Shown here piece by piece: positions 1 through 64,000 of a stretch of 64,000 nucleotides of DNA; the first letter of the stretch is position 1, and the number at the start of each line of letters is the position of its first letter. Source of the DNA: Paracrocinitomix mangrovi (GTDB taxonomy: Bacteria; Bacteroidota; Bacteroidia; Flavobacteriales_D; Crocinitomicaceae); the NCBI RefSeq assembly GCF_019740355.2, contig NZ_CP091819.1:1798001-1862000 (forward strand). Reading direction: 5' to 3'. The notes under the pieces were generated by a model. That model had not been told where the DNA came from and did no database searches. It worked only from the letters and a program-made list of their open reading frames with translations. The position numbers and the translations under genes were made by a program.

Positions 1-333
1 ATGACAGACAGCATTTTTGATATAGAATATACAATTTTACCAGATGTTGTTCCAGAATATCCAGGTGGTATTAAAGAAATGAATTCTTTTCTCCTCTCTA
101 ATATTGAATATCCTGAAACTGGAATGTGTGGCATGGGCATGATTTATATCTCATTTTTTGTTTTGAAAGATGGAACAATAACACATATCAAAGTCGAAAA
201 ATCTTTTGATGATGCAATTGCGCAAGAAGGAGTAAAGGCAATAAAAAAAATGCCTAAATGGTCACCGGGAAAATGTAATGGTAATGCGGTAAACGTTAAA
301 TACACAATTCCAATAAACATTCACTTTCGTTAA
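1..333 (+). CDS. TonB C-terminal domain protein, possibly 5'-partial
   Basis: The protein resembles the TonB energy-transducer C-terminal domain. It has the PGG motif after a PEY segment near residue 19, a GMIYISFFVLKDG strand near residue 45 that matches the family's G.V.V.F.V..DG pattern, and MPKWSPGK near residue 85 followed by the final strand VKYTIPI. In full TonB proteins this periplasmic domain contacts outer-membrane receptors after a membrane anchor and a proline-rich linker; neither is visible here. The frame is open at the first base, so the ATG at position 1 may be internal and an N-terminal part may lie outside the window. The gene is followed closely by the first attC-like repeat, so it is probably a cassette gene. 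The TonB-C assignment is good; its function as a stand-alone domain is unknown. Confidence 0.7.
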   Translation: MTDSIFDIEYTILPDVVPEYPGGIKEMNSFLLSNIEYPETGMCGMGMIYISFFVLKDGTITHIKVEKSFDDAIAQEGVKAIKKMPKWSPGKCNGNAVNVKYTIPINIHFR

Positions 334-344
334 GGGTTAAAAAC

Positions 345-449
345 GCACTTTAACATAATAAATTAAGCTAACACATTTAGCACGCAATTCAACTACAATT
401 TCATTTTCATTGAACAAAATATATTGCTAGCTTTAGTCAAACGTTGTGG
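345..449 (+). repeat. attC-like site 1 (short form)
   Basis: The left arm GCACTTTAAC (345-354) is followed by a spacer and TTAAGCTAA. The right arm TTGCTAGCTTTAGTC (424-438) is followed by AAACGTTGTGG, with the GTT core at 443-445. AAGCTAA and TTAGTC/TAGCTTTA are complementary, giving the outer dyad. The site is about 105 bp instead of about 140 bp because the middle segment present in the other copies is missing. The next gene starts 14 nt after the core. Confidence 0.65.
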
Positions 450-456
450 CAATTAC

Positions 457-870
457 ATGATTAAGTGGGTTAGAATAATAATTTGTGTTTTGGTCGGAAT
501 TCCTACCATTTACAACTTATCCATGTTCATTTATAATGGACCCTATCATCTTCCTTTAAGGATAATATTACCTGTACTTTGTTTAGTTGCTCTTTTTGTA
601 AAACGAAAGGAATTTAGATATGTCCTGATCGGACTATCATTAATCGGAATTGGCGCATTCATTTATACCGACTTCTTTGCTCCAAAAAGTGCTAGTATTT
701 CAGGGTTTTACTTTACTCATGCCATTCTGTATGATTTAGGAATAGAACAAAAGAGCTTTGTGTGGTATTCTGTTATACTTGTTCCAGTACTAACTTATCC
801 TATGCTTTTAATTGCAGCTGTATCTCATTCTGCAAGGAAGTATTATGGGGAAAAACTGTGCATAACATAA
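457..870 (+). CDS. Small polytopic membrane protein of unknown function (cassette gene)
   Basis: The ATG at 457 is chosen because the upstream in-frame TTG at 424 lies inside the attC right arm. The 137-residue protein has about four hydrophobic segments (residues ~4-24, ~31-48, ~52-68 and ~105-123), so it should be an inner-membrane protein. I recognise no family. The last codons (LCIT then stop) are read from the left arm of the following repeat, whose CTGTGCATAACATAA supplies the stop codon. Its 5' boundary (GTTGTGGC) is not the complement of its 3' left arm (TGTGCATAAC), unlike cassettes further right. The gene may therefore be a hybrid of two cassettes or may have lost its own 3' end. 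Confidence 0.6.
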   Translation: MIKWVRIIICVLVGIPTIYNLSMFIYNGPYHLPLRIILPVLCLVALFVKRKEFRYVLIGLSLIGIGAFIYTDFFAPKSASISGFYFTHAILYDLGIEQKSFVWYSVILVPVLTYPMLLIAAVSHSARKYYGEKLCIT

Positions 871-996
871 TAGGAAAGCTCACGTCCGACACTTTTTTGT
901 CCACACTCCCGTTTGCTATTAGGATCTCACCCAATTCAACTACAATTTCATTTTCGTTGAACAAAGTAAATTGCTAGCTTTAGCCAAACGTTAGGT
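857..996 (+). repeat. attC-like site 2
   Basis: The left arm TGTGCATAAC (857-866), an 8-nt spacer and AAAGCT (875-880) mirror the right arm AGCTTTAG (978-985), spacer CCAAAC and GTTAGGT (990-996). GTTAGGT fits the integron core consensus GTTRRRY exactly. Inner segments CACTTTTTTGTCCAC and GTTGAACAAAGTA also pair imperfectly. This gives the long stem with bulges typical of long attC sites. Confidence 0.75.
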
Positions 997-1007
997 GTCA
1001 TTACAAT

Positions 1008-1475
1008 ATGAATTTAATTGGAACCAACAATACTTGGAAAATATACTGGTCGGACTACCACAACATATTTGAAGAAAGTATTCCTTCTGACACGTGGGTA
1101 TGTATGTTTATCGCTAATTCAGAACCTGACTGGAAACAATTCGAGCAATTTATTAATAAAGCTCTCAGTTTCGGAATAGTTGACTTTAAATCGAACGGTA
1201 AATATGCAGAACAACTTCATGATTATTTTGATTTTCATCTTGTAGACCTAAACTTAGAAATAGAAGAAAAGGACTGGACTGAAGTAATGACCACTTGGCA
1301 CACAAACGAAACTGTTGCCGATACATTTTGGCAGACATTGAATATCGCATGTTTGCCAGATCACCATAGTTATCAAGATGTAAAAGTTCTTTGTTCGGAT
1401 TTGGATGGTTTAAATCGTGAAGATGAATTGGCCAATTATCTGCAAAAGTTTAAAGAAGGCTGGTTACCAAAGTAA
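1008..1475 (+). CDS. Hypothetical cytosolic protein (cassette gene), possibly 3'-truncated
   Basis: This is an acidic, tryptophan-rich protein of 155 residues without a signal peptide or membrane segment. Features include TWKIYWSDYHNIF near the N-terminus and an acidic EEKDWTEVM segment near residue 86. I do not recognise the family with confidence. The start at 1008 is 18 nt after the GTT core of repeat 2. The stop codon is supplied by a repeat fragment, because the sequence runs from coding CCAAAG directly into TAAATTGCTAGCTTTA, the right arm of the attC-like repeat, without any left arm. The original 3' end of the gene and about 100 bp of its repeat therefore seem to have been deleted. Confidence 0.6.
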   Translation: MNLIGTNNTWKIYWSDYHNIFEESIPSDTWVCMFIANSEPDWKQFEQFINKALSFGIVDFKSNGKYAEQLHDYFDFHLVDLNLEIEEKDWTEVMTTWHTNETVADTFWQTLNIACLPDHHSYQDVKVLCSDLDGLNREDELANYLQKFKEGWLPK

Positions 1476-1494
1476 ATTGCTAGCTTTACTCTAA
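1470..1494 (+). repeat. attC-like right-half remnant
   Basis: AAAGTAAATTGCTAGCTTTA is identical to the right arm of the full repeats, but no left arm or clear GTT core is present. The remnant directly abuts coding sequence and provides its stop codon. Confidence 0.6.
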
Positions 1495-1555
1495 CTTTAG
1501 CATTAATTAACACTCCCAGGCCAATTTAATACCTAAATTGTTGTTTTATATTGTC

Positions 1556-2146
1556 ATGAAAACCGCTTGGATTATATGTTTAATCATCTTTCCCTTCCTA
1601 AGTATCGGACAGCAAGATTCTACCCTTTCTAAAATTCGAAATCATTTCCTAAATGGAACTTTAGATTCCATGTCTTACCGAATTAATACCTATTCAAATC
1701 AATTCAATAACATTGATAGTTCCATCACATTTTATGTTGAACAAGACACAATTATTGATTCATCTGGAATACAATGGATTGGTAACATAATTCTTGATCC
1801 TTTTAATCAGTTTAATGATGCAAGAATTGGAAAATGGAAATCGTATTATTCAAATGGTCAGTTAAGATCTGAGGGGTCATTTGATCTTGGTGCATTTAAC
1901 TTTTGTCAATTCGCAGGTCCATCAATTGTAGGCTACTATTACAAATCAGGATCATGGACTTACTTTTACGATAATGGTCAAGTAAAAGCAAAAGGAACTT
2001 ACACCAGAATTTTTGAAAAGATCAACTTCAATTGTGGCGAAGACGCCGTTTTCGTAGAATCTTTGAATGAGACATGGCAATATTGGGATGAAAATGGCAA
2101 TACCATTGAACTGAATGAACAGATTAAATCTGATCTGATTCGATAA
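1556..2146 (+). CDS. Secreted MORN/YwqK-type repeat protein (cassette gene)
   Basis: The ATG at 1556 is preferred over the in-frame TTG at 1538 because it begins a signal peptide (MKTAWIICLIIFPFLSIGQ). The mature part contains two clear YwqK/MORN-like units, GKWKSYYSNGQLRSEGSF near residue 103 and GSWTYFYDNGQVKAKGTY near residue 138, and a partial third unit WQYWDENGN near the end. Such units form beta-hairpin repeats in antitoxin-like and secreted Bacteroidota proteins; the ligand is unknown. The gene is followed after 34 nt by another secreted-protein gene without an intervening repeat, so the two may share one cassette. The function cannot be deduced. Confidence 0.7.
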   Translation: MKTAWIICLIIFPFLSIGQQDSTLSKIRNHFLNGTLDSMSYRINTYSNQFNNIDSSITFYVEQDTIIDSSGIQWIGNIILDPFNQFNDARIGKWKSYYSNGQLRSEGSFDLGAFNFCQFAGPSIVGYYYKSGSWTYFYDNGQVKAKGTYTRIFEKINFNCGEDAVFVESLNETWQYWDENGNTIELNEQIKSDLIR

Positions 2147-2180
2147 TAAGACCAGCTATTTGTCGTTCAATAATGATACA

Positions 2181-2672
2181 ATGAAACCCCTACTCTTAGC
2201 AATTCTAATCTTATTACTTAGCCAGTTTTCCTTGAGTCAACAAACTGACAAACCTATTGAAAAAAACCATCAATTCGGATTTATTGAAGGTGTCAATTAT
2301 CCGCAGAAGTTTGGTAGAGCAGGAATTACAATTGGACTTCTCTATGAATACGAACCTCATAATATGTTGGCAGTTGGTATAAATTCGAATCTTTCTTTTG
2401 TTGAAAGAAGAATTAATGATAATATCATAGAATCAACAAATCTCGAATTCCCAATTTATGCTGCATTCGAACCTTTTAACGGAAAGGTTAGACCTCAACT
2501 AGGAGCAGGATTAGAACCCAATTTTGAACTTCAAGGAATATCCAGAATTAATGGTATTTTTATTCTAGGTCTGGAACTACAACTCCTATATTTCACTATA
2601 GCTCCTAGGTTCCGATACTCCTATGGTCGTAACAATGACATGCTGTACTTCTCATTAATTTTTAAGGGGTAA
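2181..2672 (+). CDS. Small outer-membrane beta-barrel protein (cassette gene)
   Basis: The ATG at 2181 starts a signal peptide (MKPLLLAILILLLSQFSLSQ). The rest shows alternating-hydrophobic strands: GFIEGVNYPQ, ITIGLLYEYEP, MLAVGINSNLSF, and a segment KVRPQLGAGLEPNF typical of Bacteroidota PorT-like/OMP_b-brl barrels. It ends in short strands RFRYSYG and MLYFSLIFKG. At 163 residues it is a small barrel. It lies directly downstream of the MORN-type gene and upstream of attC-like site 3. The barrel prediction rests on strand pattern only. Confidence 0.6.
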   Translation: MKPLLLAILILLLSQFSLSQQTDKPIEKNHQFGFIEGVNYPQKFGRAGITIGLLYEYEPHNMLAVGINSNLSFVERRINDNIIESTNLEFPIYAAFEPFNGKVRPQLGAGLEPNFELQGISRINGIFILGLELQLLYFTIAPRFRYSYGRNNDMLYFSLIFKG

Positions 2673-2678
2673 AAAAAC

Positions 2679-2818
2679 TGAGTAAAACAAAGTAAGCAAA
2701 GCTCACGTCCGACACTTTTTGGCCACGCTCACGATAGTTATCAGGATCTCACCCAACTCAACTACAAATTCATTTTTGTTGAACAAAGTAAATTGCTAGC
2801 TTTAGACAAACGCTATAA
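2679..2818 (+). repeat. attC-like site 3
   Basis: The left arm GAGTAAAAC is followed by a 9-nt spacer and AAAGCT (2698-2703). The right arm is TTGCTAGCTTTAGAC, ACAAAC and GCTATAA. The core reads GCT instead of GTT at 2812-2814, which would be a damaged recombination point if these are attC sites. The inner 90 bp are closely similar to site 2 (CTCACGTCCGACACTTTTT, then a segment near AACTACAAATTC). Confidence 0.65.
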
Positions 2819-2830
2819 CCCGTTAACGAT

Positions 2831-3388
2831 ATGAAAGAGAATCTCCAGAAGTTTGCGATTTACATTCTGATCGGTTTGTTTGGACTAGGTTTAGTAATGT
2901 TACGTGCTGGTCTCAAGAATGACAATGGCCTATTTAGCATGATTGGAATTATTCTGATGGCAATTGTCGGAATAATTGTTCTCATTTATCTTGCCTCTAG
3001 TAGCTCAAATGACCGAAAAGCACAGAAAAAATGGAAACAAGAACTTGAAGAATTTAAACGGAATGCCAAGAAAATTCTTGTAGATCTCGAAAATGTTGAA
3101 GTCAAATCTAACTCATGGACGGACAATGTAGTTGTTAGCGTATCTAAATATGACGTCTTAGACGAAATAGCTGGTTACCGTAATTCTAATGTTATTCAAG
3201 TGGACAGAAACTTAAACACGGTTAAAATTTCTATTCCAGTTGAAGGTGAGACAATAGAATATCTCGTAAATATTGAAAAAGATCCAACAACATTAGCTAT
3301 GCAATTAGCTGTTCAAAAGGAAACGTACCTGTACGTCAGTCGGCAAAATAAACAAGAAATGTATCTGGACCTAGAATTTCTGAAGTGA
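2831..3388 (+). CDS. Membrane-anchored hypothetical protein (cassette gene)
   Basis: The 185-residue protein has two N-terminal hydrophobic segments (residues ~9-24 and ~36-56), a basic coiled-coil-like stretch (DRKAQKKWKQELEEFKRNAKK) and a soluble C-terminal domain of about 110 residues rich in beta strands. No catalytic motif is visible and I do not recognise the family. The start lies 19 nt after the core of site 3. It ends a few bases before a left half-repeat (GGCACCTAAC at 3394-3403) whose reverse complement matches the start of an earlier cassette at 990, not the start of this one. Confidence 0.6.
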   Translation: MKENLQKFAIYILIGLFGLGLVMLRAGLKNDNGLFSMIGIILMAIVGIIVLIYLASSSSNDRKAQKKWKQELEEFKRNAKKILVDLENVEVKSNSWTDNVVVSVSKYDVLDEIAGYRNSNVIQVDRNLNTVKISIPVEGETIEYLVNIEKDPTTLAMQLAVQKETYLYVSRQNKQEMYLDLEFLK

Positions 3389-3393
3389 AAAAC

Positions 3394-3425
3394 GGCACCT
3401 AACACAAGTAAGAAAAGCTAAGCGT
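3394..3425 (+). repeat. attC-like left-half remnant
   Basis: The left arm GGCACCTAAC (3394-3403), 9-nt spacer and AAAAGCT (3413-3419) with AGCGTCCAGCC are present. The remaining ~90 bp and the right arm are missing, and the next gene follows at 3447. The arm is 9/10 complementary to the core of site 2 (GTTAGGTGTC at 990-999). Confidence 0.55.
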
Positions 3426-3446
3426 CCAGCCCCTTATACCAAGAAG

Positions 3447-3839
3447 ATGAGCAATAATGAAATCATAACTAATGAATTAGGAACGTTTACTTGGAATGAA
3501 TTTGATTCTACTTACGAAGGAATGATAGAGTCAGAAACTTTAGGTTATTTTCATCTATCATTCACTACAACTACCGGAAACATTTCTAAAAATCAAATTG
3601 ACTCGTTCCTCAATATTAAAAGCAATTGGGAAAAAATTAAACAAGAAATTAGCGGAAGTTTAGGAAATGGATTGACCATGCAAAAATGCAAGTTAGGAGC
3701 AATAATAATCCCTGATGAAAACAATTCTGAACAACCAATTGAAATAGCTTTTAATTGCAAAAAGAACCTATTCTCTAGGAGACATATAGTTTGTGCTATT
3801 TACAAAAATTGGAAACTAGAAGAAATCTTCTACTTATGA
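3447..3839 (+). CDS. Hypothetical cytosolic protein (cassette gene)
   Basis: The 130-residue protein has no signal peptide. The N-terminal part is a row of short beta strands (LGTFTWNEFDSTYEG, GYFHLSFTT), followed by a helix (IDSFLNIKSNWEKIKQEISG) and more strands, ending in HIVCAIYKNWKLEEIFYL. The layout is reminiscent of immunity-type or DUF2004-like proteins, but I cannot assign a family. It has no attC-like right arm in front of it, only a left-half remnant; a complete site follows it at 3858. The coding call rests on the intact frame and its place in the array. Confidence 0.6.
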   Translation: MSNNEIITNELGTFTWNEFDSTYEGMIESETLGYFHLSFTTTTGNISKNQIDSFLNIKSNWEKIKQEISGSLGNGLTMQKCKLGAIIIPDENNSEQPIEIAFNCKKNLFSRRHIVCAIYKNWKLEEIFYL

Positions 3840-3857
3840 GGTTTGCATGGTAAAAAA

Positions 3858-3999
3858 CTACACGCAACACAATAGTTAAAGCGCATGACCCAACCTTTTT
3901 TACCTTCACTCCTAATAGCCATAAGGATCGCACGCAATTCAACTACAATTTCATTTTCATTGAACAAAGTAAATTGCTAGCTTTAGGCAAACGTTGTGA
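3858..3999 (+). repeat. attC-like site 4
   Basis: The left arm ACACGCAAC (3860-3868), a 9-nt spacer and AAAGCGC mirror the right arm GCTAGCTTTAG, GCAAAC and GTTGTGA (3993-3999). The left spacer carries one base more than the right (9 versus 8). This could correspond to the extrahelical base known in the left arm of attC sites. The total is 142 bp. Confidence 0.75.
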
Positions 4000-4010
4000 T
4001 TCATTGGGCC

Positions 4011-4439
4011 ATGAAGACATTTATTAATATAGTTCTGACAATTACGCTTTTCTCCCTTTGCTCATGTAGTTCAAAAGAACAGAAAGTAGACAAATTAAAG
4101 GAATCGAATAAAATTGAAATTCATGAAACTTCCTTTGGTGGAATTGCTGGTGGCTCAGAATCGGATTACCTAATTATTCGAAATGATGAAGAACGATATA
4201 TTCTTTGCTATGTGGGAGAAGAGTATGAAACTAAAATTCCGTTTACTTCGGAAAAAGATTCAATTTTTAACGAGTTTTTAAACTATAGTCTTGATTCAGA
4301 TAATCCCGACCGAGAGCATGTATCAGGCTGTTTTGGTCCTAAAGATCGCATTTATAATTTCACAAGTGGATGGATTACTTTAACACTTAGTCCAGACTAT
4401 GGCGCCCATGATTTGTTTGACAAATTGAAAAAGGAATAG
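4011..4439 (+). CDS. Small lipoprotein of unknown function (cassette gene)
   Basis: The ATG at 4011 is chosen over the GTG at 3996, which lies in the attC core. It begins a lipoprotein signal (MKTFINIVLTITLFSLCSC), with Cys17 or Cys19 as the likely lipid anchor. The mature part is acidic and contains GGIAGGSESDYLIIRND and a central helix, with no recognised domain. The cassette boundaries agree with each other: the first bases after the core (GTTGTGATTC) are 9/10 complementary to the left arm of the next repeat (GAAACACAAC at 4445-4454). This gene therefore sits in an apparently complete cassette of about 460 bp. Confidence 0.7.
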   Translation: MKTFINIVLTITLFSLCSCSSKEQKVDKLKESNKIEIHETSFGGIAGGSESDYLIIRNDEERYILCYVGEEYETKIPFTSEKDSIFNEFLNYSLDSDNPDREHVSGCFGPKDRIYNFTSGWITLTLSPDYGAHDLFDKLKKE

Positions 4440-4444
4440 AAACC

Positions 4445-4585
4445 GAAACACAACACAATAATTAAAACGAATGACCTAATCTTATTTACTTACACTCCTA
4501 ATAGCCATAAGGATCCCACCCAATGCAACTACAATTTTATTTTCTTTGAATAAAGTAAATTGCTAGCTTTAGCCAAACGTTATGC
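4445..4585 (+). repeat. attC-like site 5
   Basis: The left arm GAAACACAAC (4445-4454), a 9-nt spacer and AAAACG mirror the right arm GCTAGCTTTAG, CCAAAC and GTTATGC (4579-4585). The outer arms and spacing match sites 2-4, and the middle CTCCTAATAGCCATAAGGAT is almost identical to site 4. Confidence 0.75.
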
Positions 4586-4588
4586 ACT

Positions 4589-4972
4589 ATGCCTAACTGG
4601 ACTGACGGTGAAGACATATTAATCGGAGAAGATGAGTATATCTCATGGATCAACTGGGATCTTGACAAAGTGCAAGTGCATGATATCGACTATCTAATTG
4701 ACCCAAAAAATAAGTTTTGGAATTCTCTTGAAACCTTATGTGTAGCAGAATGTTGTGGACTTGATGCTTTTGATTGGACAACGGAAAATGTTACCAAAGC
4801 ATACTTGGAGTGCGACCGAGAGGAGTTAACAAAAACCCTCGAGGATGCAATTAATGTAATTGAGAACAGGACAGAAAATGTTGTGAGCTCTACTCGATTG
4901 AATCAGCTATTCGACAGGCATGTTTTCATTAACCTACTGAAGCACTTAAAAAAACAGTGCATAACACTATAA
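4589..4972 (+). CDS. Hypothetical protein, DUF6331-like (cassette gene)
   Basis: The 127-residue acidic soluble protein has the motif LCVAECCGLDAFDW near residues 50-63, which I associate with the DUF6331 family of unknown function. A tryptophan-rich N-terminus (NWTDGEDILIGEDEYISWINWD) precedes it. The start is 10 nt after the GTT core. The final residues CITL and the stop are read from the left arm of the next repeat (AGTGCATAACACTATAA). This cassette shows the clearest boundary match: the 5' GTTATGCACT (4579-4588) and the 3' AGTGCATAAC (4956-4965) are exact reverse complements over 10 bases. Confidence 0.65.
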   Translation: MPNWTDGEDILIGEDEYISWINWDLDKVQVHDIDYLIDPKNKFWNSLETLCVAECCGLDAFDWTTENVTKAYLECDREELTKTLEDAINVIENRTENVVSSTRLNQLFDRHVFINLLKHLKKQCITL

Positions 4973-4990
4973 ATAAAGTTCATGTCCTCT
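4956..4990 (+). repeat. attC-like left half, right side diverged
   Basis: The left arm AGTGCATAAC, a 9-nt spacer and AAAGTTCATGTCC match the left side of the full repeats. Downstream to 5070 the sequence no longer matches the family apart from weak similarity (ATAAATTACTGCACATAAAGTAAC). Confidence 0.55.
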
Positions 4991-5071
4991 CTTTCAAGTT
5001 TTAACTGCAACCCCGCATAACATTCATGGTTACTTTATAAATTACTGCACATAAAGTAACAAATCTAGATT

Positions 5072-5488
5072 ATGAAATACGCTTACACCCTAATACTCAC
5101 AGCTCTTTTTGTTTGTTTATCTCCTAACAAGCTATTCTGTCAGTCAACACCAAATTTGGATGGAAAAGATTATTTAGTAGAGGTAGAAAGAGTAAAAGGC
5201 AAAAAAATGGGGAGTAATTGGCCAGATGATACATTAAAATTTGATTCGGGTAATTTGTACTCAATTTATATGATGGAAAGAGAAGGTTTTGGCAGCTCAA
5301 GCTATTCTCCAAAACTTTATAAGACTGACTCAATACAAATTATTCTCTTCAAATACAAAGAGTACAACAAATATGGATCCTTGCTCCAAATCAAAGGTAA
5401 GGCACAGGGTAATAATATAGAAGGCACTATCAGCTGGACCAGTCTAGCTGGAACGCGTGAATATACATTTAGTGGTGTGAAAATTTGA
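5072..5488 (+). CDS. Secreted hypothetical protein
   Basis: The 138-residue protein begins with a signal peptide (MKYAYTLILTALFVCLSPNKLFCQ). The mature portion is beta-rich and polar, with VEVERVKGKK near residue 37 and a repetitive strand pattern at the end (GNNIEGTISWTSLAGTREYTFSGVKI). No family is recognised. It lies in the decayed right part of the cassette array: a left half-repeat is found upstream and a degenerate right half (5542-5571) downstream. Confidence 0.6.
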   Translation: MKYAYTLILTALFVCLSPNKLFCQSTPNLDGKDYLVEVERVKGKKMGSNWPDDTLKFDSGNLYSIYMMEREGFGSSSYSPKLYKTDSIQIILFKYKEYNKYGSLLQIKGKAQGNNIEGTISWTSLAGTREYTFSGVKI

Positions 5489-5541
5489 TCGATTTTAGAT
5501 AGGTAGAAACGGATTATCAAAATTTACTATTCAAAAGCTTC

Positions 5542-5571
5542 GGACAATTTCCTAACTTTAGTAAAACATTA
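5542..5571 (+). repeat. Degenerate attC-like right half, variant type
   Basis: GGACAATTTCCTAACTTTAG (5542-5561) followed by TAAAACATT. The same 20-mer recurs exactly at 6058-6077. It aligns with the canonical right arm AAATTGCTAGCTTTAGACAAACGTT with scattered substitutions, so it appears to be a second, diverged lineage of the same repeat. Confidence 0.5.
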
Positions 5572-5628
5572 GAATCAACTGTGAATCGACTTATGTAACT
5601 AAAACGAACACAAACTTGTTTAACTAAC

Positions 5629-6047
5629 ATGAGACTCATTTTTTCAATTCTATTTTTTTCTTCAATTCTTTCATTTGGACAAAATGAAGTCCCAAAAGCC
5701 CATTCAGTTATAGAAATTGACAGCAGCTTAATAGGGAAAAAAGTAAAATATGCAATTGACATTCTAGAATTAGATTTTAATTGGAAGCCTATTTTTGAAC
5801 CTCCTGGAATTTGCAGAGGTATTATTACAGAGAATATCGATAGCTGTGAAATTCAAATTTATTTTGAACGTGGTACCGTACATTTGAAAAAAAACCTGAA
5901 AACTCTCAAGATTATAATTCTTATGTATTGAAGCAGATTGGTTCCCAAAAAATAATCGGAATCACATGGAGAGTAAGAAATAACTGTGGAAAGGTTGGAG
6001 AAGTTATATTCTATTATGCATATGACCAATACGGACCGTGCAAATAG
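5629..6047 (+). pseudogene. Secreted hypothetical protein interrupted by a -1 frameshift in an A8 run
   Basis: The frame starts with a signal peptide (MRLIFSILFFSSILSFGQ) and runs to a stop at 5931. From about 5887 the reading frame shifted by one base gives a sensible continuation: PENSQDYNSYVLKQIGSQ, then IIGITWRVRNNCGKVG, ending YDQYGPCK with stop at 6045-6047. The switch coincides with eight A's at 5887-5894; nine would restore one frame of about 140 residues. So the gene carries either a real homopolymer deletion, a sequencing error, or a slippage site. The start region and final Cys-containing segment look like one small secreted protein. No family is recognised. It lies between two variant right-half repeats. 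Confidence 0.6.
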
Positions 6048-6057
6048 AAATCAATAT

Positions 6058-6086
6058 GGACAATTTCCTAACTTTAGACAAATGAT
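6058..6086 (+). repeat. Degenerate attC-like right half, variant type
   Basis: GGACAATTTCCTAACTTTAG followed by ACAAATGATT is the second exact copy of the 20-mer seen at 5542. It lies just after the stop of the frameshifted gene and 20 nt before the next ATG. Confidence 0.5.
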
Positions 6087-6105
6087 TTAACCTACATAAA
6101 ACTTC

Positions 6106-7152
6106 ATGAAAAATATAATCCTCATAGTCTCAACGTTTGTTCATCTCATAGGATACTGCCAAATTGATACAACTAAAGCTGTTTACAAGGAATTATATGA
6201 TCTTTCATTAACGGAGTATGAAGCCATTGAATCTGAGATAGGTTATCACATTCAAACAGATAATGTCAAAATGCATTATATCAGCCTTGGTGATTCTACA
6301 GATATGCCGTTAATATGGATTCCCGGAACAGGGAGTTCTTCTTGGGAAATTCTAAATTTCAAAGACTCTTTAATGAGTATGGGATTACAAATAATCAGTA
6401 TAGATTATTACGGACATGGACAAACTCCTATGCCTAAAGAAGAAAAATCTATTTATCACATTGCTGATGATATAAAGTTCCTAATGGATAGCCTACAAAT
6501 CAAAAAGGCAATTATTGGCGGTTGGTCTCGTGGTGGATATATCGCATCTGCATTTTATGACACTTACCCCGAATCAGTTCTTGGATTAATGCTTGTGGAT
6601 GGTGGTTCTGCTAATGCGCTAAATCCGAGATATAAAATGAATAGAGACACTTTACGTGAAAAATATAAAGAAGCGCAAATTCCAAAAGATTTACTAGTAA
6701 CCTACAATACAAAATTTGAAGCTTTTTGTGCTTTGGCAGATACATCAAATAAAGTCAGTCAGGCCTGGATACTTGATGGTCTTAAAATTGGCCTTAATGG
6801 TAAATGGGGATATACCTCAGATGTTTGGCAGGCGGTTGCAAATGAATCTGTTGAATCAATGCTGAATGCTGTAGAATCACCAACATTAGCACCTCTTTTA
6901 TCCTCATCAACTTATCTTATGCAACCACTAATAGTGTACCGAAACCTATCGGTTCCAATGATTATAATTGACCCGGTATCTGAAGGTGAAACTTGGCAAA
7001 ACTACACGCCTGATAATTCCAAATTAAAAGCAATGCACCCTGAACTAATAGAACACCGCATTTATGAAAACACACAACATCATGCTCACTTTCAAAGACC
7101 ACAACAATTCATAAATGACATGAAATTATTGATTGAAAAAATTAATAATTGA
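6106..7152 (+). CDS. Secreted alpha/beta hydrolase
   Basis: A signal peptide (MKNIILIVSTFVHLIGYCQ) is followed by an alpha/beta hydrolase fold. The oxyanion segment WIPGTGSSSW is near residue 71, the strand IISIDYYGHGQT near 97, and the nucleophile elbow GGWSRGG has Ser141. A candidate catalytic acid is in the MIIIDP strand near 285, and the C-terminal His lies in QHHAHFQRP near 325. The substrate is unknown; related proteins include esterases and peptidase S33 members. The length of 348 residues suits the family. It is the largest gene of the cassette-like region, flanked by degenerate half-repeats on both sides. Confidence 0.8.
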   Translation: MKNIILIVSTFVHLIGYCQIDTTKAVYKELYDLSLTEYEAIESEIGYHIQTDNVKMHYISLGDSTDMPLIWIPGTGSSSWEILNFKDSLMSMGLQIISIDYYGHGQTPMPKEEKSIYHIADDIKFLMDSLQIKKAIIGGWSRGGYIASAFYDTYPESVLGLMLVDGGSANALNPRYKMNRDTLREKYKEAQIPKDLLVTYNTKFEAFCALADTSNKVSQAWILDGLKIGLNGKWGYTSDVWQAVANESVESMLNAVESPTLAPLLSSSTYLMQPLIVYRNLSVPMIIIDPVSEGETWQNYTPDNSKLKAMHPELIEHRIYENTQHHAHFQRPQQFINDMKLLIEKINN

Positions 7153-7202
7153 CATCATTGTTTCTCCAATGAAATAACAAACATGTTATCAATTGTGTTA
7201 GA

Positions 7203-7233
7203 TACAGTAAATTGCTAGCCTTAAGCAAATGAT
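7203..7233 (+). repeat. Last degenerate attC-like right half
   Basis: CAGTAAATTGCTAGCCTTAAGCAAATGAT matches the canonical right arm (AGTAAATTGCTAGC is exact) with a damaged core. It is the rightmost member of the repeat family seen in the window and marks the approximate end of the array. Confidence 0.55.
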
Positions 7234-7240
7234 ATCATCA

Positions 7241-7759
7241 ATGTCGAAAAGAGTCATAGTTTTTTTAGTTCTAAATCTCATTTCATTTTACTCACTCTGC
7301 GAGTCTAACAATCCTTATAACTCATTTTCGCAAACCGATTCACTGGTATTTGTTAACACGTTAAAAAATAGATCTTTTGTATTGTTTAAGGGGGATAAAG
7401 TAAAAGTAAAGGGTCCCGAAAATTCAATTAAAGGTAGTTATGAAAGTAGCACAGACTCCTCATTTTATATTAAGGATAAAGCTAGCGAGCTACATGAATT
7501 TATGTCCAATGATATATCTTCCATTACATTATTCAATATGAAGAAAAAAGGAAGAAAGATCTATACCTTTCTGGCAGTATTTGGACTTACAGGAGCAATA
7601 GTTTGCACTGGAACTCTGACGGAATACTCAAATTCTAGAGCTTGGTCAATAGCCGGAATAATATTTTTCACTGGAATGAACCAAACTGGGTTTTGGCTGA
7701 AAAGGAGAACAATAATCCATCAGAACAAAGGATGGAATTTAAATGGTAAAAAATTTTAA
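7241..7759 (+). CDS. Membrane-associated hypothetical protein
   Basis: The ATG at 7241 is preferred over 7229, which overlaps the repeat. The N-terminus MSKRVIVFLVLNLISFYSLC is a signal peptide or anchor. A small beta-rich domain follows (FVLFKGDKVKVKG, SIKGSYESSTDSSFYIKD), then a basic KKKGRK stretch and two hydrophobic segments near residues 108-122 and 133-148. The pattern of a short KVKVKG-type beta domain before a membrane hairpin is common in Bacteroidota proteins of unknown function. It is the last plus-strand gene before the minus-strand DsrE-like gene and the last one linked to a repeat remnant. Confidence 0.6.
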   Translation: MSKRVIVFLVLNLISFYSLCESNNPYNSFSQTDSLVFVNTLKNRSFVLFKGDKVKVKGPENSIKGSYESSTDSSFYIKDKASELHEFMSNDISSITLFNMKKKGRKIYTFLAVFGLTGAIVCTGTLTEYSNSRAWSIAGIIFFTGMNQTGFWLKRRTIIHQNKGWNLNGKKF

Positions 7760-7817
7760 TCAAACCATTCTACAACACTTTAACGCAAATGAAAACAAAT
7801 TTTCTCCTCAAGTTTAT

Positions 7818-8447
7818 TTAAGGTTGAACATAAATATACCCTTCCATTTGTAAATCTACAATGGCAGATATCCCTGCAGTTACAAAACCAATTCCCGGAA
7901 TCATTTGGTTTAAACTTACTTTTTTGGAATGCGCTGTGTTTTGACAAAAGTAGATCTTTACTCCGGGCTCAGCCACCAGCTTTTCAACTTGTGATTGAAA
8001 AGGATTATCTGTAGCATGTTTTTCAACACCATTTTCCGGTTCATTATTTAAAACAAGCGGCCAGCCACCACCGTGTATTATCACTACAAACTCATAATTT
8101 TTAGCTTTAATTCCGTGCGTGATTTTTAAATCATTGATATGATTAAAAATATTGCCAATTCCGTAAGGTTTAGCGCAAGTTGAATCTGAACACAATTTAT
8201 TGAGCTGATACACAACTTTTATTTTTTTTGTGTTTTTCAAAAAGCGTGTAGCCTTCATGGTTCCGTCTCCGAACTTCTCATCCAAACTTTGAGCACTTCC
8301 GTTTTTATCTTTCCATTTAGAAGTCACAAAATTTTCTGCGTTGTGAGATTTGTTTACTGCTTTTGTTGAATCTTGTGCTTGTGAAATTGTATTGGTGAGT
8401 ATAAAAACAGTTGTAAATAATATTAAAGTCAATCTATTAATCATCAT
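7818..8447 (-). CDS. Periplasmic DsrE/DsrF-like family protein
   Basis: After a signal peptide (MMINRLTLILFTTVFILTN), the C-terminal ~140 residues match the DsrE-like fold: strand KVVYQLN near 77, FVVIIHGGGWPLVL near 119, an FQSQVEKLV helix, KIYFCQNTA with Cys168, and the end IVDLQMEGYIYVQP. DsrE-type proteins take part in sulfur or persulfide handling. Periplasmic versions in Bacteroidota are uncharacterised, so the reaction here is unknown. A second Cys pair lies at CSDSTC near residues 86-91. This first minus-strand gene marks the end of the cassette array. A start at the second Met (8444) is equally possible. Confidence 0.75.
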   Translation of the reverse strand: MMINRLTLILFTTVFILTNTISQAQDSTKAVNKSHNAENFVTSKWKDKNGSAQSLDEKFGDGTMKATRFLKNTKKIKVVYQLNKLCSDSTCAKPYGIGNIFNHINDLKITHGIKAKNYEFVVIIHGGGWPLVLNNEPENGVEKHATDNPFQSQVEKLVAEPGVKIYFCQNTAHSKKVSLNQMIPGIGFVTAGISAIVDLQMEGYIYVQP

Positions 8448-8582
8448 TTCTTAAGTGAAGTAATTTTATTAGACGCGATAATAACTTATTCCATACTTTA
8501 ATACTGTGATGTTTATTACATGGCTATACCATAAATATCCTGAACACCTTATATTAGTAGATTTAGATAAACTTTTATAATA

Positions 8583-8972
8583 ATGATCATAGAATTCGGA
8601 GATGAAGTGAAATTTGTGGACAACCAAACAACACAAAATGCAGGAGTAGCTTCCAAAACCGGAGTTTGTTTGGGTTTTACAACTCCATCTGTTTCCAATA
8701 TCGAATTTATTGGTGACACAACATCTGACTATGCTATTTCAGTAGAATTAGATGAAACAAAAGAAACCATTTGGACTACTCAAGACTTGGTTGAATTTGT
8801 AAGTCATGGAGAAGGTCAGGTGATAGAAATTGGCAATATAAAAGCTACCAGAATGGCTGATGGATCATGGAAAGAGGAAAAGATAATGGCTGATGGATCA
8901 CAGAAAAAGGAAAAGATAAATCCCGAGAAGGAAAAAACCACATGGTTTAAAAAGTTATTTGGTAAAAAATAA
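8583..8972 (+). CDS. Hypothetical protein with an 11-residue tandem duplication
   Basis: The 129-residue soluble protein has an N-terminal beta-rich domain of about 80 residues (FGDEVKFVDNQTT, GVCLGFTTPSVS, DYAISVELDE, IWTTQDLVEFV) that looks like an SH3/KOW-type barrel. It ends in a charged lysine-rich tail with WFKKLFGKK at the C-terminus. Residues 91-112 are a tandem repeat MADGSWKEEKI / MADGSQKKEKI, encoded by two adjacent 33-bp copies (8853-8885 and 8886-8918) that differ at three bases. The family occurs in Bacteroidota but I cannot name it. No partner is evident. Confidence 0.6.
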   Translation: MIIEFGDEVKFVDNQTTQNAGVASKTGVCLGFTTPSVSNIEFIGDTTSDYAISVELDETKETIWTTQDLVEFVSHGEGQVIEIGNIKATRMADGSWKEEKIMADGSQKKEKINPEKEKTTWFKKLFGKK

Positions 8973-9000
8973 ATCGACTATTTTAAAAATCTCAGCTTAA

Positions 9001-9444
9001 ATGATGAAATCAAGACAATTAAATAATTTACTTATTGGATGTATAGCATTATTTACGCTAACCGCATCTTGTAAAAAAGATGATGGTCCTAAAAGTAAAG
9101 CTGAAGGAATTGTCCAAAACGGAAGCTGGCACATAAGCAAATACACTGATACCGGAATTGATTCTACCAGTCAATTTACGGGCTACAGTTTTACATTTAA
9201 TGAATCTGGAAGTGTAAATGCCAACAAGGGAACGGATAATTACAATGGCAATTGGCATATTTTAGACAGTAGTAACGTTACTGCAGAAAATTTATACCTG
9301 ATAATTGATTTTAATCTTACCAATGAATTGGCAGACTTAAATGAAGATTGGTTTTTTCTATTATTATCAGATTCAAAACTTGAGTTGAACGACCTCAACG
9401 GCAACAATCTTGGAAATCAATACCTCACTTTTGAGCAGAATTAA
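9001..9444 (+). CDS. Lipocalin-like lipoprotein
   Basis: A lipoprotein signal ends in LTASCKKDDG, with Cys24 the probable lipidation site. The remainder (about 120 residues) shows a lipocalin-like series of strands: NGSWHISKYTDTG, SFTFNESGSV, NYNGNWHILD, DWFFLLLSDSKLELND. Many Bacteroidota lipoproteins of this size have such a beta-barrel with a W-containing first strand; no ligand is known. The start may be the first or the second of two adjacent Met codons. It is followed after 53 nt by a membrane protein gene. Confidence 0.65.
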   Translation: MMKSRQLNNLLIGCIALFTLTASCKKDDGPKSKAEGIVQNGSWHISKYTDTGIDSTSQFTGYSFTFNESGSVNANKGTDNYNGNWHILDSSNVTAENLYLIIDFNLTNELADLNEDWFFLLLSDSKLELNDLNGNNLGNQYLTFEQN

Positions 9445-9483
9445 GACGGTTTCATTAAAAGCATTTTTATAGTTTTACTCCAC

Positions 9484-9491
9484 TATATTTG
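9484..9491 (+). promoter_or_regulatory. Candidate -7 element TATATTTG
   Basis: TATATTTG matches the Bacteroidota -7 consensus TAnnTTTG. It lies only 7 nt upstream of the ATG at 9498, which would give a leaderless or almost leaderless transcript. No convincing -33 TTG was seen. Confidence 0.35.
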
Positions 9492-9497
9492 GAACCA

Positions 9498-10157
9498 ATG
9501 AGCGAAAAGTCAAAAGTTAACTGGAAATCGATAATTGCGCAAGGACTAGTGCTATCCATTAGTATTTACGTTCCATTTTTTCTTCAAAACTGGTATGCCA
9601 ACAAACAATCCAATGAGTTAAATGAACAGTACAAAGGGTACCTTGTTGAAGATTTACAATCTGACTTGGCAGTTATTGATTCTATGCTAGTTTCAAATCA
9701 AACTTATTTAGACTCAGCAATGTCAATTTTTGTGGTGCCGGTTAATGATAATGATGGTTTACTTAAAAGAGCTGAAAAAGCTTTGATGTTAGGAATGACG
9801 GATGAATTTTATCCGGTCACTGACATTGAAACATATATTGACCAATTTAGAGAACACGGCGGAAAACGTGATCTCAAGCTAGTTAGAGAATTAGGAACAC
9901 TTAAAATCTCCTTCCAAAAAATATTCATGATCGACAAAAGAAGAGAAGAATATCGCAAAGAATATTATACGCCTATGTATCTATCCAAATATTCAATAAA
10001 AGGAGGTTTTCCTGAGGTCACCGATCCGGAATATTTTGGATCAGATCATTTCATAAATACGGTTTCATTACTATATAGACTTTCAATTCAAACAAACAGC
10101 ATTTATGAAAGAGCACAGGAACAATGTCAAACCGTGCTAAACACTTTGGAAGATTAG
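9498..10157 (+). CDS. Single-pass membrane protein, DUF6090-like
   Basis: The ATG at 9498 is chosen over the in-frame TTG at 9489, which is part of a -7-like element. A short cytosolic N-terminus is followed by one transmembrane helix (IIAQGLVLSISIYVPFFLQNWY) and an extracytoplasmic helical region. The layout resembles DUF6090-type Bacteroidota proteins, which start with a helix ending in an NW motif and then E..YL..L..DL; here this is QYKGYLVEDLQSDL. The function is unknown. It could form a small group with the neighbouring lipoproteins. Confidence 0.55.
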   Translation: MSEKSKVNWKSIIAQGLVLSISIYVPFFLQNWYANKQSNELNEQYKGYLVEDLQSDLAVIDSMLVSNQTYLDSAMSIFVVPVNDNDGLLKRAEKALMLGMTDEFYPVTDIETYIDQFREHGGKRDLKLVRELGTLKISFQKIFMIDKRREEYRKEYYTPMYLSKYSIKGGFPEVTDPEYFGSDHFINTVSLLYRLSIQTNSIYERAQEQCQTVLNTLED

Positions 10158-10199
10158 TTTATTTAACTAGCTTTAAGTGAATTATTCTTTTAACCCAAA

Positions 10200-10802
10200 A
10201 TGAAAATTTATCACATTCTGATTTTTCTGATGCTGTTTGCATGCAGCGAAAATTCAAGCCAGCAAGAAGAAGTAAAAGAAAATCATACTCATGAGACTCC
10301 TTTTGAAGAGTTTATTTCAAAAATTCCCGCTTATGATTTTCCTGTTAAAATGACTTGCAACTTTGATCGCCTTGTAGAAGATAAAGCATTTACAGATTAT
10401 CTTAATTTCTATCCTGAACAAGGAAGATTAATCGCCAAACTTAACTCATCATCTGAATACGCATTGGTTATTTTTGATTTTGCTTGCGATTATTCTTGTC
10501 CTATTCTATACTCTTATGATAAAAAGGGGGACAGAATTGACTCTTTAAATTTGACTCCCGGACAATGTGCCGAGGACCCTTTTTTGAGCAGCAGAAATTG
10601 GTTTATTATAAATGAAGATATTAATATTGAATTGGTTGACACCTCTGATTATTTTTCAAAAGGAGACAATAAATTGATGGATTCAACGACTATTGAAATG
10701 AAATCATACAAACTGAATTCAGATGGTCATTTTGAAACTGTTACCCATACAATTGAGACTTTTCTTAATGATTCAACAAAGCAAGGTTTAGTGATTGATT
10801 AA
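10200..10802 (+). CDS. Lipoprotein of unknown function
   Basis: The signal sequence MKIYHILIFLMLFACSE has its lipobox ending in Cys15. The mature protein of about 185 residues is acidic. It contains DFACDYSCPILYSYDKKG (two Cys near residues 96-100) and another Cys in TPGQCAEDP, so it may carry a disulfide. No family is recognised. It overlaps the upstream part of the next small membrane gene's region and could be translated with it. Confidence 0.6.
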   Translation: MKIYHILIFLMLFACSENSSQQEEVKENHTHETPFEEFISKIPAYDFPVKMTCNFDRLVEDKAFTDYLNFYPEQGRLIAKLNSSSEYALVIFDFACDYSCPILYSYDKKGDRIDSLNLTPGQCAEDPFLSSRNWFIINEDINIELVDTSDYFSKGDNKLMDSTTIEMKSYKLNSDGHFETVTHTIETFLNDSTKQGLVID

Positions 10803-10815
10803 TTTGTTAATACTG

Positions 10816-11034
10816 ATGCCGATTTTTGAAGTGATAGGAGAAATAATTGTAGAAATACTATTTGAAAATATACTCTATTTTCTGCTGTCCGTTCCAGGTG
10901 CTTTTTTCAGATTTATCATCTCGCGATTTTGGATGTCCAAGAGAAGTTTAAAAGATTTTATAAAAGATGATCCTATGATGAATGGCATTGTTGGATTAAT
11001 TGTTTTCATCTTAATCGGCTTAATTATCGTTTAA
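10816..11034 (+). CDS. Small membrane protein
   Basis: The ATG at 10816 is chosen over a TTG at 10795 inside the previous gene. The 72-residue product has two hydrophobic helices: a long amphipathic or hydrophobic N-terminal region through FLLSVPGAFFRFII, and a C-terminal helix GIVGLIVFILIGLIIV. Between them is a basic and acidic linker (SKRSLKDFIKDD). No function can be given. The 14-nt gap to the preceding stop suggests co-transcription. Confidence 0.55.
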   Translation: MPIFEVIGEIIVEILFENILYFLLSVPGAFFRFIISRFWMSKRSLKDFIKDDPMMNGIVGLIVFILIGLIIV

Positions 11035-11160
11035 CAGTTAATTAAATTCTCCCAATCAAACCTCATTACTCACTTTTCTGAATTGTTGATAAAAAGAATT
11101 TATTTCACCCAAAACCATGGGCAATAATTTTTACATTTATCCCTTCAAAATTGATTGATT

Positions 11161-11775
11161 ATGCATATTGCTGTAGCTGGAAATATTGGATCGGGTAAAA
11201 CAACCTTAACTAAGTTATTAGCGAAACATTACGGATGGGACACCCATTTTGAAGATGTTGAGCAAAACCCTTATCTGAATGATTTCTATGAAGACATGCA
11301 ACGTTGGTCTTTCAATTTACAGGTGTACTATCTCAACAGCAGATTTACCCAAATTCAAGAAATTAAAGACAGTGAAAACAATGTAATTCAAGATCGTACC
11401 ATCTATGAAGATGCTTACATCTTTGCTCCCAACTTACATTCAATGGGATTGATGACTACAAGAGATTTTGAAAATTACTTCTCATTGTTCAACCTTTTAG
11501 AGCACTTTATTTCTGCTCCGGATGTTTTGATCTACTTAAAAGCTTCTGTTCCTACTTTGGTCAATCAAATCCAAAAAAGAGGACGTGAATATGAAGAGTC
11601 TATCCGTTTAGATTACTTAAAAAGACTAAACGAAAGATATGAAGCGTGGATCTCTACTTACGACAAAGGAAAATTGATTGTAATTGATGTAGACAACAAC
11701 AATTTCCATGAAAATGACGAAGATCTTGGAAAAATCATCAACTCAATTGATGCCGAGATCAACGGATTATTCTAA
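11161..11775 (+). CDS. Deoxynucleoside kinase (deoxyadenosine/deoxyguanosine kinase family)
   Basis: The ATG at 11161 gives MHIAVAGNIGSGKTT, with the Walker A loop GNIGSGKT at residues 7-14. Other dNK marks are the substrate-site ERQ-equivalent region, DRTIYEDAYIF near residue 79 (the DRS-type motif), YLKASVPTLVNQIQKRGREYE near 124 with the LID arginines, and the usual length of about 205. The enzyme phosphorylates deoxynucleosides with ATP in nucleotide salvage and is cytosolic. An in-frame TTG two codons upstream exists, but the ATG fits family N-termini. It stands alone, upstream of engB. Confidence 0.9.
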   Translation: MHIAVAGNIGSGKTTLTKLLAKHYGWDTHFEDVEQNPYLNDFYEDMQRWSFNLQVYYLNSRFTQIQEIKDSENNVIQDRTIYEDAYIFAPNLHSMGLMTTRDFENYFSLFNLLEHFISAPDVLIYLKASVPTLVNQIQKRGREYEESIRLDYLKRLNERYEAWISTYDKGKLIVIDVDNNNFHENDEDLGKIINSIDAEINGLF

Positions 11776-11817
11776 TTCATAAATCCATTTCAGCCTAAAT
11801 TCTTCTGTTAGTTGTTT

Positions 11818-11846
11818 TTTGAAAACAGCTATAAACCCTATCTTCG
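11818..11846 (+). promoter_or_regulatory. Promoter of engB
   Basis: The TTTG at 11818-11821 and TATCTTCG at 11839-11846 fit the Bacteroidota -33/-7 pattern (TTTG, about 17-20 nt, TAnnTTyG). The ATG of engB follows 6 nt later, so the transcript would be close to leaderless. Its overlap with the -33 element is one reason to reject the upstream in-frame TTG at 11819 as start. Confidence 0.5.
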
Positions 11847-11851
11847 CACCC

Positions 11852-12460
11852 ATGGAGATCAAAACAGCCAAATTTGTAATCAGTAATACTGATGTCAGTA
11901 AATGTCCCAACCCTACTATGCCTGAATATGCTTTTATTGGCAGAAGTAATGTGGGTAAATCTTCATTGATCAATTCAATGACCAATATTAAAGGTTTGGC
12001 TAAAATTTCTGGAAGACCTGGAAAAACACAATTGATCAACCACTTTTTAATTAACGACAATTGGTATTTGGTGGATTTACCCGGATACGGTTACGCCAAG
12101 ATTTCAAAATCTCAAAGAGAAAAATGGCAGAAGTTTATTGAAAAGTACATCCTCACTCGCCAAAATTTAATGAATGTCTTCGTTTTACTGGATTCAAGAC
12201 ATAAACCACAGCAAATAGACATGGAATTTATGCAGTGGTTAGGAGAACATGGCATTCCGTTTAGCATGGTATTTACAAAAGTAGACAAGCTAAACACAAG
12301 TGAAAAAAGCAAATTTTTACCCGCTTACAAAAAAGAGATGCTTCAAATTTGGGAAGAAATGCCTCCACATTTTGTTACTTCATCTGTAAGTAATGAAGGA
12401 ACTGAGGAATTACTTAATTACATTGATGAAGTGAATCCTTATTTTGAATACCAGGGTTAA
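11852..12460 (+). CDS. engB: Ribosome biogenesis GTPase EngB (YihA/YsxC)
   Basis: The ATG at 11852 gives [19 protein letters not shown], the normal N-terminus of this family. GTPase motifs are all present: G1 GRSNVGKSS near residues 30-38, G3 [11 protein letters not shown] near 76, G4 TKVD near 145, and the G2 loop GRPGKTQ near 60. The 202-residue length is typical. EngB binds GTP and takes part in assembly of the large ribosomal subunit; it is usually essential. It follows the kinase gene with its own promoter. The identification is firm. Confidence 0.95.
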
Positions 12461-12606
12461 ACCTCTAATTTCTCTCAAAAATCTTCTTTTTCATTTCCCT
12501 TTTGTTGAGTCAATTTTATCATTGATTGAAAAAAAATTGGTTACCATTTAAACCTTGTTACATTATTTACTAAAAGGAAGTAATTTCCAAAAACAAAACC
12601 CACGTT

Positions 12607-14016
12607 ATGAGAAAGTTAGTATACCTATTTATTTTTCTTGTTTCATTCTCAGCTTGTCAAGGCGACAATTCTACAAGTGAATCGCAACAAACGGTAACAC
12701 CAATTGTACAGGATAAAACCGTTGAAACAAAAAAGCTGAAACAAGAAAAGGCCATTGAAAAGCCATTTGAAAATCTGGATGTTCCATTCAAAAAATTCAA
12801 CTACAGCAATAGAAATGGTTCAACCATTAACCTTCCTTCAGGAACACAAATAAAAATTCCTAAAAAAGCATTTGTTGACAAGGATGGAAATGATGTTGCT
12901 GAAGGCATTGAAATTGAGTATAGAGAATTTCATGATATATCTGACATCATGTTAAGCGGTATAAAGATGAACACACCTGATGGGGATTTTGAGTCTGCAG
13001 GAATGTTTGAAATCAGGGCTAAAAAAGATGGTGAAGAACTCAATTTAAAGGAAGGTAAAACCATTGATATGGAAATGGCTTCATACAAATCAGGGAACTA
13101 TAACAATTACTATCTCAACGATAAAACTTATGAATGGGAAGACCTGGGACAAAGTACAACCGCTCCTAATTCAAGAAAATCTGAAAAACTTGAAGCGTTA
13201 AGAGAACAGGAACAAGCCATGGAAGAAGTTTGTATTACTGCACCCAGAGAATATCAAGAGGGAGACCAAATTTTTGACCTTGATTTTGGATTTAACAACT
13301 ATCACCAATTAGGATTTTTTAATGGCGCCATGTGGGTTGTTGCCGGAGACGAAGAAGAGAAAAAGAGATTCAGAAATGATCCGAAAAACTATCAGGAAAT
13401 AGATGTAGTAGCCATTGATACTATGTGTAATCACTTTGCCATGAGCATGTGGAATCATACAGATTTACAAGAAGGGGGAAAAGGCAAAACCAACTTTATT
13501 GTTCAACCTGTTTGGAAAGGAAAAGAATACAAAAGGGTAAAAGACAATTATCAGGCAGACATCACAGCTTACAATAAAAAGGCAAATGACATTATTGTCA
13601 GTAGAGAAATAGCAGAAGGTGAAGCAGACTTAGTTAGAAAATTTCAGTTAAGAGGAATGGGCATCTTTAATTGTGACAGATTATTAGATTTTATAAAGCT
13701 AGCCACTGTAGGATTAGTGATTTCTTGTAAAGAGAAGATCAAAAGCTGGTGGTACATAACCAGAAACAAAACTGTAGCGGTTAAATATTATGATCCAACT
13801 GTCGCTGAATTCAAATTTGACCTGGAATTTGACAATCAAATAGTAGCAGCCTTGCCTGGAAACAAATTAGGGTATATCACCAACGAGCAAATTTTGGAAG
13901 CATACAATAATGCTAAAGAAAAAGACGGCGAACCGCAAATGGAAATAGAAATGCAGATTCACGAAGAGCCTGCCGCAGACAGAAATCAATTCAGAAACCA
14001 TATATCTAGATTCTAA
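12607..14016 (+). CDS. Lipoprotein with conserved Bacteroidota envelope domain
   Basis: The lipoprotein signal ends in LVSFSACQGD, with Cys18. A low-complexity linker is followed by a domain near residues 65-160. It contains INLPSGTQIKIPKKAFVDKDG, the invariant-looking IEYREFHDISDIMLSGIKM and FESAGMFEIRA, a combination I know from many Bacteroidota surface proteins of unknown function. A second region with tryptophan-rich strands extends to the C-terminus. The stop overlaps the start of the following WG-repeat gene (TAATG at 14014), so both are translationally coupled and may act together at the cell envelope. Confidence 0.7.
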   Translation: MRKLVYLFIFLVSFSACQGDNSTSESQQTVTPIVQDKTVETKKLKQEKAIEKPFENLDVPFKKFNYSNRNGSTINLPSGTQIKIPKKAFVDKDGNDVAEGIEIEYREFHDISDIMLSGIKMNTPDGDFESAGMFEIRAKKDGEELNLKEGKTIDMEMASYKSGNYNNYYLNDKTYEWEDLGQSTTAPNSRKSEKLEALREQEQAMEEVCITAPREYQEGDQIFDLDFGFNNYHQLGFFNGAMWVVAGDEEEKKRFRNDPKNYQEIDVVAIDTMCNHFAMSMWNHTDLQEGGKGKTNFIVQPVWKGKEYKRVKDNYQADITAYNKKANDIIVSREIAEGEADLVRKFQLRGMGIFNCDRLLDFIKLATVGLVISCKEKIKSWWYITRNKTVAVKYYDPTVAEFKFDLEFDNQIVAALPGNKLGYITNEQILEAYNNAKEKDGEPQMEIEMQIHEEPAADRNQFRNHISRF

Positions 14017-16526
14017 TGAAAAAGCATTTATCTATCATATTGATCTGTTTGACTTCTGTTTCATTTGCACAACTAGAATGGTTAAATAAACCGTCTTTTG
14101 TTGTAGACTCTGCAGGATATTGGGCCAAACATGATCCAAACGGTACAAGAACATCAGCATGGATCAAAGCTGATTTAATTGAGAACAGTATTATTGAAAA
14201 ATATCACCGCTTTAAAAAGGGAAATTCATGGGGATTGGCAGATGAAAATTTCAAAGTGGTTGTTCCGGCTCGCAATAAAAACATTTATGCAGTAAATCAA
14301 AATATTTTTATGGAGTCTTACGGTTCCCTATCGATATTAAACAATGTCCTGGACACCATTAAATTCATTGACAAAATAAAACGCATTGAATTTGATAGAA
14401 ATGTAAGAGGAGACTGGAACAGATATCAAAAAGGTTCAGGCAACTTTAGTAAGAGAATGATTATTTCCACTTATGAAGGAACAGGTGTTATGGACAATAA
14501 TCTTGAATGGATTGTTAAACCTAATTATGACAATGCCTTTTTTTATAATGGATTAATATTCTTGCGAAAAGGAGATCAGTTTGGCTTTATTGACCAAAAT
14601 GAAAAAATCATTGATGCAGAATATAACAGCATTGCTTGGTTTAATGAATATGTATTGGAGTTAGAGCAGAAATCTGGCAAAACTAAATACATCACAACAA
14701 AAGGTGAGGTTTTTCCACAGTCAGATTCAGTACTGGTTTATGATCAGCAATATCACATGTATAAGATCTATCAAAACGGTAAAGGTGAATTATACAACTC
14801 AAAAGCAGAGAAAGTATTGAGTTATAAAGGTGATGACATTTTTGCAATTGGCTATATCAGAAATAACTCTTATGCTACCAACATTAGAGGAAAAACATCT
14901 AAAAACCCTGTTGTTTTTGCAGTGAACAGAAATGATAAAATAGGCGCATTAGATAGCAACGGAAACACAGTTATCCAGGCAAAATTTGATCATTTACAAG
15001 TAAGTGGTGAACATCTTATTGCCATGGAAAACGGAAGATTCGGAGTAATAGACCTCAAAGGAAACTACATCATAGAACCTACCTACACTTATATTGAAGG
15101 CAACGGTGAGTACTTTAAATTATATAAGGGAACTAAAAAAGGGTTTGCCAATACCAAGGGTGAAGTGGTACTTCCGGTAGAATTTAATTTTGTATCCTAC
15201 ACCAATTCAGGTTTTCATACCAAAATGACAAACTCAGGAGAAGGGTTTTATGATTATGAAGGAAATGTCATTTTAGAAAACATCTATGATTATTCATCAT
15301 GGACCAGCAATGGATTAAAGTTTTATAAAAATGACAAGGTCTGCTATGTAAGTGATCAAAAATTAATGACTCCGCTTGATTGTGATCAGATTGATGTCAC
15401 TAACAATAAAATGAAATTCTATCATCATGGCAATATCTACATCTGCAATTTTGATGAAAACGGTATAATCGACACAACTGTTTATCCGCGTAAGCAAACA
15501 TTGAGAATAGGAAGAGAAGGCGGTGTAAATAAGATTAGATTAGGAGGTAATGTCAATCATTTGTTTTGGGATCAGGTATCAAGCAAAATTGGTTCTATCA
15601 ATAAGTACAGTGCCAACTTTTCAATTGAACCGCAGTACAGCAGTGTATTTTCTAATGGTCACACTGAGTATGTGAAAAAGCAGCATTATGAGTCACTTCA
15701 ATCAGTAAATGGCTTTATGGAGATCAAGGAATCAATGCAAATATTTGCTCCAAATAGTGGAGCTGTATCACATGACATGCTCTCTTACTCATCTGAAAGA
15801 AATACCTCAACCTGGAGTGATAGTTATTACAACGCTTCCATAAATATGGACAGAGAGAATGAGTTTTACTATCAAAATGCCTTACATACAGAAACCGCTC
15901 CGTTTATTATGAGAAGATATGGAGTTGGGACAGCTGTATTAACTGAAGGAAACTTAAACACATCAGAAGGTCAGCCTTTGATCAGATTCAGAGAATATTT
16001 TGAGGATTTAAACTTTGGATGCAATTTTAAAATCACTAATAAATTTCAGTTTGACAGACTGGCCACCAATGAAATCATTTATGTGCAAGACCCAAAATGG
16101 AAATCTGTAATTTTTCCGGATGTTGGACACCGTTCACCAATAGTTTATAACAACTGTTCTCATTATGAAGAGGTAGATTATGATGTTTTGGTTGTTGCTG
16201 ATAGATATAAAGGGTATTTCATTTATGACGGTGAAGGAGAAAACATTTTAAAAACAAAAGCGGGTCAGGTAATTGTAGATAAAAGAGATGGTTTTACTTA
16301 TTTTTTAGTTCAGGAAATGCGAGATGATTTAGGCGGAAGCACACAACTGAGCTGGACAATTTATAATAAATACGGACGCGTTTTAAAAGAGTCTTATGAA
16401 GCGGTAGAAGTTCTTCAGTATGGTGTTTTCAAGGTGAAAAAAGATGGTAAATACTATATTGTCAATGACAAAGAAAATGTAATGTATCAGTATGGTGACA
16501 CTAACATTGAAGCATCTAACAGATAG
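14016..16526 (+). CDS. Secreted WG-repeat protein
   Basis: A signal peptide (MKKHLSIILICLTSVSFAQ) is followed by WG-type beta repeats (KWG family): WGLADENFKVVVPA near residue 71, FGFIDQNEKIIDAEY near 190, IGALDSNGNTVIQAKFD near 308, FGVIDLKGNYIIEPTY near 342, and KGFANTKGEVVLPVEF near 375. Later units are more degenerate. The 836-residue product is likely exported or periplasmic and forms a repeat scaffold. The repeats bind no known fixed ligand. It starts on the last base of the upstream lipoprotein's stop codon, which implies translational coupling. Confidence 0.8.
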   Translation: MKKHLSIILICLTSVSFAQLEWLNKPSFVVDSAGYWAKHDPNGTRTSAWIKADLIENSIIEKYHRFKKGNSWGLADENFKVVVPARNKNIYAVNQNIFMESYGSLSILNNVLDTIKFIDKIKRIEFDRNVRGDWNRYQKGSGNFSKRMIISTYEGTGVMDNNLEWIVKPNYDNAFFYNGLIFLRKGDQFGFIDQNEKIIDAEYNSIAWFNEYVLELEQKSGKTKYITTKGEVFPQSDSVLVYDQQYHMYKIYQNGKGELYNSKAEKVLSYKGDDIFAIGYIRNNSYATNIRGKTSKNPVVFAVNRNDKIGALDSNGNTVIQAKFDHLQVSGEHLIAMENGRFGVIDLKGNYIIEPTYTYIEGNGEYFKLYKGTKKGFANTKGEVVLPVEFNFVSYTNSGFHTKMTNSGEGFYDYEGNVILENIYDYSSWTSNGLKFYKNDKVCYVSDQKLMTPLDCDQIDVTNNKMKFYHHGNIYICNFDENGIIDTTVYPRKQTLRIGREGGVNKIRLGGNVNHLFWDQVSSKIGSINKYSANFSIEPQYSSVFSNGHTEYVKKQHYESLQSVNGFMEIKESMQIFAPNSGAVSHDMLSYSSERNTSTWSDSYYNASINMDRENEFYYQNALHTETAPFIMRRYGVGTAVLTEGNLNTSEGQPLIRFREYFEDLNFGCNFKITNKFQFDRLATNEIIYVQDPKWKSVIFPDVGHRSPIVYNNCSHYEEVDYDVLVVADRYKGYFIYDGEGENILKTKAGQVIVDKRDGFTYFLVQEMRDDLGGSTQLSWTIYNKYGRVLKESYEAVEVLQYGVFKVKKDGKYYIVNDKENVMYQYGDTNIEASNR

Positions 16527-16547
16527 CGTTTAATTGGGCAAGAATTA

Positions 16548-16555
16548 TATTTTTG
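16548..16555 (+). promoter_or_regulatory. Candidate -7 element TATTTTTG
   Basis: The TATTTTTG fits TAnnTTTG and lies 6 nt upstream of the ATG of the GNAT gene. The -33 element is not obvious. Confidence 0.35.
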
Positions 16556-16561
16556 CTCCTT

Positions 16562-17146
16562 ATGAAAAAAGCGTCCATCAATGACTTAGATAAGGTAGTG
16601 AATATTCTCACGCAGTCGTTTATGGAAAATCCCAGTGTGCTCAACGCAGTTAAACCGGGAAAAAATATCGAAAAAAGAGTTCGTGAACTGGCTATTTACG
16701 CCGTTAAAACCGGATTATTAAGAGAAGGTGTTTACCTTTCAGATGATGATACCACCGCAGCCGTTTGTTACCATTACAACATTCGCAAAGAAGGGCTAAA
16801 AGACTACTTCAATCAAATCAGATTGGTTGCAAAGTCAATTGGAATATTAAGAGTACCAGGCATGCTTAAAAAGGAAGGATATCTGAAAAAGATCAGGCCT
16901 TCACATGACAATTTTCTGTACTTCTGGTTCCTGGGAACTTCAAAAGAAGGAATAGGAAAAGGTGGAGCTCAAGAAATTGCAAAAGGAATAGAGCAATTAT
17001 CTATAGAAAAACAATTGCCAATCTATCTGGAAACTTCAGTTCCTAAAAACAAAAGAGTGTATGAAAGATTTGGCTTTGAAACCTACCACGAATGGAAAGG
17101 CTTAGATGACAAAGCGCTATACTTTATGCGTAAAAATGTTTCTTAA
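16562..17146 (+). CDS. GNAT family N-acetyltransferase
   Basis: The ATG at 16562 is preferred over a TTG at 16553. The protein starts MKKASINDLDKVVNIL, the usual first strand and helix of GNAT enzymes. The acetyl-CoA loop is in GTSKEGIGKGGAQEIAKGIEQLS near residues 124-146 (R/Q-x-x-G-x-G/A is represented by EGIGKGG). The terminal strands are LPIYLETSVPKNKRVYERFGFET near 152. The substrate is unknown. The stop overlaps the convergent gldC stop by four bases. Confidence 0.8.
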   Translation: MKKASINDLDKVVNILTQSFMENPSVLNAVKPGKNIEKRVRELAIYAVKTGLLREGVYLSDDDTTAAVCYHYNIRKEGLKDYFNQIRLVAKSIGILRVPGMLKKEGYLKKIRPSHDNFLYFWFLGTSKEGIGKGGAQEIAKGIEQLSIEKQLPIYLETSVPKNKRVYERFGFETYHEWKGLDDKALYFMRKNVS

Positions 17147-17481
17147 CTCAAAGGAGGTAAGATGTTCATCTTGTCTGCAAAATGATGACAGTAGTCTCTT
17201 AAATCTTCAGTGATATTGTGTTCACCGGTTGCTCTTTCAAAAGTGTCCGCCATTGTCAATAAAGTTTGATGAAAAAATTGTTTCATCTCATCAACAGTCA
17301 TGTCCTTGGTCCATAAATCTATACGCATGGTGTTTTGATCATTCTCATCCCACAAAGCCAATACCATTGCTTTTGCTTTTGCTTCATCTACTCCCCCATC
17401 TTCTGCACTCCATTGAATGGTTTCAGGAACATTATTCTCGTTTGTTTCAACTTCTATTTTAATCTGCGACTTCTTACTCAT
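17143..17481 (-). CDS. gldC: Gliding motility protein GldC
   Basis: The 112-residue soluble protein matches GldC: N-terminal SQIKIEVETNENNVPETIQWSAEDG, then KAMVLALWDENDQNTMRIDLWTKDM, and a C-terminal helix region (FHQTLLTMADTFERATG). In Flavobacterium GldC supports gliding, probably as an accessory of the GldB function in T9SS/gliding. The gene starts within the 3' end of gldB (8 bp overlap), so the pair is translationally coupled. The stop overlaps the convergent GNAT gene. Confidence 0.9.
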   Translation of the reverse strand: MSKKSQIKIEVETNENNVPETIQWSAEDGGVDEAKAKAMVLALWDENDQNTMRIDLWTKDMTVDEMKQFFHQTLLTMADTFERATGEHNITEDLRDYCHHFADKMNILPPLS

Positions 17482-18484
17482 TGTCTGGTTTATATGTTTT
17501 TAAAATAACTGTTTCATTGTCTTGCAATAACAAATCAGCAACACTTACTTCTTCGTTTTTCTCCATGTATTGCTTCACCATTTGCCAACCCATAAATTGA
17601 CCTATTCTTCCGGGCGAACCTTCTATTCCAACTGTAGTTGGAGCCTCTTCAAAAAATCTCAATAATAATTTCATATCCGTACTGTACACCCAATTCATAT
17701 CCAGAATATACAACCAAATATCATCCTCACTTGCCAAGGACCAATCATACTCCGCTTCTGTATATCTGATTTTTAAATGATCAGGTAAATTAGGCAACAT
17801 AGCATCAATGGCGTATCTTAACTTACCGTAATAAACCATTTGCGATAAAAATGTCTCCCCTTTGTTTTCTCCCATCACATTTGTGATCAACCAACTGTGA
17901 GCAATATCTACCATCAAATACTCACTTTTCATTTTGTCCTTTACATAAACCGGAAAACCAACTTGTTGAATAATTCTGTTTTCTGGCCCTAAATACATCT
18001 CTAATCCAACACCAATTTTATTAGGAGTAGAAACAACACCATAGTTAAAGGCTGAGTTATATGTGATCAACTTCTCAGGCAACAAAGCTTTTGGCAAGTG
18101 ATACTTTAAGTGCTTAAACATGTCGACAATTTGATCCTCTTCTTCTGAAAAATCGCCAAACTCCGTTCTGATATCCTGATAAGCCATTTTCATTGTTGTA
18201 TCAGTAATAAAATAATACAAGTAAGTTCCTACCGAATCATCATAAGGAGAACCTGCTCTTAACACATCAAAAACATAAAACTCATAAAGTTCTTGTCCTT
18301 TTTCAACTAACTGTTTATTGGCTGCATCCATCTCTGATACTGACTTACAGTTGAACATCTCATCTTCAAAGTGTTCAAATTGCATTTCAAATTCAACATC
18401 TGATACATCCACGTCCAACCTATCAGACGAACAGGCCGTTATGAAAAATATTAATATTATTAGAAGGTTTTTGCGACTAAGCAT
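17474..18484 (-). CDS. gldB: Gliding motility lipoprotein GldB
   Basis: The lipoprotein signal MLSRKNLLIILIFFITACSS has its acylated Cys at 18. The body contains GldB-like segments such as FEMQFEHFEDEMFN near residue 31, GVGLEMYLGPENRI near 177, and the closing VGIEGSPGRIGQFMGWQMVKQYM. The length of 336 is normal. GldB is a cell-envelope lipoprotein required for gliding in flavobacteria. Here it leads the gldBC operon and is divergent from the PorT-like/nadE pair, a neighbourhood also known from flavobacteria. Confidence 0.9.
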   Translation of the reverse strand: MLSRKNLLIILIFFITACSSDRLDVDVSDVEFEMQFEHFEDEMFNCKSVSEMDAANKQLVEKGQELYEFYVFDVLRAGSPYDDSVGTYLYYFITDTTMKMAYQDIRTEFGDFSEEEDQIVDMFKHLKYHLPKALLPEKLITYNSAFNYGVVSTPNKIGVGLEMYLGPENRIIQQVGFPVYVKDKMKSEYLMVDIAHSWLITNVMGENKGETFLSQMVYYGKLRYAIDAMLPNLPDHLKIRYTEAEYDWSLASEDDIWLYILDMNWVYSTDMKLLLRFFEEAPTTVGIEGSPGRIGQFMGWQMVKQYMEKNEEVSVADLLLQDNETVILKTYKPDNE

Positions 18485-18531
18485 TCCTGATATTTTACTA
18501 TTATTGTGTGTACAAACTTAAACAACAAATT

Positions 18532-19401
18532 ATGAAAAAGTTACTTTCACTTTTGTTAATCGGTGGTATTTCGCTTACTTCCAATGCTCAAGACAAAAAA
18601 TTTCAAATAGGATTAGTTACCGGAGGTGTGGTAACATGGGTTAAAACTCAAACTTCAGAGATAGAAAGAAATGGAATTGGTGGTGGTTTTACCGTTGGAT
18701 TAGGAGGTAACTACTTGTTCAATAAGAATGTTGGATTGGCATCAGGTGTTCAATTTGACATTGAAAATTTCAAAATTAATTATGGTGACGCCGTTACAGG
18801 AACAACTCCTTCAGGAAATGTTTTTTACGGATTTGATGATACCGACATTAAAAAATACGACAAGAACTCAAATATGATTGAAGATCTAACAGATACTTCA
18901 AATGTTTTAGAGTTGATGACTAGAAAATTTCGTGCTAAATATGTGACAGTTCCTATTTTCTTAAAGTTTCAAACTGATAAAATTGGACAGTTTATTTACT
19001 ACGGTAAATTTGGTTTAAGATCATCTTTCCTTGCAGGAGTAAGAATGGATGATGAAGGATACGCAGCTGCGTATGATCCAGGAACAGATCAGTTTGTTAG
19101 AACATCTGCTTCAACTAACACATTAAACACCAACATGAAACCGGTTACTGTTTTAAAAGGATTAACGCCTGTTAGGTTAGGAATTGGGATTTATGGTGGA
19201 GCTGAATGGAACTTTACTGGAAGCACATATTTATATTTTGAAGCTGGATTCAATTATGGTGTAACACCTTCAATGCAAATTGAATCAAGTCATCTTGTTA
19301 ATCAAGTTGATGATGGTGCAGGAACGGTAACCAGAGAAGCTTTAGATATTCAAAACAACCCTCAACACTTATTAGAATTTAACGTTGGGATCTTGTTTTA
19401 A
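18532..19401 (+). CDS. PorT-like outer-membrane beta-barrel protein
   Basis: The ATG at 18532 begins a signal peptide (MKKLLSLLLIGGISLTSNAQ); the in-frame ATG at 18508 would add eight unlikely residues. The rest has the strand pattern of the OMP_b-brl/PorT-like group: FQIGLVTGGVVTWV, GIGGGFTVGLGGNYLF, VGLASGVQFDIENF, YVTVPIFLKFQT, FIYYGKFGLRSSF, LGIGIYGGAEWNF, ending in LLEFNVGILF with a terminal aromatic residue as in barrels. The specific role is unknown; PorT itself belongs to the T9SS. It overlaps the nadE start by one base. Confidence 0.75.
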   Translation: MKKLLSLLLIGGISLTSNAQDKKFQIGLVTGGVVTWVKTQTSEIERNGIGGGFTVGLGGNYLFNKNVGLASGVQFDIENFKINYGDAVTGTTPSGNVFYGFDDTDIKKYDKNSNMIEDLTDTSNVLELMTRKFRAKYVTVPIFLKFQTDKIGQFIYYGKFGLRSSFLAGVRMDDEGYAAAYDPGTDQFVRTSASTNTLNTNMKPVTVLKGLTPVRLGIGIYGGAEWNFTGSTYLYFEAGFNYGVTPSMQIESSHLVNQVDDGAGTVTREALDIQNNPQHLLEFNVGILF

Positions 19402-20174
19402 TGAACAATCCACTTGTAATTGAACATATAGTCAAATGGCTTAAAGACTATGCTGTTGGAGCTAGAAGCCAGGGCTTTGTTATTGGAATAAGTGGCGGAA
19501 TTGATTCTGCTGTTACCTCTACACTTTGTGCAAAAACAGGATTAAAAGTGATTTGTCTTGAAATGGGAATTCACCAAAATCCAGCAGAAGTAAACAGAGG
19601 AATGGAGCACATTGAATGGTTAGAAAATAACTTTTCCAATGTTACTCATCAAAGAATCAACCTAACAAAAACATTTGAAGCCTTGCGTGATGTATTAGAT
19701 GATCAATCTAAATACCATGATCTTTCAATGGCCAATACCAGAGCTAGAATAAGAATGACAACTTTATATGCCGTAGCTCAGGCAAATGGATGTTTAGTGG
19801 CAGGAACCGGTAATAAAGTAGAAGATTTTGGTGTTGGATTTTATACCAAGTACGGTGATGGTGGAGTTGACTTAAGTCCGATTGCTGATTTATACAAAAC
19901 TGAAGTTTACGCATTGGCCAAAGAAATGGGTGTAGTTGAATCAATTCAAAAGGCCAAACCAACTGACGGTTTATGGAAAGATGAGCGCACAGACGAAGGC
20001 CAATTAGGAGCTACTTACCCTGAATTGGAGTGGGCCATGGAGTATAAAGGAGATGGATCTGATTTAACTGACAGACAAAAAGAAGTTCTTAAAATATTTG
20101 ACTCTTTTCACATGGCAAACAAGCACAAAATGGTGCCAATTCCCGTTTGTCTGATTCCTGACAATTTGAAATAA
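19401..20174 (+). CDS. nadE: NH3-dependent NAD+ synthetase
   Basis: The PP-loop motif SGGIDS is at residues 31-36. The family's further signature segments are present: MANTRARIRMTTLYAVA near 112, GTGNKVEDFGVGFYTKYGDGG near 137 and DLYKTEVYALA near 163. The 257-residue length and the absence of an N-terminal glutaminase domain indicate the ammonia-using form. The enzyme converts deamido-NAD to NAD with ATP. The start codon overlaps the previous gene's stop, so expression is coupled to the PorT-like barrel. Confidence 0.93.
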   Translation: MNNPLVIEHIVKWLKDYAVGARSQGFVIGISGGIDSAVTSTLCAKTGLKVICLEMGIHQNPAEVNRGMEHIEWLENNFSNVTHQRINLTKTFEALRDVLDDQSKYHDLSMANTRARIRMTTLYAVAQANGCLVAGTGNKVEDFGVGFYTKYGDGGVDLSPIADLYKTEVYALAKEMGVVESIQKAKPTDGLWKDERTDEGQLGATYPELEWAMEYKGDGSDLTDRQKEVLKIFDSFHMANKHKMVPIPVCLIPDNLK

Positions 20175-20210
20175 TTAATAATTCTTTAATTATTAAATCC
20201 AGAGATATCA

Positions 20211-20240
20211 GCCTTTTCAAACAAGGCTTAATATTCTCTT
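20211..20240 (+). terminator. Weak terminator-like hairpin after nadE
   Basis: AGCCTT-TTCAAAC-AAGGCT forms a 6-bp stem followed by TAATATTCTCTTATT. The U tract is poor, so this is only a candidate. The 240-bp gap to the next gene is otherwise AT-rich and carries the promoter element at 20373. Confidence 0.3.
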
Positions 20241-20372
20241 ATTGCAAATTAAATTTCTAGTTAAAAGAAAATTTACCTGAGTTTATTTCTGCTTAAATTT
20301 CATAATATATGATTTAAAAAATGATATTCTTTTCATGACAAATCCGTAATCGATTTAGGGAAGAGGCAGATG

Positions 20373-20380
20373 TAATTTTG
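20373..20380 (+). promoter_or_regulatory. Candidate -7 element TAATTTTG
   Basis: TAATTTTG fits TAnnTTTG and lies 33 nt upstream of the PhoX-like ATG. No clear -33 TTG is seen at the right distance. Confidence 0.4.
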
Positions 20381-20413
20381 TGGCATAAATCACAATCTAA
20401 AAAAGTCTCTAAC

Positions 20414-22225
20414 ATGAAAAGAGTTTTATTCTCATTGTCCCTATTGTTTGCAGGGTTATCAGCAAACGCTCAACTTGGATTCAACCCTCATATTAATTGG
20501 GTAGAGGAAGTTGATACTGTTTACGTGCCTTCTTCAATTATCAAGAAGCAAGTAATTTTTATTGGTGGTGTAGACGAAGTTCAAACCACATCTACTTATG
20601 GAAATGCTGCAGGATCATTCCCTGCTAAACAATGGCATGACTTTATTGGCTTTACTGCTGACGCTGGATCTTCAGATTTAGGGTGGTTATCTGTAAATCA
20701 CGAAATGATTTTGGCTGACGATCACATTGGTGATGGTGGAGGAATGACTGTATTTAAAATTAAAAGAGATGCTAATACAGATACAATCATTGTTGTTGAA
20801 CAAACTTTAACGGACGGAAGAACAGGTTACTTTTTCAATGTTGACTTTGTTAACCACGTTGGAGAAACAGGAATGAACTGTGGAGGAATCCAATCAGAAG
20901 CTGATGGAAGAATTTGGACAGCCGAAGAATGGTGGCAATCTTCAAATGCAGGAATGCACGATTCAGGAAATGGTTTAACTGATACTTCAGATTTTACAAT
21001 ATCTTCTGACATCACAGTTGCAAATGGACAAACTGTTCAAAAATTTCAAAATTTCAACTACATGGTTGAAATTGATCCAAAAGAAGCAGTAGCTATTAGA
21101 AAACAATACAACTGGGGTAGACAACCATTTGAAGGTGGAGTTGTAATGCCTGACAACAAAACAGTTTACTTAGGAGCTGATGATACTCCGGGTATGTTTA
21201 CAAAATTCGTTGCAGACAATGCAGGAGATTTCACTTCAGGAACTACTTATTTCTACAAAGCTGATGCTCCTGGAAAATGGGTAGAAATTGACAACACTGT
21301 TTGGGATAACATGTTAAACTTTAAAGATACAGCTATTGCTTACGGAGCAACAATGTTTAACAGATTGGAATGGGTAGCTTATAACCCACATGACGGAAAC
21401 GTATATTTCACTGAAACTGGTCGTGATAACCCGGCATCAAAATGGAATGACGAATTAGCTGATGGTGGAGTATTTGCTCAACACCATATTGATAGAGCAA
21501 ACAACATGTTTGCTTCAGGACCGGATGATGCTGATTATGTAGATTATTACGGAAGAATCTTGAAATTAGACGTTACTACTAATGAAATCACATCATTTTT
21601 TGAAGGTGGACCAAATTATGGTGGAGACGTACCTTCTGCTGCATATCCTGAAACTCACTTATCAAACCCTGATGGTTTAGGATTCATTACAATTGGTGAT
21701 ATAACTTATATGTTAATTTGCGAAGATTTGAATGGAACTTCTAACGGTAGAATGCCACAAGGAGTATCTAACAAAACTTGCGAATTATTTATGTTGGACA
21801 TGACTATCAGTGATCCTTCATTTGAAGATTTAATTAGAATTGCTGAAGTACCAACCGGAGCTGAAATTACCGGAGTAAAAGGAACACCTGATGGAAAAAC
21901 TATCTTCTTTAACTCACAGCATCCAAATGCAGCCAATCCTTATCCTTACAACAACTCTTGTACAATTGCCTTAACAGGATTTGACGGAGGATTTACTTCA
22001 ACACCTGAAATTGATTACACAACTGAAGAGTTGAAATTATATCCTAACCCAACTGCAGATTTTGTTTACATGAATAAAAAGACTGATGTTGGTATTTACG
22101 ATATCAATGGAGACTTAATCAAAGTTTACCGAAACGTAGATAAAATTCACGTTGCAAACTTACCTGCCGGAATTTACTTGGTACAAACTGCCGAGGGACA
22201 AACTAAAAAATTGATCAAACAATAA
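20414..22225 (+). CDS. PhoX-like (DUF839) secreted protein with T9SS type A sorting domain
   Basis: The ATG at 20414 begins the signal peptide MKRVLFSLSLLFAGLSANAQ. The central 500 residues resemble the PhoX/DUF839 family: DLGWLSVNHEM near residue 91, FQNFNYMVEIDPKEA near 211, LEWVAYNPHDGNVYFTETG near 316, and a final LPYPYNN-like region. PhoX enzymes are calcium- and iron-dependent alkaline phosphatases of the cell exterior, but the family also holds members of unknown activity. The C-terminus LKLYPNPTADFVYM... GIYLVQT is a T9SS type A sorting domain, so the protein is exported through the outer membrane. It ends before a strong terminator. Confidence 0.8.
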   Translation: MKRVLFSLSLLFAGLSANAQLGFNPHINWVEEVDTVYVPSSIIKKQVIFIGGVDEVQTTSTYGNAAGSFPAKQWHDFIGFTADAGSSDLGWLSVNHEMILADDHIGDGGGMTVFKIKRDANTDTIIVVEQTLTDGRTGYFFNVDFVNHVGETGMNCGGIQSEADGRIWTAEEWWQSSNAGMHDSGNGLTDTSDFTISSDITVANGQTVQKFQNFNYMVEIDPKEAVAIRKQYNWGRQPFEGGVVMPDNKTVYLGADDTPGMFTKFVADNAGDFTSGTTYFYKADAPGKWVEIDNTVWDNMLNFKDTAIAYGATMFNRLEWVAYNPHDGNVYFTETGRDNPASKWNDELADGGVFAQHHIDRANNMFASGPDDADYVDYYGRILKLDVTTNEITSFFEGGPNYGGDVPSAAYPETHLSNPDGLGFITIGDITYMLICEDLNGTSNGRMPQGVSNKTCELFMLDMTISDPSFEDLIRIAEVPTGAEITGVKGTPDGKTIFFNSQHPNAANPYPYNNSCTIALTGFDGGFTSTPEIDYTTEELKLYPNPTADFVYMNKKTDVGIYDINGDLIKVYRNVDKIHVANLPAGIYLVQTAEGQTKKLIKQ

Positions 22226-22246
22226 ATTGTCTTACAACCCTAATTT

Positions 22247-22276
22247 ACCCGCCCTTTTTCCAAGGGCGGGTTTTTC
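22247..22276 (+). terminator. Intrinsic terminator after the PhoX-like gene
   Basis: CCCGCCCTT-TTTCC-AAGGGCGGG is a perfect 9-bp GC-rich stem followed by TTTTTC. Confidence 0.9.
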
Positions 22277-22296
22277 AATTTAAATACCAATTAAAA

Positions 22297-24189
22297 ATGA
22301 AAAACCTTTTCCTTTTGTTCGTTATAGTTATTTCATGTAATGCCAAGGCTAAAAACAATAACTCAACAACCGTTGAAATAAAAAAAATATTCAGCACGCA
22401 TTATGATCAATTACTAATTGAATTAGATCTGCTAAAATCGATAGTGCAAACAGAGAATTTTCAGGTGGAAAAGGTGAAATCTCAGTTTTTCAAAACGCGA
22501 ATTGCCTATAAAAATACTGAAGCACTTTTTGAATACTTTGATCGTCAATTTGTGAAAGATCACATCAACGGAGCTCCACTTCCATCTTTAGAGAGAAAAG
22601 CAACCAGTATTGAAAGTATTATTGAACCTACAGGATTTCAAACATTGGAGGAAGCTATTGTTGAAAATGATCGTGAAGCAATCGTTCATTTGGTGGATAG
22701 ACTTCATCATCATGGACATGAATTTAAACAATATATCCAGCCCATCAATTTAACAGACAGAATGGTATTTGAGGCCATGCGTGAAGAACTTGTTAGAATT
22801 ACCGCTTTAGGCATTACAGGCTTTGACACTCCTAGCAGTGAAAATACCATCAATGAAAACAAAACTGCCTGGAAATCAATCTCAGAACTGCTTGAAGTTT
22901 ATTATCCCTACATACCTTCTGATACACAAAATGAATACAACACCATCTTTAAAAATGGAAACCAACATTTTGAGAACGCAAACTTTGACAATTTTGACAG
23001 ATTCGCTTTCATTGCAAATTGTTTAGACCCTGTATATGGTAAATTATTGGAGACGCAAAAACAACTTTACATTGAAACAAAAGACTTAGTATATGACAAT
23101 GAATTCAGTGTTAATTACTTATCTAAAAGCATTTTTGATACAGATTTCCTAAACTACAAATACTACTCTTCCTATTCAAATTCAGGGAACGAAAAACAAC
23201 GTCAGGAATTAGGCAAGATTTTATTCTTTGATCCTATTTTATCCCAAAATAATGAAAGAGCTTGTGCATCTTGTCATGATCCTAAAATGGCTTTCACTGA
23301 TGGAGCTAAAAAATCTATGGCATTTGATGGTGAAGGTACAGTTGATAGAAATGCACCTACACTTATCAATTCAGTTTTCAATACGCGATTTTTTTGGGAT
23401 GCCCGAGCATCAACTCCAGAAGAACAAGCTGAACATGTAATCTTTAGTCCAAAAGAATTCAATACAAATTATCAAGAGATTGCTGACAAAATAATGTCTA
23501 GCGAAGAATACATTCAATTGTTCAATGAAGCGTATCCCAACATTAAAAAAGTAAACAAATACACTATAGTTGCAAGTCTGGCTGCATATGTTCAATCATT
23601 AAAATCATTTGATTCAGCTTTTGATAAAATGATGCGCTTGGAAAAAGTAGAAAATCAAGCCGAAATTGTAGCGGGTTTTAATCTTTTCTCAGGAAAAGCA
23701 GCCTGCGCAACTTGTCATTTCATTCCAACATTTGCGGGCAATGTACCTCCATTATATGTAGACACAGAGACTGAAGTAGTGGGAATTCCAACTTCCAATA
23801 TTAAATCAAAAGCTGAATTGGATAATGACATGGGAAGATACAACAATGGACGACCTAGAGAAAGAGCGTACTTTAACAAATTCTCATTCAAAACACCCAC
23901 CTTACGAAACATAGCTGTTACAGGACCTTACATGCACAATGGCGTATTTGAAACGCTAGAAGAAGTGGTAGATTTTTATGATGTTGGTGGTGGACATGGA
24001 TGGGGAATAGCTCCTGAAAACACTACTCTACCCTCAGATTCACTCAACTTAAGCAAAGAAGAAAAGACAGCATTGATAGTTTTCATGCAATCACTAACAG
24101 ATTTTGAATCATTTTTAGAAATTCCTGAAAGTCTGCCAAAATCATCTAATGCTGAATTGAATAAAAGACCTATAGGAGGAGCTTATTAA
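22297..24189 (+). CDS. Di-haem cytochrome c peroxidase/MauG-like protein with helical N-terminal extension
   Basis: A signal or lipoprotein-like N-terminus (FVIVISCNAKA, Cys14) is followed by about 270 residues of mostly helical sequence. This part contains GFQTLEEAI and RIAYKNTEALFEYFD, faintly reminiscent of imelysin-type domains. The C-terminal half is a cytochrome c peroxidase domain with two c-type haem motifs, CASCH at 323-327 and CATCH at 470-474, and the usual segments GKILFFDPILSQN, RNAPTLINSVFNTRFFWDARA and TPTLRNIAVTGPYMHNGVF. It should act outside the cytoplasmic membrane, reducing peroxide or oxidising a partner. The unusual part is the long N-terminal domain. Confidence 0.85.
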   Translation: MKNLFLLFVIVISCNAKAKNNNSTTVEIKKIFSTHYDQLLIELDLLKSIVQTENFQVEKVKSQFFKTRIAYKNTEALFEYFDRQFVKDHINGAPLPSLERKATSIESIIEPTGFQTLEEAIVENDREAIVHLVDRLHHHGHEFKQYIQPINLTDRMVFEAMREELVRITALGITGFDTPSSENTINENKTAWKSISELLEVYYPYIPSDTQNEYNTIFKNGNQHFENANFDNFDRFAFIANCLDPVYGKLLETQKQLYIETKDLVYDNEFSVNYLSKSIFDTDFLNYKYYSSYSNSGNEKQRQELGKILFFDPILSQNNERACASCHDPKMAFTDGAKKSMAFDGEGTVDRNAPTLINSVFNTRFFWDARASTPEEQAEHVIFSPKEFNTNYQEIADKIMSSEEYIQLFNEAYPNIKKVNKYTIVASLAAYVQSLKSFDSAFDKMMRLEKVENQAEIVAGFNLFSGKAACATCHFIPTFAGNVPPLYVDTETEVVGIPTSNIKSKAELDNDMGRYNNGRPRERAYFNKFSFKTPTLRNIAVTGPYMHNGVFETLEEVVDFYDVGGGHGWGIAPENTTLPSDSLNLSKEEKTALIVFMQSLTDFESFLEIPESLPKSSNAELNKRPIGGAY

Positions 24190-24206
24190 TTTTCTACTTT
24201 AGTAAA

Positions 24207-24986
24207 ATGCTCAAGCTGTTAACACTAGCTATTTTACTTGGTCTGATCTCAAAAACTTCCTATTCACAATATGAATTAAAGCCTTATTGTGATATATATG
24301 TTTCTTTAAATGGAACTGATTATGACCCCGATATTCCTTTTGCCCCAAATAAAAAAAAGGCAGATCCTTTTATCGTGATTAAAAGAAATGGAGAAGTTTT
24401 TGTTCAATCAAGCGTAGATGAAAATTCTACTACTTTTTATTTCAAATTTCAAGATTCCACTTTCAATGAAACGGATACAATCAGTTTCATTTTGTATGAT
24501 GACGACATGGTATTCAACGATCATATATTAACCTTTTCATTGATATGGGGAGAGTTTTTGAAGGAAAGCAAATTCGAATATGTAACAAGTTATAAAAATG
24601 AAGTAGCTAGGCTTAAAAAAATCTATCCTGTCACTGTAATGTTGAAATCCGTGAATTTTGATCCGACCAAGGAATTTGTTGACAAAAAAATACTTCGGAA
24701 AATTAAAAAACATGGAATCTATTGGACCATAAATAGAAATATTAATGGTGAAATAGTAAAGTTCGAAAAACTGACAACTTACAAATGGAATTGTGAAGGA
24801 CTACCAACAATTCAAAAATATCCGCACAAAAGCATCAACTTTGATGTATACTACAAACCCGACAAATACTGGTCAAAATTCAAAATCCCATACAACGAGA
24901 TGTCTTTGTATAAAACCGAACACACTATAAAAACCAAAATTGGAACCTTTACGGTGAATTTGGAAATAATTAAAGGAAACAAATAA
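24207..24986 (+). CDS. Secreted protein with a C2-like beta domain
   Basis: A signal peptide (MLKLLTLAILLGLISKTSYSQ) is followed by CDIYVSLNGTDYDPDIPF and ADPFIVIKRNGEVFVQSSVDENSTTFYFKF, then TDTISFILYDDDMVFNDHI. The order of a DP-containing strand, an F-x-F strand and a final YDDD acidic loop is similar to C2 domains, where such acidic residues bind calcium. The second half (residues ~135-259) is basic with no recognised domain. It starts 17 nt after the peroxidase gene and may be co-transcribed. The C2 assignment is by pattern only. Confidence 0.55.
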   Translation: MLKLLTLAILLGLISKTSYSQYELKPYCDIYVSLNGTDYDPDIPFAPNKKKADPFIVIKRNGEVFVQSSVDENSTTFYFKFQDSTFNETDTISFILYDDDMVFNDHILTFSLIWGEFLKESKFEYVTSYKNEVARLKKIYPVTVMLKSVNFDPTKEFVDKKILRKIKKHGIYWTINRNINGEIVKFEKLTTYKWNCEGLPTIQKYPHKSINFDVYYKPDKYWSKFKIPYNEMSLYKTEHTIKTKIGTFTVNLEIIKGNK

Positions 24987-24987
24987 C

Positions 24988-25038
24988 GGTTCGTGATACA
25001 TTTCTTACCATTCCCAAATTGAATACTGTTGTTCGTGA
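24988..25038 (+). promoter_or_regulatory. Candidate LytTR-type repeat upstream of the sensor kinase gene
   Basis: GTTCGTGA occurs at 24989-24996 and again at 25031-25038, 42 bp apart, which is twice the 21-bp period expected for LytTR repeats. A weak middle copy (ATTCCCAA) lies at 25010. The same core, GTTCATG, forms the clear 21-bp repeat before the downstream secreted-protein gene. The site is 53 bp upstream of the kinase ATG. Confidence 0.45.
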
Positions 25039-25090
25039 AACGGGGCTTTCTTAACAATTTAATTTCATTAGTTTTTGGTAATTTGGTCGG

Positions 25091-27970
25091 ATGCGTTTCT
25101 GGGTATTTATCATATCGTTACTTCCCTATTATCTAATTGGTCAACAGCCCAGTCATTATCGCATTGGAGAAGATCAATTTTCAGGAATTGATATATATGA
25201 TCTGTATCAAGATAAGAATGACTACATATGGATAAGCTCAAATGATGGTTTGTACAGTTATGATGGCTATCAATTCACAAAGTTTGCGAATACGCAAATG
25301 AAGAATCGTTCGCTATTCAATATAGTTGAGGACAAAAACGGAGCAATATATTGTAATAACTTATATGGTCAAATTTTCAAAGTAGTTGAGGATTCTTTAA
25401 AATTAATTTACACTGTTCCAGATTCCCTCAAATATGAGAATGTATATTACAATATTGATGATCAGAACAATATTGTTTTTGCTTCAAATGGTGTCTATCG
25501 TGTAGAAAATAATGAACCTGTATTTTTAAAATCAAACAACAAATTTGCCTGTCACATACCAAAATCATCTGATGGGGAACTTGCCATTTACAGTGGTCAT
25601 GACCAGAAGATTTATTATTTAAAAAATGGAGAAATAAGGCTCAAACCGCAATCTGAAATTCCTCTTGAAAGCATTTTCAACTCTTTATACATATACCTTG
25701 ATATAAAATATGGAAATGAATATTTTCATGAACACCGCTCTACCAACTTATTCAGATTCCAAAATAACCAATGGGAACAAATAATTAACGAAGAAGAAAA
25801 TACCGAATACAATACTTTAAAATGGATTTTTTTAAAAAATTGTATTCTAAGAGCAAGTTTCAATGGTGGAGCTAATGCATTTGACTTGAACGGAAATCCA
25901 TTGTTTGATGGGAATTTAATATTTCCAAATTTTCAATTGTCTTGTGGCTTTGTTGATAGAGAAGGAAATATTTGGTTAGGTACACTTGGTAAAGGAATGA
26001 TTATAGTTCCAAACTTAAACATCATTGATTTTAAAAACCACCCTTTATTGAGAGATGATGATTTGCTTAGTATTACCTCAGATGAAAATGGCAACATTTA
26101 CGTAGGTGGCTTCAGTGGAAATGTATATCAATTTAAGGAAAACCAAGTTCAAACTTTGGTAACTAACAATTTTAGAGTAGAATTTCTCCAATACGTCAAT
26201 GCCAATGATCATCTTTTACTTGGTCAAAATAAGTATGACCTATCCAAAGATGAAATTGTAAGCAACCGAATCTCAAGTGTAAAAGGATGTGCCCAAATTG
26301 GCCCGACAGAATTCTTGATGGCAACAAATGTTAATCTTAAGTATTTAAGTATTGCTTCAAACCCCTTTTTAAATGCAGAAATAAGCCAATTTAAAAATTT
26401 AGGCCAGGACCCTAGTAAATTATATGAATTTAATCTTGGTAGATGTACTACTGTTGCTTATGACAAGGATAAAAATGAAATTTGGGCAGGCACAAGTAGT
26501 GGCGTCAAGCTGATAAAAACAGACACAATAATTTCTATTAACAAAAATGAAGAACCTATTGCAGCCATCAATATAGAATTAAGCGATAAACAAGTTTGGA
26601 TAGCCACCCCAAATAACGGGATATTGATTTTTGAAAATTACCGGGTAGTAGATGAGTTGAATGATAAGAATGGATTACTTTCAAATGAGATAATTACCAT
26701 GAAGAAAAATGATGATCTGATGCTTATTGCAACAAAAAAGGGTCTGGTCATTAGGAATTTAAAGAATCATGAGACAAGTTACATGACAATAATGCAAGGA
26801 TTAAATTCCAATAGAATTCTTGATCTGGAATTGGTGGGAGATAAATTATGGTTGATAAATGGAGAGACAATTCAAATAATTGGTTTAAAAGACATTTTAA
26901 ACAACAACACTAAACCACAGATTGAAATAAGATCTATTAAGGTGAATGATGAGGAAATTGATCCGTCAAAAAGTGAATTTGACTACAACGAAGATCAGTT
27001 TGAATTTCATTTTGTATCTATTGCTTTTAGACATAGAGGCACTATGACTTATCAATATCGATTAGAAGGTGTAGATGAAAATTGGCAAACCACGAACTAT
27101 CTAAACAACTCAATTAGATATACTTCAATTCCTCCGGGAGAGTACGCTTTTACAGTTAAATCTGTAAACACGGATGGGATATCTTCCAATCCGGTTGAAT
27201 ACAAGTTTAAAATTGCTGCTCCTTTTTGGTCAACCTGGTGGTTTTATAGCTTATGTATTATAGGAGTAATATTAATCATTGCAGGATACTTTCTTATAAG
27301 ATTGTCAATTGTAAAAAAACGTCTGCAACTGGAAAAGCAGTTAAAAGCATCAGAAGTAACAGCTATAAAAGCACAAATGAATCCGCACTTTGTATTTAAC
27401 GCCCTAAACTCAGTGCAGGATTTAATTATGCAAAATGACATCCGAGAATCAAATATTTACTTAGGTAAGTTTGCAGATCTGATGCGCAAAACTTTGGATT
27501 ATTCAGGAAAGGATAAAATTTCATTAAGAGAAGAGATTAATCTTTTAAAACTTTACTTAGACCTTGAAAAGCTGAGGTTTGGTGAAGATTTTATATTTGA
27601 ATTATCTGAAAATTTAGGTCAAAATGATGCGGACGAAATTATGATCCCTCCAATGTTACTGCAACCGTATATTGAAAATGCAATAAAACATGGTCTTTTA
27701 CACAAAGAGGGAGATAAAAGATTATCTATTAATTTCTCAGTAAACAACTCGCATCTAATTTGTGTAATCACAGATAACGGAATTGGAAGAAAAAAATCAT
27801 CCGAAATTAAAGATCGTCAATCTTACGTACACAATTCTTTTGCTTCAGAGGCTATTCAAAAAAGGTTGGATTTAGTCAATACATTTGAAGATCAAAAAAT
27901 CACTTTAGAAATTTCTGACATTGATACAGAAGGTACGGGAACTAAAGTAGTTGTGAAATTCCCAATATAA
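25091..27970 (+). CDS. Membrane sensor histidine kinase: beta-propeller, Y_Y_Y domain and LytS-type kinase
   Basis: A signal peptide (MRFWVFIISLLPYYLIGQ) leads into a large extracytoplasmic part of two-component propeller repeats (IYDLYQDKNDYIWISSNDGLYSYDG near 35, FVDREGNIWLGTLGKGM near 291, IWAGTSSGVKLI near 466). The Y_Y_Y domain follows near residues 640-705 (YQYRLEGVDENWQTT, IPPGEYAFTVK). One transmembrane helix is at ~712-740. The cytoplasmic kinase has the LytS-type H-box QMNPHFVFNALNS, with His766 the phosphoacceptor, and an ATPase domain (YIENAIKHG, DNGIG). Its partner is very probably the LytTR regulator at 29698. The signal sensed is unknown. Confidence 0.9.
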   Translation: MRFWVFIISLLPYYLIGQQPSHYRIGEDQFSGIDIYDLYQDKNDYIWISSNDGLYSYDGYQFTKFANTQMKNRSLFNIVEDKNGAIYCNNLYGQIFKVVEDSLKLIYTVPDSLKYENVYYNIDDQNNIVFASNGVYRVENNEPVFLKSNNKFACHIPKSSDGELAIYSGHDQKIYYLKNGEIRLKPQSEIPLESIFNSLYIYLDIKYGNEYFHEHRSTNLFRFQNNQWEQIINEEENTEYNTLKWIFLKNCILRASFNGGANAFDLNGNPLFDGNLIFPNFQLSCGFVDREGNIWLGTLGKGMIIVPNLNIIDFKNHPLLRDDDLLSITSDENGNIYVGGFSGNVYQFKENQVQTLVTNNFRVEFLQYVNANDHLLLGQNKYDLSKDEIVSNRISSVKGCAQIGPTEFLMATNVNLKYLSIASNPFLNAEISQFKNLGQDPSKLYEFNLGRCTTVAYDKDKNEIWAGTSSGVKLIKTDTIISINKNEEPIAAINIELSDKQVWIATPNNGILIFENYRVVDELNDKNGLLSNEIITMKKNDDLMLIATKKGLVIRNLKNHETSYMTIMQGLNSNRILDLELVGDKLWLINGETIQIIGLKDILNNNTKPQIEIRSIKVNDEEIDPSKSEFDYNEDQFEFHFVSIAFRHRGTMTYQYRLEGVDENWQTTNYLNNSIRYTSIPPGEYAFTVKSVNTDGISSNPVEYKFKIAAPFWSTWWFYSLCIIGVILIIAGYFLIRLSIVKKRLQLEKQLKASEVTAIKAQMNPHFVFNALNSVQDLIMQNDIRESNIYLGKFADLMRKTLDYSGKDKISLREEINLLKLYLDLEKLRFGEDFIFELSENLGQNDADEIMIPPMLLQPYIENAIKHGLLHKEGDKRLSINFSVNNSHLICVITDNGIGRKKSSEIKDRQSYVHNSFASEAIQKRLDLVNTFEDQKITLEISDIDTEGTGTKVVVKFPI

Positions 27971-27987
27971 TTTAAGAAGTAGCAAAT

Positions 27988-28017
27988 ACAGTTCATGAAC
28001 TCAAGTCTGCAGTTCAT
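27988..28017 (+). promoter_or_regulatory. LytTR-type response-regulator binding site (direct repeat)
   Basis: ACAGTTCAT (27988-27996) and GCAGTTCAT (28009-28017) form a 9-bp direct repeat with a 12-bp gap. The published LytTR-family consensus is a 9-bp direct repeat of the form [TA][AC][CA]GTTN[AG][TG] with a 12-13 bp gap. The first copy fits all nine positions and the second fits eight. A candidate promoter begins 10 bp downstream, so an activator position is plausible. The likely regulator is encoded at 29698-30453. Confidence 0.7.
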
Positions 28018-28027
28018 GGATTTGGTA

Positions 28028-28058
28028 TTGTAATAATCTTTCTAGCGATTCAAATTTG
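28028..28058 (+). promoter_or_regulatory. Candidate promoter of the secreted-protein gene at 28134
   Basis: TTG at 28028-28030 and CAAATTTG at 28051-28058 are spaced by 20 nt, close to the Bacteroidota -33/-7 arrangement (the first base of the -7 deviates from TAnnTTTG). A weak -7 next to an upstream direct repeat suits an activated promoter. Confidence 0.45.
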
Positions 28059-28133
28059 TCTCAGAATTAATTATCCCTCCGGGTTTTAAAACATTTTAAA
28101 TCTGGAGCTATCAATCGAAAAAAGAAACTAATT

Positions 28134-29519
28134 ATGAACAAGTTAATATTATCAGCAGGACTAATATTGAGTACACTTAGTCTAAAAGCACAGGAAACAC
28201 TTTATTACTTCGCAAAACCGGTAAATGTTTGTGACAATGGACAAATAACTGGTCTTTCAAAAAAAATAACATTAAAAAGAGATGGTGGAAATGCAACCAT
28301 TCAATTAACAAGCATTGATTGCAATAAATCTATCGAAACAATGAGTCTTGGGAAAGTAGAGGGAAAAGGAGATGCCTTTTTTTCCAAAAAAGACAAACAG
28401 GGAGTTATTGTTGAAAATGAAACGTTATACTATGTTGTTGAAAAAGATGGAAAGTACAACATTGTTGTAGGTGCGCATACAGATAAAAAAACAGCAAAAA
28501 CTATTGATGCAAGTGCAGGTCAAAGCACATATGAAGCTTCTCTGAACAAATTCTCAAGCATGATAGGCTCTAAGGAGAGTGAGGCTGCAAATGCAGCTAA
28601 AATGGCTAAAGTTGTAGCTTTAAACGACGCTAAATACTCCGATAAATATGGTGTTTCTGGAATGTATTTTTTCTCTGATCTAATTGGATACGGAAAATCT
28701 ACTTCAGGTTCAAGAGGAGGACCTAAAGATTATGAGCACTATGCAAAAGGAGCCAATTTAGAATTTAAGGAATCTGATAACGAAAAATACAAGTCAACTC
28801 TATTTGTTCATTACGGAGATGGTAAAAAAATTGAAGGTTATATGAATAACACCAATGAAGTAAGAGAAGGTAAAATGACCGTTATGGATGCCAATTTTGA
28901 ATTCGGTCAAACTGAATTACCTTTCAGATACGCTACAATGATAGAGAAGGATCTATTTTTAATTAGAGCAGAAGGATATGACTATTATGCTCAAGAAGGT
29001 TCTGGTCTCGATTGTTCTCAAATTGTTAGCTGGAAAGATGGAAAAACTAATGTTTTCTTAATGGGAAAAAACAAACAAAGAATTGATGAACTAAAAAATG
29101 ATCCCGATCAATTGATAAAAGTGATTCAAGAATCCATCACTAAAAGTTGCAATGCTAGAAGAAATGCTGAAAAACAAGCTTTACCTAGACAAGGAATGGT
29201 AAGCAGTTCTATTAAATCAAAAGCTACACAAGCTGCTAAAGATTTGGCTGCTCAATACAAATGGAAAAGTAGAATTGTACAGTATTGTTATATCACAGGT
29301 AAAGAGTGGAGTACTTTGAGAAATAGAAATACAGGAGTTATTACCGGAAGAGAAATTGCCGGAGTAATGGTAACTAAAACTCCTGATGGATTATGCGAAT
29401 TCTCAAATATCATAATTGGACAGAGATACGACGGATCTAACTACGGGAACACTTATATCGGCGGAGCTACAGGAATTAGAATCCCTACTGATTGTTCAGG
29501 TTCAACAAAGTATAAGTAA
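28134..29519 (+). CDS. Secreted protein of unknown function, probable target of the neighbouring LytTR system
   Basis: The signal peptide is MNKLILSAGLILSTLSLKAQ. The mature protein (about 440 residues) has an N-terminal beta-rich part with ETLYYFAKPVNVCDNGQ, which ends at a lysine-rich segment. The middle holds AKYSDKYGVSGMYFFSDLIGYGKST and a repeated YDYYAQEGSG-like part. The C-terminal region has many basic residues (SCNARRNAEKQALPRQG, KWKSRIVQYCYITGKEW) and ends in polar glycine-rich sequence. I see no known domain and no T9SS sorting motif. It sits between the histidine kinase and the LytTR regulator and has a LytTR-type repeat upstream. It may be an effector or a signal carrier of that system. 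Confidence 0.7.
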   Translation: MNKLILSAGLILSTLSLKAQETLYYFAKPVNVCDNGQITGLSKKITLKRDGGNATIQLTSIDCNKSIETMSLGKVEGKGDAFFSKKDKQGVIVENETLYYVVEKDGKYNIVVGAHTDKKTAKTIDASAGQSTYEASLNKFSSMIGSKESEAANAAKMAKVVALNDAKYSDKYGVSGMYFFSDLIGYGKSTSGSRGGPKDYEHYAKGANLEFKESDNEKYKSTLFVHYGDGKKIEGYMNNTNEVREGKMTVMDANFEFGQTELPFRYATMIEKDLFLIRAEGYDYYAQEGSGLDCSQIVSWKDGKTNVFLMGKNKQRIDELKNDPDQLIKVIQESITKSCNARRNAEKQALPRQGMVSSSIKSKATQAAKDLAAQYKWKSRIVQYCYITGKEWSTLRNRNTGVITGREIAGVMVTKTPDGLCEFSNIIIGQRYDGSNYGNTYIGGATGIRIPTDCSGSTKYK

Positions 29520-29580
29520 TCTAATCGAGAAATTTCTCAAAGTATTTAACCTTGAACTTACTGATTAAACCCTAGGAAAA

Positions 29581-29614
29581 GAGGAGGTTGTTATTTTTAA
29601 CGCCTCCTTTTTTT
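29581..29614 (+). terminator. Intrinsic terminator after the gene at 28134
   Basis: GGAGGTTGTTA-TTTT-TAACGCCTCC forms a stem with one wobble pair, followed by seven T's. It separates the secreted-protein gene from the downstream regulator gene, which should therefore have its own promoter. Confidence 0.8.
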
Positions 29615-29697
29615 GAACTAGTTTAAATTCATACCAACTGAAAATTTATTATTCTTTCTTGTTTTAATAAATGTCCATTTTTAAATAACTTTAATCC

Positions 29698-30453
29698 ATG
29701 TCTAAAATCAAGGCGATCATCATTGACGACGAAGAGCGAGCGAGACGCGTATTAAAAAATATGCTGAACGAATTCTGCAAAGATGTGGAGGTTATTGATT
29801 CTTCCTCCAATGTTCCGGATGGTGTTTTAGCCATCAATAATCTTAAGCCTGATGTCGTTTTTTTAGATATTGAAATGCCTAATTACTCTGGATTTGAATT
29901 GCTAGGATTTTTCAGAGATGTGGATTTTGAGATTGTTTTTGTTACAGCTTACAGCCAATATGCCATTCAGGCTTTTGAAGTGTCGGCGGTAGATTATTTA
30001 TTGAAACCTGTTCAGGTAGAGCAATTAGAAAATGCCATTCAAAAAGTAAAAGACAAAATCAACATTTCCAGCATGCAGGATAGGCTGGACACATTGAAGG
30101 TTAACTTATCAGGAAGCCAAATTCAAAAAATAGCTGTTCCCGTTTCTGATGGATTGGTATTTGTAAAAACAGAAGACATTTCACACATCAATGCAGATGG
30201 TTCCTATTCTAAAATATATCTGGCAGATGGAACCGATATGCTGGTTAGTAAAAAATTAAAGTATTTTGAGGAAATGCTAGAAGGAAAAGGCAACTTTTAC
30301 CGCGTTCACAGGTCACACCTGGTAAATCTTTCTTTCGTCAGAAAATACAATCGTCATCAAGGACAAGTAGAATTGGAAAACGATCACAAAGTAAATGTAT
30401 CCAGAGAAGGTAAATCAGCTTTTGAAGATACCTTGGCAGAATTTCATGGTTAA
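29698..30453 (+). CDS. LytTR family response regulator
   Basis: The N-terminal receiver domain has the acidic pair DD at residues 10-11, the phosphorylatable Asp57 in VVFLDIEMP, Thr in VFVTAYS near 82, and Lys in LLKPVQ near 103. The C-terminal LytTR DNA-binding domain contains IAVPVSDGLVFVKTEDISHINADGSYSKIYL near 144 and FYRVHRSHLVNLSFVRKYNR near 200. The length of 251 is typical. It should be phosphorylated by the LytS-type kinase at 25091 and bind direct repeats such as the one at 27988. The stop overlaps the convergent ferredoxin gene by four bases. Confidence 0.92.
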   Translation: MSKIKAIIIDDEERARRVLKNMLNEFCKDVEVIDSSSNVPDGVLAINNLKPDVVFLDIEMPNYSGFELLGFFRDVDFEIVFVTAYSQYAIQAFEVSAVDYLLKPVQVEQLENAIQKVKDKINISSMQDRLDTLKVNLSGSQIQKIAVPVSDGLVFVKTEDISHINADGSYSKIYLADGTDMLVSKKLKYFEEMLEGKGNFYRVHRSHLVNLSFVRKYNRHQGQVELENDHKVNVSREGKSAFEDTLAEFHG

Positions 30454-30779
30454 TTCCCCTCAGGAGCCAATCTTAAAACAATTCCATCAATCTCATCATT
30501 GATGTGAATTTGGCATCCTAATCTTGAATTGTCTTTTACAAAAAAGGCTTCATCCAACATATCCAACTCAGCATCTGATTGCTCCGGTAATTCGTGATCT
30601 GATTCCAAATAGCATTGACAAGTAGCACACATGGCCATTCCACCGCATCTACCCTCAACAGGTAGTTCATATGATTTACATACTTCCATTACGTTCATAT
30701 TCATGTCGGTTGGAGCCTCTAAATCATGGGTTACTCCTTCGCGATCAATAATATGGATGGTTATCATGTTATCTGCCAT
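30450..30779 (-). CDS. [2Fe-2S] ferredoxin, adrenodoxin type
   Basis: The 109-residue protein has the ligand pattern of adrenodoxin-like ferredoxins, C45-x5-C51-x2-C54 and C89, in GRCGGMAMCATCQCY and SRLGCQIH; an extra Cys56 lies beside the third ligand. The acidic region ESDHELPEQSDAELDMLDE is the usual partner-binding surface. It is an electron carrier in the cytosol. The gene lies 101 nt downstream of the FNR-like gene on the same strand, so the two likely form an electron-transfer pair. The final electron acceptor is not encoded nearby. Confidence 0.9.
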   Translation of the reverse strand: MADNMITIHIIDREGVTHDLEAPTDMNMNVMEVCKSYELPVEGRCGGMAMCATCQCYLESDHELPEQSDAELDMLDEAFFVKDNSRLGCQIHINDEIDGIVLRLAPEGN

Positions 30780-30828
30780 ATTTTTATAAAATTGAGTAAT
30801 TAATTAAACATACAAATCGCAGTATTTT

Positions 30829-30860
30829 ACTTGATACTAAAATACTCACTACTTGATACT
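30829..30860. repeat. Short direct repeat ACTTGATACT, 22-bp period
   Basis: ACTTGATACT occurs at 30829-30838 and 30851-30860, between the reductase and ferredoxin genes. The period of 22 bp is about two helical turns, which could suit a dimeric regulator. It may also be a chance repeat in AT-rich spacer DNA. Confidence 0.35.
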
Positions 30861-30880
30861 CTTTACATACTACTCATGAA

Positions 30881-31894
30881 TTATTCAAATCCGTTTACAC
30901 CATTAACGGTGGTATACTTTAATACGTTCTTTTTGTCCGGATGGATTCTTGCAAATGCAGATTGAACCGCAATTGTACCTTCATGAAATCCACACAAAAT
31001 CAACTTTAATTTTCCTTCGTATTGGTTGATATCACCAATAGCATAAATACCTTCACGGTTGGTAGAATAATCTCTGGTATCAACCTTAATAGCATTCTTT
31101 TCAATTTCCAATCCCCAATCTGCAATTGGTCCTAACTCTGGCTTTAATCCAAACAAAGGCACAAAGTGATCTGTGTCTTTCCAAATCTCAGAACCGTCAT
31201 TGTGTTTAATCTGAACTGAATCCAATGTTCCGTTACCTTTTAAACCAATAACTTCTGCTTCAGTAATCAGGTTAATTTTTCCTTGATCAGCTAAATCCAT
31301 TACTTTTTGAACTGAGTCTAAATGTCCTCTGAAAGAAGATCTTCTATGAACCAATGAAAGTTCTGAAGCAATGTTATTTTCAATTAAATAAATCGACCAG
31401 TCTAAAGCAGAATCACCTCCTCCGGCAACTACTACTTTTTTACCCTGGTACATTTCCGGATCACGAATTATGTACTCAACACCTTTATCTTCAAAATTTT
31501 CAAGATTTTCAACAGGTGGCTTTCTAGGTTGAAACACTCCTAAACCTCCGGCAATCATTACAACCGGCGCCTTGTGCTCTGTCCCTTTATTTGTAGTAAC
31601 AATAAATTGATTGTCACTTGTTTCTTCAATTGACATAGCTGATTCACCAAGTGTGAAGCCAGGCTTAAACGGAGCAGCTTGTTCCATCAATCTATCAATT
31701 AAATCCCCAGCCAAAACTTCAGGATATCCCGGAATATCGTAAATAGGTTTTTTAGGATAAATTTCTGCCAATTGCCCTCCTGCCTGTGGCAACGAGTCAA
31801 TCAAATGACATTTTAATTTAACCAATCCTGCTTCAAATACAGTAAACAATCCCACGGGTCCTGCCCCTATTATAATTATATCAGTTTCAATCAT
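30881..31894 (-). CDS. Ferredoxin--NADP reductase-like flavoprotein (thioredoxin reductase type)
   Basis: The ATG at 31894 gives MIETDIIIIGAGPVGLFTV, with the FAD-binding GxGxxG at residues 9-14; an upstream ATG at 31915 would add seven residues. A second nucleotide-binding motif is VVVAGGGDSALDW near 158, and the FAD-binding end is GIYAIGDINQYEGKLKLILCGFHEG near 283. No CxxC redox pair is present at the thioredoxin-reductase position (after DSALDW), so this is the FNR type known from YumC. It would reduce the ferredoxin encoded just downstream with NADPH. Confidence 0.88.
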   Translation of the reverse strand: MIETDIIIIGAGPVGLFTVFEAGLVKLKCHLIDSLPQAGGQLAEIYPKKPIYDIPGYPEVLAGDLIDRLMEQAAPFKPGFTLGESAMSIEETSDNQFIVTTNKGTEHKAPVVMIAGGLGVFQPRKPPVENLENFEDKGVEYIIRDPEMYQGKKVVVAGGGDSALDWSIYLIENNIASELSLVHRRSSFRGHLDSVQKVMDLADQGKINLITEAEVIGLKGNGTLDSVQIKHNDGSEIWKDTDHFVPLFGLKPELGPIADWGLEIEKNAIKVDTRDYSTNREGIYAIGDINQYEGKLKLILCGFHEGTIAVQSAFARIHPDKKNVLKYTTVNGVNGFE

Positions 31895-31953
31895 TGCTTT
31901 ATAAATTCCATGCAAATTTACATAGATTATTAATCTTATAGTGATTAGTTAGA

Positions 31954-33090
31954 TCAGTACTTTGTAAGACTTTTGTCAATTTTATCAATCCAAGCCAAAA
32001 TACCACCTCTTAGGTTATACACATTTTGATATCCATGTTTGTCTTGCAGATAGCGCACTACATCCGCACTTCTTTTTCCTGACTTACAATAAATCACCAC
32101 CTTTTTATCTTTATTTACTTCACTCCACCTACTTTGAATCTCACTTTTTGGAATATGATAACCATTGATATTAGCAATTTCAACTTCATACTTTTCCCTA
32201 ACATCTATTAACTGTATATCATCTTCATCCAGCCACTTTTTCAAAGTGAACACATCTATACTTTGAAAGCTCTCTGAGGAAACACTATTAACACCACAAA
32301 AATCTTCGTAATCTATCAATTCAGTAACAGCCATTGATTCAGGATGCTTTTGCAATTTCAAAATATTGGTTTCAAAGTTCAACGCATCAAAATGCAATAG
32401 TTTTCCTGACAAAGGCTGTCCAATTTCAGCTATAACCTTAATTACTTCATTGGCTTGTAAACTTCCCATTATTCCAGCCAACACACCGATCACACCACCT
32501 TCTGCACAAGACGGAACCTCTTCTGGTAATGGTGGTTTGGGAAAAAGATCTCGGTAATTAGGTCCTTGATTTCCTTCTTTGTCTATAAAATTGAAAACGG
32601 ACAACTGCCCGTGAAATCTATAAATTGAAGCATACACATAAGGTATCTTCAACAAAACAGCCAAATCATTTACCAAATAACGAGTAGGAAAATTGTCTGT
32701 TCCATCAGCAATCACGTCATATCCTGTAGCAATTTTCATTGCATTTTCAGCCGTCAATTTTGTATTATAGATTTTCACTTCTATGTGAGGGTTTTGACTT
32801 AAGATCCTATCTCTGGCAACTTCAACTTTTGGTTTCCCTATATCATCAGTAGTAAAAAGCACTTGTCTTTGAAGGTTAGATTCTTCAACAATATCAAAAT
32901 CAACAATACCAATAGTACCTACACCTGCTGCCGAAAGATACTGCAACAATGGTGCTCCTAAACCGCCGGCACCAATTACCAGTACCTTAGAACGTTTCAG
33001 TTTAGTTTGACCTTCAATATTGAAGTCAGGTAAAATAAGGTGTCTACTGTACCTTTCTAATTCCTTTTTACTGAAAAAATCTTTACTCAT
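31954..33090 (-). CDS. ThiF/MoeB-type adenylyltransferase fused to a rhodanese domain
   Basis: The E1-like domain has the nucleotide loop VLVIGAGGLGAPLLQ near residue 35, then IGIVDFDIVEESNLQRQ, DGTDNFPTRYLVND near 130 and PSCAEGGVIGVLAGI near 189 (the Cys region). A C-terminal rhodanese domain follows with the active-site loop VIYCKSGKRS, Cys335. Such proteins adenylate the C-terminus of a ThiS/MoaD-like sulfur carrier and transfer sulfur. The CxxC zinc-binding pair that MoeB proteins have before FPEPP is replaced by NYRD, and the second pair is DFCG only. The carrier protein is not visible here, so thiamine versus molybdopterin use cannot be decided. Confidence 0.85.
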   Translation of the reverse strand: MSKDFFSKKELERYSRHLILPDFNIEGQTKLKRSKVLVIGAGGLGAPLLQYLSAAGVGTIGIVDFDIVEESNLQRQVLFTTDDIGKPKVEVARDRILSQNPHIEVKIYNTKLTAENAMKIATGYDVIADGTDNFPTRYLVNDLAVLLKIPYVYASIYRFHGQLSVFNFIDKEGNQGPNYRDLFPKPPLPEEVPSCAEGGVIGVLAGIMGSLQANEVIKVIAEIGQPLSGKLLHFDALNFETNILKLQKHPESMAVTELIDYEDFCGVNSVSSESFQSIDVFTLKKWLDEDDIQLIDVREKYEVEIANINGYHIPKSEIQSRWSEVNKDKKVVIYCKSGKRSADVVRYLQDKHGYQNVYNLRGGILAWIDKIDKSLTKY

Positions 33091-33138
33091 GATTAACTAA
33101 TCAACAGTAAAATTAATTAAAAGCATTCATAGAAAAAC

Positions 33139-33171
33139 AAAAAAGGTCCTCCCGCATGAAAGACCTTTTTT
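33139..33171 (-). terminator. Intrinsic terminator, likely for the small GNAT gene at 33318
   Basis: AAAAAAGGTC and GACCTTTTTT form a 10-bp stem around a 13-nt loop. It is symmetric and works in either direction. On the minus strand it lies about 150 nt downstream of the GNAT stop. Confidence 0.75.
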
Positions 33172-33317
33172 GAAGCTTTATATATTATCTCTCCTCCTTC
33201 ACAGAAGAAATAATACATATGCTGTATGTGAAATGATAAAAGATGTTCGCCCTATCCTTTAGCATTTAGTACAAAGTTAAAACTAAATTCTATCAAACTA
33301 GTAGATTTTTAGAATTT

Positions 33318-33656
33318 TTATCTTAACCAACTAAATCTATCGTGGAATTTACCACCACCAGGATCATATACCAAATTTTGATATTCTGGATGTTTACGGA
33401 TGTAGTTTCTGATAAATGATGAACTCGGAATTACTTTAAAACGCATCTTATCAATTGCATTTAATGCTTTATCCACCATTTCTTTGCCATACTCTTTACC
33501 AATTAATGTCGGTGGTACTATAATTTTGGTGAGATACATAATTCTACCTATAGGCGTAAACTTAATGTATCCTATCTGTCTTCCTTCCAGTTGAAATTCA
33601 AACTTTGACTTGATTGTATTGATTTTCATCTGGATCTTTTCGTTTGAAGTTCTCAT
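33318..33656 (-). CDS. Small GNAT-like N-acetyltransferase domain protein (PF14542-like)
   Basis: The 112-residue protein fits the short GNAT group with FEFQLEGRQIGYIKFTPIGRIMYLTKIIVPPTLIGKEYGKEMVDKAL near residues 19-64. The strand MYLTKIIVPP replaces the usual core strand, GKEYG the acetyl-CoA loop, and FKVIPSSSFIRNYIRKHPEYQ closes the fold. In this family the product is about 95-110 residues. A start at 33629 (MKINTIKSKF) is also possible. A perfect 6+1+6 palindrome lies 28-40 bp upstream of the first ATG. The target is unknown. Confidence 0.7.
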   Translation of the reverse strand: MRTSNEKIQMKINTIKSKFEFQLEGRQIGYIKFTPIGRIMYLTKIIVPPTLIGKEYGKEMVDKALNAIDKMRFKVIPSSSFIRNYIRKHPEYQNLVYDPGGGKFHDRFSWLR

Positions 33657-33683
33657 AACAGATGTTTTAATAAATACTCTTAA

Positions 33684-33696
33684 CGTATATTATACG
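33684..33696 (-). promoter_or_regulatory. Candidate operator palindrome upstream of the small GNAT gene
   Basis: CGTATA-T-TATACG is a perfect inverted repeat 28-40 bp upstream of the ATG at 33656. The 208-bp spacer also holds a near-palindrome around 33751-33770 (TTCTATTCATGAAATAGAA) and two copies of AGACGGAA (33792-33799 and 33826-33833). Confidence 0.35.
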
Positions 33697-33864
33697 AAAT
33701 ATTTGCCAGAAAATCAAGTGTTTACGGAACAAATAGAATACTCAAAAGACTTTCTATTCATGAAATAGAATCGACTTTCTCAATAGAAAATAGACGGAAA
33801 TCAGTCTTTAAACTTTAGTAAAAGAAGACGGAATTGATAATGGAAGTATTTGACAAAACACATA

Positions 33865-34089
33865 TTAAACCGGTTCTACTGCTTCTATTTCGGGAATTGC
33901 GTTTTTAATCGCTTCTTCAATTCCTGCTTTTAAAGTTGACGCTTGCATTGAACATGTTTCACAGGCTCCAACTAATCTAACCTTCACAATTTTGTTTTCA
34001 ATACTTACAAACTCAACATCTCCTCCATCACGTTGTAAAAACGGGCGAATAGAGTTCAATGCAATTTGAATTTTTTCTTCTGTGATCAT
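33865..34089 (-). CDS. NifU-like C-terminal domain protein (iron-sulfur scaffold)
   Basis: The 74-residue protein is a stand-alone NifU C-terminal (Nfu-type) domain with IRPFLQRDGGDVEFVSIEN at the start and the cluster-binding GACETCSMQ, Cys43 and Cys46. Such domains carry [4Fe-4S] clusters for transfer to target proteins. Its ATG overlaps the stop of the upstream Mrp ATPase gene by four bases, so the two are translationally coupled. The stop at 33865 is followed by the spacer described for the GNAT gene. Function as a carrier is likely. Confidence 0.88.
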   Translation of the reverse strand: MITEEKIQIALNSIRPFLQRDGGDVEFVSIENKIVKVRLVGACETCSMQASTLKAGIEEAIKNAIPEIEAVEPV

Positions 34090-35147
34090 ACAGTCACTTT
34101 CAAGGTTGTGACAAATTTACGAACAAAATCGTCAAATACACTAGAAGACAAAGTATTATCCTGTAAAACTGCCGGCCTACCTACATCTCCTGATTCACGC
34201 ACTGATTGAATTAAGGGAATTTGAGCCAACAAAGGAACATTCATAGTCTCAGACAACATTTTGGCTCCATCCTGTCCAAAAATGTAGTATTTGTTATCCG
34301 GTAATTCCTCAGGTGTAAACCAGGCCATGTTCTCAACAATCCCTAAAACAGGAACTTTTAAAGAATCCATTCTGAACATGTTGATTCCTTTTCTTGCATC
34401 TGCTAATGCAACTTCCTGTGGCGTACTAACAACAACTACACCTGTTAAAGGGACATTTTGAACTAAAGTTAAGTGCACATCTCCTGTTCCGGGAGGTAAG
34501 TCCACTATCATATAATCTAATTCTCCCCAATCGGCATCTTTAAACATTTGGTTCAATGCTTTTGTTGCCATAGGCCCTCTCCAAACAACTGCTTGTTCAG
34601 GATCTGCAAAAAATCCAATTGAAAGTATTTTTACACCATGCGCTTCTATAGGTTTGATCAAAGTTTTTCCATCCTTCTCAACTCCTTGAGGTCTTTCACC
34701 CACAACATCAAACATGGTTGGCATAGACGGACCATAAATATCGGCATCTACCAACCCAACTTTGTAACCCATTTTTGCTAATCCTGCCGCTAAATTTGCA
34801 GTGATAGTAGATTTGCCCACTCCACCTTTACCGGATGCAACGGCAATAATATTTTGAACATTGGACAGTACTGATCTTACCTCAGGCTCTTTATCCTTAG
34901 GCAAGGGTTGCATAGAAATTTCTGCCTCAACATCTTTCCCAAATGCTCTCTCCAATTGAAACTCTAAAGCTTCTTGCATTCGCTTTTTAGCGTGCATTGC
35001 CGGATTATAAATCTTTACATTGAATTTGATTTTATTTCCATCAATCTCAATGCTGTCAACTAAATCCAAAGTAATAATGTCCTTTTTTAAATCAGGTTCA
35101 ATTACTTTTTTTAAAGCTTCTTTTACTGCGTCTACTGTTATTTCCAA
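34086..35147 (-). CDS. Mrp/ApbC-type P-loop ATPase
   Basis: An N-terminal MIP18/DUF59-like domain (residues ~1-80) is followed by the MinD/ParA-type ATPase with the deviant Walker A SGKGGVGKST at 105-114, GLVDADIYGPSMPTMF near 136, and DLPPGTGDVHLTL near 217. This is the usual Mrp/ApbC architecture for iron-sulfur cluster carriers. The CxxC normally found in the ENMS..C..C..IFG region is absent: here the segment is ENMAWFTPEELPDNKYYIFG. Coupling to the CxxC-containing NifU-type gene next door may compensate. The gene begins 2 nt downstream of the stop of the enoyl-CoA hydratase gene. Confidence 0.9.
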   Translation of the reverse strand: MEITVDAVKEALKKVIEPDLKKDIITLDLVDSIEIDGNKIKFNVKIYNPAMHAKKRMQEALEFQLERAFGKDVEAEISMQPLPKDKEPEVRSVLSNVQNIIAVASGKGGVGKSTITANLAAGLAKMGYKVGLVDADIYGPSMPTMFDVVGERPQGVEKDGKTLIKPIEAHGVKILSIGFFADPEQAVVWRGPMATKALNQMFKDADWGELDYMIVDLPPGTGDVHLTLVQNVPLTGVVVVSTPQEVALADARKGINMFRMDSLKVPVLGIVENMAWFTPEELPDNKYYIFGQDGAKMLSETMNVPLLAQIPLIQSVRESGDVGRPAVLQDNTLSSSVFDDFVRKFVTTLKVTV

Positions 35148-35149
35148 TG

Positions 35150-35920
35150 TTATTTCTTTTTAAATGCGTTGATAGCGTTTTTTGTAAAATCAGATAAAAC
35201 CAATTCACCTGAAATGGAAGCTCTTACTTTTAAAAGGTTATCCCAGGTTTCTGTTCCTTCCCAGAATACTCTTTTTAATTTGGCCATTGCCTCAGGGTTT
35301 GAGTTTGCTAATTTTTCGGCCAAAGTTTGAATTGCAGCATCCATGTCTTCTACTGATTCGTGAACTTCCATGAACAATCCTTTTTCTCTTGCCCATTCAG
35401 CAGACATGAATTCAGTTGCATTGATTGTCATATGAGAAAATGCAGACAACCCTACTTTTCTTTCTACAGCAGGTCCAACCACAAAGGGACCTATTCCTAC
35501 CGCTAATTCAGACAACTTTACTGCAGCAAATTTGGTAGCAAAACAATAATCAACTGCAGATGCAATTCCTACTCCACCTCCAACTGCTTTTCCTTGAACT
35601 CGACCAATTACCAATTTTGGACACTTTCTAATTGAATTGATAACATTGGCAAATCCAGAAAAGAATTCCAATCCTGTTTTTTCATCACTAATGGCAACTA
35701 ATTCATCAAAAGATGCTCCTCCACAAAATGCTCTTTCTCCATCAGATTTTAGCACAATAACTTTTACATCATTTTGTGCGCCAACATCTGTGATTGTCTT
35801 TTGCAATTTATCCAGAATTTTTCCGGGTAATGAATTACTTAAAGGATGCCCAAACTCAATAGTTGCTATTCCTTTATCGTCAATGTTAAACTTTACGTGT
35901 CCTTGATTTATAACGCTCAT
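35150..35920 (-). CDS. Enoyl-CoA hydratase/isomerase family protein
   Basis: The crotonase fold is seen in the oxyanion-hole segments RAFCGGASFDELVAI near residues 62-77 and GRVQGKAVGGGVGIASAVDYCFAT near 107-130, the two regions whose backbone holds the thioester. It ends with a typical C-terminal helix. A catalytic Glu at the canonical second position is not obvious (GIGPFVVGPAVERKVG near 143-158 includes E154). The gene lies between PaaZ and Mrp on the same strand, with an 81-nt spacer rich in CAATTATC-like repeats. A role in phenylacetyl-CoA breakdown with PaaZ is possible but not proved. Confidence 0.85.
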   Translation of the reverse strand: MSVINQGHVKFNIDDKGIATIEFGHPLSNSLPGKILDKLQKTITDVGAQNDVKVIVLKSDGERAFCGGASFDELVAISDEKTGLEFFSGFANVINSIRKCPKLVIGRVQGKAVGGGVGIASAVDYCFATKFAAVKLSELAVGIGPFVVGPAVERKVGLSAFSHMTINATEFMSAEWAREKGLFMEVHESVEDMDAAIQTLAEKLANSNPEAMAKLKRVFWEGTETWDNLLKVRASISGELVLSDFTKNAINAFKKK

Positions 35921-36001
35921 CTCTTTCGCTTTTCAATTATCAATTATCAATTTGCAATTATTTTATTCATTGATCATTGCCAATTGTTAATTGCACTTTG
36001 T

Positions 36002-38053
36002 TTATTTGCTTTGATCTAATTTTTTAACCATTGTCAGGATAGTTGCTACCCCAATTGTATCTCCTGTTTCGTCATACATATCAACCAAAAACTTTACGAT
36101 ACCTTTTGCAACATCCGCATCATTCTTTTTCTCTTGATCAATCTTCTCTTTTACTGTAAAACGAACACCCATTGTTGTTCCAATGTAAACCGGTTTTGTG
36201 AATCTGCACTCATCAATTCCGTAGTTCAACAACACTGGTCCTTTTTTAGGGTCTACAAACAAACCGGCTGCTTTTGAAAGTACGAAATACCCATGTGCTA
36301 CCCTTTGCTCAAACATGGTTCCCTCCAATGAGGTAGCATCAACATGAGCATAAAAGTTATCACCCGATACATTGGCAAAGTTCACAATATCCGCTTCTGT
36401 TACCGTGTGTTTATGCGTAAAAACTGTATCACCTACTTTCAATTCCTCAAAATGTTGTCTAAATACATGTGGCATTGCCTCCGGTTGATCAGCTCCAACC
36501 TGAAATTGCTGTGTAATAGTTGTTATTGTTTGCGGATGTCCTTGAATTGCAGTTCTTTGCAAGTAATGCTTAACACCACGTACACCTCCCATTTCTTCAC
36601 CTCCACCGGCTCTACCCGGACCACCATGTGTTAACAATGGCATTGGCGAACCATGTCCCGTAGATTCAGCTGCACATCTTTCATTCAAGATATGGATACG
36701 ACCATGCATATGTGCCGCCTCAACAGCAAATTCTGTCGCAATTTGATCATCAGAAGTAATGATTGATGACACTAATGAACCTTTACCCATATTGGCCAAT
36801 TTCACTGCATCCTCTAAATCTTTATAAGGCATAATGGTTGAAACCGGTCCAAAACACTCTACATCATGAACTGAGGTTTTGTTATGAGGATCATCATTTA
36901 AAAATACAATAGGAGACATAAAAGCTCCTTTATTTTTATCAGCTCCTACTACATTAAAATCTTCTAAATCACCATAAACAATACTTTGTTCTTGCTGTAA
37001 AATTTCAATATTGGCTTTAACTCTTTCTACTTGTAATTTAGTTGCTAAAGATCCCATTCTAACCGTAGGATCATTAGGGTCACCAACAACATTTTTGTCC
37101 AATCTAGCAGCTAATGCATTTTGTACATCTCCCACTAAATCTTCCGGAACAATAATTCTACGAACTGCTGTACATTTTTGACCAGCTTTGATGGTAATCT
37201 CTTTTTGAATTTCCTTGATGAAAATGTCAAAATCCTTAGTACCCGGAACCGCATCTTTACCTAGAACTGCCGCATTCAATGAGTCTGCTTCCATGTTAAA
37301 GCTCACTGAATTTTCTACAATATGAGGCAATGATTTCAATTTTCTTCCGGTTGCTGCAGATCCCGTAAAAGTTACAGTATCAGAAGTTCCTACATGATCT
37401 ACAACTCCTCTTCCTAATCCGCAAACTAATTGTAAGGCACCTTCCGGTAATATTTTAGAATCAATAATATCTCTTACCATTACCTCTGTCAAATAACAAG
37501 TAAATTCAGAAGGTTTAACAATGGCAGGAACCCCTGCTAATAAGTTAACAGCTATTTTTTCTAACATTCCCCAAATTGGGAAGTTAAATGCATTAATATG
37601 TATAGCAACTCCATGTTTTGGAACCATGATGTGATGCCCAATGAATGAACCACCTTTTGACAAAGGAACTGCACTTCCATCAACGTGATAAGGTAAATCA
37701 GGAAATTGTCTTCTCAAAGAAGCATTGGCAAATAAGTTTCCAATTCCCCCTTCAATGTCAATCCAAGAATCAACTCTTGTTGCTCCTGTCCATGAAGACA
37801 CCTCGTAATACCTCTTTTTATTTTTTAATAGAAACATAGCCAGCTCTTTCAACATTAACCCTCTTTGAGTAAATGTCATTTTTCTTAGAGCTCTGCCGCC
37901 TTTATCTTTTGCATAATCAATCATTCCGGCATAATCTAAGCCGGCTGACGAGCAAGTTCCGATTTGTTCTCCTGTGATTGCGTTGAATAATTCAGTTTCA
38001 ACTCCTTCTCCACTGATCCACTCCCCTTTTACATAATTCTGATATGTGGTCAT
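36002..38053 (-). CDS. paaZ: PaaZ-type bifunctional aldehyde dehydrogenase/enoyl-CoA hydratase
   Basis: Residues 1-520 are an aldehyde dehydrogenase with HINAFNFPIWGMLEK near 152, TFTGSAATGRKL near 230, and the catalytic Cys294 in GQKCTAVRR. Residues ~535-683 are a MaoC-type hydratase domain with NVSGDNFYAHVD, where Asp565 and His570 match the Asp-x4-His pair of the E. coli enzyme. The 683-residue length is that of PaaZ. The enzyme opens the oxepin-CoA ring in phenylacetate catabolism and oxidises the resulting semialdehyde. The paaABCDE oxygenase genes are not in this window, so the pathway may be encoded elsewhere or the enzyme may have another use. Confidence 0.92.
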   Translation of the reverse strand: MTTYQNYVKGEWISGEGVETELFNAITGEQIGTCSSAGLDYAGMIDYAKDKGGRALRKMTFTQRGLMLKELAMFLLKNKKRYYEVSSWTGATRVDSWIDIEGGIGNLFANASLRRQFPDLPYHVDGSAVPLSKGGSFIGHHIMVPKHGVAIHINAFNFPIWGMLEKIAVNLLAGVPAIVKPSEFTCYLTEVMVRDIIDSKILPEGALQLVCGLGRGVVDHVGTSDTVTFTGSAATGRKLKSLPHIVENSVSFNMEADSLNAAVLGKDAVPGTKDFDIFIKEIQKEITIKAGQKCTAVRRIIVPEDLVGDVQNALAARLDKNVVGDPNDPTVRMGSLATKLQVERVKANIEILQQEQSIVYGDLEDFNVVGADKNKGAFMSPIVFLNDDPHNKTSVHDVECFGPVSTIMPYKDLEDAVKLANMGKGSLVSSIITSDDQIATEFAVEAAHMHGRIHILNERCAAESTGHGSPMPLLTHGGPGRAGGGEEMGGVRGVKHYLQRTAIQGHPQTITTITQQFQVGADQPEAMPHVFRQHFEELKVGDTVFTHKHTVTEADIVNFANVSGDNFYAHVDATSLEGTMFEQRVAHGYFVLSKAAGLFVDPKKGPVLLNYGIDECRFTKPVYIGTTMGVRFTVKEKIDQEKKNDADVAKGIVKFLVDMYDETGDTIGVATILTMVKKLDQSK

Positions 38054-38076
38054 TTTGCGTATTTTGATCTATACTA

Positions 38077-38110
38077 CTCCTAAAAATTAGGAGGTATAAA
38101 ATTAACCAAA
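38077..38110 (-). promoter_or_regulatory. Promoter and overlapping operator-like palindrome of paaZ
   Basis: On the minus strand, TTTG (38107-38110) and TAATTTTT (38082-38089) are spaced by 17 nt and resemble the -33/-7 elements. The inverted repeat CTCCTAA-AAA-TTAGGAG (38077-38093) is perfect over 7 bp per arm and covers the -7 box, so a repressor binding here could block transcription. The ATG of paaZ is 24 bp away. Confidence 0.45.
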
Positions 38111-38142
38111 ATATTACAAAGGAGATGGAAAGTGCCTAAGTT

Positions 38143-39612
38143 CTATTCTTTAGAGATTTGGATAGTTTGTTGTGCCTTTTCTGATCGACAATTAAGAAAG
38201 TAAAAACCTGACCGTAAATTGGACAAATCCAATTCAAGCATTGATTGATAAACCGAGTTATTTTGAACTAATTTCCCACTCAAATCATATAAAAAATAAT
38301 GTTCAATTGTTTGATCAGATTGTATGGTAACAATTCCATTGGTTGGATTTGGATAGGCTATCAAATTCACATTTTCTTGTTGAGCTATTCCGGCATCATC
38401 ATCAACTACAGCTACAAAAGTCAAGGTATCTCCTGCTGCTAACAGATTATTGTACTCTTGCGCTTTAATTTCATATACACCAGGAGTGATGAACTTAAAA
38501 TCAACTTCTGAACCGTTGTTTTGCAACTCCAATACATTGGTTGTATCAAAATACCATAGATATTGAGAGTTTACTTGACTACTTACTTCAAAACTGCCGC
38601 TTCCATTCAACCCAAAATACATTGTATCAGGACTTAATTTGGTTGTATTAGGTTTTATTAATTCATAAATAAAATCCTTTGTGTAAGGCAAAAGCGTATC
38701 ACCCCAAAAAGCATTAGGAGCAGGATTCCATGTTCCATTATCTGATCCGTCCATCATGTGAATGTCCATATCATTGATATAGTATTGGTATTCAACACCT
38801 ACAAAATCGCATTGATTTTTAAGAGGCAAGGCTCCATATGTTTGAGGTAAAGTAGACAATCCAAAAGGATGGCCCGTATTAAAAGGCACAGTAGGATCAG
38901 CTGTTCCATGCATCATCATCACAGGAATATCTCCTGTCTCTACAATAGTAGTATCAATCACACCTCCCCAGAAATCAAGAATAGCTTTTACTTTTGAAGT
39001 GTGCGGAAAATTATTCCCAGCACAATCTAAGCAGCCTAAATCGTTTACTGTTCCTCCACCATAAGTACTGGCTGGTCTTTCAGATTCTTTATCCAGATAT
39101 GCCACATGTAAGGATATAAATCCTCCTGCTGACATACCTCCAAAGAAGATATTATTGGTGTCTACACCGTAGATATCTGCATATTCCTTAAAGTATCTAA
39201 CTGCTGCCTTTCCATCTTGAATAGCTCTATAAACAGCTCTTTCAGCACTTTCGGCATCCAAGGGATCAAACCCTTTTCTATATCCAATAGATGCTGTTAC
39301 AAAACCTTTGCGTGTGAAGGTATCACAAATGGCCACCATATCATCCACTCCTTTGTCTCCATTAATAAACCCACCTGCATGTGCAAAAATAATCAAAGGT
39401 CTTTGTGAATTAGAATCACCAACAGGCTGATAAATATCCATGTCTAAATCAACATTCCAGTAAGGCCAAACCCACTGGGGAGCCGTGCCATATTGTACGT
39501 CAATAGAAGCTTGAGTTGAAAAAATACTATTTTGGTATCTTTCAGGAGTCAATACTTGCCCAAAGGACAAGACTTGACACAACATCATTGTGATCAAAAG
39601 GGAGTAGCGCAT
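38143..39612 (-). CDS. Secreted esterase/lipase-like alpha/beta hydrolase with T9SS type A domain
   Basis: A signal peptide (MRYSLLITMMLCQVLSFGQ) precedes an alpha/beta hydrolase of the HSL/BD-FAE type: oxyanion motif HAGGF at 78-82 (in place of HGGG), the nucleophile elbow GGMSAGG with Ser161, and a likely acid and His in MMHGTADPTVPF near 230 and the loop DMDIHMMDG. Beyond residue 310 comes an Ig-like spacer, then LIAYPNPTNGIVTIQSD to FYFLNCRSE as the T9SS type A sorting domain. It should be a surface or secreted hydrolase. It is separated by 90 bp from the paaZ promoter. Confidence 0.8.
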   Translation of the reverse strand: MRYSLLITMMLCQVLSFGQVLTPERYQNSIFSTQASIDVQYGTAPQWVWPYWNVDLDMDIYQPVGDSNSQRPLIIFAHAGGFINGDKGVDDMVAICDTFTRKGFVTASIGYRKGFDPLDAESAERAVYRAIQDGKAAVRYFKEYADIYGVDTNNIFFGGMSAGGFISLHVAYLDKESERPASTYGGGTVNDLGCLDCAGNNFPHTSKVKAILDFWGGVIDTTIVETGDIPVMMMHGTADPTVPFNTGHPFGLSTLPQTYGALPLKNQCDFVGVEYQYYINDMDIHMMDGSDNGTWNPAPNAFWGDTLLPYTKDFIYELIKPNTTKLSPDTMYFGLNGSGSFEVSSQVNSQYLWYFDTTNVLELQNNGSEVDFKFITPGVYEIKAQEYNNLLAAGDTLTFVAVVDDDAGIAQQENVNLIAYPNPTNGIVTIQSDQTIEHYFLYDLSGKLVQNNSVYQSMLELDLSNLRSGFYFLNCRSEKAQQTIQISKE

Positions 39613-39732
39613 GCATAAAAGTTAGCAAGATTTAGTTAACCTACAATTAAACTCACACTACTTTTTAAACTAAAAAAGGCTAATCAATTAAAAGACAGAA
39701 AAATAAAAACAGGAGAAAAATCCTATAATTCT

Positions 39733-40707
39733 TTATTGAATAATTGAATTGATCACATTGGTCAAAACATTCTTAACTTCCTTACCCTCTGCTCTGATTT
39801 GTTGCGGAACTATACTTGCCGGAGAAAATCCGGGATTTGTATTCACCTCTAAAAGAAAAACATCTCCTTCAGGAGTAATGATATAATCAATTCTAGAAAT
39901 TCCTCTCAATCCTAGTTTTCTGTAGATACGTTTAGAAGTATCATGAACTTTCTTTGCCCAATCATCAGGGATTTGTGCAGGTGTAATTTCCTGGGATTTA
40001 CCTTCGTATTTTGCATCATAATCAAAGTACTCACCTTCAGGAATTAGCTCAGTAATTGGAAGTGGAACAATATCTTTTCCGTTGTAATAAACACCACAAG
40101 TGACTTCTCTACCACCAATAAATGACTCTATTACAACTTCTTCACCTTCACTAAAAGCCTTTGCAATAGCATCTGGCATTTCCATCAAGGTTTTTACTTT
40201 AGAAACGCCATAACTTGAACCGCCATCATTCGGTTTTACAAAACATGGAAAGCCTAGTTCATCAGCTATTTCTATAGGATTTGGTGTATCACCTTTTCTC
40301 AGCAAAATAGCTTTAGCGGTATTTATACCAAATCCACTTAAAAAACCATTACAAGCCCATTTATTAAATGTAAGTGCAGCAGCAAAACAATTAGAGTTTG
40401 CATAAGGCAATCCTATCATATCAAAGTATGCCTGCAGTTTACCATCCTCACCTGGTGTACCATGAATGATAATGTAAGCCAGATCAAATCCAACTACTTC
40501 ATCATCCATCATAAATGTAAATTTGTTCTTGTCAATTGGAAATACGCCACCTTGATAATGAACATGCCAACTTGACCTACTAATTTCCACTAAAAATGGC
40601 TGGAACAATTCTTTGTCAAGTTGCTCGAAAATAGTGCCGGCACTTTTTTGAGAAACATTTGCTTCTGATGAATAACCACCATATACTACCGCCACTTTTC
40701 TTTTCAT
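39733..40707 (-). CDS. ddl: D-alanine--D-alanine ligase
   Basis: An ATP-grasp ligase of 324 residues: N-terminal VAVVYGGYSSEANVSQKSA, then IIIHGTPGEDGKLQAYFDMIGLPY near 78, FVKPNDGGSSYGVSKV near 157, EVVIESFIGGREVTCGVY near 189, and the metal-binding LLEVNTNPGFSPASIVP near 287. The enzyme joins two D-alanines for peptidoglycan. The gene follows a LEA-2 type gene and an M20 peptidase gene on the same strand with gaps of 19 and 3 bp, so it is the third gene of an operon. Confidence 0.93.
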   Translation of the reverse strand: MKRKVAVVYGGYSSEANVSQKSAGTIFEQLDKELFQPFLVEISRSSWHVHYQGGVFPIDKNKFTFMMDDEVVGFDLAYIIIHGTPGEDGKLQAYFDMIGLPYANSNCFAAALTFNKWACNGFLSGFGINTAKAILLRKGDTPNPIEIADELGFPCFVKPNDGGSSYGVSKVKTLMEMPDAIAKAFSEGEEVVIESFIGGREVTCGVYYNGKDIVPLPITELIPEGEYFDYDAKYEGKSQEITPAQIPDDWAKKVHDTSKRIYRKLGLRGISRIDYIITPEGDVFLLEVNTNPGFSPASIVPQQIRAEGKEVKNVLTNVINSIIQ

Positions 40708-40726
40708 ATTCGGTTCAATTTAGATA

Positions 40727-41215
40727 TTAAAATAATGACATAAACTCATCATTGGACATTGGATAGGTAATATCAATCTTCCATTTCTTTTTGAAGAAAA
40801 ACACTCCGGCCTTGATTGTTCCTTTAATGTTAAATTCAATTCCATCTCCTGTAAGTAATCCCCAGATACTAGAAAAAGCTGATCTTACAAAGTCACTGGC
40901 ATCTCCAACCATTTTAAACTTATAACTTAACTCTGACTTACGCTTGATTTTCATTTTGTCTTCTACTCTAACCCAGCCAACTTTTTGTCCGGCAACATTG
41001 AGCAGCAAAGAAGATGGTTTAATCACTAAACCTATTTTATTTGGGTTTTTAATCACGATATCAAACCCAAGATGCATTCTTCCATTTACTCTTTCAACAG
41101 AAAAATTCTTCATTCCTGTCACTTCGGGTTCAGAAAATTCTACCGTTTCTGGTCCACTTTTAGCAAATGCCGATAAAGAAAGGAGAAGAAGAAGGTTAAG
41201 GATTAAATGTTTCAT
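40727..41215 (-). CDS. LEA type 2/WHy-domain-like exported protein
   Basis: A signal peptide (MKHLILNLLLLLSLSAFAKS) is followed by about 140 residues in the beta-sandwich pattern of LEA-2 proteins: GRMHLGFDIVIKNPNKIGLVIKPSSLLLNVAGQKVGWV near residues 45-82, with the strongly conserved NPN turn. The sheet continues with YKFKM and FNIKGTIKAGVFFFKKKWKI. The family is found in many bacteria without an established function, often suggested to concern stress or membrane binding. It lies between ddl and the dipeptidase gene in one operon. Confidence 0.7.
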   Translation of the reverse strand: MKHLILNLLLLLSLSAFAKSGPETVEFSEPEVTGMKNFSVERVNGRMHLGFDIVIKNPNKIGLVIKPSSLLLNVAGQKVGWVRVEDKMKIKRKSELSYKFKMVGDASDFVRSAFSSIWGLLTGDGIEFNIKGTIKAGVFFFKKKWKIDITYPMSNDEFMSLF

Positions 41216-41218
41216 CTT

Positions 41219-42601
41219 TTACTTTTTTAATTCGGCGTAATTTCTAAAAAATAATGGAATTGTTTCTATTCCTTTATAAAAATTAAACAAACCGTAATGT
41301 TCGTTTGGTGAGTGGATTGCATCAGAACCCAAACCAAATCCGAATAAAACTGTCTTAATTCCTAACACACGCTCAAACATTGCAACTATTGGAATTGATC
41401 CTCCAGAACGAAGAGGCACTGGTACTTTACCAAAAGTCTCTTCCATTGCATTACTTGCGGCTTTATATTCAATTGAATCTACAGGTGTAACAGCAGGTTC
41501 ACCACCATGATGAGGAGTTACTTTTACTTTAACACCTTCCGGAGCAATACTCTCAAAATGCTTTTGGAACAAATCAGAAATCTTTTCATAGTCTTGATTT
41601 GGAACCAAACGCATAGAAATTTTAGCATTTGCTTTTGAAGGAATTACAGTCTTAGCTCCTTCCCCGGTATATCCGCCCCACATTCCATTAACATCCAAGG
41701 TAGGTCTTACACTGGTTTGTTCCAAAATGGTATATCCTTCTTCTCCCATGGATGAAGTTAAGCCAATTTCTTTTAAATAATCTGCCTTTGAAAATGGCGC
41801 ATTTGCCATTAAATCTCTTTCTTCTTGTGATACTTCCTCAACATCATCATAAAAACCAGGAATAGTTATTCTTCCGTGTTCATCTTTTAAAGAGGCAATC
41901 ATTGATGAAAGAACATTTAAAGGATTAGGAACCGCTCCACCATATAAACCTGAATGTAAATCTCTATTAGGTCCTACTACCTCAACTTCAACATAGCTTA
42001 GTCCTCTTAATCCTGTAGTAATACTTGGTGTTTCATTTGATAAAATCCCGGTATCTGAAACTAAAATTACATCAGCACTGAATTTATCTGCATATTTTTT
42101 AATGATATCTTCCAAATTTTCAGATCCTACTTCTTCTTCTCCTTCAATTATAAACTTCACATTGCATGGAAGATTACCAGTTTTATTCATGGCTTCAAAT
42201 GCCTTTACCTGCATGTACATTTGCCCTTTGTCATCACATGCACCTCTAGCAAAAATAGCTCCTTCAGGATGAACATCTGTTTTCTTAATAACCGGTTCAA
42301 AAGGACCAGAATCCCACAATTCAACTGGATCAGGTGGCTGAACATCATAATGACCATAAACCAAAACTGTTGGTAAACTAGGATCAATAATTTTATCACC
42401 ATACACTAATGGATGACCACCAGTTGGAATAATTTCAATGTTTTCTGCTCCGGCTTCTTCCATTCTTTTACTAAGCTCTTGAGCCATTTTAAGTACATCA
42501 TCCTTATAATTTGAATCAGCACTAATGGAAGGTATTTTTAGTAAATCGATTAACTCCTGTAAAAAGCGTTCTTTATTTTCTTCAATGTATGTATTAAGCA
42601 T
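41219..42601 (-). CDS. M20 family dipeptidase
   Basis: The 460-residue protein has all M20 metal-site regions: VYGHYDVQPPD with His84 and Asp86, GACDDKGQ with Asp123 as bridging ligand, EGEEEVGS near 153-160 with the catalytic Glu, DTG near 182 and the C-terminal GLGSDAIHSPNEH, which holds the final His. A dimerisation (lid) domain is inserted around residues 195-345. Proteins of this length and sequence style are CNDP-like dipeptidases of the cytosol. It is the first gene of the operon with the LEA-2 gene and ddl. Confidence 0.9.
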   Translation of the reverse strand: MLNTYIEENKERFLQELIDLLKIPSISADSNYKDDVLKMAQELSKRMEEAGAENIEIIPTGGHPLVYGDKIIDPSLPTVLVYGHYDVQPPDPVELWDSGPFEPVIKKTDVHPEGAIFARGACDDKGQMYMQVKAFEAMNKTGNLPCNVKFIIEGEEEVGSENLEDIIKKYADKFSADVILVSDTGILSNETPSITTGLRGLSYVEVEVVGPNRDLHSGLYGGAVPNPLNVLSSMIASLKDEHGRITIPGFYDDVEEVSQEERDLMANAPFSKADYLKEIGLTSSMGEEGYTILEQTSVRPTLDVNGMWGGYTGEGAKTVIPSKANAKISMRLVPNQDYEKISDLFQKHFESIAPEGVKVKVTPHHGGEPAVTPVDSIEYKAASNAMEETFGKVPVPLRSGGSIPIVAMFERVLGIKTVLFGFGLGSDAIHSPNEHYGLFNFYKGIETIPLFFRNYAELKK

Positions 42602-42679
42602 TCTGTGAATTTGATGAAAGTCAAAATTAACAATAGTTTAATTTTAATAAATCAGATTATCCACATAATTTAAATTTCA

Positions 42680-42687
42680 TATATTCG
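42680..42687 (+). promoter_or_regulatory. Candidate -7 element TATATTCG
   Basis: TATATTCG fits TAnnTTyG and lies 31 nt upstream of the start of the large metalloprotease gene. A DnaA-box-like TTATCCACA just upstream (42657-42665) is considered chance. Confidence 0.4.
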
Positions 42688-42718
42688 CTTAGTATATTTT
42701 ATTCATTAAACCCAAACT

Positions 42719-45700
42719 ATGAAAGCACTATTTTCAATAATTGCTGTTTGTGCTATTTTCTTTACATCAGCCCAAGATCAGCAAGCCAAAATCACTCAAG
42801 CTGATCTTGTTTCTCAATTAAAAATTAATCTTTCAATATCAAATTGCGAAACGATCTCCCTAAACGGATCAATTGAGTGCACTCAAATACAAAATGCGAT
42901 TTCATATGAGTTCTATTTGAACAACATGAATACTGGAAATGATATGACCATAGTGTCAAACTCAAACTCAATTTCCCTAAACGAATTTGCTAGTATAATA
43001 ACCTATGGATCTTCGTACTACACAAAAGTTAGAGCAACCTATCAACCAATAGAAGGTGAACCGATTACAACAGAATGGAGTGAAGAGTGTGAGTTTAGTT
43101 TGGAAGGAGCTCCAAAAGTTTTTTCACTTGAAAATGTAGAATGCGGACAAGAAATTACAACTGATTTCACAATCTCTTGTACCCCTTATTACATAGCCAC
43201 CTGTTACGAATTTCATGTAACAAATGTTACAACAGGACAAAATGCTTCAACTGGATGTATTACGCAAAACAATTTTGTTCTAGCTTCATTGGGAATCACA
43301 TTTAACACTGGTGATGTCATTTCTGTTTATGTTACTTATTTCAATGGAGACGAAGCATTATACTCTACTAGAGCTTGTGAATTTAGGATTGGGGAAAAAA
43401 TGAAATTATGTTATGTGGAACAAATTGACTATTTCGATCCAATAGTTCCATCAACTAAGGCATCATATAATGTGGGAAATTTCTTTCAATTGAATTATTT
43501 TGATAGTAATTTTAGCTCTCAGTACGCAACAGGAATATGGGAATCAAATAGCGCGGATGTAATTAACACCGCAATTGAAGTTTTAGAAGACATTGATAAT
43601 TTTTTATCAATTAATATAGTTGACCCCTCATGTGGAAATATTAACCAAAGACTTTCTGTAACTATTACTCCATTCACTCAGGGAATGGCACAAAGTGGAA
43701 ACTACTCAAATGCCCTGGGAATAGCTCAAATTCAAAATCAAAACATTGACCAGAACTATTTAGGTCAAAATTGCTCTTCTTTACCAATGGTTCATTGGGC
43801 TGTTAATCAATTTCCTTATGGCGATAATAGCTCTGTTCTGATTGGTTATGTCAGATTAAATCATGAAGTTGATAATTTCTTTATGGATTACCCGAATCCC
43901 ACTTCACCAAATGAATTTGATTTATATACAGTAATATTGCATGAAGTAATTCATTTACTTGGAATTAACGAATCTGATCCAATTTTTCAGGAGTTTTTAT
44001 TTGCTTCTGGTAATCAACAATTATATAACAGTGATTTGTTTAATTGTACTCAACATGCAGATTACATTAACTTGAGAGAATCTGGTTGTGATAATGTACA
44101 TTTTCAAGGTCAGTACACAAATGATGAAGTTTTTGCACCATCACCTTACAACGCAAGTTCATTATCGCATTTTGTAGATAATTGTGGATCAAACTACCTG
44201 GGAGAAAACGTAATGAATCCTTTTTTAGATATGGGAAATGATCAGCACAGGTTTTTACACCAACGTGAAGTAAATGCCCTTCAGGATATGGGGTACAATT
44301 TTCTAGGAAATTTTAATGGACAAGCCTATAATTTAAACAACAATTTCCCTGTTGTTGTCGGTAATAATGATGGATTATTAGCTCAATTTTTTAATGATGA
44401 AGGATTTAACTGTAACAGTTTAAATTATTCTCCAATTTCACAAGAATTTTGTTCATCAAATTGGCCATTGATTTTAAGTCCCTTAACGAATGATATTAAT
44501 GCGAATTACATTGATAATGCTGTATTAAAAACTGGACAAGGAAATGCAACTATCAATTTAATTAATAACTCAACTCAAATTGAATTTACACCGAACCAAC
44601 CAGGAGTGTACACTATTGGATACATACCTGCTAATAACACTAGAAAGGGTTTGCCTACTTATATCCAAATATTTGTACCCAGTTGTAACGATACCAACCT
44701 TCAATTATTGACTTGTCATAATTCAAATAATTGCAATCAAATTTGTTTTAATGATATTTATAGTCATACATTATTGAGAGGAAGCAACAAAACTACCCCT
44801 CAATTTTTTACTGGATCGGATAATCCAGTTGAAATAAAGTGTACTGGTAATCATCAATACGATCAAAATTCCCCATCAACATCCTGCTATTCTTCCGTGT
44901 TTTTCTGGGTTGATACTGACATTAATGAAGAGTATTCTCTGTCATTTGAAAGAATTTTTAATGAAACACCAGCCTCTAATGCTGAAATTGAAGTATATGC
45001 ATATTTGGTTAAATCTACCGACATGATGAACGGTCAAGTTAACCAATCAAGCAACCTATTCACCAATTTCCCGACAAATAATCAATTAGTTTACAAAGAG
45101 CACTTTGCAACCAATCAATATCCGAATGAAAAAATCTCTATTTGCTTTAATGCGAATGACGAATATGACATGTTGTTATTTTATTGTGAACAGGTAAATA
45201 ATTTTAGCGGATTTGGAATTGGCAAATTTTTATTTAAAAACCTCGAGTTTATGAAAAAGGAAACACCTTCTATAGCTCAATACTCCTTGAATTGTTTAAA
45301 TGAAGATTTAATTCTAGACGCTTCATACTGCAGCTCATCAAATAGTATTTATACTTGGGAAGATGACCTTGGAAATATTTTATCTAATTCTCAATTTTAT
45401 AATGGAGGTCCTATTTCAAGCCCCTTCGTTGGAGATTATACTTTTTATTATTCCCAACCTAATTTACCGATCACTGTAATTACACCTGCAAATAATAATA
45501 ACTGTAGTGGTAGTATCTCAACCCAGATTGAATTTGTAGAATGTTGTACGGATGGATCACTTCCGATTCATCACCCTCTAACGCCTGAAGCAGGTAATAG
45601 AACCTACGGTGAAGATGTAGATGCTGACAACGCTAACAACCTTTACTATACAGGAACTTTTAGTGAAGATGTAGGATTTGGCTGGAATCAACTTCAAACC

Positions 45701-47110
45701 TCAAACGACCCTCCAAATCATGATGGTTTTATAGCAAAATTCAGTGACAACTGTCAGGAATGGTTGGTTCAAAGAGAAAACGCAACAGATAATCAAATTA
45801 AAGTAGATGACAGCGGAAATATTTTTTGGGCTTCACGTGGTGATCTTTATGGGGAAAGTAGGTTTCAAAGAATAGATCCTTCAAATGGAAATCCTATGGC
45901 CTTAAATTGGACATTACAACCTGGATCATATATTTCAGATTTTACTTTAAATGAATTGAATCAAAAAGTAATAATTACTGGTTATGCTGTCGTTGGCGAA
46001 ACATTTATGGGCTGGCCTATTGATCCTGGAACATTTATAGTAATAGCAGATTACAATTCGTCATTCATCAGTGCTGAATCATGGAACTCTCCAAGTAATA
46101 AACGATCAAAAATTTCCTTCAAACCTTCTACCTCTACAATTGCTTTAGCATATCAACCCAATTCTAGCGAATGGTTAGTAATTCAAGATCAGCAGTCAAA
46201 TATTGGCAACCCTAACACGGAAACAACAATTGAAAGTTTTATTATTACTTCTGGTCAAGCGGAAATAACTTCATTGGAATATGATAGCAACACTAGTGGC
46301 TGGTTCACTCAATTTGTTTATGACGGCAGTGTTAGTAATTTAACTTATTACGGAACCCCCAAAGTTGCAATTTGTAAAACAGATTACTGGAATAACACTA
46401 CCCAAGAATTTACAGATGACTGGTCAGGCTATTTCAGCACTCTATATACACTAGCGAGTGATCGACCTAATATGCACATTGATGGCCAAAACATTTATCA
46501 TTCTTATAGTAGTAATTTGTTTGCTGCATATAATATTAAGTCATGGTCACATAGCACTAGTAATTTTAATGTTAATTGGTCCAACTCCTCAATTAGCAGT
46601 ACTGGAATGTATTACAACACTATGACAAAAGGAATTAAAAACACTCCGTTAGGTACTTTCTTGACAGGATATTTCAATTTAGATTTAAATGTAGCTAGTT
46701 CAGGCAATTGGATTTATGCTAATCAGCATATTACCGGAGGAGAGGTTGCTACTATGTATGGTATAAAGTATGACAACACGGGTCAAGTAACAGCTATGGT
46801 AGTTCCTGGTGATAATCAATGGGACAATTCCCAAAATAATGGAAACAAAATGGCTTCTAATCATGAAAATGAAGAGAAATTAAATACAAATGCTATCAAT
46901 CTATACCCTAACCCTGGGAAGGATGTATTCACAATTGAATGCATGGGATCATTTAATGCTTCTATTTTAAACACAAACGGACAGGAAGTGTTGAAAATCA
47001 ACGGAATTGACAAATCAACTTTCAATTTGAGTGATTTCGCTAGTGGGGTTTACATTGTAAAAGTCCAAATTGAAAATAGTATTGAAATAATCAAATTAGT
47101 TAAAGAGTAG
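42719..47110 (+). CDS. Large secreted zinc metalloprotease with T9SS type A domain
   Basis: A signal peptide (MKALFSIIAVCAIFFTSAQ) is followed by two fibronectin-like segments with paired Cys (residues ~35-225). A protease-like domain has ILHEVIHLLGINES near residue 407 (HExxH), a candidate third zinc ligand in SLSHFVD near 480, and a Met-turn-like VMNPFLDMG near 497 followed by ALQDMGYNF, as in metzincins. Then come Cys-rich beta domains (to ~950), a propeller-like region with GEDVDADNANNLYYTGTF, and the sorting domain AINLYPNPGKDVFTI at the end. At 1463 residues it is one of the largest cargo proteins here. Specificity is unknown. Confidence 0.8.
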   Translation: MKALFSIIAVCAIFFTSAQDQQAKITQADLVSQLKINLSISNCETISLNGSIECTQIQNAISYEFYLNNMNTGNDMTIVSNSNSISLNEFASIITYGSSYYTKVRATYQPIEGEPITTEWSEECEFSLEGAPKVFSLENVECGQEITTDFTISCTPYYIATCYEFHVTNVTTGQNASTGCITQNNFVLASLGITFNTGDVISVYVTYFNGDEALYSTRACEFRIGEKMKLCYVEQIDYFDPIVPSTKASYNVGNFFQLNYFDSNFSSQYATGIWESNSADVINTAIEVLEDIDNFLSINIVDPSCGNINQRLSVTITPFTQGMAQSGNYSNALGIAQIQNQNIDQNYLGQNCSSLPMVHWAVNQFPYGDNSSVLIGYVRLNHEVDNFFMDYPNPTSPNEFDLYTVILHEVIHLLGINESDPIFQEFLFASGNQQLYNSDLFNCTQHADYINLRESGCDNVHFQGQYTNDEVFAPSPYNASSLSHFVDNCGSNYLGENVMNPFLDMGNDQHRFLHQREVNALQDMGYNFLGNFNGQAYNLNNNFPVVVGNNDGLLAQFFNDEGFNCNSLNYSPISQEFCSSNWPLILSPLTNDINANYIDNAVLKTGQGNATINLINNSTQIEFTPNQPGVYTIGYIPANNTRKGLPTYIQIFVPSCNDTNLQLLTCHNSNNCNQICFNDIYSHTLLRGSNKTTPQFFTGSDNPVEIKCTGNHQYDQNSPSTSCYSSVFFWVDTDINEEYSLSFERIFNETPASNAEIEVYAYLVKSTDMMNGQVNQSSNLFTNFPTNNQLVYKEHFATNQYPNEKISICFNANDEYDMLLFYCEQVNNFSGFGIGKFLFKNLEFMKKETPSIAQYSLNCLNEDLILDASYCSSSNSIYTWEDDLGNILSNSQFYNGGPISSPFVGDYTFYYSQPNLPITVITPANNNNCSGSISTQIEFVECCTDGSLPIHHPLTPEAGNRTYGEDVDADNANNLYYTGTFSEDVGFGWNQLQTSNDPPNHDGFIAKFSDNCQEWLVQRENATDNQIKVDDSGNIFWASRGDLYGESRFQRIDPSNGNPMALNWTLQPGSYISDFTLNELNQKVIITGYAVVGETFMGWPIDPGTFIVIADYNSSFISAESWNSPSNKRSKISFKPSTSTIALAYQPNSSEWLVIQDQQSNIGNPNTETTIESFIITSGQAEITSLEYDSNTSGWFTQFVYDGSVSNLTYYGTPKVAICKTDYWNNTTQEFTDDWSGYFSTLYTLASDRPNMHIDGQNIYHSYSSNLFAAYNIKSWSHSTSNFNVNWSNSSISSTGMYYNTMTKGIKNTPLGTFLTGYFNLDLNVASSGNWIYANQHITGGEVATMYGIKYDNTGQVTAMVVPGDNQWDNSQNNGNKMASNHENEEKLNTNAINLYPNPGKDVFTIECMGSFNASILNTNGQEVLKINGIDKSTFNLSDFASGVYIVKVQIENSIEIIKLVKE

Positions 47111-47130
47111 AAATAATCAAATTATACTAA

Positions 47131-47160
47131 AAGCCGCTATGAACATAGCGGCTTTTTTTT
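47131..47160 (+). terminator. Intrinsic terminator after the metalloprotease gene
   Basis: AAGCCGCTAT-GAAC-ATAGCGGCTT is a perfect 10-bp stem with a T tract of eight. Confidence 0.92.
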
Positions 47161-47284
47161 ATCAATTTTAAGCTTTAATAAATTAATCAGTAAATTCGTT
47201 TGGTAAAAAAAACTACCCATACATGCAACCTTTTATTACTTCGCTTGGTCTTAGACACAGTGAAGTTAATTTACAAGTAGAAAG

Positions 47285-50200
47285 ATGATGAAATTAAAAA
47301 GTTTAATTCTAGGAGTTTCAGCGATCGCTGTGAGCCATTTTACCCAAGCTCAAATTGTCGTTGACAACACTACTCAAACCCCTGAACAATTGGTACAAAG
47401 TGTATTGGTTGGATCAGGTGTTACAGTAACAAACGTACAATTTAATGCAAGTGTGCCATTAGCTCAATCAATTCAATCTCAGGTTGGATATTTTGATGCA
47501 TCAGGAACTACCTTCCCAATTACTGAAGGTTTAATATTGGCGACAGGAAATGCTCAAGGATCTATTGGACCAAATAGCTCCGGTTCATACTCTGACAATA
47601 CAGGTGTGGCTCCAGACCCCAATGATGCAGACATGGCCATGATTGGATCTCCTTATGTTCAAAACAACGAAGCGATTTTAGAATTTGACTTTATTCCAAC
47701 AGGAGATTCTGTAGTTTTTAATTATGTTTTTGGCTCAGATGAGTACCATGAATTTTCAACTTCAACTTTCAATGATGGTTTTGGATTCATCATTTCAGGA
47801 CCTGGATTTACAGGACCATTTCAAAATGGGGGTGAAAACATTGCCATAATCCCTGGCACTTCATTACCGGTAACAATGAACAACTTAAACAATGGTGGTT
47901 CAAACACAGGCCCTTGCACAAATTGTGCATACTTAATCGATAATCCTCCCGGTTCACCGGACATTCAATATGATGGATATACTGTAGTTATGCAAGCGGC
48001 GGCATCTGTTGTTTGTGGCCAAACTTATCACATAAAGATGTGTATTGCTGATGCCGGCGACATTTACTATGACTCAGGAGTGTTTCTAGAAGCAAACTCA
48101 TTTAGTTCAAATGCACCGGATATCAATATTCAATTAGTAGACGTTAATGGGGATCCATTAAACGGAAACTACTTAATTGAAGGATGTTCATCTGCGGCAA
48201 TTAACATCATCAAACCTGCCGGATACACAGATTCTACTTATACTGTAGCTATATCAACTAGTGGTACTGCTACTAACGGAACTGACTATACTGCAATTAA
48301 CCCTAACTATACAATCCCTCCTGGACAAGATACTTTAACTGTTGTTATTGATGCTTTGCAGGATGGACTTACTGAACCTACTGAAAATTTATTCATTGAA
48401 ACTTATTATTTGACACCATGTGGAGATACAATGACCGTATCTGCATCATTGGACATTGTTGATAACCCGCCTTCATTTAACGTCTTTGCCAATGACACTA
48501 CAATTGATTGTCCAACAAACTCAATTGATATTACTGCTTGGACTGATGGTGGAATTCCAAACTTAGTATATGATTGGGGTATCTACGGAACCGGTGCAAC
48601 AGCATCTCTTCCTGGAAACGTAACAGGAACTTATACTATTACTGTAACTGATGAGTGCGGAATGGTTCAGGATACCACTGTAACTATTACGGTGAACCCT
48701 GCAACAGTTCCTGATATCACATTTAACCAAAATACATTTAACATTTGCCCTGGGGATGATGCATTTATTGATGCAACAGTAAACAACCCTTATGATCCGG
48801 GTCAGTTAACTTATAGCTGGACACCTGGAGGACAAACTACTGAAGACATTACTGTGAGTCCAACTGTTTTAACATGGTATTACTTGACTATCACTGATGG
48901 ATGTTACAATGTAACTGACTCTGTTAAAGTTGAAATGGGATCAGTTGACTTAACTGCTATCAACATTACCAACGCCACTGACTGTCCAGGACAATCAGGA
49001 GTACCGGGATCAATTCAAGTTATGCCTGATGATCCGGCATGGACCTATACATTAATTGGTGGAGGTAACACATTTGGCCCTCAAAATGACGGAACTTTTG
49101 GCACCTTAGATGGAGGTATCACTTATTTCTTGAATGTTGTTAGTGATGACGGATGTACCGTTGATACGGCAGTAACAGTTGGATTAGGAACTAATGCTGT
49201 CACAGCAAACTTTGTACTGGATTCACTAAGAGACGTTACTTGCTTTGGAGATAATGATGGTGGTGCTTATGTAATGAATATCAACGGTGGTGTTCTGCCT
49301 CCATTTGATGTAACTTGGACTCACACATCAGGATTATTTGACTCAGAGCAAGTTTTGGTAAACGGAACTTCAGAACAAGATCAACTATTTGGAGGTCAGT
49401 GGGTTGTTACTGTAACGGATCAAGAAGGATGTGCGTGGTCACAATTATTTACGATTCAATCACCTGACGAATTGGTTCTGGATTTGATCTTTAATGATCC
49501 TACTTGTTATCAATTCTCTGACGGATCAGTGACAATTTCTTCTTCAGGAGGAAATGGTGGAAACACTTTTGTAATCACTGACGATTTAGGAACGCAAATC
49601 AATGGAGCTTCAACGACAGCTAACAACTTACCTGAAGGATGGTATTATGCTAATATCACAGACTCAGAAGGATGTTTTGCAGAAGATTCAATTTTATTGG
49701 AAGATCCGGGAGAAATGCAAATTGACTTAGTATTAGAACAACCATTGTGTTATGGTGCTCCTACAGGGGTTGCTACAGTAGACACAGTTTACAACTACAC
49801 AGGTGCATACGGTCAAGTTGCTTATTTCTGGAATCCTAACCCATCTGCAATTCCAAATGGAATAGGTACAAATTTCATCAACCATATGGGACCTGGAGCT
49901 TATTCATTAACCATTAATGACGAAAACGGATGTTCTAAAGTGTTTGACTTTACCATTGTTTATCCACCGGAGTTGGTGTTTACAGAATTAGGAACAGATC
50001 CTGCATATTGTAGACTATTTGATTATCAGTCTGGAAATGGAGTTGTTTATGCAGCTGCAGGAGGAGGAACACCTTCTTACAACTACACATGGACGAATTT
50101 GCAGACAATGCAAACATCTAATAACACTACATGGGGCGGATTAAATCCTGGAGATTACTTTATTCAAGTTGTTGATGGAGCAGGCTGTTTCTTAACTGAC

Positions 50201-50812
50201 ACAATTGCATTAGATTCACTTAATCCAATTGCTGAGTACACTGCTACATCTGATGCTTTTGATGATCCATTAGTATATGAAGGAACTGCTCAAGTTTGTG
50301 TTCATTTTGAAAATCAGTCACAATACTTCGCAAATCCTAATAACCCTAATTCGGATACTACATTCTTCTGGAACTTTAACTATGACAATATCAGCTGGAC
50401 GATATCTCATGATATTAGCGAAGAGTTTGATACTTGTTATAACTCGGCCGGAGAATATGAGGTTTGTTTAGTTGCATTGAATAAAAATGGATGTTCAGAC
50501 ACAACTTGTCATACGATAATCGTACATGACCCATTACAATTCTTGCCGATCAACGTATTTACTCCAAATGGAGATGGAGATAACGACTTCTTCTTCTTCC
50601 CTTCTCAAGCAGTACAATCATTTAGCTGTACTATTGTTAATAGATGGGGGGTAACAGTTGGTGAATTAACTGACATTACTCAAACATGGAACGGAACAGA
50701 TATGAATGGGTCAGCTTGCCCTGATGGAGTTTACTTCTATGTGTATGAAGGAATATCCACTGACGGAACTGAACTCAAAGGTCAGGGAACCGTCACCATA
50801 ATAGGACAATAA
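47285..50812 (+). CDS. Choice-of-anchor-L/SprB-repeat adhesin with T9SS type B domain
   Basis: After the signal peptide (MMKLKSLILGVSAIAVSHFTQAQ) comes a choice-of-anchor-L domain at ~25-265, with TTQTPEQLVQSVLVGSGVTV, ITEGLILATGNAQGSIGPN and FNYVFGSDEYHEFS. A Calx-beta-like segment follows (TNGTDYTAINPNYTIPPGQDT near 330), then several Ig/PKD-like units. About four SprB-type repeats lie between ~650 and ~975 (VTCFGDNDGGAYVMNINGG, DPTCYQFSDGSVTISSSGG). The C-terminus INVFTPNGDGDNDFFFFPS...VNRWGV is the gliding-motility-associated (type B) sorting domain. SprB of Flavobacterium is the moving gliding adhesin, so a surface adhesive role is likely. The start could be either of the two adjacent Met codons. 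Confidence 0.88.
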   Translation: MMKLKSLILGVSAIAVSHFTQAQIVVDNTTQTPEQLVQSVLVGSGVTVTNVQFNASVPLAQSIQSQVGYFDASGTTFPITEGLILATGNAQGSIGPNSSGSYSDNTGVAPDPNDADMAMIGSPYVQNNEAILEFDFIPTGDSVVFNYVFGSDEYHEFSTSTFNDGFGFIISGPGFTGPFQNGGENIAIIPGTSLPVTMNNLNNGGSNTGPCTNCAYLIDNPPGSPDIQYDGYTVVMQAAASVVCGQTYHIKMCIADAGDIYYDSGVFLEANSFSSNAPDINIQLVDVNGDPLNGNYLIEGCSSAAINIIKPAGYTDSTYTVAISTSGTATNGTDYTAINPNYTIPPGQDTLTVVIDALQDGLTEPTENLFIETYYLTPCGDTMTVSASLDIVDNPPSFNVFANDTTIDCPTNSIDITAWTDGGIPNLVYDWGIYGTGATASLPGNVTGTYTITVTDECGMVQDTTVTITVNPATVPDITFNQNTFNICPGDDAFIDATVNNPYDPGQLTYSWTPGGQTTEDITVSPTVLTWYYLTITDGCYNVTDSVKVEMGSVDLTAINITNATDCPGQSGVPGSIQVMPDDPAWTYTLIGGGNTFGPQNDGTFGTLDGGITYFLNVVSDDGCTVDTAVTVGLGTNAVTANFVLDSLRDVTCFGDNDGGAYVMNINGGVLPPFDVTWTHTSGLFDSEQVLVNGTSEQDQLFGGQWVVTVTDQEGCAWSQLFTIQSPDELVLDLIFNDPTCYQFSDGSVTISSSGGNGGNTFVITDDLGTQINGASTTANNLPEGWYYANITDSEGCFAEDSILLEDPGEMQIDLVLEQPLCYGAPTGVATVDTVYNYTGAYGQVAYFWNPNPSAIPNGIGTNFINHMGPGAYSLTINDENGCSKVFDFTIVYPPELVFTELGTDPAYCRLFDYQSGNGVVYAAAGGGTPSYNYTWTNLQTMQTSNNTTWGGLNPGDYFIQVVDGAGCFLTDTIALDSLNPIAEYTATSDAFDDPLVYEGTAQVCVHFENQSQYFANPNNPNSDTTFFWNFNYDNISWTISHDISEEFDTCYNSAGEYEVCLVALNKNGCSDTTCHTIIVHDPLQFLPINVFTPNGDGDNDFFFFPSQAVQSFSCTIVNRWGVTVGELTDITQTWNGTDMNGSACPDGVYFYVYEGISTDGTELKGQGTVTIIGQ

Positions 50813-50832
50813 ATAACTTACCCTAAATAATC

Positions 50833-50865
50833 AAAAAACCCCGAAGTAATACTTCGGGGTTTTTT
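50833..50865. terminator. Intrinsic terminator between convergent genes
   Basis: AAAAAACCCCGAAGT-AAT-ACTTCGGGGTTTTTT is a perfect 15-bp inverted repeat able to terminate transcription in both directions. It serves the adhesin gene and the convergent DinB-like gene. Confidence 0.92.
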
Positions 50866-50884
50866 AGTTTAAATATTATTTCAA

Positions 50885-51442
50885 TTATTTAATGTCGTCT
50901 GTAAAGTGACCATCAAGTTTACCGCGACTCATTTTTTCTTCATTAAAGGCTTTTGACCCCCCTTTTGGAATAGATAAACTCTGCCAATTGTTTCCTTTTA
51001 CCTGAGTACCAATTAAAACTATTTGACCCACGTGATATGCATAATGACAAAGCTGTCTGTTAAAAGCTTCTATCATTGTATGCTTTTGTTTGCGAATGTA
51101 TATAGGTCTATCAAAATTATCAGGCGTTATACTGTACAGTGCTCCGAATAAACATCTCCAGCCTTCTTCCCATTTATCAATCAAATCTGCCTTAGTTTTG
51201 ATCACTTTTTCAAATTCCAAATCTCTCTGTCTCCATTCCTTTTCTCCATCCGTAGTTAAAAAATTTGTCCATCTGGACATCATGTTTCCCCAAAGATGAT
51301 TTACAATAATGGCAATCGAGTTAGTGTTTGGATCAGCTGTCCAATGAATATCATTCTCATCTAATTGAGCAAAAGTTTTATCACCCAAAGATTTATAGTA
51401 TTCAAATTGCTTGATTACGCTATTGAGGTAATTTGGTATCAT
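50885..51442 (-). CDS. DinB-like/DUF1572 family protein
   Basis: The 185-residue helical protein has IAIIVNHLWGNMMSRWTNFLTTDGEKEWRQRD near residues 43-74 and CHYAYHVGQIVLIG near 132-145. The His of NHLWG and the HYAYHVGQ pair sit at the positions of the three metal-ligand histidines in the DinB/YfiT four-helix fold. DinB-like proteins bind divalent metal and include thiol transferases; the substrate of the DUF1572 group is unknown. The ATG overlaps the thiL stop by four bases, so the two are coupled. Confidence 0.85.
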   Translation of the reverse strand: MIPNYLNSVIKQFEYYKSLGDKTFAQLDENDIHWTADPNTNSIAIIVNHLWGNMMSRWTNFLTTDGEKEWRQRDLEFEKVIKTKADLIDKWEEGWRCLFGALYSITPDNFDRPIYIRKQKHTMIEAFNRQLCHYAYHVGQIVLIGTQVKGNNWQSLSIPKGGSKAFNEEKMSRGKLDGHFTDDIK

Positions 51443-52476
51443 TCGTTATCTGTAAAATGGTTCCAACCTTGTGCAGTAATTGGCACTGCTTGTCCTCCTC
51501 TATCAATAATATGAGTACCGGATCCTTTATCAGTAAAATGACCAATAAAAGTAAGGTGCTTATTATCTTTTAACTTCTCATAGTCATTTTGACTAATAGA
51601 AAACAACAATTCATAATCTTCACCTCCATTTAATGCACACATACTTGCTTCTAGATCAAAGTCCCTTGCTGTATTATATGTTTCTTGATCAATTGGCAGT
51701 TTCTCATCATAAATGGCACAGCCCAAATCACTAGCTTTACATAAATGCAGTAATTCTGATGCCAATCCATCTGAAACATCAATCATTGAAGTAGGTTTTA
51801 CCCCCAATTCTTTTAAAAAGTGAATAACGTCTTTTCTAGCCTCAGGCTTTAATTGTCTTTCCAAAATATAATCTACTCCCTCTAACTCCGGTTGCATTTT
51901 TGGATTCGCTTCATAAACTTCTTTTTCTCTTTCCAGCACTTGTAATCCCATAAATGCACCTCCAAGATCTCCACTTACTACTATCAAATCATTTTCTTTG
52001 GCGCCATCTCTCATTACGATCTCATTTTTGGCTACTTCACCAATTGCCGTAATTGAAATAATCAAACCACCAGTAGAAGAGGTAGTATCACCTCCTACCA
52101 AATCAACTTGATAAAGCTCACATGCTTTATGAATTCCTTTGTAAATTTCTTCAATTGCTTCTACAGAAAATCTATTTGAAACAGCAATAGAAACGGTAAT
52201 TTGTGTAACATCACCATTCATTGCATAAATGTCAGAAAAGTTGACAATGGCAGCTTTATACCCTAAATGCATCAAAGGAGTGTACATCAAATTAAAATGA
52301 ATCCCCTCCAATAACATATCAGTTGAAACCAACATGTACTTATCTCCTACATCAATCACTGCTGCATCATCTCCAACTCCTTTAACGGTAGAATCATGAT
52401 ATTTTTTAGTTTCAGCTGTTAACTTGTCAATCAATCCAAATTCCCCTAGCTGTTCAAGTTCTGTTCTGTTTTCCAT
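51439..52476 (-). CDS. thiL: Thiamine-monophosphate kinase
   Basis: The ThiL pattern is clear: GEFGLIDKLT near residue 11, VKGVGDDAAVIDVGDKYMLVSTDMLLEGIHF near 32 (the metal and substrate loop), GYKAAIVNFSDIYAMNG near 73, VDLVGGDTTSS near 125 and MIDVSDGLASELLHLC near 236. The length of 345 is normal. The enzyme makes thiamine diphosphate from thiamine monophosphate with ATP. It is the first gene of a two-gene operon with a DinB-like protein; no other thiamine gene is near. The ThiF-like protein at 31954 is far away in the window. Confidence 0.93.
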   Translation of the reverse strand: MENRTELEQLGEFGLIDKLTAETKKYHDSTVKGVGDDAAVIDVGDKYMLVSTDMLLEGIHFNLMYTPLMHLGYKAAIVNFSDIYAMNGDVTQITVSIAVSNRFSVEAIEEIYKGIHKACELYQVDLVGGDTTSSTGGLIISITAIGEVAKNEIVMRDGAKENDLIVVSGDLGGAFMGLQVLEREKEVYEANPKMQPELEGVDYILERQLKPEARKDVIHFLKELGVKPTSMIDVSDGLASELLHLCKASDLGCAIYDEKLPIDQETYNTARDFDLEASMCALNGGEDYELLFSISQNDYEKLKDNKHLTFIGHFTDKGSGTHIIDRGGQAVPITAQGWNHFTDNE

Positions 52477-52507
52477 CTAATCTATTTTATGGAATAGTTA
52501 AAATAAA

Positions 52508-52547
52508 AGATGGCCGGTTGAATTATGCTCTTTCACACCGACCATCT
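52508..52547 (-). terminator. Intrinsic terminator after fumC
   Basis: AGATGGCCGGT and ACCGACCATCT form an 11-bp stem with one wobble (read on the minus strand), with an 18-nt loop and a U-rich tract TTTATTTT on the minus-strand side. Confidence 0.7.
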
Positions 52548-52567
52548 CATCAAATTATTTAAATTGA

Positions 52568-53965
52568 TTAATCCAATGAACCAATCATTTTGGTTGGATC
52601 AACCCACTCTTCATATTTTTCTTCCGGCACGTATCCTAATCTTATCGCCTCTTCTCTTAATGTTGTTCCATTTGCATGGGCAGCATTTGCTATCTCTGCA
52701 GCTTTGTAATAACCAATTTTGGTATTTAATGCAGTAACCAACATCAATGAATTATTCAACAATTCTTTAATTCTAGCATGATTAGGCTCAATTCCTTTTG
52801 CACAATTCACATCAAATGAAAGACAAGCGTCCCCAATCAATTCAGCAGACTGTAACAAATTGTAAACCATCATTGGCTTGAAAACATTCAACTCATAATG
52901 CCCTTGAGCACCTCCTACTGAAACTGCTACATCATTACCCATAACCTGAGCACAAACCATTGTCAAGGCTTCTGCTTGAGTAGGGTTAACTTTTCCAGGC
53001 ATAATAGATGAACCAGGCTCGTTTGCCGGAATAATAATCTCTCCAATTCCTGATCTTGGACCTGAAGCCATTAATCTAATATCGTTGGCAATTTTATTCA
53101 ATGAAACGGCAATTTGCTTTAACGCACCATGCGATTCTACAATTGCGTCATGAGCAGCCAATGCTTCAAATTTATTTTCAGCCGTAACAAAAGGCAAACC
53201 TGTGAATTGAGCAATATATCTTGCCACTAAAGTATCATATCCTTTAGGTGTATTTAAACCTGTACCAACTGCCGTACCACCAAGTGCCAATTCAGCTAAA
53301 TGAGGCAAAGTATTTTTCAATGCATTAATTCCATGATCTAACTGAGAAGCATATCCTGAAAATTCCTGACCCAATGTTAATGGAGTTGCATCCATCAAAT
53401 GTGTTCTACCAATTTTTACTACGTCTTTAAATGCTTTTGACTTAGCTCTTAAAGTATCTCTTAAAGCCTCAACTCCAGGAATTGTTTTTTCAATAATCAT
53501 CTTGTAAGATGAAATATGCATTCCTGTTGGAAAAGTATCATTTGAAGATTGAGATTTATTTACATCATCATTTGGCTGTAAAGTTTTATCACCTTCACCA
53601 ATTTTTTTACCTGCAATTTCATGTGCACGGTTGGCAATAACTTCGTTCACATTCATATTAGATTGTGTTCCTGATCCCGTTTGCCAAATCACCAAAGGAA
53701 ATTGGTCGTTAAGTTTTCCCTCTAATATCTCATCACACACCTCAGCAATTAAATCTCTTTTCTTTTCCTCTAAAACACCCAGTTCACAGTTTGCATAAGC
53801 AGCTGCTTTTTTCAAATATGCAAAACCCCTAATTACCTCAATTGGCATTGACCCTTCAGGACCAATTTTAAAATTATTTCGAGATCTTTCTGTTTGTGCA
53901 CCCCAGTATTTATCGGCAGGTACCTTCACCTCACCTAATGTATCTTTTTCAATTCTATATTCCAT
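52568..53965 (-). CDS. fumC: Class II fumarate hydratase
   Basis: The 465-residue protein has the fumarase/aspartase signature [15 protein letters not shown] near residues 318-332 with the catalytic Ser loop, the [12 protein letters not shown] segment near 97, [19 protein letters not shown] near 131 and [16 protein letters not shown] near 184. These are FumC features (not argininosuccinate lyase). The enzyme hydrates fumarate to malate in the TCA cycle as a cytosolic homotetramer. It has its own terminator. The upstream side (53966-54035) is the divergent promoter region with the small membrane gene. Confidence 0.96.
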
Positions 53966-54035
53966 TCGTATGATTTTTGAGAATTAATTATAACTTTACA
54001 GCAGAATTAGACAACAAAATTAACAATATATAATC

Positions 54036-54203
54036 ATGGTTGCATTAGGATTTGCTTTATTTCTTTGTATCGGACTGATGGCATTTTGGGTTTTAGTGTT
54101 CCTTATGGGAGTTGCACTTCCTTTATGGATTACATTAGGTAGTATCGAAATGTTACGTCCAAAAAGATTAGTTGAAACAGCTGACGGCGAAGGCGAAGCC
54201 TAA
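54036..54203 (+). CDS. Small single-helix membrane protein (55 residues)
   Basis: An ATG at 54036 opens a 55-codon frame. It begins MVALGFALFLCIGLMAFWVL, continues as a hydrophobic stretch of about 35 residues (one or two helices), and ends with a polar tail EMLRPKRLVETADGEGEA. The stop at 54201-54203 is followed 22 nt later by a perfect bidirectional terminator. The next gene is convergent. The frame, the terminator position and the amphipathic layout make it a real small gene; the function is unknown. Confidence 0.6.
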   Translation: MVALGFALFLCIGLMAFWVLVFLMGVALPLWITLGSIEMLRPKRLVETADGEGEA

Positions 54204-54225
54204 GTAGTCATCCATTAAAAAAATT

Positions 54226-54255
54226 AAAGCTTCTGATTTCTCAGAAGCTTTTTTT
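54226..54255. terminator. Bidirectional intrinsic terminator
   Basis: AAGCTTCTGA-TTTC-TCAGAAGCTT is a perfect 10-bp stem with A's before and seven T's after it. It serves the small membrane gene and the convergent ArsC-type gene. Confidence 0.9.
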
Positions 54256-54257
54256 AT

Positions 54258-54596
54258 TTATAACAATTCATTTACATTCTCTGGTGGTCTACCTAACACA
54301 GCCTTATCGCCTTTAATCACAATTGGTCTTTCAATTAGTTTAGGATTATCAATTAGTGCAGCAATCCATTCATCTTCAGATAATTCTTTTCCTTTGAATT
54401 TTTCTTTATAAATATCCTCTCCTTTTCTAACTATATCTGCAGCTTTCATTCCCAACTTTACCAAAACTTCTTTCAACTCCTTTTTTGTTGGTGGATTTTC
54501 AAGGTAATTTACTATTGTTACTTTAGTTCCGCTATCCTCAATAATTGCTAATGTTTGTCTACTTTTTGAACAACGGTTATTGTGCCAAATTTCCAT
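54258..54596 (-). CDS. ArsC/Spx family reductase-like protein
   Basis: The ATG at 54596 gives MEIWHNNRCSKSRQTLAIIE with the catalytic-type Cys9 in HNNRCSKSR. The family's further marks are VNYLENPPTKKELKEVL near 29 and ERPIVIKGDKAVLGRPPENV near 89, which supply the Arg residues of the arsenate reductase active site. The length of 113 matches glutaredoxin-dependent ArsC proteins (YfgD/ArsC type). Activity on arsenate is plausible. No other arsenic genes are nearby, so it may have a general redox role. An alternative Met lies two codons upstream. Confidence 0.85.
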   Translation of the reverse strand: MEIWHNNRCSKSRQTLAIIEDSGTKVTIVNYLENPPTKKELKEVLVKLGMKAADIVRKGEDIYKEKFKGKELSEDEWIAALIDNPKLIERPIVIKGDKAVLGRPPENVNELL

Positions 54597-54699
54597 AATC
54601 AAGTTATACTGTTAATTAAAGCCTTAAATTTAGACAACTTTTTTAGCAAAAATCACGTATAACAAACGATAATCATTGAGATTGCGTTAAAATAATAGG

Positions 54700-57600
54700 A
54701 TGATTAGATACGCCTACGTATTAACAATCGTACTCTTAACGGCAATGTCCAACAGTTTTGGACAGTATGCCGTAAGTGGTAATGCTACAACTGGTCCCGG
54801 TTGTAATGAGTTTACTATTACCTCAAACACTCCAAACCAAACCGGAGGAATGTATGGTACAACGCAATTAAATCTTACTACTGCTTGGTCGCTTAAATTT
54901 TCTGTAAATTTTGGATGTGACAATTTTGGAGGTGAAGGAATGGCCTTTGTGCTTCAACCTGGAGCTTGGACTCTTGGCACTGGAGGTTTTGGATTAGGAT
55001 ATCAAGGTCTTACCAATACATTAGCTGTTGAATTTGACACTAGAGATAATCAAGCTTCAGGGCAAACAACAAATTGGGATGTACCTTATGATCATATTGC
55101 ATTAATGGGGAACGGAATCATCAATCACAACGATCCAGTAAATACAGCATTAACTGGTGTTTCTACTATCGACCCAACACCGGCAAATGACGTAGAAGAT
55201 TGCCAAAATCATATTATTGAAATTACATGGACACCAGGAGCTACTCAAACTTTAGAAGTGTACTATGATGGTATGTTGACTTTGACTGAAACCAGCAACA
55301 TGATCACCAATAATTTAGGTGGAGCAACAAACGTAACATGGGGATGGACAGGTGCAACAAGCGCCTTTTCAAATGAACAAACAGTTCAAATTGCGATTGA
55401 ACCTGATTTTACCTACAGTCCAACAAACTGTCCGGGACAGGTAATCAACTTTACTGCTACAACTAATAGTCAGTATCCAATTGTTCAATATGATTGGGAT
55501 TTTGACGGAACACCTTTGCTAAATGGCGGACCTAATCCTTCTCATACTTTTGCTACAGCAGGTAATCATCCTGTTACATTGACGATTACTGATAATCAGG
55601 GATGCACTAACTCAGTAACTATTGACATAGGAGTTGGATTCATGGTAGATGTTACTGCTGATTTAACTACAATTTGCCCGGGTACCTCAACTCAACTGCA
55701 TGCTCAAGGTATTCCATTTGTAGGTAACACCTGCTGCTTTGAACTTCATTGCTATGATATTTGGGATGATTGGAACGGAGCAGAAGTAGAAATTTTTGTT
55801 GATGGAACTTCGCAAGGAACATATACGGCAACAGATGGTGGAGGTATGCCTTCTACAACTGTATTCAATATGTGTTTTCCTCATGGATCTGATATTGACA
55901 TGGTAATAAATGGTACCGGATCTCCACAAGAAAGCTCTGTTTTTATGGTAGATGAAAGTGGAGATACTGTTGCACAAATTCTTAGTAATTTTTTATCTGG
56001 AAGTACTACGTGGTATAATGGTGCTACCGCACAATTTACAGTAGATTGCGGAATTACACCACCCGCTTACACATATAGCTGGAACAATGGAGGCTTTTTA
56101 GATAATGCGAATATTGCAGATCCAACATGTACAATTTCTTCAGCAACAACTTTTACAGTAGATGTTACAGATCCAGGAACCGGATGTGTAATTCAAGAAA
56201 ACATTACCATTAATACATATACGCCTGGTACAATAAGTATAAGTGGAACACCAACAGTATGTGAAGGTGACTTAGGTGACTTGTCTGTATCAATGACTGG
56301 TCCAACACCATATGATTTCACAATCTCAGGTCCAGGAGGTCCTTATAATATAACAGGGATAACCTCAAGTCCTTATACATTCAGCAATGCAAATGCCGGA
56401 ACATTTACAATCAGTTCAGCAACCAGTGCAGGATGCCCTATCGCGGCACCTTCCGGATCAGGAACCATAACTGTAATAATACCTCCGGATGTGGATATTG
56501 AATCAAACAATACGTATTGTGATGGAGACCCTATAAATCCATTAAATGTAGTTTCTACAAATGGAGGTACAGTTGAATGGTATAATAACCCCGGACTAAC
56601 AGGAGCTCCATTAGCAACAGGAAACTCTTACACACCTAGCCCTGTAGTTGGCACTAATACTTATTACGCCATTGAAGCTGAATCAGTTTTAGGATGTACC
56701 GGAGATGTGGATTCTGTAATTATCACTGTTAACCCTGTACCTATCGAACCGACTTGGACCGGACAGACCGTTTGGTGTGAAGGAGTGGTTCCTACCACTT
56801 TATTAGCAACGGCATCCATGGGTGGAAATATTACCTGGTATGATGCTGATCCTGCTTTGGGACCTGCTAATGTTTTATCAACTAATCCTAATTTTAATCC
56901 ATCATTCACTCCAGGAACATGGAGCCTATTTGTTACAGAAACGGCAAATGGATGCGAAGGTCCGGCTGAAGAGATTACATATACCGTAAAACCTACACCT
57001 CCTGCTCCAACTGTTACAGGTCAAACAGGATACTGTGAAGGTGAAACACCTACAGCTTTAACAGCAACTCCTAGTTTAGGAGGACAAATTGATTGGTATA
57101 ATTCTTTGGGAATAAATCTTGGTACCGGAACAACATACACTCCGGGACTTACTGCCGGAACATCCATCTATTATGTTTACGAAACACTGAATGGTTGTGA
57201 ATCTGACTCAACAGAAGTAGAAATATTAGTTCAACCTGCTCCAACTGTTGACGTACCAGATTCAGTAGGGATATGTAAAGGAGACTCTACTTTGGTAACA
57301 GCCATTAATAATGGATATGACATAAGTTGGGATGATGGCCAGTTAGGAGCATCCGTTTATTTGGGACCTGATTCAACCAGCTGGTTTGTTGTAACTGCTG
57401 ACAACCCTTCTTGTGGATTTTCGCAGGACAGCATTCTGGTTATAGTTTATCCTTTGCCTTTAATTTATGCTGGCAATGACACCTTAATAGGTATTGGAGG
57501 CGAGGTAACCATGTGGGCCACTTCTCCATCAAGTGTCACCTTAGATTGGATTCCATCTGTAGAAGAATGCGTAGAAGGTGATTGTAGTATTGTTTATGAT

Positions 57601-57966
57601 GTTCCTGATCAAGCAACAGTATATGTTGTTTTTGCCACCGATAAAAATGGCTGTGTAAATACTGACAGTGTTTTAGTAGACATCAATGGATATATGGACG
57701 TATTTGTACCAAACATATTTTCACCAAATGGTGATGGATGGAATGATGTTTTAGAAATTAAAGGTCCACGACTTTTCAATTTTACTATTGAAATCTATGA
57801 TCGTTGGGGTAAAAGAGTGTACTATGCAGATGAACAAAAAGACTTTTGGGATGGTACTATGAATGGCAAACCGCTAGAGCCTCAAACATTTGTTTACATG
57901 TTAAAAGGCGAGACCGTTTTAGGTGATAAAATTGTCATTGAAGGCAATGTTTCAATAATTAAATAG
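54700..57966 (+). CDS. L-type lectin/Ig-like adhesin with T9SS type B domain
   Basis: A signal peptide (MIRYAYVLTIVLLTAMSNSFGQ) precedes a legume (L-type) lectin-like domain at ~23-235, including WSLKFSVNFGCDNFGGEGMAFVLQPG and TLAVEFDTRDNQASG. A PKD domain follows (QYDWDFDGTPLL near 270). A beta domain rich in Cys (CCFELHCYDIWDDWNG near 345) comes next. Then there are several Ig-like units with the pattern TVTGQTGYCEGETPTALTATPS (three clear copies, ~590-850). The gliding-motility-associated C-terminal domain (NIFSPNGDGWNDVLEI...YDRWGKRVYY) closes the 1088-residue protein. It should be a surface adhesin or carbohydrate-binding protein. Confidence 0.88.
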   Translation: MIRYAYVLTIVLLTAMSNSFGQYAVSGNATTGPGCNEFTITSNTPNQTGGMYGTTQLNLTTAWSLKFSVNFGCDNFGGEGMAFVLQPGAWTLGTGGFGLGYQGLTNTLAVEFDTRDNQASGQTTNWDVPYDHIALMGNGIINHNDPVNTALTGVSTIDPTPANDVEDCQNHIIEITWTPGATQTLEVYYDGMLTLTETSNMITNNLGGATNVTWGWTGATSAFSNEQTVQIAIEPDFTYSPTNCPGQVINFTATTNSQYPIVQYDWDFDGTPLLNGGPNPSHTFATAGNHPVTLTITDNQGCTNSVTIDIGVGFMVDVTADLTTICPGTSTQLHAQGIPFVGNTCCFELHCYDIWDDWNGAEVEIFVDGTSQGTYTATDGGGMPSTTVFNMCFPHGSDIDMVINGTGSPQESSVFMVDESGDTVAQILSNFLSGSTTWYNGATAQFTVDCGITPPAYTYSWNNGGFLDNANIADPTCTISSATTFTVDVTDPGTGCVIQENITINTYTPGTISISGTPTVCEGDLGDLSVSMTGPTPYDFTISGPGGPYNITGITSSPYTFSNANAGTFTISSATSAGCPIAAPSGSGTITVIIPPDVDIESNNTYCDGDPINPLNVVSTNGGTVEWYNNPGLTGAPLATGNSYTPSPVVGTNTYYAIEAESVLGCTGDVDSVIITVNPVPIEPTWTGQTVWCEGVVPTTLLATASMGGNITWYDADPALGPANVLSTNPNFNPSFTPGTWSLFVTETANGCEGPAEEITYTVKPTPPAPTVTGQTGYCEGETPTALTATPSLGGQIDWYNSLGINLGTGTTYTPGLTAGTSIYYVYETLNGCESDSTEVEILVQPAPTVDVPDSVGICKGDSTLVTAINNGYDISWDDGQLGASVYLGPDSTSWFVVTADNPSCGFSQDSILVIVYPLPLIYAGNDTLIGIGGEVTMWATSPSSVTLDWIPSVEECVEGDCSIVYDVPDQATVYVVFATDKNGCVNTDSVLVDINGYMDVFVPNIFSPNGDGWNDVLEIKGPRLFNFTIEIYDRWGKRVYYADEQKDFWDGTMNGKPLEPQTFVYMLKGETVLGDKIVIEGNVSIIK

Positions 57967-58049
57967 AGTAGCCAACTCTTTTCGTCGAATAATCGTTAAC
58001 ACTAACAGATTAAATTCTATTTTTGTTTCTAATACAATCAATTACGAAT

Positions 58050-59528
58050 ATGATTAAATTCTACTACACGCTTGCCGCATTACTAATTAGCAGTATTGGT
58101 CTGGCACAAAACAACCCAATTTTGCCAGAGCAGCATGGTTCCACTCCTAATTGGAATCAAGCACAATATAAAGCTGTTGGCGATTCTTGCGGTGCTTATT
58201 ACAATAATTACATTGGTTTAGGAAAAACGTCACAAGTGTTTGAGAGCATTTGTAGACAAGGAAACAATTCAGAATTTATTTTTTATGGTGGCGCTTATCA
58301 AAGATTTTACGCTCCACAACCAATGGAAATTTCAGGAATTGAGTTTTTTGCTTACGTTTCAGATACTGATGTAGATTCTGTTTTATTCATTACAACTTTA
58401 CATGAATATGACCAAGTAAATGATACTTTAGGAGCTCAATTGGCTATAGATTCAGTTTATGTAACTCATCAGGCCTTTAGTATTGTTATCCCTGACATGT
58501 CAGTTAAATCATCTTTCGATACTGTGGTTACAGTTAATTCAGACTATATTATTGGTTATCAAAATACAACTGATGACTCTGTTTATGTTATAGTGAGTGA
58601 CGGAACCGTAAATGATGGAAATGGTGACGGTCATTTTTTCTATTACTACAACAATCCTTTTGCTCCAACCTATGAAGGGACATATAATGCCTTGGCATTT
58701 GGTGCAGGATATGACTTTGATGCTTTGATAAGCCCTAGAATTAAATATGACTTGCAAGATGGTTTCAATCTTCTTGATGATGAAATTTGTCCAAATGTTG
58801 TAAGTGCCGGATGTGTAGAATATGCTCAAAAACCAGTTTTTAGTAATTCACAATATAACTGGGACGGAAACACATCAAATATTCTTTGGACATGGGGTGA
58901 TGGTTTGCAAAATGGTAATTTGTTAAATGCTTGTCATACTTATACAACACCAGGTTCATACGACATAACTTTAAAAGACACACTTAGAAGATACGTTTAT
59001 AACAACGTAAACTGTCCTTTCGTTTCTTCACAATCTATCACAGTTATTGATTCAGTGTTTGCAGATTTTAGCTTTATCAATAATGATACTTGGGTGATTT
59101 TCACAAATAATTCTACAAATGCTGATTCAGTTTATTGGGATTTTGGAGATTCAACTTCATCTAACATGTGGGAACCATTCCATGCATATGATTCAGTTGC
59201 CACTTATGAAGTTACCATGATTGCATATAACGAATGTTTCTCTGACACATTAGTATTGCCAGTAACAGTGGATAATTTAGGTATAGAGGACAACAAGGTA
59301 GATTTTTCATTGTATCCAAACCCTGCCAACTCTACAGTTACAGTTAATGGACTTAAAGCAGGCACAAGAATAGAATTGCTAAACATTATCGGTGAAGTTG
59401 TAATGACTGATGTTGCAGATGGCAACAAACATTATCTAAACACATTAGATTACAGCAGTGGCACCTACTTTATTAGAGTAAGTTCAGACCATGATCAGGT
59501 CACGAAAAAACTCATGATAAGACATTAA
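58050..59528 (+). CDS. Secreted PKD-domain protein with T9SS type A domain
   Basis: The ATG at 58050 starts the signal peptide MIKFYYTLAALLISSIGLAQ; an upstream TTG at 58023 is not needed. Residues 30-240 form a beta-rich domain (FYGGAYQRFYAPQPMEISGIEFFAYVS). Two PKD-like units follow: NILWTWGDGLQNGNLLNACHTYTTPGSYDITL near 280, and ADSVYWDFGDSTSSNMWEPFHAYDSVATYEVTM near 367, with the typical WDFGD motif. The C-terminus DFSLYPNPANSTVTVNGL...YFIRVSSD is the type A sorting domain. The role is unknown; it belongs to the T9SS cargo group. Confidence 0.82.
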   Translation: MIKFYYTLAALLISSIGLAQNNPILPEQHGSTPNWNQAQYKAVGDSCGAYYNNYIGLGKTSQVFESICRQGNNSEFIFYGGAYQRFYAPQPMEISGIEFFAYVSDTDVDSVLFITTLHEYDQVNDTLGAQLAIDSVYVTHQAFSIVIPDMSVKSSFDTVVTVNSDYIIGYQNTTDDSVYVIVSDGTVNDGNGDGHFFYYYNNPFAPTYEGTYNALAFGAGYDFDALISPRIKYDLQDGFNLLDDEICPNVVSAGCVEYAQKPVFSNSQYNWDGNTSNILWTWGDGLQNGNLLNACHTYTTPGSYDITLKDTLRRYVYNNVNCPFVSSQSITVIDSVFADFSFINNDTWVIFTNNSTNADSVYWDFGDSTSSNMWEPFHAYDSVATYEVTMIAYNECFSDTLVLPVTVDNLGIEDNKVDFSLYPNPANSTVTVNGLKAGTRIELLNIIGEVVMTDVADGNKHYLNTLDYSSGTYFIRVSSDHDQVTKKLMIRH

Positions 59529-59533
59529 ATTTT

Positions 59534-59563
59534 AAAAGCCGGACATTGATCCGGCTTTTTTTT
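59534..59563 (+). terminator. Intrinsic terminator after the PKD-domain gene
   Basis: AAAAGCCGGA-CATTGA-TCCGGCTTTT is a 10-bp stem with a T tract of eight. Confidence 0.9.
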
Positions 59564-59588
59564 GTGAAATATTCCCGAAATTTGCCAA

Positions 59589-60497
59589 ATGGTAAGGAAA
59601 AGACTGAAAAATCCGGTTTTTCTATTTTACATACTAGTTGGATATGTAATTATCCAATTTAGTTGGTGGCTTTTCCAATTGTTTGGCCTTTACAAAAAAA
59701 TCTACACTCATCCTGATCAATTAAAAAGCAAAACCTGGATGCTTTTGGGTGAAGGATTGGTTTTCCTTATTATCCTTCTTGGTGGTGTTTACATGATCAG
59801 AAGAGCACTTAAAAGAGAGAGAGAAATAAATGAACTGCAGCAAAATTTCTTACAATCAGTTAGTCATGAATTAAAGACACCTTTAGCTTCAATTGGACTT
59901 TTTCTGGAAACTATTAGGGATAGAGATTTAAGTGAAGAAAAGAAAAAAGATGCTTGTGATAGGGCACTAAGTGAAGTAAAACGATTGAACCATCTTATCT
60001 CCGATATTTTAACAGCCAGAAATATAGATAGCAGTAATTACTTCATTCACAAAGAAAAAATTGATTTAGACGACTATATCAATAAGGTTGTAAATTCTTT
60101 GAAGGATACTTTAATGGTAGACTATACTTTTTCTCTTTCCCTGGATGAAATCACTATCGATTTAGACAAAGAAGCTTTGGACAGTATAGTTTATAACATA
60201 CTAGAAAACGCAAGTAAATATGCTCCTAAAGGTAGTAAAGTAAGTATCAGCCTTACAAAAAAATCAGGTAAAACTATTTTGCAAATTTCAGATGAAGGTA
60301 TCGGACTTGATGCTGCTGCAAAAGAAAGGGTATTCAACAAATTTTATAGAGTTGAAAATGAAATGACCCGCAAATCAAAAGGAACAGGATTAGGTCTTTA
60401 CATAGTGAAATTCTTAGTAGAAACACAAGGAGGTAAAATCAAATTACTTGACAATAAGCCTCAAGGTTTAACAGTTGAAATTCAATTTAATGAATAA
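59589..60497 (+). CDS. Membrane sensor histidine kinase, orphan
   Basis: Two transmembrane helices (residues ~10-30 and ~51-71) enclose a short periplasmic loop of about 20 residues, and a coiled linker leads to the kinase. The H-box is SVSHELKTPLASIG with His93. The N-box NILENASKYAPKGSK is near 209, the G1/G2 region DEGIGLDAAAK near 236, and GTGLGLYIVK near 268. It is a class I kinase. No response regulator gene is nearby, so its partner is unknown. The last 8 bp overlap the start of gpmI, which suggests translational coupling to a glycolytic gene. Confidence 0.9.
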   Translation: MVRKRLKNPVFLFYILVGYVIIQFSWWLFQLFGLYKKIYTHPDQLKSKTWMLLGEGLVFLIILLGGVYMIRRALKREREINELQQNFLQSVSHELKTPLASIGLFLETIRDRDLSEEKKKDACDRALSEVKRLNHLISDILTARNIDSSNYFIHKEKIDLDDYINKVVNSLKDTLMVDYTFSLSLDEITIDLDKEALDSIVYNILENASKYAPKGSKVSISLTKKSGKTILQISDEGIGLDAAAKERVFNKFYRVENEMTRKSKGTGLGLYIVKFLVETQGGKIKLLDNKPQGLTVEIQFNE

Positions 60498-62007
60498 AAA
60501 AGTTGCTTTATTAATTTTAGATGGATGGGGTCATGGTGATCACACCAAATCTGATGGTATATTTAATGCTAACACACCATTTATGGATGATTTGGAAATG
60601 AATCAGCCAGCCGCAGAATTACTAACTCATGGCGAAAATGTAGGTTTACCTGAGGGTCAAATGGGTAACTCAGAAGTTGGGCATTTAAATATTGGCGCCG
60701 GAAGAATTGTATATCAAGAATTAACTAGAATTAATAAAGCCATTAAAGAAGGAGAATTTCAAAAAAATCCTGTTTTATTGAATGCTTTGAATAAAGCTAA
60801 AAAGGAAAACAGAAAACTTCATTTAATGGGTTTGGTTTCAACAGGTGGTGTTCATTCATCTTTAGCCCATTTGTTTGCATTGTGTGATTTAGCTAACGAA
60901 ATGGAAATTCCACAAACCTTTGTGCATGCTTTTACAGATGGAAGAGATTGTAATCCAACTACCGGATTAGGTCATTTAGAAGCACTAGAAAACCACATTA
61001 AAGGAAGCAATGTTAAAGTAGCCTCAGTTATTGGTAGATACTATGCCATGGATCGAGACAAACGCTGGGAACGCATTAAAATAGCTTATGATTTATTAGT
61101 TCATGGCGAAGGTGAAGCATATACATCATCTATTGAGGCTATACAGGCTTCATATAGTAAAAACGTGACGGATGAATTTATTACGGCAAATGTAATTGTA
61201 GAAAACGGTGAACCATTGGCAAAAATTGAAGATGGTGACATTGTCATCTGTTTTAATTTTAGAACCGATCGTTGTCGTGAAATCACCATGGCTCTTACTC
61301 AACAGCATTTTCATGAGCAAAACATGCATACATTAGACCTGCATTATTTAACCATGACCAATTATGACAAAACCTTTAAAGGAGTTCATGTCATCTTTGA
61401 AAATGACAATCTTCCCAATACATTGGGTGAAGTAGTGTCCAATGCAGGTATGACACAGTTGCGTATTGCTGAAACAGAAAAATATCCTCACGTAAGTTTC
61501 TTTTTTTCCGGTGGGAGGGAAAAAGAATTTAAAGGTGAATCAAGGATTATGATTCCTTCACCTAAAGTTGCAACTTATGATATGCAACCAGAGATGAGTG
61601 CGAGTGAAATAAAAGATGCTGTTATTGCTTTCATGGAGAATGAAACTCCTGATTTTATTTGCTTGAATTTTGCCAACACTGATATGGTAGGTCACACAGG
61701 TGTTTATGAAGCCATTATTAAAGCTGCTGAACACGTTGATTCTTGTGTAAAAGAGGTAGTTGAAAAAGGGAAAGATTTAGGGTATTCATTCATTATTATA
61801 GCAGATCATGGTAACTCAGATTTCGCAATTAACCCTGATGGAAGTCCAAACACCGCTCATTCAATGAACCCTGTTCCTGTTATAGTGATTGACAAAGATG
61901 TTCAATCATTAAAAAATGGAATTTTACAGGATGTGGCACCAACAATACTTGAATTATTAGGTGTTTCTCAACCAAAAGAGATGACCGGCTCATCTTTAAT
62001 CGGATAA
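60490..62007 (+). CDS. gpmI: 2,3-bisphosphoglycerate-independent phosphoglycerate mutase
   Basis: The ATG at 60490 gives MNKKVALLILDGWGHGDHTKS, the canonical start; an upstream in-frame ATG at 60475 lies inside the kinase gene. The catalytic Ser61 is in MGNSEVGHLNIGAGR. The phosphatase and transferase metal sites appear as DGRDCNP near 155, RTDRCRE near 260 and IIADHGNSD near 440 with the final His region NTAHSMNPVPVIV. The length of 505 is usual. The enzyme interconverts 3- and 2-phosphoglycerate with manganese. It overlaps the histidine kinase gene. Confidence 0.95.
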   Translation: MNKKVALLILDGWGHGDHTKSDGIFNANTPFMDDLEMNQPAAELLTHGENVGLPEGQMGNSEVGHLNIGAGRIVYQELTRINKAIKEGEFQKNPVLLNALNKAKKENRKLHLMGLVSTGGVHSSLAHLFALCDLANEMEIPQTFVHAFTDGRDCNPTTGLGHLEALENHIKGSNVKVASVIGRYYAMDRDKRWERIKIAYDLLVHGEGEAYTSSIEAIQASYSKNVTDEFITANVIVENGEPLAKIEDGDIVICFNFRTDRCREITMALTQQHFHEQNMHTLDLHYLTMTNYDKTFKGVHVIFENDNLPNTLGEVVSNAGMTQLRIAETEKYPHVSFFFSGGREKEFKGESRIMIPSPKVATYDMQPEMSASEIKDAVIAFMENETPDFICLNFANTDMVGHTGVYEAIIKAAEHVDSCVKEVVEKGKDLGYSFIIIADHGNSDFAINPDGSPNTAHSMNPVPVIVIDKDVQSLKNGILQDVAPTILELLGVSQPKEMTGSSLIG

Positions 62008-62040
62008 ATTTTACAACTTATCGAGAAGTGATCCGTAAAA

Positions 62041-62071
62041 TTGATTGACGTCAGATATCACTATATATTTG
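62041..62071 (+). promoter_or_regulatory. Promoter of the glycine-rich T9SS protein gene
   Basis: TTG at 62041-62043 and TATATTTG at 62064-62071 are separated by 20 nt. Both match the Bacteroidota consensus (TTG, 19-21 nt, TAnnTTTG). The ATG lies 19 nt further on. Confidence 0.6.
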
Positions 62072-62090
62072 CGTTAACTACTACGTTTCT

Positions 62091-63947
62091 ATGAATAAGG
62101 CAAAATTAGTTTTGTCTGTTGCGGCATTTACTACTACTACACTCACCGCCAACAGTCAAAACATAAATGGTTATGCCGAGGTTGTTGGTATTGTGGATAA
62201 CATGCTGACACTTGGTACTGTGGATGAATCAGCAGATTCGTTCGAAGATGGTGAGTGGATTGTAATCATGCAAATGCAAGATGATGTAATTGGCAATGTT
62301 TCTAATACAGTCAATTTTGGAGATCTTGGAAGCATTAACAGTGCAGGTTTGTATGAAGTCCGGCAAATTCAAACACACACAGAAATCGCCGGTGTGCCAA
62401 ATTCAATTTCTTTAGTTAGTATTCCAAACAACACTTACAATATTTGTAATAATTGCTCAGTTCAGATCATCACTTTTCGAGACTTGGGGGCACCTGACTA
62501 CACAACCACATTTGACATTACGGCTAAAGATTGGGATGGTACAACAGGTGGTGTGGTTGCATTCAACGTGGCCGGAACATTAACCTTAAACAATAATATT
62601 AGCGCAGATTATAATGGTTTCAGAGGTGCCGGACCTAATGCCGGTGGATCAGCAGGTTGTTCAGGTGGTGGAAGCTATAGAGTTAATACACAAGCTAACT
62701 TTGCGGACAAAGGAGAAGGAATTTTTAGAAGGATATTAGGAAATCAAGCAGCCGGAATGGGTAAAATCCTAAACGGAGGTGGTGGAGGAAATAGTCACAA
62801 TGGAGGTGGCGGTGGAGGAGGAAACTACACTTCCGGAGGAGACGCAGGTCCAGGATGGCCCAATTGTAACCCATCTGCCGGAGGACTTGGAGGAATTTCT
62901 TTACAAGGTCAAATTTCTGCTAACCGTATCTTCATGGGCGGCGGCGGCGGAGCCGGCGAAGGAAACAACAATCTTTCAACTGATGGTGGAGATGGTGGAG
63001 GCATTGTCCTTATCAAAGCAAATGAAATCATTACAGACGCTTGTACGGGTGTTACTATTTCTGCAAACGGAGAAAATATAGCATTTGCAGGAAATGATGG
63101 AGGCGGAGGTGGAGGCGCCGGAGGTTCAATTGTTTTTGAAGTGAATACCTGGAATATTACAGGTGCATGCCCTTTGAACATTGAAGCCAGTGGTGGAGAT
63201 GGTGGATCTGTTAATAGCGGCGCTACACATGGCGGCGGTGGCGGCGGTGGCCAAGGAGTTGTGTTTTATTCAGGTATGCAACCAATGGCTAATGCTTCAA
63301 CCATTACCAATAATGGCTCAGGAGGTTGCGACAATAATTCAAATCCTTGTACCTCAATTGCAGGAAGTGGCGGAGGATTAAATGGTGAAGGTGTTCAGGA
63401 AAACCTATCCGGACCATTACCCATTGAAATTATCTCATTTGATGCTGAATTAGTCAATGATCAGGTATTACTGAGTTGGGTTACTGCTTCTGAAAAAGAC
63501 AATGATTACTTCACAATTGAACATTCTTTGAATGGAAATCAGTGGAATATAATTACAACAGTAAAAGGAGCAGGTAATAGTACTCAAACCATTAATTACA
63601 GTACAATTCACTCAAATCCAAATTTGGGATTAAATTATTATCGCCTGCGTCAAACTGATTTCAATGGCACCTATACATTATCAGATACTAGAACGGTAAA
63701 TTTTGAAGATGACCAAACCATCTTGTACCCTAACCCGGCAAATGACATTGTTCATGTAATGAAACCAAATATCGGGCAGTATGAAATAAGTATCTACAAC
63801 ACCCTTGGTCAAAAAGTGAGCGCAACAATTGAAGCGTATCAAAATCTGATTCAAATTAACACATCAGAACTGTCTACAGGTGTTTATGTATTGGTATTAA
63901 TTAAGGATGAACAGCAAGAGCAAATAAAACTGGAAATTGAACGCTAA
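62091..63947 (+). CDS. Glycine-rich secreted protein with T9SS type A domain
   Basis: A signal peptide (MNKAKLVLSVAAFTTTTLTANSQ) is followed by a beta-rich domain (residues ~30-190, with TLTLNNNISADYNGFRGAG). A glycine-rich region comes next at ~190-440, with runs such as NGGGGGNSHNGGGGGGGN and GGGGGAGGSIVFEV arranged as repeated sheets with interspersed strands. A fibronectin-like spacer LLSWVTASEKDNDYFTIEHSLNG near 466 precedes the sorting domain QTILYPNPANDIVHVMKP. The glycine runs resemble parallel-beta or polyglycine-II repeats of surface proteins. The function is unknown, but export by T9SS is likely. Confidence 0.82.
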   Translation: MNKAKLVLSVAAFTTTTLTANSQNINGYAEVVGIVDNMLTLGTVDESADSFEDGEWIVIMQMQDDVIGNVSNTVNFGDLGSINSAGLYEVRQIQTHTEIAGVPNSISLVSIPNNTYNICNNCSVQIITFRDLGAPDYTTTFDITAKDWDGTTGGVVAFNVAGTLTLNNNISADYNGFRGAGPNAGGSAGCSGGGSYRVNTQANFADKGEGIFRRILGNQAAGMGKILNGGGGGNSHNGGGGGGGNYTSGGDAGPGWPNCNPSAGGLGGISLQGQISANRIFMGGGGGAGEGNNNLSTDGGDGGGIVLIKANEIITDACTGVTISANGENIAFAGNDGGGGGGAGGSIVFEVNTWNITGACPLNIEASGGDGGSVNSGATHGGGGGGGQGVVFYSGMQPMANASTITNNGSGGCDNNSNPCTSIAGSGGGLNGEGVQENLSGPLPIEIISFDAELVNDQVLLSWVTASEKDNDYFTIEHSLNGNQWNIITTVKGAGNSTQTINYSTIHSNPNLGLNYYRLRQTDFNGTYTLSDTRTVNFEDDQTILYPNPANDIVHVMKPNIGQYEISIYNTLGQKVSATIEAYQNLIQINTSELSTGVYVLVLIKDEQQEQIKLEIER

Positions 63948-64000
63948 ATCAATTTCTTTGGCTTTCCTGCAATAAAATCTTTAAGATATGCTGGCTCAAA
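63944..64000 (-). CDS. 3' end of an unidentified minus-strand gene (partial)
   Basis: A minus-strand frame open to the window edge ends with FEPAYLKDFIAGKPKKLI and a TAG whose complement overlaps the stop of the glycine-rich gene (convergent overlap of four bases). Only 18 residues are visible, so no family can be named. Convergent overlapping stops of this kind also occur at 17143 and 30450. Confidence 0.4.
   Translation of the reverse strand, partial: FEPAYLKDFIAGKPKKLI

Follow-up and report, generated by a model that had tools for sequence, protein, structure and literature searches.

Gene cassettes in the window

The first 7235 positions of the window, a stretch of 64,000 nucleotides from the chromosome of Paracrocinitomix mangrovi, are occupied by small open reading frames that lie on the forward strand between attC-like sites. 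This region is the distal, partly decayed end of an array (array 1) that extends 27 kb upstream of the window, covers about 1,771,119-1,805,231 of the chromosome (a single contig of 4.37 Mb) and comprises approximately 45 attC-like sites in total. No integrase was found within or near array 1. The proteins encoded by the cassettes between positions 1 and 7150 include a TonB C-terminal domain, MORN repeats, a DUF6331 protein and an alpha/beta hydrolase, and several others in the same interval have no Pfam match. Rfam and tRNA scans of the window returned no matches.

All sites and remnants of sites are on the forward strand. The first attC-like site (345-452) has the AAC of its R'' box at 352-354 and the GTT of its R' box at 443-445; in the second (857-999), the AAC of R'' ends at 866 and the GTT of R' stands at 990. 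These are followed by a remnant that consists of the L'-R' half only (1477-1505), a degenerate site with GCT at 2812 as its R' (2679-2821) and a site at 3859-4002, the R' of which opens the cassette at 3993. That cassette (3993-4578) begins with GTTGTGATTC (3993-4002) and is separated from the next one by a site of the 130-nt class (4445-4588), within which GAAACACAAC at 4445-4454 is the R'' of the cassette itself. The cassette at 4579 (4579-4965) begins with GTTATGCACT (4579-4588), bears the DUF6331 reading frame (4589-4972) and has AGTGCATAAC as its R'' at 4956-4965. The R''-L'' half of its attC can be read from the sequence at 4956-5060; no L'-R' half was found behind it, and this attC is therefore broken. 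Remnants farther downstream include L'-R' halves at 5549-5575 and 6065-6091, and the last recognisable one in the window lies at 7212-7235. The attC sites fall into size classes of about 130 and 160 nt. They differ in hairpin tips that can be exchanged, among them a CCCGATAGCTATCGGG palindrome within the loop; such tips are seen at 3940-3975, at 4525-4560 and in many other sites of array 1.

The initial annotation had drawn attention to the ends of these two cassettes, and its reading is borne out at the nucleotide level: GTTATGCACT and AGTGCATAAC are exact reverse complements over 10 bases, and GTTGTGATTC and GAAACACAAC are complementary at 9 of 10 positions. These are the two good cases in the window. 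The other distal sites, at 443, 1496 and 2812, match at 0-3 of the seven variable bases, so that a larger set was needed.

Pairing within and between cassettes

We scored the seven variable bases that follow GTT, comparing each cassette with its own end and with the junction it forms with the next cassette. The R'' box was located by its own motif, independently of any self-match. Across 74 cassettes of two arrays in the P. mangrovi genome, self-pairing averaged 5.91 of 7 and neighbour pairing 3.27 of 7, with 42 cassettes pairing perfectly; when partners were shuffled 20,000 times, the mean was 3.16 and no value exceeded 3.72. A non-redundant set from the same genome yielded 5.84 against 3.13. 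Self-matching is high at positions 4-10, absent at position 11, which carries a constant C-A mismatch, and constant at positions 12-13. Two sister genomes (G026 and G004) show an average of 6.69 for self-pairing and 3.00 for neighbour pairing over 35 cassettes, 28 of them perfect, and in four arrays of Flavobacteriaceae with quite different attC sequences all 10 of 10 cassettes have an exact self-match. Pairing with self thus exceeds pairing with the neighbour in 74 + 35 + 10 cassettes from seven genomes. The comparison proposed in the initial annotation, namely of self- and neighbour complementarity in a larger set, comes out as it expected, with self-pairing far higher and neighbours at the level of chance.

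Near-identical cassettes occur 2-4 times in arrays 1 and 2 of the P. mangrovi genome with different neighbours. On the right side, their aligned identity stops at GTT; on the left, the similarity between the attC ends of neighbours makes the boundary indistinct. These alignments indicate that cassettes move as units. Repeated intergenic palindromes of the REP or MITE kind, or terminators, lying between genes that are not recombined, would account for tips such as CCCGATAGCTATCGGG recurring in attC loops. This explanation is hardly credible and already contradicted, since the paired bases flank the gene and are specific to the individual cassette, as the initial annotation had argued against random intergenic repeats, and since units of gene plus site are duplicated whole with boundaries at GTT. 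The elements in the window belong to a large collection of gene cassettes, an integron.

Self-pairing is also distributed unevenly between arrays. Array 2, which starts at position 2,331,070 of the chromosome and has about 34 sites with mostly intact cassettes, lies beside a recombinase gene; there 30 of 34 cassettes pair with themselves at 6 or more of 7 positions, against 29 of 40 in array 1. Only a minority do so in arrays 3 and 4, to which a cruder criterion was applied. This gradient suggests that the pairing is maintained by use. Arrays 3 and 4 (920-955 kb and 2,436-2,456 kb; loci L178-L180) carry the same attC family, have no integrase and are largely decayed. With several attC sites and no integrase nearby, array 1 conforms to the definition of a CALIN (cluster of attC lacking integron integrase), and the window contains the decaying far end of this integrase-less, CALIN-like array of a large chromosomal integron system. 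The nearest candidate integrase, at array 2, is approximately 525 kb away.

Structure of the attC sites

In a consensus derived from 21 circularised sites, the R box spans 10 bp, and each of its pairs takes up to four Watson-Crick forms; a short spacer without pairing leads on to an 8-bp L box, which is fully paired and covaries as well. The sites therefore have the paired R''/R' and L''/L' arms of attC, both boxes covarying. Their R box, GTTR[TG]NNNN[AC]ATT, departs from the canonical RYYYAAC / GTTRRRY: GTT and the R at position 4 are retained, T or G occupies position 5, positions 7-9 are free and ATT is fixed at 11-13. The L box is followed, two bases from L', by a one-sided side hairpin of 4 bp (GCAA..TTGC, GGCA..TGCC), present in 84 of 118 sites against 51 (maximum 63) with shuffled arms. 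In sites of the long class its loop measures 4 nt; in the others, those of the window included, it mostly comprises 26-36 nt. Canonical attC sites carry single extrahelical bases, a conserved G and T in the L'' arm, where the side hairpin stands here; single bulges vary among our sites, alongside the paired 8-bp L box and the side hairpin. A short attC of G026, at about 70 nt, is the full form in miniature.

Bottom strands of circular attC sites fold at -29.5 kcal/mol, against -25.4 kcal/mol for the junction attC, the circle being the more stable in 64 of 74 cases. In 6 of 6 other lineages the bottom strand of the circle folds more stably than the top strand. Folding of the window's own attC was uninformative because this part of the array is degraded. 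The self-pairing, the repeated cassettes with other neighbours, the right boundary exactly at GTT and the covarying L''/L' arms together uphold the initial identification of the elements as integron cassettes.

A tyrosine recombinase at the head of array 2

The start of array 2 lies 53 bp past the stop codon of a gene for a tyrosine recombinase of 380 amino acids (positions 9887-11029 of locus L010, from 2,329,887 of the chromosome). A palindrome with 13-bp arms and then the GTT of the first cassette follow, all within 60 bp of the stop; the palindrome is located at 2,331,040-2,331,080 of the chromosome (about 11,050-11,080 of the locus). The site thus adjoins the recombinase gene and is joined to the first cassette at G^TT, as an attI site would be. 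The catalytic residues R236, K261, H326, R329, H352 and Y361 are invariant in 15 sequences, which places the protein among the tyrosine recombinases. It scores 139 bits against Pfam PF00589, 233 bits against NF040815 (XerA family) and 202 bits against the integron integrase profile TIGR02249, below its cut-off of 265 and with profile positions 179-240 skipped. The IntI-specific domain I2, an insertion of approximately 42 residues, is absent: the stretch from KDR to LRH has 70-72 amino acids in all the I2-less members shown, against 112 in five of five IntI of the phylum. In the tree, IntI form one clade with support of 100, and the I2-less group is separate (support 84, unstarred). An extra N-terminal domain of about 100 residues is predicted to fold as beta-beta-alpha-beta-beta-alpha in the structure modelled for the Winogradskyella homolog (mean pLDDT 85). 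The N-terminal domain of the recombinase has no significant Pfam match, and that of the homolog resembles HARP at an E-value of 0.066 only. XerA and Vibrio IntI4 take the top ranks in Foldseek, and the best matches by sequence in the PDB are 4a8e and 5hxy. By its sequence, with I2 lacking and an N-terminal domain added, the recombinase is not an IntI; it is most likely the enzyme that moves the cassettes.

The resemblance to Xer and XerA proteins (NF040815, 4a8e, 5hxy), along with the XerC/D-like genes present in the genome, might point to host XerC/XerD as the movers of these units, in the manner of pdif modules or CTX phage hairpins. We regard this as very improbable: the sites are hairpins whose variable R boxes covary inside the cassette, in place of a fixed 11-6-11 dif; cassette ends are free at 6-7 positions and have no dif-like core; and a dedicated recombinase gene heads arrays in many genera. 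XerA and XerH, which act as single enzymes at a palindromic dif by their gene, are the closest solved relatives of the recombinase in sequence and fold, but their task is chromosome dimer resolution, and neither is known to head cassette arrays.

Recurrence in other Bacteroidia

Relatives of the recombinase were found in 100 of 150 genomes of the family, and close relatives (~50-68% identity) in many genera, including Winogradskyella, Seonamhaeicola and Aequorivita. A GTT junction lies 42-70 bp past the recombinase stop in 15 loci, mostly right after a palindrome, and in 9 of the 15 the first cassette matches itself exactly, compared with 3.4% of control 10-mers (p ~2e-10). A self-match with one mismatch was discarded as a criterion in favour of the exact match, since random 10-mers reach 23%. 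The palindromes behind the recombinase have arms of 7-16 bp and differ in sequence between species, while their position a few nucleotides before the cassette GTT is kept.

The order of divergent zinc-finger gene, recombinase, palindrome and self-complementary cassettes recurs in several families of Bacteroidia. More distant homologs (~38-42%) in G224 and G259 also show the arrangement behind the recombinase. The attC sequence of these two is also present in G564, a genome of another family, which suggests that cassettes were transferred between families. Many draft contigs stop a few hundred bases past the recombinase, consistent with the effect of a repeat array. In P. mangrovi the divergent gene (9414-9806 of L010, reverse strand) encodes a cysteine-rich, zinc-finger-like protein of 130 amino acids (CxxxxC...CSxxC). 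It starts ~70-280 bp upstream of the recombinase in most close relatives and is missing in one subgroup; the same head-to-head gene stands upstream of the recombinases in L048-L053, L055, L056, L058-L060, L068-L073, L081, L078 and L083. Its product is possibly a regulator or an accessory DNA-binding protein. One genome, G077 (C1, C2), has thirteen recombinase matches, mostly scattered, near-identical genes of the superfamily encoding 300 amino acids, which look as if the gene itself might be transposable.

An ordinary IntI, since lost or acting in trans, could have captured the cassettes, leaving the recombinase of array 2 a bystander. The layout of the sites (AAC-spacer-L''...L'-spacer-GTT) does match canonical attC, CALINs are common in bacteria (PMC9024848), and a past IntI may have served the old arrays in trans. 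Such an origin is nonetheless improbable. No IntI above the TIGR02249 cut-off is present in the P. mangrovi genome, and only one of the 84 genomes with such an IntI in our sample of the phylum belongs to the class of the window. In many genera, and with different attC families, the recombinase immediately adjoins the start of the array, behind an attI-like site, and self-pairing is best preserved in the array beside it. The integron setting given in the initial annotation accordingly holds for the cassettes, but no canonical IntI serves the array.

Discussion

The explanation we consider very probable, on the strength of sequence comparison, is a class of integron run by an I2-less, Xer-like recombinase, with the window at the far, decaying end of an array that has no integrase and the platform ~525 kb away. 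This platform would consist of the divergent zinc-finger gene, the 380-residue recombinase, the attI-like palindrome and about 34 cassettes, most of them intact. Every cassette would extend from G^TT as far as the following G, and R'' and R' would pair because a single attC holds both in the free circle. The bottom strand of the circle's attC would fold into the hairpin of R and L boxes, the recombinase would join it to attI at G^TT, and replication would resolve the product, as in known integrons. The side hairpin could provide the choice of strand, which is a guess. The linkage of recombinase and array rests on comparison.

Much of this arrangement is shared with the integrons of IntI (class 1, the Vibrio superintegron, archaeal integrons): attI by the recombinase, a same-strand array, R''/R' and L''/L' arms, G^TT crossover and self-pairing (PMC2727003). 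This source served as our canonical baseline, since a scan of the phylum found no canonical attC arrays near true IntI that could act as controls. Self-pairing over 9-11 nt is already known in canonical integron cassettes (PMC2727003). The signature highlighted in the initial annotation is thus sound, yet textbook knowledge and not new in itself; the novelty lies outside the window. The recombinase lacks the IntI-specific domain common to archaeal and bacterial IntI (PMC9668308). It differs further in its extra N-terminal domain and its divergent zinc-finger partner gene, and the sites differ in having GTTR[TG]NNNN[AC]ATT, not GTTRRRY, as R box, a fully paired L box with a side hairpin, and a palindromic attI. 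Arrays 1, 3 and 4 resemble CALINs in having attC without an integrase nearby, but their attC family is different and the likely parent platform lies elsewhere on the same chromosome. Reverse integrons of Spirochaetes likewise have integrase and cassettes on one strand, with attI at the 3' end of the integrase gene. Their integrases are true IntI. Mention of this integrase orientation is made in PMC9668308.

The I2 domain is argued to read the extrahelical bases and to block the second strand exchange, and its helix has been described as the innovation through which an enzyme of the Xer kind became able to recombine single-stranded attC and to halt after a single strand exchange (PMC4792948). 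I2 is considered indispensable to all known integron integrases, but the enzyme most likely to move the present cassettes has none. Natural integrons without I2 make the claim of innovation testable. We lean, with some reserve, towards a second integron class widespread in Bacteroidia, in which a Xer-like enzyme without I2 would act on folded single-stranded attC and the strand would be chosen by the side hairpin rather than by extrahelical bases read by I2. Such a class would have arisen as a separate invention of the integron or else have survived from a stage before I2. In the literature searched, beside which unpublished, preprint or subscription work may exist, we found no fitting account of I2-less recombinases heading cassette arrays.

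IntegronFinder relies on the IntI-specific domain (PMC9668308), and searches of this kind are blind to integrons without I2; for Bacteroidetes proper, version 2.0 names one complete integron, that of Salinibacter (PMC9024848). The match of R boxes within a cassette offers a way to find cassettes without a fixed attC sequence. The genera of Bacteroidota that carry the arrangement are reported as almost free of integrons by standard searches, and a pool of mobile cassettes may have escaped notice.

Follow-up and report, generated by a model that had tools for sequence, protein, structure and literature searches.

A predicted activator site next to a LytTR regulator

A direct repeat with a 21-bp period, lying upstream of a secreted-protein gene in the window (the whole 64,000-nucleotide stretch of Paracrocinitomix mangrovi DNA analysed here), is predicted with good confidence to be the site at which the neighbouring LytTR response regulator, encoded at 29698, acts as an activator. 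The distal half-site ACAGTTCAT (27988..27996) and the proximal half-site GCAGTTCAT (28009..28017) were read from the forward strand and are separated by a 12-bp spacer. The first-pass annotation had these coordinates and the period exactly right, and the distances that it gave also hold: the repeat lies 116 bp before the ATG of the secreted protein at 28134 and 10 bp before a candidate promoter, the first element of which is a putative -33-like TTG (28028..28030, forward strand). The -7-like element CAAATTTG (28051..28058, forward strand) has the Bacteroidota form TAnnTTTG and is 20 bp from the TTG. A sigma-70 promoter scan gave no more matches than shuffled sequences; the sigma-70 model is inapplicable to Bacteroidota promoters. 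The intergenic region between the kinase stop (27970) and the ATG is 163 bp long, and when the three intergenic regions of the cluster were compared, 21 was the best lag only 5' of the secreted-protein gene.

LytTR operators are described as pairs of repeats, direct or inverse, each 9-11 bp long and with 11-13 bp between them (PMC4847170). With 9-bp half-sites, a 12-bp spacer and a position just upstream of a predicted promoter, the same as in the related locus L044, the window repeat belongs to the known LytTR operators by these sequence criteria (PMC4847170).

The kinase, secreted-protein and regulator genes

The predicted target gene (28134..29519) encodes a protein of 461 aa with a signal peptide. 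It had been annotated as flanked by a LytS-type kinase and a LytTR regulator, and Pfam confirmed both. The kinase (25091..27970) matches Reg_prop, Y_Y_Y and His_kinase (PF06580), has a propeller and Y_Y_Y sensor domain, and retains the PHFVFNAL H-box. The regulator (29698..30453), the predicted binder of the repeat, matches Response_reg and LytTR and retains D57 and the RVHRSHLVN stretch. A His_kinase protein and a receiver-LytTR regulator thus flank the secreted-protein gene, as expected of a LytS/LytTR two-component system; all three genes are on the forward strand. A hairpin with a T-run at 29576..29614 (forward strand; -19.5 kcal/mol, z -4.6) is a probable terminator, is absent from the list of the terminator pattern scanner and, lying 3' of the secreted-protein gene, indicates that this gene is probably monocistronic.

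The C-terminal domain of the secreted protein, about 115 aa long, is conserved in Bacteroidota. Neither the 461-aa protein nor this domain matched a Pfam or NCBIfam family, and a sequence search found no relative of solved structure. The predicted structure of the full-length protein had a pLDDT of 40, and the model of the C-terminal domain, with one helix and five strands, was of moderate quality (pLDDT 68.5). Comparison of the domain model with the PDB gave no significant match (best E 0.14); the best, non-significant matches were NTF2/ketosteroid-isomerase-like and monellin-like.

From its domains, the propeller-type LytS kinase would sense an envelope signal and phosphorylate the regulator. 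Two regulator molecules would then occupy the two half-sites, two helical turns apart and on one face of the DNA, and, bound directly upstream of the Bacteroidota -33/-7 promoter, would recruit RNA polymerase. The recruited polymerase would transcribe the monocistronic secreted-protein gene, as the fixed 47-bp geometry described below suggests by likeness to activator-type LytTR sites.

The repeat is conserved in a same-genus locus

The nearest relative of the regulator (77% identical) is encoded in a same-genus genome (G003), at locus L044, where the gene order is that of the window: kinase, secreted protein, regulator. The intergenic region of L044 is only 107 bp long and holds ACAGTTCAT-N12-ACGGCTCAT at the same place, with a period of 21 and at an unchanged distance from the -7 TTTG. 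The distal half-site is thus identical and the second half-site has 2 changes. In a longer frame, ACAGTTCATGAAC and ACGGCTCATGGATTT are kept with the 21-bp period; L044 reads TACAGTTCATGAAC, then the second half-site ACGGCTCATGGATTT 21 bp on, then TTTG at the same offset. The -33-like TTG and the -7-like element (CACATTTG in L044) also stand at the same offsets. Conservation of the repeat in orthologous loci had been set as a test beforehand, and both half-sites and the period passed it in this one same-genus orthologue. Two other same-genus genomes held no close relative of the regulator, and the genus comparison therefore rests on one pair. The proposal that the repeat is a LytTR binding site gains support from the conservation in L044, and other clusters share both its period and its promoter offset.

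The 21-bp period and the promoter offset recur across clusters

The promoter offset of the window site is d = 47, the last G of TTTG being base 47 when counting begins just before the proximal GTT frame. In the window, in L044 and in most other sites, the end of TTTG follows the start of the proximal half-site by 47 bp. Upstream of the secreted-protein genes of the strong set, the mean self-match at lag 21 was 8.57, compared to 6.79 (sd 0.23) at other lags; for other genes of the same loci, taken as controls, it was 7.36 compared to 6.97. A scan over lags of 12-40 and offsets of 20-90 had its maximum exactly at lag 21 and offset 47, which 1 of 1000 control draws from other genes of the same loci reached. 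In a weaker homologue set, lag 21 stood above that set's own other lags, and at the fixed offset the set did not beat the control draws.

An independent second set was picked only by similarity of the regulator, using the gene after the regulator. Here 44% of the regions had a self-match of at least 10/12 at lag 21, compared to 2.5%, and the signal peaked at lag 21 and offsets of 44-47. After thinning to LytTR domains less than 60% identical, 9 of 45 regions had at least 10/12 at lag 21, compared to a background of 0.9% for the other lags (p = 3.7e-10, binomial). When the second set was considered by itself after thinning, lag 20 was stronger than lag 21. Sites collected with an iterated matrix had half-sites of the form [CT][CT]RTTCANNAA, with lag 21 in 37, lag 20 in 13 and offset 47 in 38 of 50. 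The matrix was fitted to the sites that it scores, so these counts describe the pattern and do not test it.

The half-sites differed between LytTR clusters, with period and promoter offset the same. Among the best-conserved intergenic parts of eleven Flavobacteriaceae loci, which come from several genera, were the repeat and the TTATTTTG box. There the secreted-protein promoter carries TTCAGAAAA pairs and the kinase promoter TTTAGAAAA/TTACAGAAAA, with TTTG at about the same offset in both. The half-site TTYAGAAAA, common to both promoters, fits control of the target together with autoregulation.

A weak candidate for a second operator lies before the kinase gene of the window (24988..25041, forward strand), with GTTCGTGATAC at 24989, CATTCCCAAAT at about 25009 and GTTCGTGAAAC at 25031, giving periods of about 20-21. 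GTTCGTGATAC and GTTCGTGAAAC resemble GTTCATGAAC, and a TTTG at 25074-25077 stands at the same offset from this candidate. It is possible that 24988-25077 is an autoregulatory operator of the kinase gene; a search of L044 did not find its counterpart, which makes the assignment tentative.

A recurring kinase, regulator and secreted-protein module

Searches with a profile of the C-terminal domain gave relatives in 33 of the 399 genomes from the order and in 21 of the 395 from the class. In 19 of the 23 loci whose domain match had E<1e-20, a LytS kinase was present together with a LytTR regulator, counting neighbours within the fetched 10-19 kb of each locus; a random 16-kb stretch would hold a LytTR match about 7% of the time (18 matches in the 4.37-Mb genome). 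No clear upstream site was seen in L050, L048 and L069. The window genome has further copies of the secreted protein beside two other LytTR systems (L037 and L038). One of these, L037 (G000:C1:3487000-3505000), contains two secreted-protein paralogues and a divergent kinase/regulator pair, and its 21-bp repeat, CATTTAGAAGAA/CCTTTAGAAGAA, stands about 20 bp further from the -7 box than those of other clusters.

We propose, as a reading that could equally well hold or fail, a Bacteroidota-wide module made up of a propeller-type LytS kinase, a LytTR regulator and an uncharacterised secreted protein. Each system would have its own 20-21-bp repeat, set at about 47 bp from where the -7 TTTG ends; the repeat would lie at the secreted-protein gene and, in some lineages, at the kinase gene as well. 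Many regulator-target pairs would then be readable from sequence, and the sensor may in turn be under feedback from the secreted protein. Such a sensor/regulator/secreted-protein module appears undescribed in the literature searched. Signal-peptide proteins encoded after regulators in many Bacteroidota loci are not only of the window's family: in L113-L192, the gene that follows the LytTR regulator at a distance of about 90-140 bp often encodes a signal-peptide protein of varying type. In another locus, L039, three consecutive secreted-protein genes (7146-11971) each have a GTTTACAAA-like 21-bp repeat upstream; the fetched stretch holds no LytTR regulator, and a distant one may serve these repeats.

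Comparison with known LytTR systems

The YpdA/YpdB system of E. coli is, like that of the window, a LytS/LytTR pair acting on a direct repeat, GGCATTTCAT, whose TTTCAT core resembles GTTCAT; its target, unlike that of the window, is a transporter gene. YpdA/YpdB acts at a sigma-70 promoter and its kinase has no propeller domain. AgrA of S. aureus is likewise a LytTR response regulator binding two direct repeats upstream of a promoter. The Agr system has an AgrC-type kinase, a quorum peptide and a Firmicute promoter.

The autoactivation operators of LRS systems (HdrR and relatives) also consist of two direct repeats, each of 9 bp and with 12 bp between them, that precede the first promoter element by about 10 bp; LRS promoters differ in repeat sequence but share a fixed length, spacing and position of the repeats (PMC6193735). 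An LRS comprises a regulator and a membrane inhibitor in an autoregulated operon, whereas in the window a LytS kinase is paired with a response regulator and the secreted-protein gene is separate. Assignment of the window system itself to the LRS class was considered and rejected because its regulator carries a receiver domain and is partnered by a histidine kinase. Within the phylum, the published predictions that come closest are the LRS-like promoters of B. thetaiotaomicron and B. ovatus, where repeats lie 11 bp upstream of TGTA/TGTG-19 bp-TATCTTTG (PMC6193735, Table 3). These share phylum and promoter type with the window site but, predicted as well, have 11-bp repeats with a period of 22 and a membrane-bound LytTR regulator, and no LytS kinase.

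In the literature searched, mostly without subscription papers, we found no operator that had been defined by experiment for a LytS/LytTR pair of Bacteroidota, yet the window genome alone has 18 LytTR matches. The fixed geometry (a period of 21 or 20 bp and a distance of about 47 bp to the -7 TTTG) offers a simple rule for assigning targets to orphan LytTR regulators and suggests that secreted proteins are the main local output of these regulators. Since the layout recurs in many relatives, the sequence by itself often allows a regulator to be matched with its target.

Which protein binds the repeat, and with what effect

We name the adjacent regulator as the binder because of linkage, and repeat, target and regulator are indeed tightly linked in most loci. 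It is unlikely, though conceivable, that this LytTR operator is served mainly by another LytTR regulator of the genome or shared by several. The 18 LytTR matches of the genome would allow for this, and half-sites of different clusters share the core [CT][CT]RTTCANNAA. Regulator similarity predicted site similarity only among close relatives; for regulators less than 60% identical, site similarity did not follow it (Mantel r 0.10, with 293 of 2000 permutations as high), so that distant regulators give no specificity signal. Against sharing, locus-specific half-sites recur at several promoters of one cluster, and the 4.37-Mb genome contains a single copy of the exact repeat, CAGTTCAT-N13-CAGTTCAT.

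That a LytTR protein binds here and represses is, in our judgement, somewhat less likely still. The repeat is close to the promoter, and repression by a LytTR protein is known from CoxC, whose three repeats overlap the -35 element (PMC11347149). The window repeat, however, does not overlap the promoter: 10 bp separate its end from the -33 element downstream, the spacing strongly favoured in autoactivated LytTR (LRS) promoters (PMC6193735), which makes activation likelier than repression.

The distal half-site region contains a perfect 12-bp palindrome, AGTTCATGAACT (27990-28001), of which GTTCATGAAC is kept in L044, and a dimeric helix-turn-helix regulator might read this palindrome instead of the direct repeat. 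We think this very improbable: the second half-site is not palindromic, and non-palindromic half-sites elsewhere (GTTTACAAA, TTCAGAAAA and CATTCACTAAA) keep the 21-bp direct period.

Chance matches and genome-wide scans

With up to 1 mismatch allowed, a search with the degenerate consensus pair gave 4 matches in the window against an expectation of 1.65; genome-wide it gave 131, compared to 258 for a reversed control pattern, so a match to the consensus alone is not significant. A chance repeat in an AT-rich intergenic region, which so common a loose consensus might suggest, is nonetheless the most improbable explanation, given that the repeat is conserved in L044 at an identical position and that lag 21 is in excess across clusters.

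The first-pass annotation had come with a suggestion that a two-copy motif scan of the whole genome would define the regulon. In a genome-wide scan, half-sites were found at 15 places with at most 2 mismatches. Among the 12 best, inspected singly, none besides the window site had the repeat with TTTG at the expected offset, and most sit in long open frames. In the lack of a second such place, a wider regulon cannot be claimed.

Elsewhere in the window, 4954-4983 reads CAGTGCATAACAC..ATA..TAAAGTTCAT and resembles G000:C1:2142147 and 2336927. It looks like a short dispersed repeat in which the match to the LytTR pattern is accidental.
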